12,847 bases of DNA from Rhodospirillales bacterium (GTDB lineage: Bacteria > Pseudomonadota > Alphaproteobacteria > Rhodospirillales > 2-02-FULL-58-16), in assembly GCA_021775195.1 (NCBI GenBank), contig JAJFIG010000060.1, forward strand, positions 1 to 12,847, read 5' to 3'. The notes beneath the pieces were generated by a model, which searched no databases, was not told where the DNA came from, and saw nothing but the letters and a program-made list of their open reading frames with translations. Shown here in pieces: positions 1 to 12,847 of this stretch. Numbering within the stretch: the stretch's first letter is position 1; every line of letters starts with the position of its first letter. The translations under genes were made by a program, and so were the position numbers.

Positions 1-55
1 CGTCGAATGAGAGTTCGGCGGCCCTCGCCGACTGTTCACGCCCGGGATCCGCCAT
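1..55 (-). CDS. Partial CDS, 5' end only, translationally coupled to the acyl carrier protein
   Basis: On the minus strand an ATG at 55-53 overlaps the ACP stop codon (TGA at 57-55) in a TGATG arrangement, and the frame stays open for 18 codons to the window edge. The visible peptide starts MADPGREQSARAAELSFD, which is too short to assign a family. The overlap, and the absence of stops to the edge, suggest a real gene cotranscribed with the ACP. By context it could be an acyl-activating or acyl-transferring partner of the ACP, but nothing in these residues shows that. Confidence 0.5.
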   Translation of the reverse strand, partial: MADPGREQSARAAELSFD

Positions 56-291
56 CAGATCTTGCTCTCGACCGTCGTAACGATGTCGTAAAAAGTCAAC
101 ATGCTCTCGATCTCCGATATCTCGAACGAAATGCTGAATTCCTCTTCCAGGGCCAAGACAAGGCTGACATGGTTTGCCGAATCCCGCTTCTCGACATTGT
201 CCATTTCTGTATCGTCATCAATGGCAGCAGCATCAATATTGAAAATATCCGCCATGACCTGTTTGACAATGTCCGTTATCGAATCCGCCAT
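55..291 (-). CDS. Acyl carrier protein (phosphopantetheine-binding), 78 aa
   Basis: This is a stand-alone acyl carrier protein, a small acidic four-helix protein that carries acyl groups as thioesters on a 4'-phosphopantetheine arm. Its length (78 residues) is typical. The modification site is Ser38 in the motif KRDSANHVSLVLALEEEF; housekeeping ACPs usually read DSL at this point, whereas this one reads DSA. Helix II (about 38-52) and the acidic EEEF stretch are well conserved. The ATG at 291 follows AAGGA at about nine bases. The next gene on the same strand overlaps its stop. The variant DSA motif and the polysaccharide-locus setting suggest a specialised ACP, for example one supplying an acyl group for glycan modification, rather than the fatty-acid synthase ACP. 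The family call is secure; the pathway is inference. Confidence 0.93.
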   Translation of the reverse strand: MADSITDIVKQVMADIFNIDAAAIDDDTEMDNVEKRDSANHVSLVLALEEEFSISFEISEIESMLTFYDIVTTVESKI

Positions 292-464
292 ATTCCGCGT
301 TCCTTAGTTCGCCCCATTCTGCAACGATTCGCCAATCGACGCGCGGAACCATGACGGCCATCCGACCCGCTTGTCAGGCAGATCCAGGCACCATTCAGTC
401 GCACGATCAGGTGGCTTCATGGACGAAGGAATGGTTGGAATCGTGGTAGGTCACATGCCAATAG

Positions 465-1016
465 CATGGTGGAGGGGGCGACGCCAGCGTCGTGCCCAGC
501 ACCGACTTCAGTCCCGACGAGGGGCCGGACTTCCTGCATTGCGGCGCCAGACCGTACTGGTTCGGCGCGGCGCGGCGGCTGCTGGAAATCCCGGTGACGA
601 CGTCCTTTGCCGGGCTCCTGGCCGGTGGGCTGCTGGAGGGGGCCGGCAAGCCCCTCTACGGGGCCGCGACATCGGCCCTCGGATACCGGCTGCACGTGCC
701 GGGGGTCCTGGCGCGCTTAGGCGTCGTGGAGCGGATCCGCCTGACCCCGGAAGGCATCACGCCCGACGAGCACAAACGCCTGACGCGAGCGATGCTGAGG
801 GCCGGGCACAAAGTGTTCACCCTCACCTACCACAGCCCGTCGCTGGCGCCCGGGAACACGCCCTACGTCCGGAACGACACCGATCTGGGGGCGTTTCTCG
901 ACTCGTTACGGCGCTACTGCGACTATTTTTTCGGCGAGGTGGGGGGGCGTCCGGCGACGCTTGGGGAGATCAGGTCGGCGGCAGTGCCGATGAACGGTTC
1001 GCCGGCGTTCCCGTAA
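465..1016 (+). pseudogene. 5'-truncated polysaccharide deacetylase (WalW-like), C-terminal half only
   Basis: The frame encodes the C-terminal part of a carbohydrate-esterase-4-type deacetylase of the WalW-like group found in alphaproteobacterial polysaccharide loci. Recognisable segments are DASVVPSTDFSPDEGPDF, LLEIPVT and FTLTYHSPSLAPGNTPYVR, followed by the Asp/Tyr-rich helix LGAFLDSLRRYCDYFF. A GTG at 492 is the first possible start, but family-like residues (DASVVPSTDF) begin upstream of it at about 480, and the frame is closed by TAG at 462-464. The N-terminal half, with the metal-binding Asp and His-x3-His motifs of the NodB fold, is absent and I do not see it in other frames upstream. 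I therefore call it a remnant with a breakpoint near 465-480. It ends 23 bp from the convergent methyltransferase-kinase gene. A short protein from the GTG (174 aa) could be made but should lack deacetylase activity. Confidence 0.72.
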
Positions 1017-1039
1017 GCCCGGAACTGGAGATATGCGGG

Positions 1040-3106
1040 TCAGGCCGCCGACGACGCCTCGTCCAATATGGCGTTGACGACCGGGAGAACCCGCTTCTCG
1101 ATGGCGCGGCCATCGTAGATCAGGGAGAAGGGCACCTGATTGGCGAGGTGGTGAAGCCATCCGAGATAGACGAAGTCACGGTAATGTGCCGGCTCGACAC
1201 CGCAGCGGACGAAAAACTCGTCCAGGAAGGCGCGTTCCTCGCCGACGGGCCAGGTCCCGGTGCCGAGCAATGAAACGGCCTGGGACAGACCCACGCCCGG
1301 ATTCGAAAGGTGCATGTTGACGCTCATCAGGTAGTTGATGGCATCGAGAACCGGAAGGCCGGCCTGGTCGCCGCTCTCCCAATCGATGACGCCGCTCACG
1401 CGGCCCCCCTCGACGAATATGTTGCTGGCGCTGAAATCGCCATGAGCCAGGCCGACTTTCACCGGGCGCCCGGTCAGGCGGCCAAGGAACAGGCTCCGCA
1501 GCCTGTCCGCGACCCCATGATCGTCGATCAATGAAACGACCCGCTGCAAGGGCCGGTCGACCAAACGGTCCAGCAAGGGGCCGTCGAGCGCTTGCGGCTC
1601 CATGGCCTCGTGGGCGGGGTTCATGGCCTGCAACAGCGCCGTCACGTCGGGCAGGAGGGCGGTGCGCCCCCGCTCCCGCAAGCCGTCGGACAGCGCCACG
1701 CCGGGCAGCCGCTCCTCGACGAAATAGGGCAGGTTCTGAACCTTGCCGCTGGTCAGGGGGCGCGGCGCCCTGACGCCGGCTTTCCCGGAGACGACGCCGA
1801 GGAGAGCGAGATTGTTGTTCTCCGCCGCTTCACTGACGGAATTGAACGGCACCTTCATGACGACGCGCTCGGACCCCAGGGAGCCGACCAGCACCCCCTT
1901 GTCCTTGTCGGCGACGAAATAGTCCTCGATCGTAACGGCGGGCGGCGCGCCCTTCCCGAGATCGCGCCCGGCCTGGTCCATGATCCGCTCAAGCAGACGA
2001 GGCCCGGCGTGGTCCGACACCGAGTTCACGATTCCATAGGCGGGAACGAAGAACCTGTTGCGCTTGATCCTGTCCCCGATCGCGGCGGGTGGTCTATCCC
2101 GCCAGTAGGGGACGTTGGCATCGACGGGGTCTATCCGCTCGAGCCTGCTGTAGCCTGGCGACAGCCCGAAGAATTCCTGGCGCGAGAACCCGGCCTGGCG
2201 GAGCAGTTTCCGATAGCCGGGAACGGAGTAGGTGAAGGTGCGGTAGGGTTGATGATTGACCGCAATCGAGTACAGGTTCGCCAGGAGCCGCGGCAACAGG
2301 GATCCGTACCTCAGAGCCGAGTGATGGTCGGGGCGCCCCGTGAAGTATTCGTAATTCAGGCGGTTTTCGATGGCGACGAATAGCTGGCCGTCGGGCTTCA
2401 GAACGCGCCTGATCTCCTTGAGAAAGGCGAGCTGTTGGCGCCGCGGGTTGGTGGCACCGAAGTGGATCCGAATCATTTGCAGGGCTTTCGCGATCCTGCC
2501 GTCGGCACCGGAATAGAGACTCTCGTCGTCGGCCACCCACTCGAGCACGCCGGAAACCGTTACACAGTCGAGGGACGCATCGGGAAACGGAAGATATCTG
2601 CCGTCACCGCCGGCAATCAGGACGATGTCGTCATCGGCGTTAAAAATGGAGAACCGGCGACGCGCGAACTGCAGACGCTCCCAAGTGAGATCCATGGCGT
2701 AACAGCGGCGAACCTGCGGTGCGATGTTCTTGACGAGATTGCCGAGGCCGCACCCGAGGTCGAGAACCACGGCGTCGGGCGGCAGAGAGAGAAACATCTT
2801 CCATGCATAGCGCCCGTCGGCGACGAGGTTGTCGAGCCAGTCGGGGTTTCCCTTGACCAGTTCAAGGAAGCGGCGGACGACACGGGGCCAGTCCTGCTCG
2901 GCGACCGGGCGGACGAGTTCCGCCATTTCGGGCCTGGGAACCGGGTTGAAGTAGTAATCGTGGCGGCCGCAGCGCAGGTCGATGATCCCGTCCGCCCGCC
3001 GACCGGAAAATCCGCACGCACCGCAATGCAGGTTGTCCACGTCACCGTGCAGGATTTCCGAACATTTCGGGCAGCTGAACGAATGTTCGCTGTTCATGGT
3101 GGTCAT
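1040..3106 (-). CDS. Zinc-ribbon / SAM methyltransferase / APH-type phosphotransferase fusion, 688 aa
   Basis: Three modules are visible. Residues about 10-35 hold a zinc ribbon (C12-x2-C15 and C28-x2-C31). Residues about 95-330 are a class I SAM-dependent methyltransferase with motif I VLDLGCGLG at 114-122 and acidic residue D139 at the end of strand 2. Residues about 395-680 are an aminoglycoside/choline-kinase-like phosphotransferase with K418 (VVMK), the Brenner motif HGDFSASN at 555-562 (catalytic D557, metal-binding N562) and IDWE with D575. No signal peptide or membrane segment is seen, so it is probably cytosolic. Methyltransferase-kinase fusions are known in polysaccharide chain termination (WbdD caps O-antigen with methyl phosphate and has the same domain order). 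A similar capping or decorating role here is inference, since WbdD's kinase is of a different subtype. ATG at 3106 has only a weak upstream AGGG; the second ATG (codon 4) is an alternative. The preceding 263-bp spacer is rich in dyads. Confidence 0.88.
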   Translation of the reverse strand: MTTMNSEHSFSCPKCSEILHGDVDNLHCGACGFSGRRADGIIDLRCGRHDYYFNPVPRPEMAELVRPVAEQDWPRVVRRFLELVKGNPDWLDNLVADGRYAWKMFLSLPPDAVVLDLGCGLGNLVKNIAPQVRRCYAMDLTWERLQFARRRFSIFNADDDIVLIAGGDGRYLPFPDASLDCVTVSGVLEWVADDESLYSGADGRIAKALQMIRIHFGATNPRRQQLAFLKEIRRVLKPDGQLFVAIENRLNYEYFTGRPDHHSALRYGSLLPRLLANLYSIAVNHQPYRTFTYSVPGYRKLLRQAGFSRQEFFGLSPGYSRLERIDPVDANVPYWRDRPPAAIGDRIKRNRFFVPAYGIVNSVSDHAGPRLLERIMDQAGRDLGKGAPPAVTIEDYFVADKDKGVLVGSLGSERVVMKVPFNSVSEAAENNNLALLGVVSGKAGVRAPRPLTSGKVQNLPYFVEERLPGVALSDGLRERGRTALLPDVTALLQAMNPAHEAMEPQALDGPLLDRLVDRPLQRVVSLIDDHGVADRLRSLFLGRLTGRPVKVGLAHGDFSASNIFVEGGRVSGVIDWESGDQAGLPVLDAINYLMSVNMHLSNPGVGLSQAVSLLGTGTWPVGEERAFLDEFFVRCGVEPAHYRDFVYLGWLHHLANQVPFSLIYDGRAIEKRVLPVVNAILDEASSAA

Positions 3107-3161
3107 CAGCGTCGTGTTGCCCTATGCCCGTTCAGGTGGGTGATTTCGCGATGAACGTCGC

Positions 3162-3209
3162 ACGGCAGGTTGTTCGGAGCATGACAATCGGGACAAGACA
3201 ACCTGCCGT
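3162..3209. repeat. 12-bp perfect inverted repeat with 24-bp spacer
   Basis: ACGGCAGGTTGT at 3162-3173 is exactly complementary to ACAACCTGCCGT at 3198-3209. It lies 56-103 bp upstream of the start of the methyltransferase-kinase gene. It could be an operator bound by a dimeric regulator or a stem-loop in the leader RNA. The 24-bp spacing is about two helical turns plus the arms, which would suit either reading. Confidence 0.55.
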
Positions 3210-3262
3210 TCGAACGTATCCTTCGCCTATTTGTACCCGAATCACATGAACCATGGAACGAC

Positions 3263-3279
3263 CCGTTTCCCGGAAACGG
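3263..3279. promoter_or_regulatory. 17-bp near-perfect palindrome, possible operator
   Basis: CCGTTTCC at 3263-3270 and GGAAACGG at 3272-3279 are perfect complements around a single C. The palindrome sits about 160 bp upstream of the methyltransferase-kinase start and about 90 bp beyond the end of the upstream minus-strand gene. The one-base centre is too tight for a good RNA hairpin loop without opening pairs, which makes a DNA-binding site more likely than a terminator. No regulator is identified. Confidence 0.35.
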
Positions 3280-3338
3280 CTTGCCCCCGAATGGGATTGT
3301 CCCCGCGCAGGATGAAAACGGCTGGTCAGGGAGGCGCG

Positions 3339-3360
3339 CCGGCCCGCTGGCGCGGGCCGG
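3339..3360 (-). terminator. GC-rich hairpin just after the 304-aa gene, possible terminator
   Basis: CCGGCCCGC (3339-3347) and GCGGGCCGG (3352-3360) form a perfect 9-bp stem with a TGGC loop, starting ten bases past the minus-strand stop codon at 3370. There is no U-tract directly after the stem on the minus strand (a short TTTT comes about 20 bases later), so it may stall polymerase or protect the RNA 3' end rather than be a classic intrinsic terminator. Confidence 0.45.
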
Positions 3361-3369
3361 GGAGTTCAA

Positions 3370-4284
3370 TCAAGCGCGTTTGGAAGACGTAACCGCCAAC
3401 ACAAGAACCACGCCGGCAATCGAAATATAAAAAATCGGAAGTGTTATCAACTCGTACAATATGTTGAGGATGATTTCCTTCAATGTCATGGGGCGAACGG
3501 CGCCCTTTCGGTCGCGGCGGGCATAGTGAACGCTGCCATCGTGGGAATAGAGGGAAATGCCGCCATGGCCCTGCCAGGACAAGGCCGCGAAGGACAGGCC
3601 TCCGCCCGGCAATCCTTCATCCAATGCGACATCGAGAGAAAAATCCCCCAGCCCCAGCATGTTGAACGAGATCCGTCCGTTCTCATCGAACTCCGGCGCC
3701 AGCAAGAGGTCGGCAAGGGGAACAAGCACCTCGTCGACAAGAACCTGGGACGGATACCCACTCAGGCTGAGAACATACCCAAGGCGGCCATTGGCACCAT
3801 TTTCAGGGCCGCGGGTTCGGGGATCTTCGCGGCTGTCCGTGGCAGGGCCCGGCGGCGGCAACGCCAGGGCAACGGTTTTCAACGCGTCCCTGGTCCTGGG
3901 CCTGGTCTTGGCCTTGGCCTTGGCCTTGTCGCGACCACGCGGCATCAATTCCCGCCCATCGTCCCCGGATGCGCCGGCGTCACGGGACATGGTCACGACC
4001 GGCATTTCCTCGACGACCGCCTCTTGACCGAGATCGCCAAGAATATCCGTTCGCAAATCAATGTCGCCGGCGGTAATCGTTGTTTGCGGCCCCATATTGC
4101 CGATCGGCATTCGGATGACATCCGGCATTTGAACTGGACCCATGATCGGGCCGAAGGCCGAGGCCGCGTCGCCCGCCGGATCAAGCGGGCTCGCCGCCGC
4201 CTCGTGGGCAGCGCAACAGATGACGGATACCGAAAGACCGACGGCGATCATCGCCCTTCCGACCGCAAGACGAAAAAAAACCAT
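3370..4284 (-). CDS. Secreted protein of unknown family with C-terminal membrane anchor, 304 aa
   Basis: I do not recognise the family. The N-terminus is a Sec-type signal peptide: basic start, hydrophobic core at about 11-26, likely cleavage after AHEAAA near residue 31. Residues about 32-115 are Gly/Pro/Asp/Met-rich and probably flexible. Residues 118-132 form a basic Lys-Ala/Arg tract (KAKAKAKTRPRTR) encoded by a degenerate hexanucleotide repeat. Residues about 165-250 look folded, with beta-like hydrophobic stretches (GRLGYVLSLSGYPSQVLVDE, GGLSFAALSWQGHGGISLYS). A single membrane helix at about 272-297 is followed by a short SSKRA tail, giving a periplasm-facing, C-terminally anchored topology. 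The TM-plus-basic tail resembles sorting-type C-termini, but I see no known sorting motif. ATG at 4284 follows GCAGGAG closely. It is divergent from the heparinase gene, so it may work in the same polysaccharide pathway; this is inference. Confidence 0.75.
   Translation of the reverse strand: MVFFRLAVGRAMIAVGLSVSVICCAAHEAAASPLDPAGDAASAFGPIMGPVQMPDVIRMPIGNMGPQTTITAGDIDLRTDILGDLGQEAVVEEMPVVTMSRDAGASGDDGRELMPRGRDKAKAKAKTRPRTRDALKTVALALPPPGPATDSREDPRTRGPENGANGRLGYVLSLSGYPSQVLVDEVLVPLADLLLAPEFDENGRISFNMLGLGDFSLDVALDEGLPGGGLSFAALSWQGHGGISLYSHDGSVHYARRDRKGAVRPMTLKEIILNILYELITLPIFYISIAGVVLVLAVTSSKRA
3892..3930. repeat. Degenerate hexanucleotide tandem repeat inside the 304-aa gene
   Basis: On the plus strand the unit CTTGGC is repeated three times perfectly at 3907-3924, followed by CTTGTC and preceded by diverged units such as CCTGGT and CCTGGG. 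On the coding (minus) strand it encodes alternating Lys-Ala, then Arg/Pro/Thr. A six-base unit keeps the frame, so slippage would change the length of the basic tract without breaking the gene. Confidence 0.6.
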
Positions 4285-4726
4285 TACTCCTGCCCGCGAT
4301 TACTCCGCCACAACTGACAAGATACGAAAAAACCAAACGAATTCGACGTTGTTATTGTGATCCGCCATAAACGACTATGCAACCAGAGAAAAACAACTCT
4401 CCAGTACTGATGTGATTTCCAACTTAATACAACCATATGCCGCCCATCCGATCCGAACGGGACTCGTTACTTGACCGGCACCGTTCGACCGTCCTGGCAA
4501 ACCCGGCGGATCGGAGCCGAATGCCCGGTCCACCCCCTGCCGGCACGTTCAGGCGGATGGTGCCCGGTCCCGTGGGCGTGGAGTGGATTCATCACGGCAA
4601 TAATGCCATAAACCAACGGGCACGGATGGGTCCATGGCCAATGTTCGTTCCGGGGGCCGTGACCCTTTGCGTCCCGGAATGTGGCCGCGCGGCGGGGGGA
4701 TGGCAACCAATGGACACGGGCAGCGA
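4285..4726. other. Divergent spacer between the 304-aa gene and the heparinase gene
   Basis: This stretch separates two divergent genes. Its left half (4285-4440) is clearly AT-richer than its surroundings and probably holds both promoters, though I find no convincing -35/-10 pair on either strand. An 8-bp direct repeat ATTACTCC occurs at 4283-4290 and 4299-4306; read on the minus strand the first copy contains the ribosome-binding region and start of the 304-aa gene. The right half (4440-4726) is GC-rich and has open frames with no coding-like composition. The heparinase start may extend into its last 93 bases. Confidence 0.5.
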
Positions 4727-7147
4727 ATGACGCACGGACTTGCAAGCGGCCTGCGCCGCGTCGTCGTGGACCTGTGCCATCGGCTCCTCGATTCCCGGGA
4801 AAGGCCGTATCGCCCCGACCTCGGGGACGCCGGTTTCATCGCCGTCCTGGCATCGCTGACCGGCAGCGGGGCGTCGCCGGACCTGCGCGAGGCCGGCCGA
4901 TTGTCCCTGTCCGGCGACCTTCGGGGAGCGCGGGCCCGGGTCGCGCATCATTTCCGCTCGCGGCCAACTCCCCGGTTCTTTGCCGACATCGGGCAGCTCA
5001 ACGCGTTGGCGCAGCGGCTGGAGACCGAGCGGCCGGGACCGGCGAGAGATCTCCTCGATCGGGCGGAACGGGACTGCGATAGCGGACTGCGGGTTTACGC
5101 GGCGCGGACGCCACCCCTTGCCGGCGGACTGGACTGGGAGCGGCTCGCGGCAGGGCCCGGCAACGATATCCTTTATCCGGTTCGCCCACACCGGTTCGGC
5201 TTCGCGCCGCGGCTGGCGTTCGCCGCCCTTCATGGCAGGGATACCCTTGCCGTGCTGGGCACCGTTCTGAAGGGCTGGATGTCCCGGGCCGCAAGCGGCC
5301 GCGGCCGCGACCCCTATGTAAGCAACCTGGTGGTCATCTATCGGGTGCTTGCGTTGAGCTGGACCTGGGCGCTGGTCGCCGGGCACCCGGACGCGGCGGT
5401 TCACGACGACGGCGATTTGGAGTTCACCCTGCTCAAGATCCTGTATGCGGACGCGCGGCATCTGGCGCCGCGGCTGGGCGATTCGTACCCCAACAACCAT
5501 CTGCTCGCCGACGGCTTCGCCGCCTGGTACCTGGCGACCCTGTTCCCCGGATTCCTCGGCCCGGCGCAGGACTGGCCGCTGGAAGGGGAAACCCTGTGGC
5601 TGAACGAACTGCGCCGGCAGGTCTACGGGGACGGCGGCAGCTTCGAGCATTCGATCCATTACCACGAACTGGTCTGCGAAATGACCGTGGCCTATGTGCT
5701 GTTGAGCCGGCGCAACGGGGTAGAGCCACCCGCCTGGGTGGTCCAGCGCCTGGAGCGCATGCTGGCCCTGCAGGCCGCCCTCGCGGGGCCCGAATGCGCG
5801 CCGCTGGCGATCGGCAACACGACCGAGGACCCGCTGTTTCCCCTCGATGCCGGCGACGGCTGGGCGAGCGGCGCCCTGCGGGAGGTCTATCGCGCCCTGT
5901 TTCAACCCGCGCTGTCGCCGGCGCCGGACGACGACCCGACGGTGGCGCGGGCCTTCTGGATGCTGGGCGGGGAGATGGCGCCGCCGCCCGCGGACGGGGT
6001 GCCGGGCGGCGCCGATTGCGCGTTTCCCGAGGCCGGGCTGTTCGTCTTCGCGGAGTCCGACGCGGGCTCGCGGCTAGTCCTGCGGACGGGGCCGGCGGCG
6101 GGACTGCCGCTGAGCGCCGGGCACATGCACGCCGACCTGCTGAGCGTCTACCTGACGTTGGAAAACGCGCCGGTCATCGTCGCGCCGGGGACATATTCGT
6201 ACCGCCTGGAAGCCAGCGACGGCGACCCGGCCGCCGCGGCCATCGCCGCCCATCTGAGAAGCCCGGAGGCCCACAGCGGGCTGGTGCTGGCGGGGGAAAA
6301 TCCGCTGCTGCCGTGGACCCGCGGTTATGGCAAAAAGAAGGACGTGCCGAGCCGGGTCGTCTCCAGGGCCGTGCGGGAGGACGGGGTCGGCGCGTGGGCC
6401 GAGGGGGAGGTGACGGGGACCACGGCCTACACCGGTCATCGCCGGGGCGTCGTTCACGTTCCCGGACATTACTGGCTGGTCTACGACCTGCCGCCGGCGG
6501 CGGCCGCGGCCGACGGCGCCAGCATCGGATGGCAGGTCGCCCCCGATGCCGAAATTACCCTGGACGGCGGCGGCGCGGCCCGGGTGCACGCCGGGGGCCA
6601 GGTTTTGCGGATCATCGGCAGCGACGGCGCCGGGACCCCAAGCGTGGCCGCCGGGCAGGACGTGCCGCCGAGAGGCTGGGTCTCGGAGAGCTACGGGGCG
6701 GTTCGGCCGGCCCCTCACCTGCGGTTTGCGCTGCAACGCACGGATGCGCCGGCGGCGTTCCTGCTAGCGCCGGGGACGCGGGCGGACTCGGTGCCGCCGC
6801 GCATCGAGGTGACGGCGGGCGACGACGGCGCCCTCGGTTTTTGCGTGGTCACCGGCGACGACACCGATTATGTCCTGCTCAACCCCGGCGGCGGCGATAG
6901 CCCGGCGGCAGGCTGGGGGATCGACTTCAGGGGCCGGTTGCTGTGGCTGAGGACCCGGAACGGCAGGCCGGTCGAGGTGCGATGGATCGAGGGGCGGGGC
7001 CTTTCCTGGCCCGAACACGGCCTCGAGATCAAGGCGAAGGGCGGCGCCTCCGGCATTGACCTCCGCCAGACCGCGGCGGGGACCGAGGTTCGCGCCGGAG
7101 TCGGGGACGAGCTTTCGATCCTTTGGGATCAAGCCCCAAGGTCATGA
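4727..7147 (+). CDS. Heparinase II/III-family polysaccharide lyase, about 806 aa
   Basis: This protein belongs to the heparinase II/III-like (alginate-lyase-fold) polysaccharide lyases, which cleave uronic-acid-containing glycans by beta-elimination. Numbered from the ATG at 4727, the N-terminal alpha-helical toroid (about 1-400) carries PNNHLLADG (N256, N257, H258) and YGDGGSFEHSIHYHEL (H311, Y312, H313, E314). The C-terminal beta-sheet domain starts near 430 and has the hallmark GHMHADLLSVYL (H466, H468, D470) followed by IVAPGTYSY. These are positions where the family places its catalytic His/Tyr and metal ligands. No clear signal peptide is seen. The frame is open upstream to ATG 4634 (837 aa) with another ATG at 4700. 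I prefer 4727 because third-position GC is noticeably lower before it. It probably trims or degrades the polysaccharide made nearby; the substrate is unknown. Its stop overlaps the next short frame by ATGA. Confidence 0.9.
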   Translation: MTHGLASGLRRVVVDLCHRLLDSRERPYRPDLGDAGFIAVLASLTGSGASPDLREAGRLSLSGDLRGARARVAHHFRSRPTPRFFADIGQLNALAQRLETERPGPARDLLDRAERDCDSGLRVYAARTPPLAGGLDWERLAAGPGNDILYPVRPHRFGFAPRLAFAALHGRDTLAVLGTVLKGWMSRAASGRGRDPYVSNLVVIYRVLALSWTWALVAGHPDAAVHDDGDLEFTLLKILYADARHLAPRLGDSYPNNHLLADGFAAWYLATLFPGFLGPAQDWPLEGETLWLNELRRQVYGDGGSFEHSIHYHELVCEMTVAYVLLSRRNGVEPPAWVVQRLERMLALQAALAGPECAPLAIGNTTEDPLFPLDAGDGWASGALREVYRALFQPALSPAPDDDPTVARAFWMLGGEMAPPPADGVPGGADCAFPEAGLFVFAESDAGSRLVLRTGPAAGLPLSAGHMHADLLSVYLTLENAPVIVAPGTYSYRLEASDGDPAAAAIAAHLRSPEAHSGLVLAGENPLLPWTRGYGKKKDVPSRVVSRAVREDGVGAWAEGEVTGTTAYTGHRRGVVHVPGHYWLVYDLPPAAAAADGASIGWQVAPDAEITLDGGGAARVHAGGQVLRIIGSDGAGTPSVAAGQDVPPRGWVSESYGAVRPAPHLRFALQRTDAPAAFLLAPGTRADSVPPRIEVTAGDDGALGFCVVTGDDTDYVLLNPGGGDSPAAGWGIDFRGRLLWLRTRNGRPVEVRWIEGRGLSWPEHGLEIKAKGGASGIDLRQTAAGTEVRAGVGDELSILWDQAPRS

Positions 7148-7302
7148 TCCGCCGCCGGCAGACGCTTCTAACCGGGGCGGGGCGGTCCGGCGACCCTAGG
7201 ACGACGGGAGCCGGCAGCACCAGCGTAAGGCCGAGCCTGATGCCGATGCTGCAGCAGACCACGGGAGAGGCGCGCCTTGCAGACCACAAACGACGCCATT
7301 AG
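7144..7302 (+). CDS. Short frame, 52 aa, possible remnant of a Tat-secreted protein gene
   Basis: An ATG at 7144 overlaps the heparinase stop (ATGA), and the frame runs to TAG at 7300-7302. The first residues, MIRRRQTLLTGAG, look like the start of a twin-arginine signal peptide, but no hydrophobic core follows. The sequence turns Gly/Ser/Thr/Arg-rich (RSGDPRTTGAGSTSVR) and does not resemble a folded protein. Either this is chance, or a downstream cotranscribed gene lost most of its body soon after about 7180. I favour a remnant, weakly. Confidence 0.25.
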   Translation: MIRRRQTLLTGAGRSGDPRTTGAGSTSVRPSLMPMLQQTTGEARLADHKRRH

Positions 7303-7491
7303 CGGGCTCGGCTCGCGGTGTTCAGGGCAATTTCCATCAATTCCAGGCGAATACCGTCCCGCACCGCCCTCAAAATTGCCTCGGCAGACGATCCAAATTA
7401 CTGTCTCCTCACAAACCGGAGTTCATCTGGGAAATGTCGGTTCAATGCTTTTCCGATAGTCCCCATAATCACTGGGAGACCCGTCACACGC
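7148..7491. other. Convergent junction between the heparinase and the cytidylyltransferase operon
   Basis: These 344 bases hold no intact gene that I can recognise. They contain the Tat-like short frame on the plus strand and the stop-interrupted frame on the minus strand, whose stop codons overlap at 7299-7302. I see no convincing terminator hairpin with a T-run, no tRNA-like element and no transposon ends. The base composition falls here from the very GC-rich left part to the more moderate right part, so this is a candidate recombination or deletion boundary. Confidence 0.5.
7299..7487 (-). pseudogene. Stop-interrupted gene remnant coupled to the cytidylyltransferase gene
   Basis: On the minus strand a GTG at 7487 follows GAGGAG by seven bases, an excellent ribosome-binding site formed over the end of the cytidylyltransferase gene. 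It encodes VTGLPVIMGTIGKALNRHFP and nine more residues (ending FVRRQ) before TAA at 7400-7398. The same frame continues past that TAA with AEAILRAVRDGIRLELMEIA and NTASRAR to a second TAA at 7301-7299. Both pieces look protein-like: a hydrophobic/basic N-terminus, then an amphipathic helix with Leu/Ile/Arg periodicity. The simplest reading is a gene that kept its start and its end but lost its middle, or acquired a nonsense mutation in a small protein of about 62 residues. The family is not recognised. Confidence 0.45.
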
Positions 7492-8277
7492 TCACTCCTC
7501 AAATTCCTTCACTGCTGCTTCATAATCTTCGACGGTATCGATTTCCTTCCATCCGCGTTCGATGATGACGCAGTGGATCGGCACGCCGAGATCGACCATT
7601 TCTTGGATCATGTCAGTGATGTAGGCTTTTTGGAAAATTTTGGCCCGCTGGAACGGGCGGTCCCAAAACAGTTCCTTGGAGCGGTTAAAATGCCGTTTGA
7701 AGACCTCGGCGCCACGCGGCGAAAACTTCATCATGCCGATGAATTCACCATAGACGTCGTTCTTTTCCGTCAGGATCTTGCCAATGTCTACCACTTCATT
7801 ATTGGCGTTGAAGATGACAGTTTCCGCCTCTTCGACCGGATGGTCCTTGCGGCCTACGTAATAACCATACCAATCGATATCGACGACGATGGAAATATCG
7901 GCCTCAGATTGAAGGAGTCGCTTGACCACGGCGGGTTCAAAAAGGATGTCGGAATAAGCTACGATAACGTTCCCGTTCAGCTCTTCTTCGGCATAGAACA
8001 GGGAATTGAGAATGTTGTTGTTTTCGTAATCCGTATTATCGTAGTAGCGCAGGCCTTCGTAATCGATCTTCTCTTTTTTGTAACCGCGGACGACGGAAAT
8101 GTTGGTGATGCCGCATTCCCGATAGGCACCCAACTGTCTCTCGAGGAGCGTCTTGTCGCCAAACGTCAGCATGCATTTGGGCAAGGTCTCCGTATAGCTC
8201 TTCAATCGGCTGCCCGGCCCGGCGGCGATGATGATGACTTTGGTGTGCGTCGGCGTCATCGTTCTTTCAAGCTCCAT
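7492..8277 (-). CDS. LicC/PntC-like nucleotidyltransferase (probable cytidylyltransferase), 261 aa
   Basis: This is a nucleotidyltransferase of the GT-A-like fold that activates a phosphorylated small molecule or sugar with an NTP. Seen in the sequence: the nucleotide-binding loop AAGPGSRLKSYTETLPKCML (18-37, with R24 and K34), ENNNILNSL at 85-93 (like the base-recognition segment of choline-phosphate and 2-aminoethylphosphonate cytidylyltransferases), YSDILF with metal-binding D110, GEFIGMMKF at 177-185 and KEIDT with D247. Length fits this group. With the TagF-like transferase upstream, a CDP-linked donor (CDP-glycerol, CDP-choline or CDP-aminoethylphosphonate type) is likely, but the substrate cannot be read from the sequence. 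No phosphonate mutase or decarboxylase lies in the window. ATG 8277 is the first start after an in-frame TAG and has GGAA nearby; ATG at 8259 (codon 7) is equally plausible from the fold. Codon use is less GC-rich than in the left part. Confidence 0.88.
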   Translation of the reverse strand: MELERTMTPTHTKVIIIAAGPGSRLKSYTETLPKCMLTFGDKTLLERQLGAYRECGITNISVVRGYKKEKIDYEGLRYYDNTDYENNNILNSLFYAEEELNGNVIVAYSDILFEPAVVKRLLQSEADISIVVDIDWYGYYVGRKDHPVEEAETVIFNANNEVVDIGKILTEKNDVYGEFIGMMKFSPRGAEVFKRHFNRSKELFWDRPFQRAKIFQKAYITDMIQEMVDLGVPIHCVIIERGWKEIDTVEDYEAAVKEFEE

Positions 8278-8365
8278 TATTTCCAGTTCATCGAGTTCAT
8301 AGGCCTAAATCAATGCTCTTCACAGTGTTTTGGGTGAAGATCTTGGACCAAATGATCGGGGCGGC

Positions 8366-9523
8366 TTAAGCTTGGTTTTTCGCGCGGGCGGCCAATTCGG
8401 CGAGAATTACCGCCCCCCGCTTTGCGCTGGTTCCGATATGGTAAAAACGGCGCCCGCGAAGTTCGCGGATTCTTGCCTGAAACGAGGACGCCTCTTCCTG
8501 AAGAGACGCGAGGGCGGCGGGCAGTTCGTCCAGCCGGTCCGGTCTGATGATCCTGCCGACCTCCTCGCGATAGGAGACTTCCAGCGGCGCTGCCGTCAGC
8601 AGCGTATAGTCCGGATTGTTGATCTTGCGCGGCACATCGACAAACAACACCGGCTTTTCCAATCCGAAGGCAAACTCCATGGCGACGCCCGACCAATCGC
8701 TGATCATCACATGAGAATGGAACAGCGCTTCGTATTTCGTCGTGTCCTCGTTCATGTCGAAGCCCGGATGATCGGTGAACTTCGTGGCCAGGGCATCAAG
8801 GACCGGGCCGGAAAGCTGCCGGGTCCTGGGATGGGGCCGGACGCGAACAAAATGACCAGCATCAAGTAGAATTCGGACGACTTCTTCAGCTCGTGTTTCC
8901 ATGAGGCCCTCGGGTCCCCATGACGGCGCCAGGAGGATGTTCAGGCGCTTGTCGCCGCCAACTGCGGGCGCGGAGTTCTTCCGACCGGCCTCGATCAGGG
9001 CGTCGAGAGGGGGGTGGCCATGGTCGAACAGTTGCTTGGCAGGAAGTCCCTGTGATGCCTCCCATTCGCGTGTCTCTTCGTTATGATGCGGCCCGACGCA
9101 TAGAATTGAATCAAAATGATCGAAGGCCCCTTTCCGGTAGATCATATGTGTGCTGACCAGCGAGTGATGAAGATAGGCATAGTGCCGGACCTCGGGCGAG
9201 CGTTTGATATGGAAGGTATTCATATCGGGCATGGTCATGGCCACCACATCGGCGCGCATATGGTTGAGGAGATAGGTTCGCGCGCTGCCCTTGCCGATAT
9301 AGAAACCCCGGACATGAGGCGGCGCATCGAGCAGGACACGGTCGGCAGCATCCGACGTCAGGTAATAGACGGTGCCGTCATAAACGTCCGCCAGTGCGTC
9401 GATCACCGGCCGCAGAAAGGGTGCGTAGAGCTCGCCTTCCGAATAAAAGACGATCCCATACGATGCGGCCGCATCGCCCCTGTATTGCAGGGATTCCCGC
9501 CAGGATCGGATGAACTGTTTCAC
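8366..9523 (-). CDS. CDP-glycerol glycerophosphotransferase (TagB/TagF) family protein, 385 aa
   Basis: This protein resembles the C-terminal GT-B-like catalytic region of the TagB/TagF family, which transfers glycerol-phosphate (or related polyol/aminoalkyl phosphate) from a CDP donor to a glycan or lipid acceptor on the cytoplasmic face. Visible features are YLHHSLVST (H119, H120), ILCVGPHHNEE (139-150), LLAPSWGPEG, VRPHPRT with H231, and SDWSGVAMEF (275-284) followed by EKPVLFVDVP. The two His motifs and SDWSG are family hallmarks for donor binding and catalysis. The length matches single-domain TagB-like members. No membrane helix is obvious. The GTG start at 9523 lies 13 bp after the small membrane protein gene, with GAGG upstream. 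Next on the strand, 88 bp on, is the cytidylyltransferase, consistent with a donor-synthesis and transfer pair. In proteobacteria such enzymes decorate capsule, LPS or O-antigen; the acceptor here is unknown. Confidence 0.9.
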   Translation of the reverse strand: MKQFIRSWRESLQYRGDAAASYGIVFYSEGELYAPFLRPVIDALADVYDGTVYYLTSDAADRVLLDAPPHVRGFYIGKGSARTYLLNHMRADVVAMTMPDMNTFHIKRSPEVRHYAYLHHSLVSTHMIYRKGAFDHFDSILCVGPHHNEETREWEASQGLPAKQLFDHGHPPLDALIEAGRKNSAPAVGGDKRLNILLAPSWGPEGLMETRAEEVVRILLDAGHFVRVRPHPRTRQLSGPVLDALATKFTDHPGFDMNEDTTKYEALFHSHVMISDWSGVAMEFAFGLEKPVLFVDVPRKINNPDYTLLTAAPLEVSYREEVGRIIRPDRLDELPAALASLQEEASSFQARIRELRGRRFYHIGTSAKRGAVILAELAARAKNQA

Positions 9524-9536
9524 GCGGAGAGGGTCC

Positions 9537-9707
9537 TCATTCGGTGGTGCCGTTCATGGCGCCGGGCCCCAGGTAAATGAACAGCAACAAGGTATCCCCG
9601 ATGGTCCTGAATTTTTGTTCCACCATGCCAAAACACGTACAGATGACCGACCATACGATCGAGCCGCCAAGCACGAACAGCGCGGTCAGAACGAAGGTGT
9701 CTACCAT
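9537..9707 (-). CDS. Small membrane protein, 56 aa, unknown function
   Basis: I do not recognise this protein. From the ATG at 9707 it has one strong membrane helix (about residues 4-26, TFVLTALFVLGGSIVWSVI), a cytosolic-looking basic stretch (EQKFRTIGD) and a shorter hydrophobic segment (TLLLFIYLGPG) before a polar end. The frame is open to an upstream ATG at 9836, but the extra 43 residues are polar, irregular and unlike coding sequence, so I use 9707; the ribosome-binding site before it is weak. It ends 13 bp before the TagF-like gene and is presumably cotranscribed. It may anchor or regulate that peripheral transferase at the membrane; this is inference from position only. Confidence 0.6.
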   Translation of the reverse strand: MVDTFVLTALFVLGGSIVWSVICTCFGMVEQKFRTIGDTLLLFIYLGPGAMNGTTE

Positions 9708-10062
9708 CTGATTACCAGTTTTTACTGTGGCTTTCCGGGTGTCAACGGTGGAGAGCAAGCTGCACCGAAGAGTATCAGGCTCCTTTGCTGACCTTTTTCG
9801 GGACTGAACTGGGAAATTTGCGTTTATATGTGACAAGCTGAGGAATACTGTCCAACATGGCCTGTCCTGGTGGTCGGCACAATGACCAAGACGCGCCGTT
9901 GCAGCGCATCAATAGAGGGACGTTTGCCTCGTTTGGTTTTGCGATGTGGCTGTTTCGGTTCTTTCGGGTTACTATCCGACCATAAATTAACCAATCTTTG
10001 AATAATTATTACAATAATGGCCGGCGTAAAGGCAACAAACGGCACTTGAAGGACACTGGCTC
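9708..10062. other. Divergent intergenic region between the two right-hand operons
   Basis: This 355-bp spacer lies between the minus-strand TagF/cytidylyltransferase operon and the plus-strand methyltransferase/sulfatase operon. It is AT-richer near 9980-10020, where the best plus-strand promoter lies. On the minus strand an exact TTGACA occurs about 30 bp before the small membrane protein start, but no good -10 stands at the right distance. A 73-codon minus-strand frame at 9824-10045 has a hydrophobic start and then a basic, irregular tail; I do not regard it as a gene. Confidence 0.5.
9987..10015 (+). promoter_or_regulatory. Sigma-70-like promoter for the plus-strand operon
   Basis: TTAACC at 9987-9992 (-35 box, 4 of 6 consensus bases) and TACAAT at 10010-10015 (-10 box, 5 of 6) are separated by exactly 17 bp. 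They sit in the most AT-rich part of the spacer. Transcription would start near 10022 and give a leader of about 40 bases before the GTG at 10063. A 10-bp palindrome, AATAATTATT, lies between the boxes at 10001-10010, overlapping the first base of the -10 box. Confidence 0.45.
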
Positions 10063-10293
10063 GTGGCTAAGAGAAATTATTTCATATTCGCATTGGTGTT
10101 CATCCTTGCAAGCGATCTCGCGCAGCCGGCTTTTGCATATCTCGATCCCGGTACGGGAAGCATGATCCTACAGCTTGTTTTAGGCGGCGTTGCTGGTTTC
10201 CTGGTCATCGGCAAGCTCTATTGGCAACGCGTGAAGGATTTCTTTGGCGGAAAAAGCTCTAAACCCTCTTCTTCGAGCGAAAATGAAAAATGA
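10063..10293 (+). CDS. Small YLDPGTGS membrane protein, 76 aa
   Basis: This small protein begins with a Sec signal peptide (MAKRNYFIFALVFILA core, AFA cleavage site at about residue 25). The presumed mature N-terminus is YLDPGTGSMILQLVLGGVAG, followed by a second hydrophobic helix (about 33-52), a basic amphipathic stretch KLYWQRVKDFFGGK and a Ser-rich tail. I recall small proteins with this Y-L-D-P-G-T-G-S signature beside polysaccharide methyltransferase and sulfatase-like genes; their function is not known to me. If the signal is cleaved, the conserved motif lies at the start of the periplasmic or membrane part. The GTG start at 10063 follows GAAGGA at nine bases. The next gene overlaps its stop by ATGA, so the two are probably translationally coupled. 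A role as partner or anchor for the methyltransferase or the membrane sulfatase is inference. Confidence 0.82.
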   Translation: MAKRNYFIFALVFILASDLAQPAFAYLDPGTGSMILQLVLGGVAGFLVIGKLYWQRVKDFFGGKSSKPSSSSENEK

Positions 10294-11693
10294 GCCTGGT
10301 CGCTCCCGATCCCGGCTCGTTCCGGGATCCTCGCGGTAGAATTAACTATGTAGGTGACAGGGTTTTCCGCACGATCACGGAATCCGCCGCCGCTGATTTC
10401 GAGTTTGTCCGCGATAGCGGTCTTCTCGAGCGCCTTGCCGGCGACGGCCGCATGATCGGCACCGAGATCACCTCCGCCGAGATTCTGGGTGAACGGGGAA
10501 AAGACGCGCGCTATGTCGTTGAACATCCAAAGCTGCCCTTCATCTCATACCCCTATGAATGGTCGTTTCCGGCCTTAAAGGCGGCGGCGCTGCTGCATCT
10601 CGATGTTCAAATGGAGGCGCTCGACGCCGGGATCTCACTATCCGATGCCAGCGCCTATAATGTGCAGTTCCAAGGTGCGCGGCCCCTCTTCATCGATCTG
10701 CTGTCTTTCAGGAAATACCAAGACGGGGAAATGTGGGCGGGTCACCGTCAATTCTGTGAGCAGTTTCTCAACCCACTGCTGCTGCGCTCGAAACTTGGTA
10801 TCGTTCATAACCCCTGGTACCGAGGCGCCCAAGAGGGCATCAGCACCGCGGACCTAAGACGCCTTCTCCCTTGGACGAGCAAGCTTTCGACCAACGTTCT
10901 CCTTCATATCGTGGCACAATCCAGCTTTCAGAATTCGTCGGTCGCGACCAACAAGAACAAGAAGGTCTTGGCCACATCCCAATTCCCCACCTCTTCCTAT
11001 CGCCGGATGCTGAAGAAGTTTAATGATTGGATTGAGACGCTGGAACCCGCGGGTTCGCCCAAAACTGTCTGGCGGGATTACGCGCGGAGCCACAGCTATA
11101 ACTCTGACGAGGTTGCGGCGAAAAAAGATTTCATCGCTAAATTCACGAAGGCGGCGACACCGCGGATCGTCTGGGATCTTGGGTGCAATACGGGCGATTA
11201 CTCCAAGGTGGCATTGGAAAATGGCGCCGATTACTCGATCGGCTTTGATTACGATCAGGGCGCCTTGGAACTCGCCTTCTTACGCGCTTCAACGGAAAAA
11301 CTGAATTTTCTGCCGCTCTTCCTCGACAGCGCCAACCCCTCGCCCAATCAGGGATGGAGCCAGAGCGAGCGCAAAGGGATGAGGGAGCGCGCAAGCGCCG
11401 ATGCGATCATTGCGCTCGCCTTCATTCACCATATCATTATCGGGCGAAATGTACCGTTGGAGGATGTGGTCGGCTGGTTGACCAGCCTCGCGCCACAAGG
11501 TGTTATCGAATTCGTGCCCAAGGACGACCCGATGGTCCAGGAACTCCTGGCCTTGCGAGAGGACATATTCCCCAAATACTCAGAAGAATATTTCTTAAAT
11601 AAATTACAACAAAATGCGACGATTTATAAGATACAGAAAATAACAAACAGCGGCAGAAAGCTCATTTGGTACACAAAATCAAGAAATTCCTGA
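10290..11693 (+). CDS. NoeA-like class I SAM methyltransferase with kinase-like N-terminal domain, 467 aa
   Basis: The C-terminal half (about 275-410) is a class I methyltransferase: IVWDLGCNTGDYS at 293-305 is SAM motif I, GFDYD at 318-322 ends strand 2, and ADAIIALAFIHHI (370-382) is the motif IV region. The overall form matches proteins annotated as NoeA-like, named after a rhizobial nodulation protein; that resemblance is from memory. The N-terminal half (about 1-200) is normally left undescribed. Here it contains SDASAYNVQF (118-127) and PLFIDLLSF (132-140), giving D119, N124 and D136 with the spacing of kinase catalytic-loop and DFG/DxD residues, preceded by a helix-rich stretch as in kinases. 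I see no clear glycine loop or ATP-binding Lys, so this may be an atypical or inactive kinase fold. ATG 10290 overlaps the previous stop. There is no signal peptide or membrane helix. It probably acts in the cytosol on a glycan or glycolipid precursor; the substrate is unknown. Confidence 0.82.
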   Translation: MSLVAPDPGSFRDPRGRINYVGDRVFRTITESAAADFEFVRDSGLLERLAGDGRMIGTEITSAEILGERGKDARYVVEHPKLPFISYPYEWSFPALKAAALLHLDVQMEALDAGISLSDASAYNVQFQGARPLFIDLLSFRKYQDGEMWAGHRQFCEQFLNPLLLRSKLGIVHNPWYRGAQEGISTADLRRLLPWTSKLSTNVLLHIVAQSSFQNSSVATNKNKKVLATSQFPTSSYRRMLKKFNDWIETLEPAGSPKTVWRDYARSHSYNSDEVAAKKDFIAKFTKAATPRIVWDLGCNTGDYSKVALENGADYSIGFDYDQGALELAFLRASTEKLNFLPLFLDSANPSPNQGWSQSERKGMRERASADAIIALAFIHHIIIGRNVPLEDVVGWLTSLAPQGVIEFVPKDDPMVQELLALREDIFPKYSEEYFLNKLQQNATIYKIQKITNSGRKLIWYTKSRNS

Positions 11694-11765
11694 AATACAT
11701 TATTGATAGTGGAATTATTTCTATAGGACGAACGCCGATTGGCATCATATCAGGGACAAATGTAT

Positions 11766-12847
11766 ATGTTTCGATGGCCTTTTCATTCTATTTTTCTCAC
11801 TATATTTCCAGTGCTCTCGCTGTATGCGTATAATATCGAGCATTTTAATACTGCAGTTATAATCGTTCCTATTGTCGTTTCTTTGGTTTTTTCTTTATTT
11901 GTATTTGCTATATTTTATATTCCAACGAGAGATATCAATAAGTCAGCACTTTTTGTCGCAGCCGTAATGGCATTCATTATCCTCTACCAGCCAGCTTATG
12001 GTTTATTTGAGACAGTGCGGATCGAAACGCCAGTTGTTGTCATTGGACCCAACAAGATCCTATACTTCAGCGGCGCGGCCTTCTTGATCTCAACAGCCAT
12101 TTACCTCTCGCGAGCGAAAGGCAACTTCGGCAATCTGGCCCTTGTCCTCAACGTAGCCAGCGCGGTCATGGTACTCGCGTCCATTGCTAACATTGTCGGC
12201 TACAAACTTTTAACCTGGCAGGCAACGCACGCGACAGCATCGACAACCCGCGTCCTCGATAATTCACATCCGAGCATAGGCCAACCCGGTCTCCCAAACA
12301 TTTACCACATCATCCTCGACGGATACGGTCGTTCGGACATTTATGCGAAGTATTTTGATTTTGATAACACAGATCTCATTGCGTTTCTGCGGGACCAGGG
12401 TTTCATTGTGGCAGAGCATAGCCGGTCCAACTACGTACAAACCGCACTCTCTGTCGCCTCAATGCTTAACGCCGACTATCTGCGGAACCTTTTGCCGGAC
12501 CTGGACCCAACTGTCGCGCGGGACAGCCGAGAGTTGGTCGTCGACCTCATTCGCGAAAATGCTGTCTTTTCCAACCTTCAGAAACTGGGATACCAGATTA
12601 CTTCTTTCGACTCCGGCTATGCCGCGACGGAGTTCAAGAAGAAGACGGGTGTCCATCTATTGTCCGCCAATTTCTCCGCAATCGGGGGCTTTGCCTTCCT
12701 TGACGAATTTCAAAGTGAGCTTCTCAATTTAACGCCGTTGCCAAGCCTCGCGAAATTCGTGACGGGGCATGATCGCCTCAGTAACTTTGCCGTACGCCGC
12801 AGTCGTATCAAGTTTGCATTCGACACCGTCGGAAACTCCTCAATTCG
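11766..12847 (+). CDS. Membrane-anchored sulfatase / phosphoglycerol-transferase-like protein, 3' end outside window
   Basis: The frame is open from about 11727 to the window end, giving 360 visible codons. The N-terminal part (about 1-150) has roughly five membrane helices (for example IFLTIFPVLSLYAY, VIIVPIVVSLVFSLFVFAIF, ALFVAAVMAFIILY). A linker follows, then the start of an alkaline-phosphatase-superfamily domain with NIYHIILDGYGRSD. D185 there is the expected metal ligand, and SNYVQTALSVASMLN follows with T226 at the nucleophile position. A Thr nucleophile, instead of the Cys or Ser of the true sulfatase motif, resembles lipoteichoic-acid-synthase-type and phosphoglycerol/phosphoethanolamine transferases. 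The domain should face the periplasm. ATG 11766 is nine bases from AGGGA; ATG 11760 is in frame but only three bases away. It lies 72 bp after the methyltransferase and is probably in the same operon. The early part is strikingly AT-rich, as is common in membrane-segment genes. The C-terminal metal-site motifs are not visible. Confidence 0.85.
   Translation, partial: MFRWPFHSIFLTIFPVLSLYAYNIEHFNTAVIIVPIVVSLVFSLFVFAIFYIPTRDINKSALFVAAVMAFIILYQPAYGLFETVRIETPVVVIGPNKILYFSGAAFLISTAIYLSRAKGNFGNLALVLNVASAVMVLASIANIVGYKLLTWQATHATASTTRVLDNSHPSIGQPGLPNIYHIILDGYGRSDIYAKYFDFDNTDLIAFLRDQGFIVAEHSRSNYVQTALSVASMLNADYLRNLLPDLDPTVARDSRELVVDLIRENAVFSNLQKLGYQITSFDSGYAATEFKKKTGVHLLSANFSAIGGFAFLDEFQSELLNLTPLPSLAKFVTGHDRLSNFAVRRSRIKFAFDTVGNSSI

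Follow-up and report, generated by a model that had tools for sequence, protein, structure and literature searches.

WbdD of Escherichia coli O9/O9a is a single chain in which a class I methyltransferase (residues 1-210) is followed by a kinase (residues 211-459) and then by a coiled-coil part. It phosphorylates a mannose and then methylates that phosphate, and the variants H132A, H133A, R203A and Y16F are described as retaining phosphorylation while methylation is lost (PMC3482155). ORF6 of Klebsiella pneumoniae O7, reported to act at a glycan end similar to methyl-phosphate, is likewise a fusion of a methyltransferase and a kinase but of a kind distinct from WbdD (PMC11231755). Unlike the NoeA type, ORF6 has the methyltransferase first, then a kinase like AmiN (the amicoumacin kinase), and then coiled-coil and glycosyltransferase modules (PMC11231755).

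The closest described system is the Lani_1194 family, which was defined as a family of kinase-methyltransferases with NoeA named as a homologue (Krysinska et al. 2022, PMC9758233). The family came from a survey of effector kinases, and some of its members are putative effectors. As described there, the Asp, Asn and Asp of the kinase are conserved, R38 replaces the usual Lys, and the Glu of the ion pair was not found; of roughly two thousand homologues 94% have a methyltransferase. Neighbours given for Lani_1194 are Lani_1193 (65% of 816) and Lani_1195, a NoeB homologue (38%) (PMC9758233).

Here we investigate a NoeA-like protein encoded in a 12,847-nucleotide stretch of Rhodospirillales DNA, the whole of which is called the window. 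The original prediction, made from the sequence, was that the N-terminal domain of this protein has the catalytic signature of a kinase. This reading of the NoeA family is right, but it is already known, having been predicted in print in 2022 (PMC9758233), and in this respect our analysis confirms published work. Going by the family description in that report, two things are added here by inference: a His-His pair and an Arg in the methyltransferase half that align with those of WbdD, and a small membrane-type protein encoded upstream.

The NoeA-like protein and its domains

The genes and domains considered are as follows, by position in the window.

10063..10293, + strand: small membrane-type protein of 76 aa with an AYLDPGTGS motif, overlapping the start of the NoeA-like gene by 4 bases
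10290..11693, + strand: NoeA-like predicted kinase-methyltransferase, open ORF, 467 aa
10290..11009, + strand: kinase-like domain at the N-terminus, residues 1-240 in its own model (pLDDT 91.1; kinases found by Foldseek and VIA-align)
11055..11690, + strand: C-terminal class I SAM-dependent methyltransferase domain, residues about 256-467 (model, VIA-align)
11739..12845, + strand: membrane-type NoeB-like protein in the sulfatase/alkaline phosphatase superfamily, truncated where the window ends (profile match to NoeB)

The window protein is most likely a member of the NoeA/Lani_1194 kinase-methyltransferase family. It is homologous over its full length to NoeA of Sinorhizobium meliloti (46.6% identity, 99% coverage, E ~1e-117 by tblastn), has the conserved Asp, Asn and Asp, and ends in a class I methyltransferase. 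With NoeA and the family as published it also shares the domain order, a NoeB-like neighbour and an invariant Arg, probably at the equivalent position. It differs from S. meliloti NoeA in its setting, a different genome and a window that looks polysaccharide-related and showed no recognisable nod gene.

In the AlphaFold2 model of the full-length protein (pLDDT 91.1, pTM 0.92) the kinase-like domain precedes the methyltransferase. A kinase(-like)/methyltransferase fusion in the reverse of the WbdD order, as had been proposed, is supported by this modelled order together with the predicted fold and the conserved residues described below. The coiled-coil part that follows the kinase in WbdD has no counterpart, the two domains filling all 467 residues. 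Pfam recognised the methyltransferase half and matched no other part of the protein, in agreement with the claim that the usual annotation covers that half alone. The E. coli HS counterpart of WbdD (L118, 17967-20093) carries the RefSeq name 'class I SAM-dependent methyltransferase' and nothing more, so that its kinase half is hidden as in NoeA.

The kinase-like N-terminal domain

Fold searches with the full-length model (Foldseek and VIA-align) were crowded by methyltransferases, and the N-terminal domain was therefore modelled separately. With this model both searches found kinases, of the protein kinase type (CK2 and Rio, for example). The predicted fold is protein-kinase-like, as the original prediction required.

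Recognition from the sequence alone was dropped as a basis for this call. Across the N-terminal domains of 49 members Pfam matched eight families, with one member each and no kinase among them, and the window's own domain had no match. Profile searches, which had been suggested as a check, also failed to provide such evidence. The profile of the domain found zero matches up to E 10 among PDB sequences, and hhalign gave E 0.14 against the kinase part of the window's other fusion and E 0.47 against the kinase half of WbdD, where the best alignment spanned 38 columns and was not significant. The same 38 columns pair D119, N124 and D136 with WbdD D351, N356 and D369; as the match is not significant, no common descent is claimed for the two kinase halves.

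The residues on which the functional reading depends are listed here with their conservation among 325 aligned rows.

10368..10370, + strand: R27, probable counterpart of the ATP-binding Lys of kinases (PKA K72); R in 322 of the 322 rows (325 in total) that have a residue there
10644..10646, + strand: D119, position of the catalytic Asp; 324/325 rows, one gap; in the model, in the loop that joins strand 115-117 to strand 125-128
10659..10661, + strand: N124, position of the catalytic-loop Asn, a metal ligand; 324/325 rows, one gap
10695..10697, + strand: D136, position of the DFG Asp, a metal ligand; 325/325 rows; in the model, after strand 131-134
11427..11432, + strand: H380-H381, aligned with WbdD H132-H133 (profile alignment); H380 in 324/325 rows (one gap), H381 in 325/325
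11655..11657, + strand: R456, aligned with WbdD R203 (profile alignment); 320/325 rows, 4 gaps, 1 Ser

The rows comprise the best-listed 120 'near' matches, the best-listed 120 'far' matches (those of a 32-34% identical relative), the proteins of 83 loci, S. meliloti NoeA and the window protein, the window's own copy (L001) and a cut one (L069) having been excluded from the loci. Five rows are duplicates, one of them of the window's own protein, which leaves 320 distinct, and the set stops short of the most distant relatives, the actinobacteria and archaea in which the family is reported in print.

S118, D119, N124 and D136 stand in the ORF translation where the original prediction placed them, and its expectation that D119, N124 and D136 would be conserved among homologues held, the single gap at each of the first two being the sole exception. 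Clustering at 90% identity left 288 rows and the same conservation. Only four of the 21 Asp and Asn of residues 1-240 are invariant, namely D13, D119, N124 and D136. This conservation carries the case. The bare spacing motif, D-x4-N-x11/12-D, was rejected as kinase evidence: it is present in 83/84 NoeA-like genes, but it also arises in 670/5000 shuffles of the NoeA-like protein and in 34/633 other genes of the fetched loci (the combined count, 117/717 genes, includes the NoeA-like genes themselves).

The window holds a second fusion (1040-3106, - strand; 688 aa), with a methyltransferase first and a kinase of the APH type second (Pfam APH, E 2.6e-13). Its order is WbdD-like, so that both fusion orders occur in the window, and its layout recalls the methyltransferase-kinase ORF6 of Klebsiella O7 as described (PMC11231755). 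The NoeA-like protein had been likened to it. D557, N562 and D575 are indeed present in this protein and their flanking residues agree with those of the NoeA-like protein, but the hhalign alignment of the two lies off the motif, and the likeness is a motif resemblance only.

R27 lies on the strand preceding the first long helix of the N-terminal domain model and is probably equivalent to R38 of Lani_1194. The Arg in place of Lys, together with the lack of the ion-pair Glu in the published family (PMC9758233), means that the kinase-fold domain could be inactive or could do other chemistry. On account of these two features the main rival is a pseudokinase or ATP sensor, which would serve only to regulate or scaffold the methyltransferase and leave the latter as the sole enzyme. 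The model, in which the strands of the N-lobe are few, points the same way. However, gaps aside, no aligned row has a substitution at the catalytic Asp, at either metal-binding residue (Asn, Asp) or at R27, and a dead domain would need none of them; we consider a pseudokinase unlikely. The fold and the conserved residues fit a domain that would transfer phosphate from ATP.

The methyltransferase half compared with WbdD

For WbdD we used the 708-aa E. coli HS counterpart, in which the same residues occur at the same numbers. Like the NoeA type it joins a kinase and a class I methyltransferase in a single polypeptide. H132, H133 and R203, substitutions of which are described as abolishing methylation in WbdD (PMC3482155), align with H380, H381 and R456 of the NoeA-family methyltransferase profile. 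Y16 of WbdD, which is also essential, did not pair with Y264 in the NoeA-family profile alignments. When 24 other methyltransferases, the next-best matches of the phylum search, were force-aligned as a control, His-His was found at the place of H380-H381 in 0/24 and Arg at the place of R456 in 11/24, so that the Arg does not discriminate at the sequence level. The alignment as a whole is consistent with methylation of a phosphate. The likeness to phosphate methyltransferases is not special, since all 24 controls outscored WbdD against the NoeA-family methyltransferase profile and CmoA, NodS and ChlM tied on Z as fold matches in VIA-align.

This equal closeness of the fold to NodS (an N-methyltransferase by title) and to WbdD leaves room for a reading in which the kinase and methyltransferase work at separate positions on a single acceptor, with the phosphate on one hydroxyl, the methyl group on another hydroxyl or an amine and no methyl-phosphate formed. 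That both domains sit in one polypeptide, and that a His-His pair stands where WbdD has one, speaks instead for an acceptor phosphate common to the two, although the second argument is weakened by NodS and RebM, which also have two His or two Tyr. We regard action at separate sites as quite improbable, and methylation of the phosphate added by the kinase domain as the better reading.

A search for WbdD in 398 genomes of the phylum, run without a positive control, gave no match at E 1e-10.

Neighbouring genes

The 76-aa AYLDPGTGS protein has no Pfam match, and its membrane nature was judged by eye from its sequence. An ORF related to it (E 1e-4 or better) is present directly upstream in 79/84 loci, counting ORFs on the same strand that end no more than 300 bases before the NoeA-like gene; small ORFs were called mechanically, and their lengths vary widely. 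Among the five loci without one, the upstream sequence amounts to just 2 bases in one case, and weak matches were seen in two others. In S. meliloti ml47 the corresponding ORF (L086, 3272-3487) lies between nodL and noeA, is annotated only as hypothetical and has the middle AYLDPGTGSMLVQ. It is possibly the Lani_1193 of the published family, and it is a further candidate component of the system.

Downstream, the window's NoeB-like protein has no Pfam match by itself. As a profile built with 23 relatives it matches S. meliloti NoeB (hhalign probability 97.8, E 1.1e-12). A co-oriented downstream gene belongs to one of five clusters in at least 53/81 loci, three of the 84 having less than 600 bases downstream; the count is a lower bound because gene selection missed NoeB-like ORFs beside L017 and L022. 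Profile or Pfam matches tie the five clusters to the sulfatase/alkaline phosphatase superfamily.

In its gene content the window resembles a polysaccharide region. It encodes a heparinase II/III-like protein (4634-7147, + strand) and a protein with a weak CDP-glycerol glycerophosphotransferase match (8366-9523, - strand; E 1e-4, falling just short of the cut-off). A further rival, in which the target of the kinase-fold domain is a protein that it phosphorylates or modifies in some other way, has been considered for the putative effector members. It would suit the origin of the family in an effector-kinase survey (PMC9758233) and the protein kinases among the fold matches, but is very unlikely given the membrane-type neighbours, the polysaccharide-like window and the place of NoeA in a Nod-factor operon.

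Proposed mechanism

On balance we lean towards a two-domain cytoplasmic enzyme of the NoeA family that phosphorylates a saccharide and then methylates the phosphate, working with membrane partners. The fold, residue conservation, domain order and gene neighbourhood behind this mechanism are supported by computation, and from these we infer the catalysis, the order of steps, methylation of the phosphate, the substrate and the location of the enzyme. The kinase-fold domain would most likely bind ATP and metal through R27, N124 and D136, with D119 as the catalytic Asp, and would phosphorylate a hydroxyl group, the most probable acceptor being a sugar or a lipid-linked saccharide. The C-terminal domain would then, most likely, methylate this phosphate with SAM by means of H380, H381 and R456. 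By analogy with WbdD, the end product would be a methyl-phosphate group. The small upstream protein and the downstream NoeB-like enzyme are probably its partners in this pathway at the membrane. That a phosphate is added and then itself methylated is a concrete and directly testable prediction.

A more speculative reading, which we hold less likely than not, is that NoeA types attach methyl-phosphate to a glycan or a lipid-linked saccharide, having evolved independently of WbdD and with the domains reversed. They would do so in a three-gene unit with the small membrane-type AYLDPGTGS protein and a membrane enzyme of the alkaline phosphatase superfamily, whose later role would be to transfer or remove the group. 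In S. meliloti the acceptor would possibly be the Nod factor or a precursor.

Distribution

Full-length NoeA-like relatives are sporadic in the phylum. Matches of more than 300 bits spanning both domains were found in 6/299 genomes, the window's own included. A tally of 156/299 genomes was set aside as misleading, because beyond those six the listed matches cover mainly the SAM-binding stretch. Among 72,556 plasmid records 65 gave tblastn matches, and 57 of these are from Sinorhizobium. The genome of the window has a second NoeA-like copy, 47% identical, on another contig (G000:C292:13517-14899; L005), with its own small protein gene upstream and a NoeB-type gene downstream.
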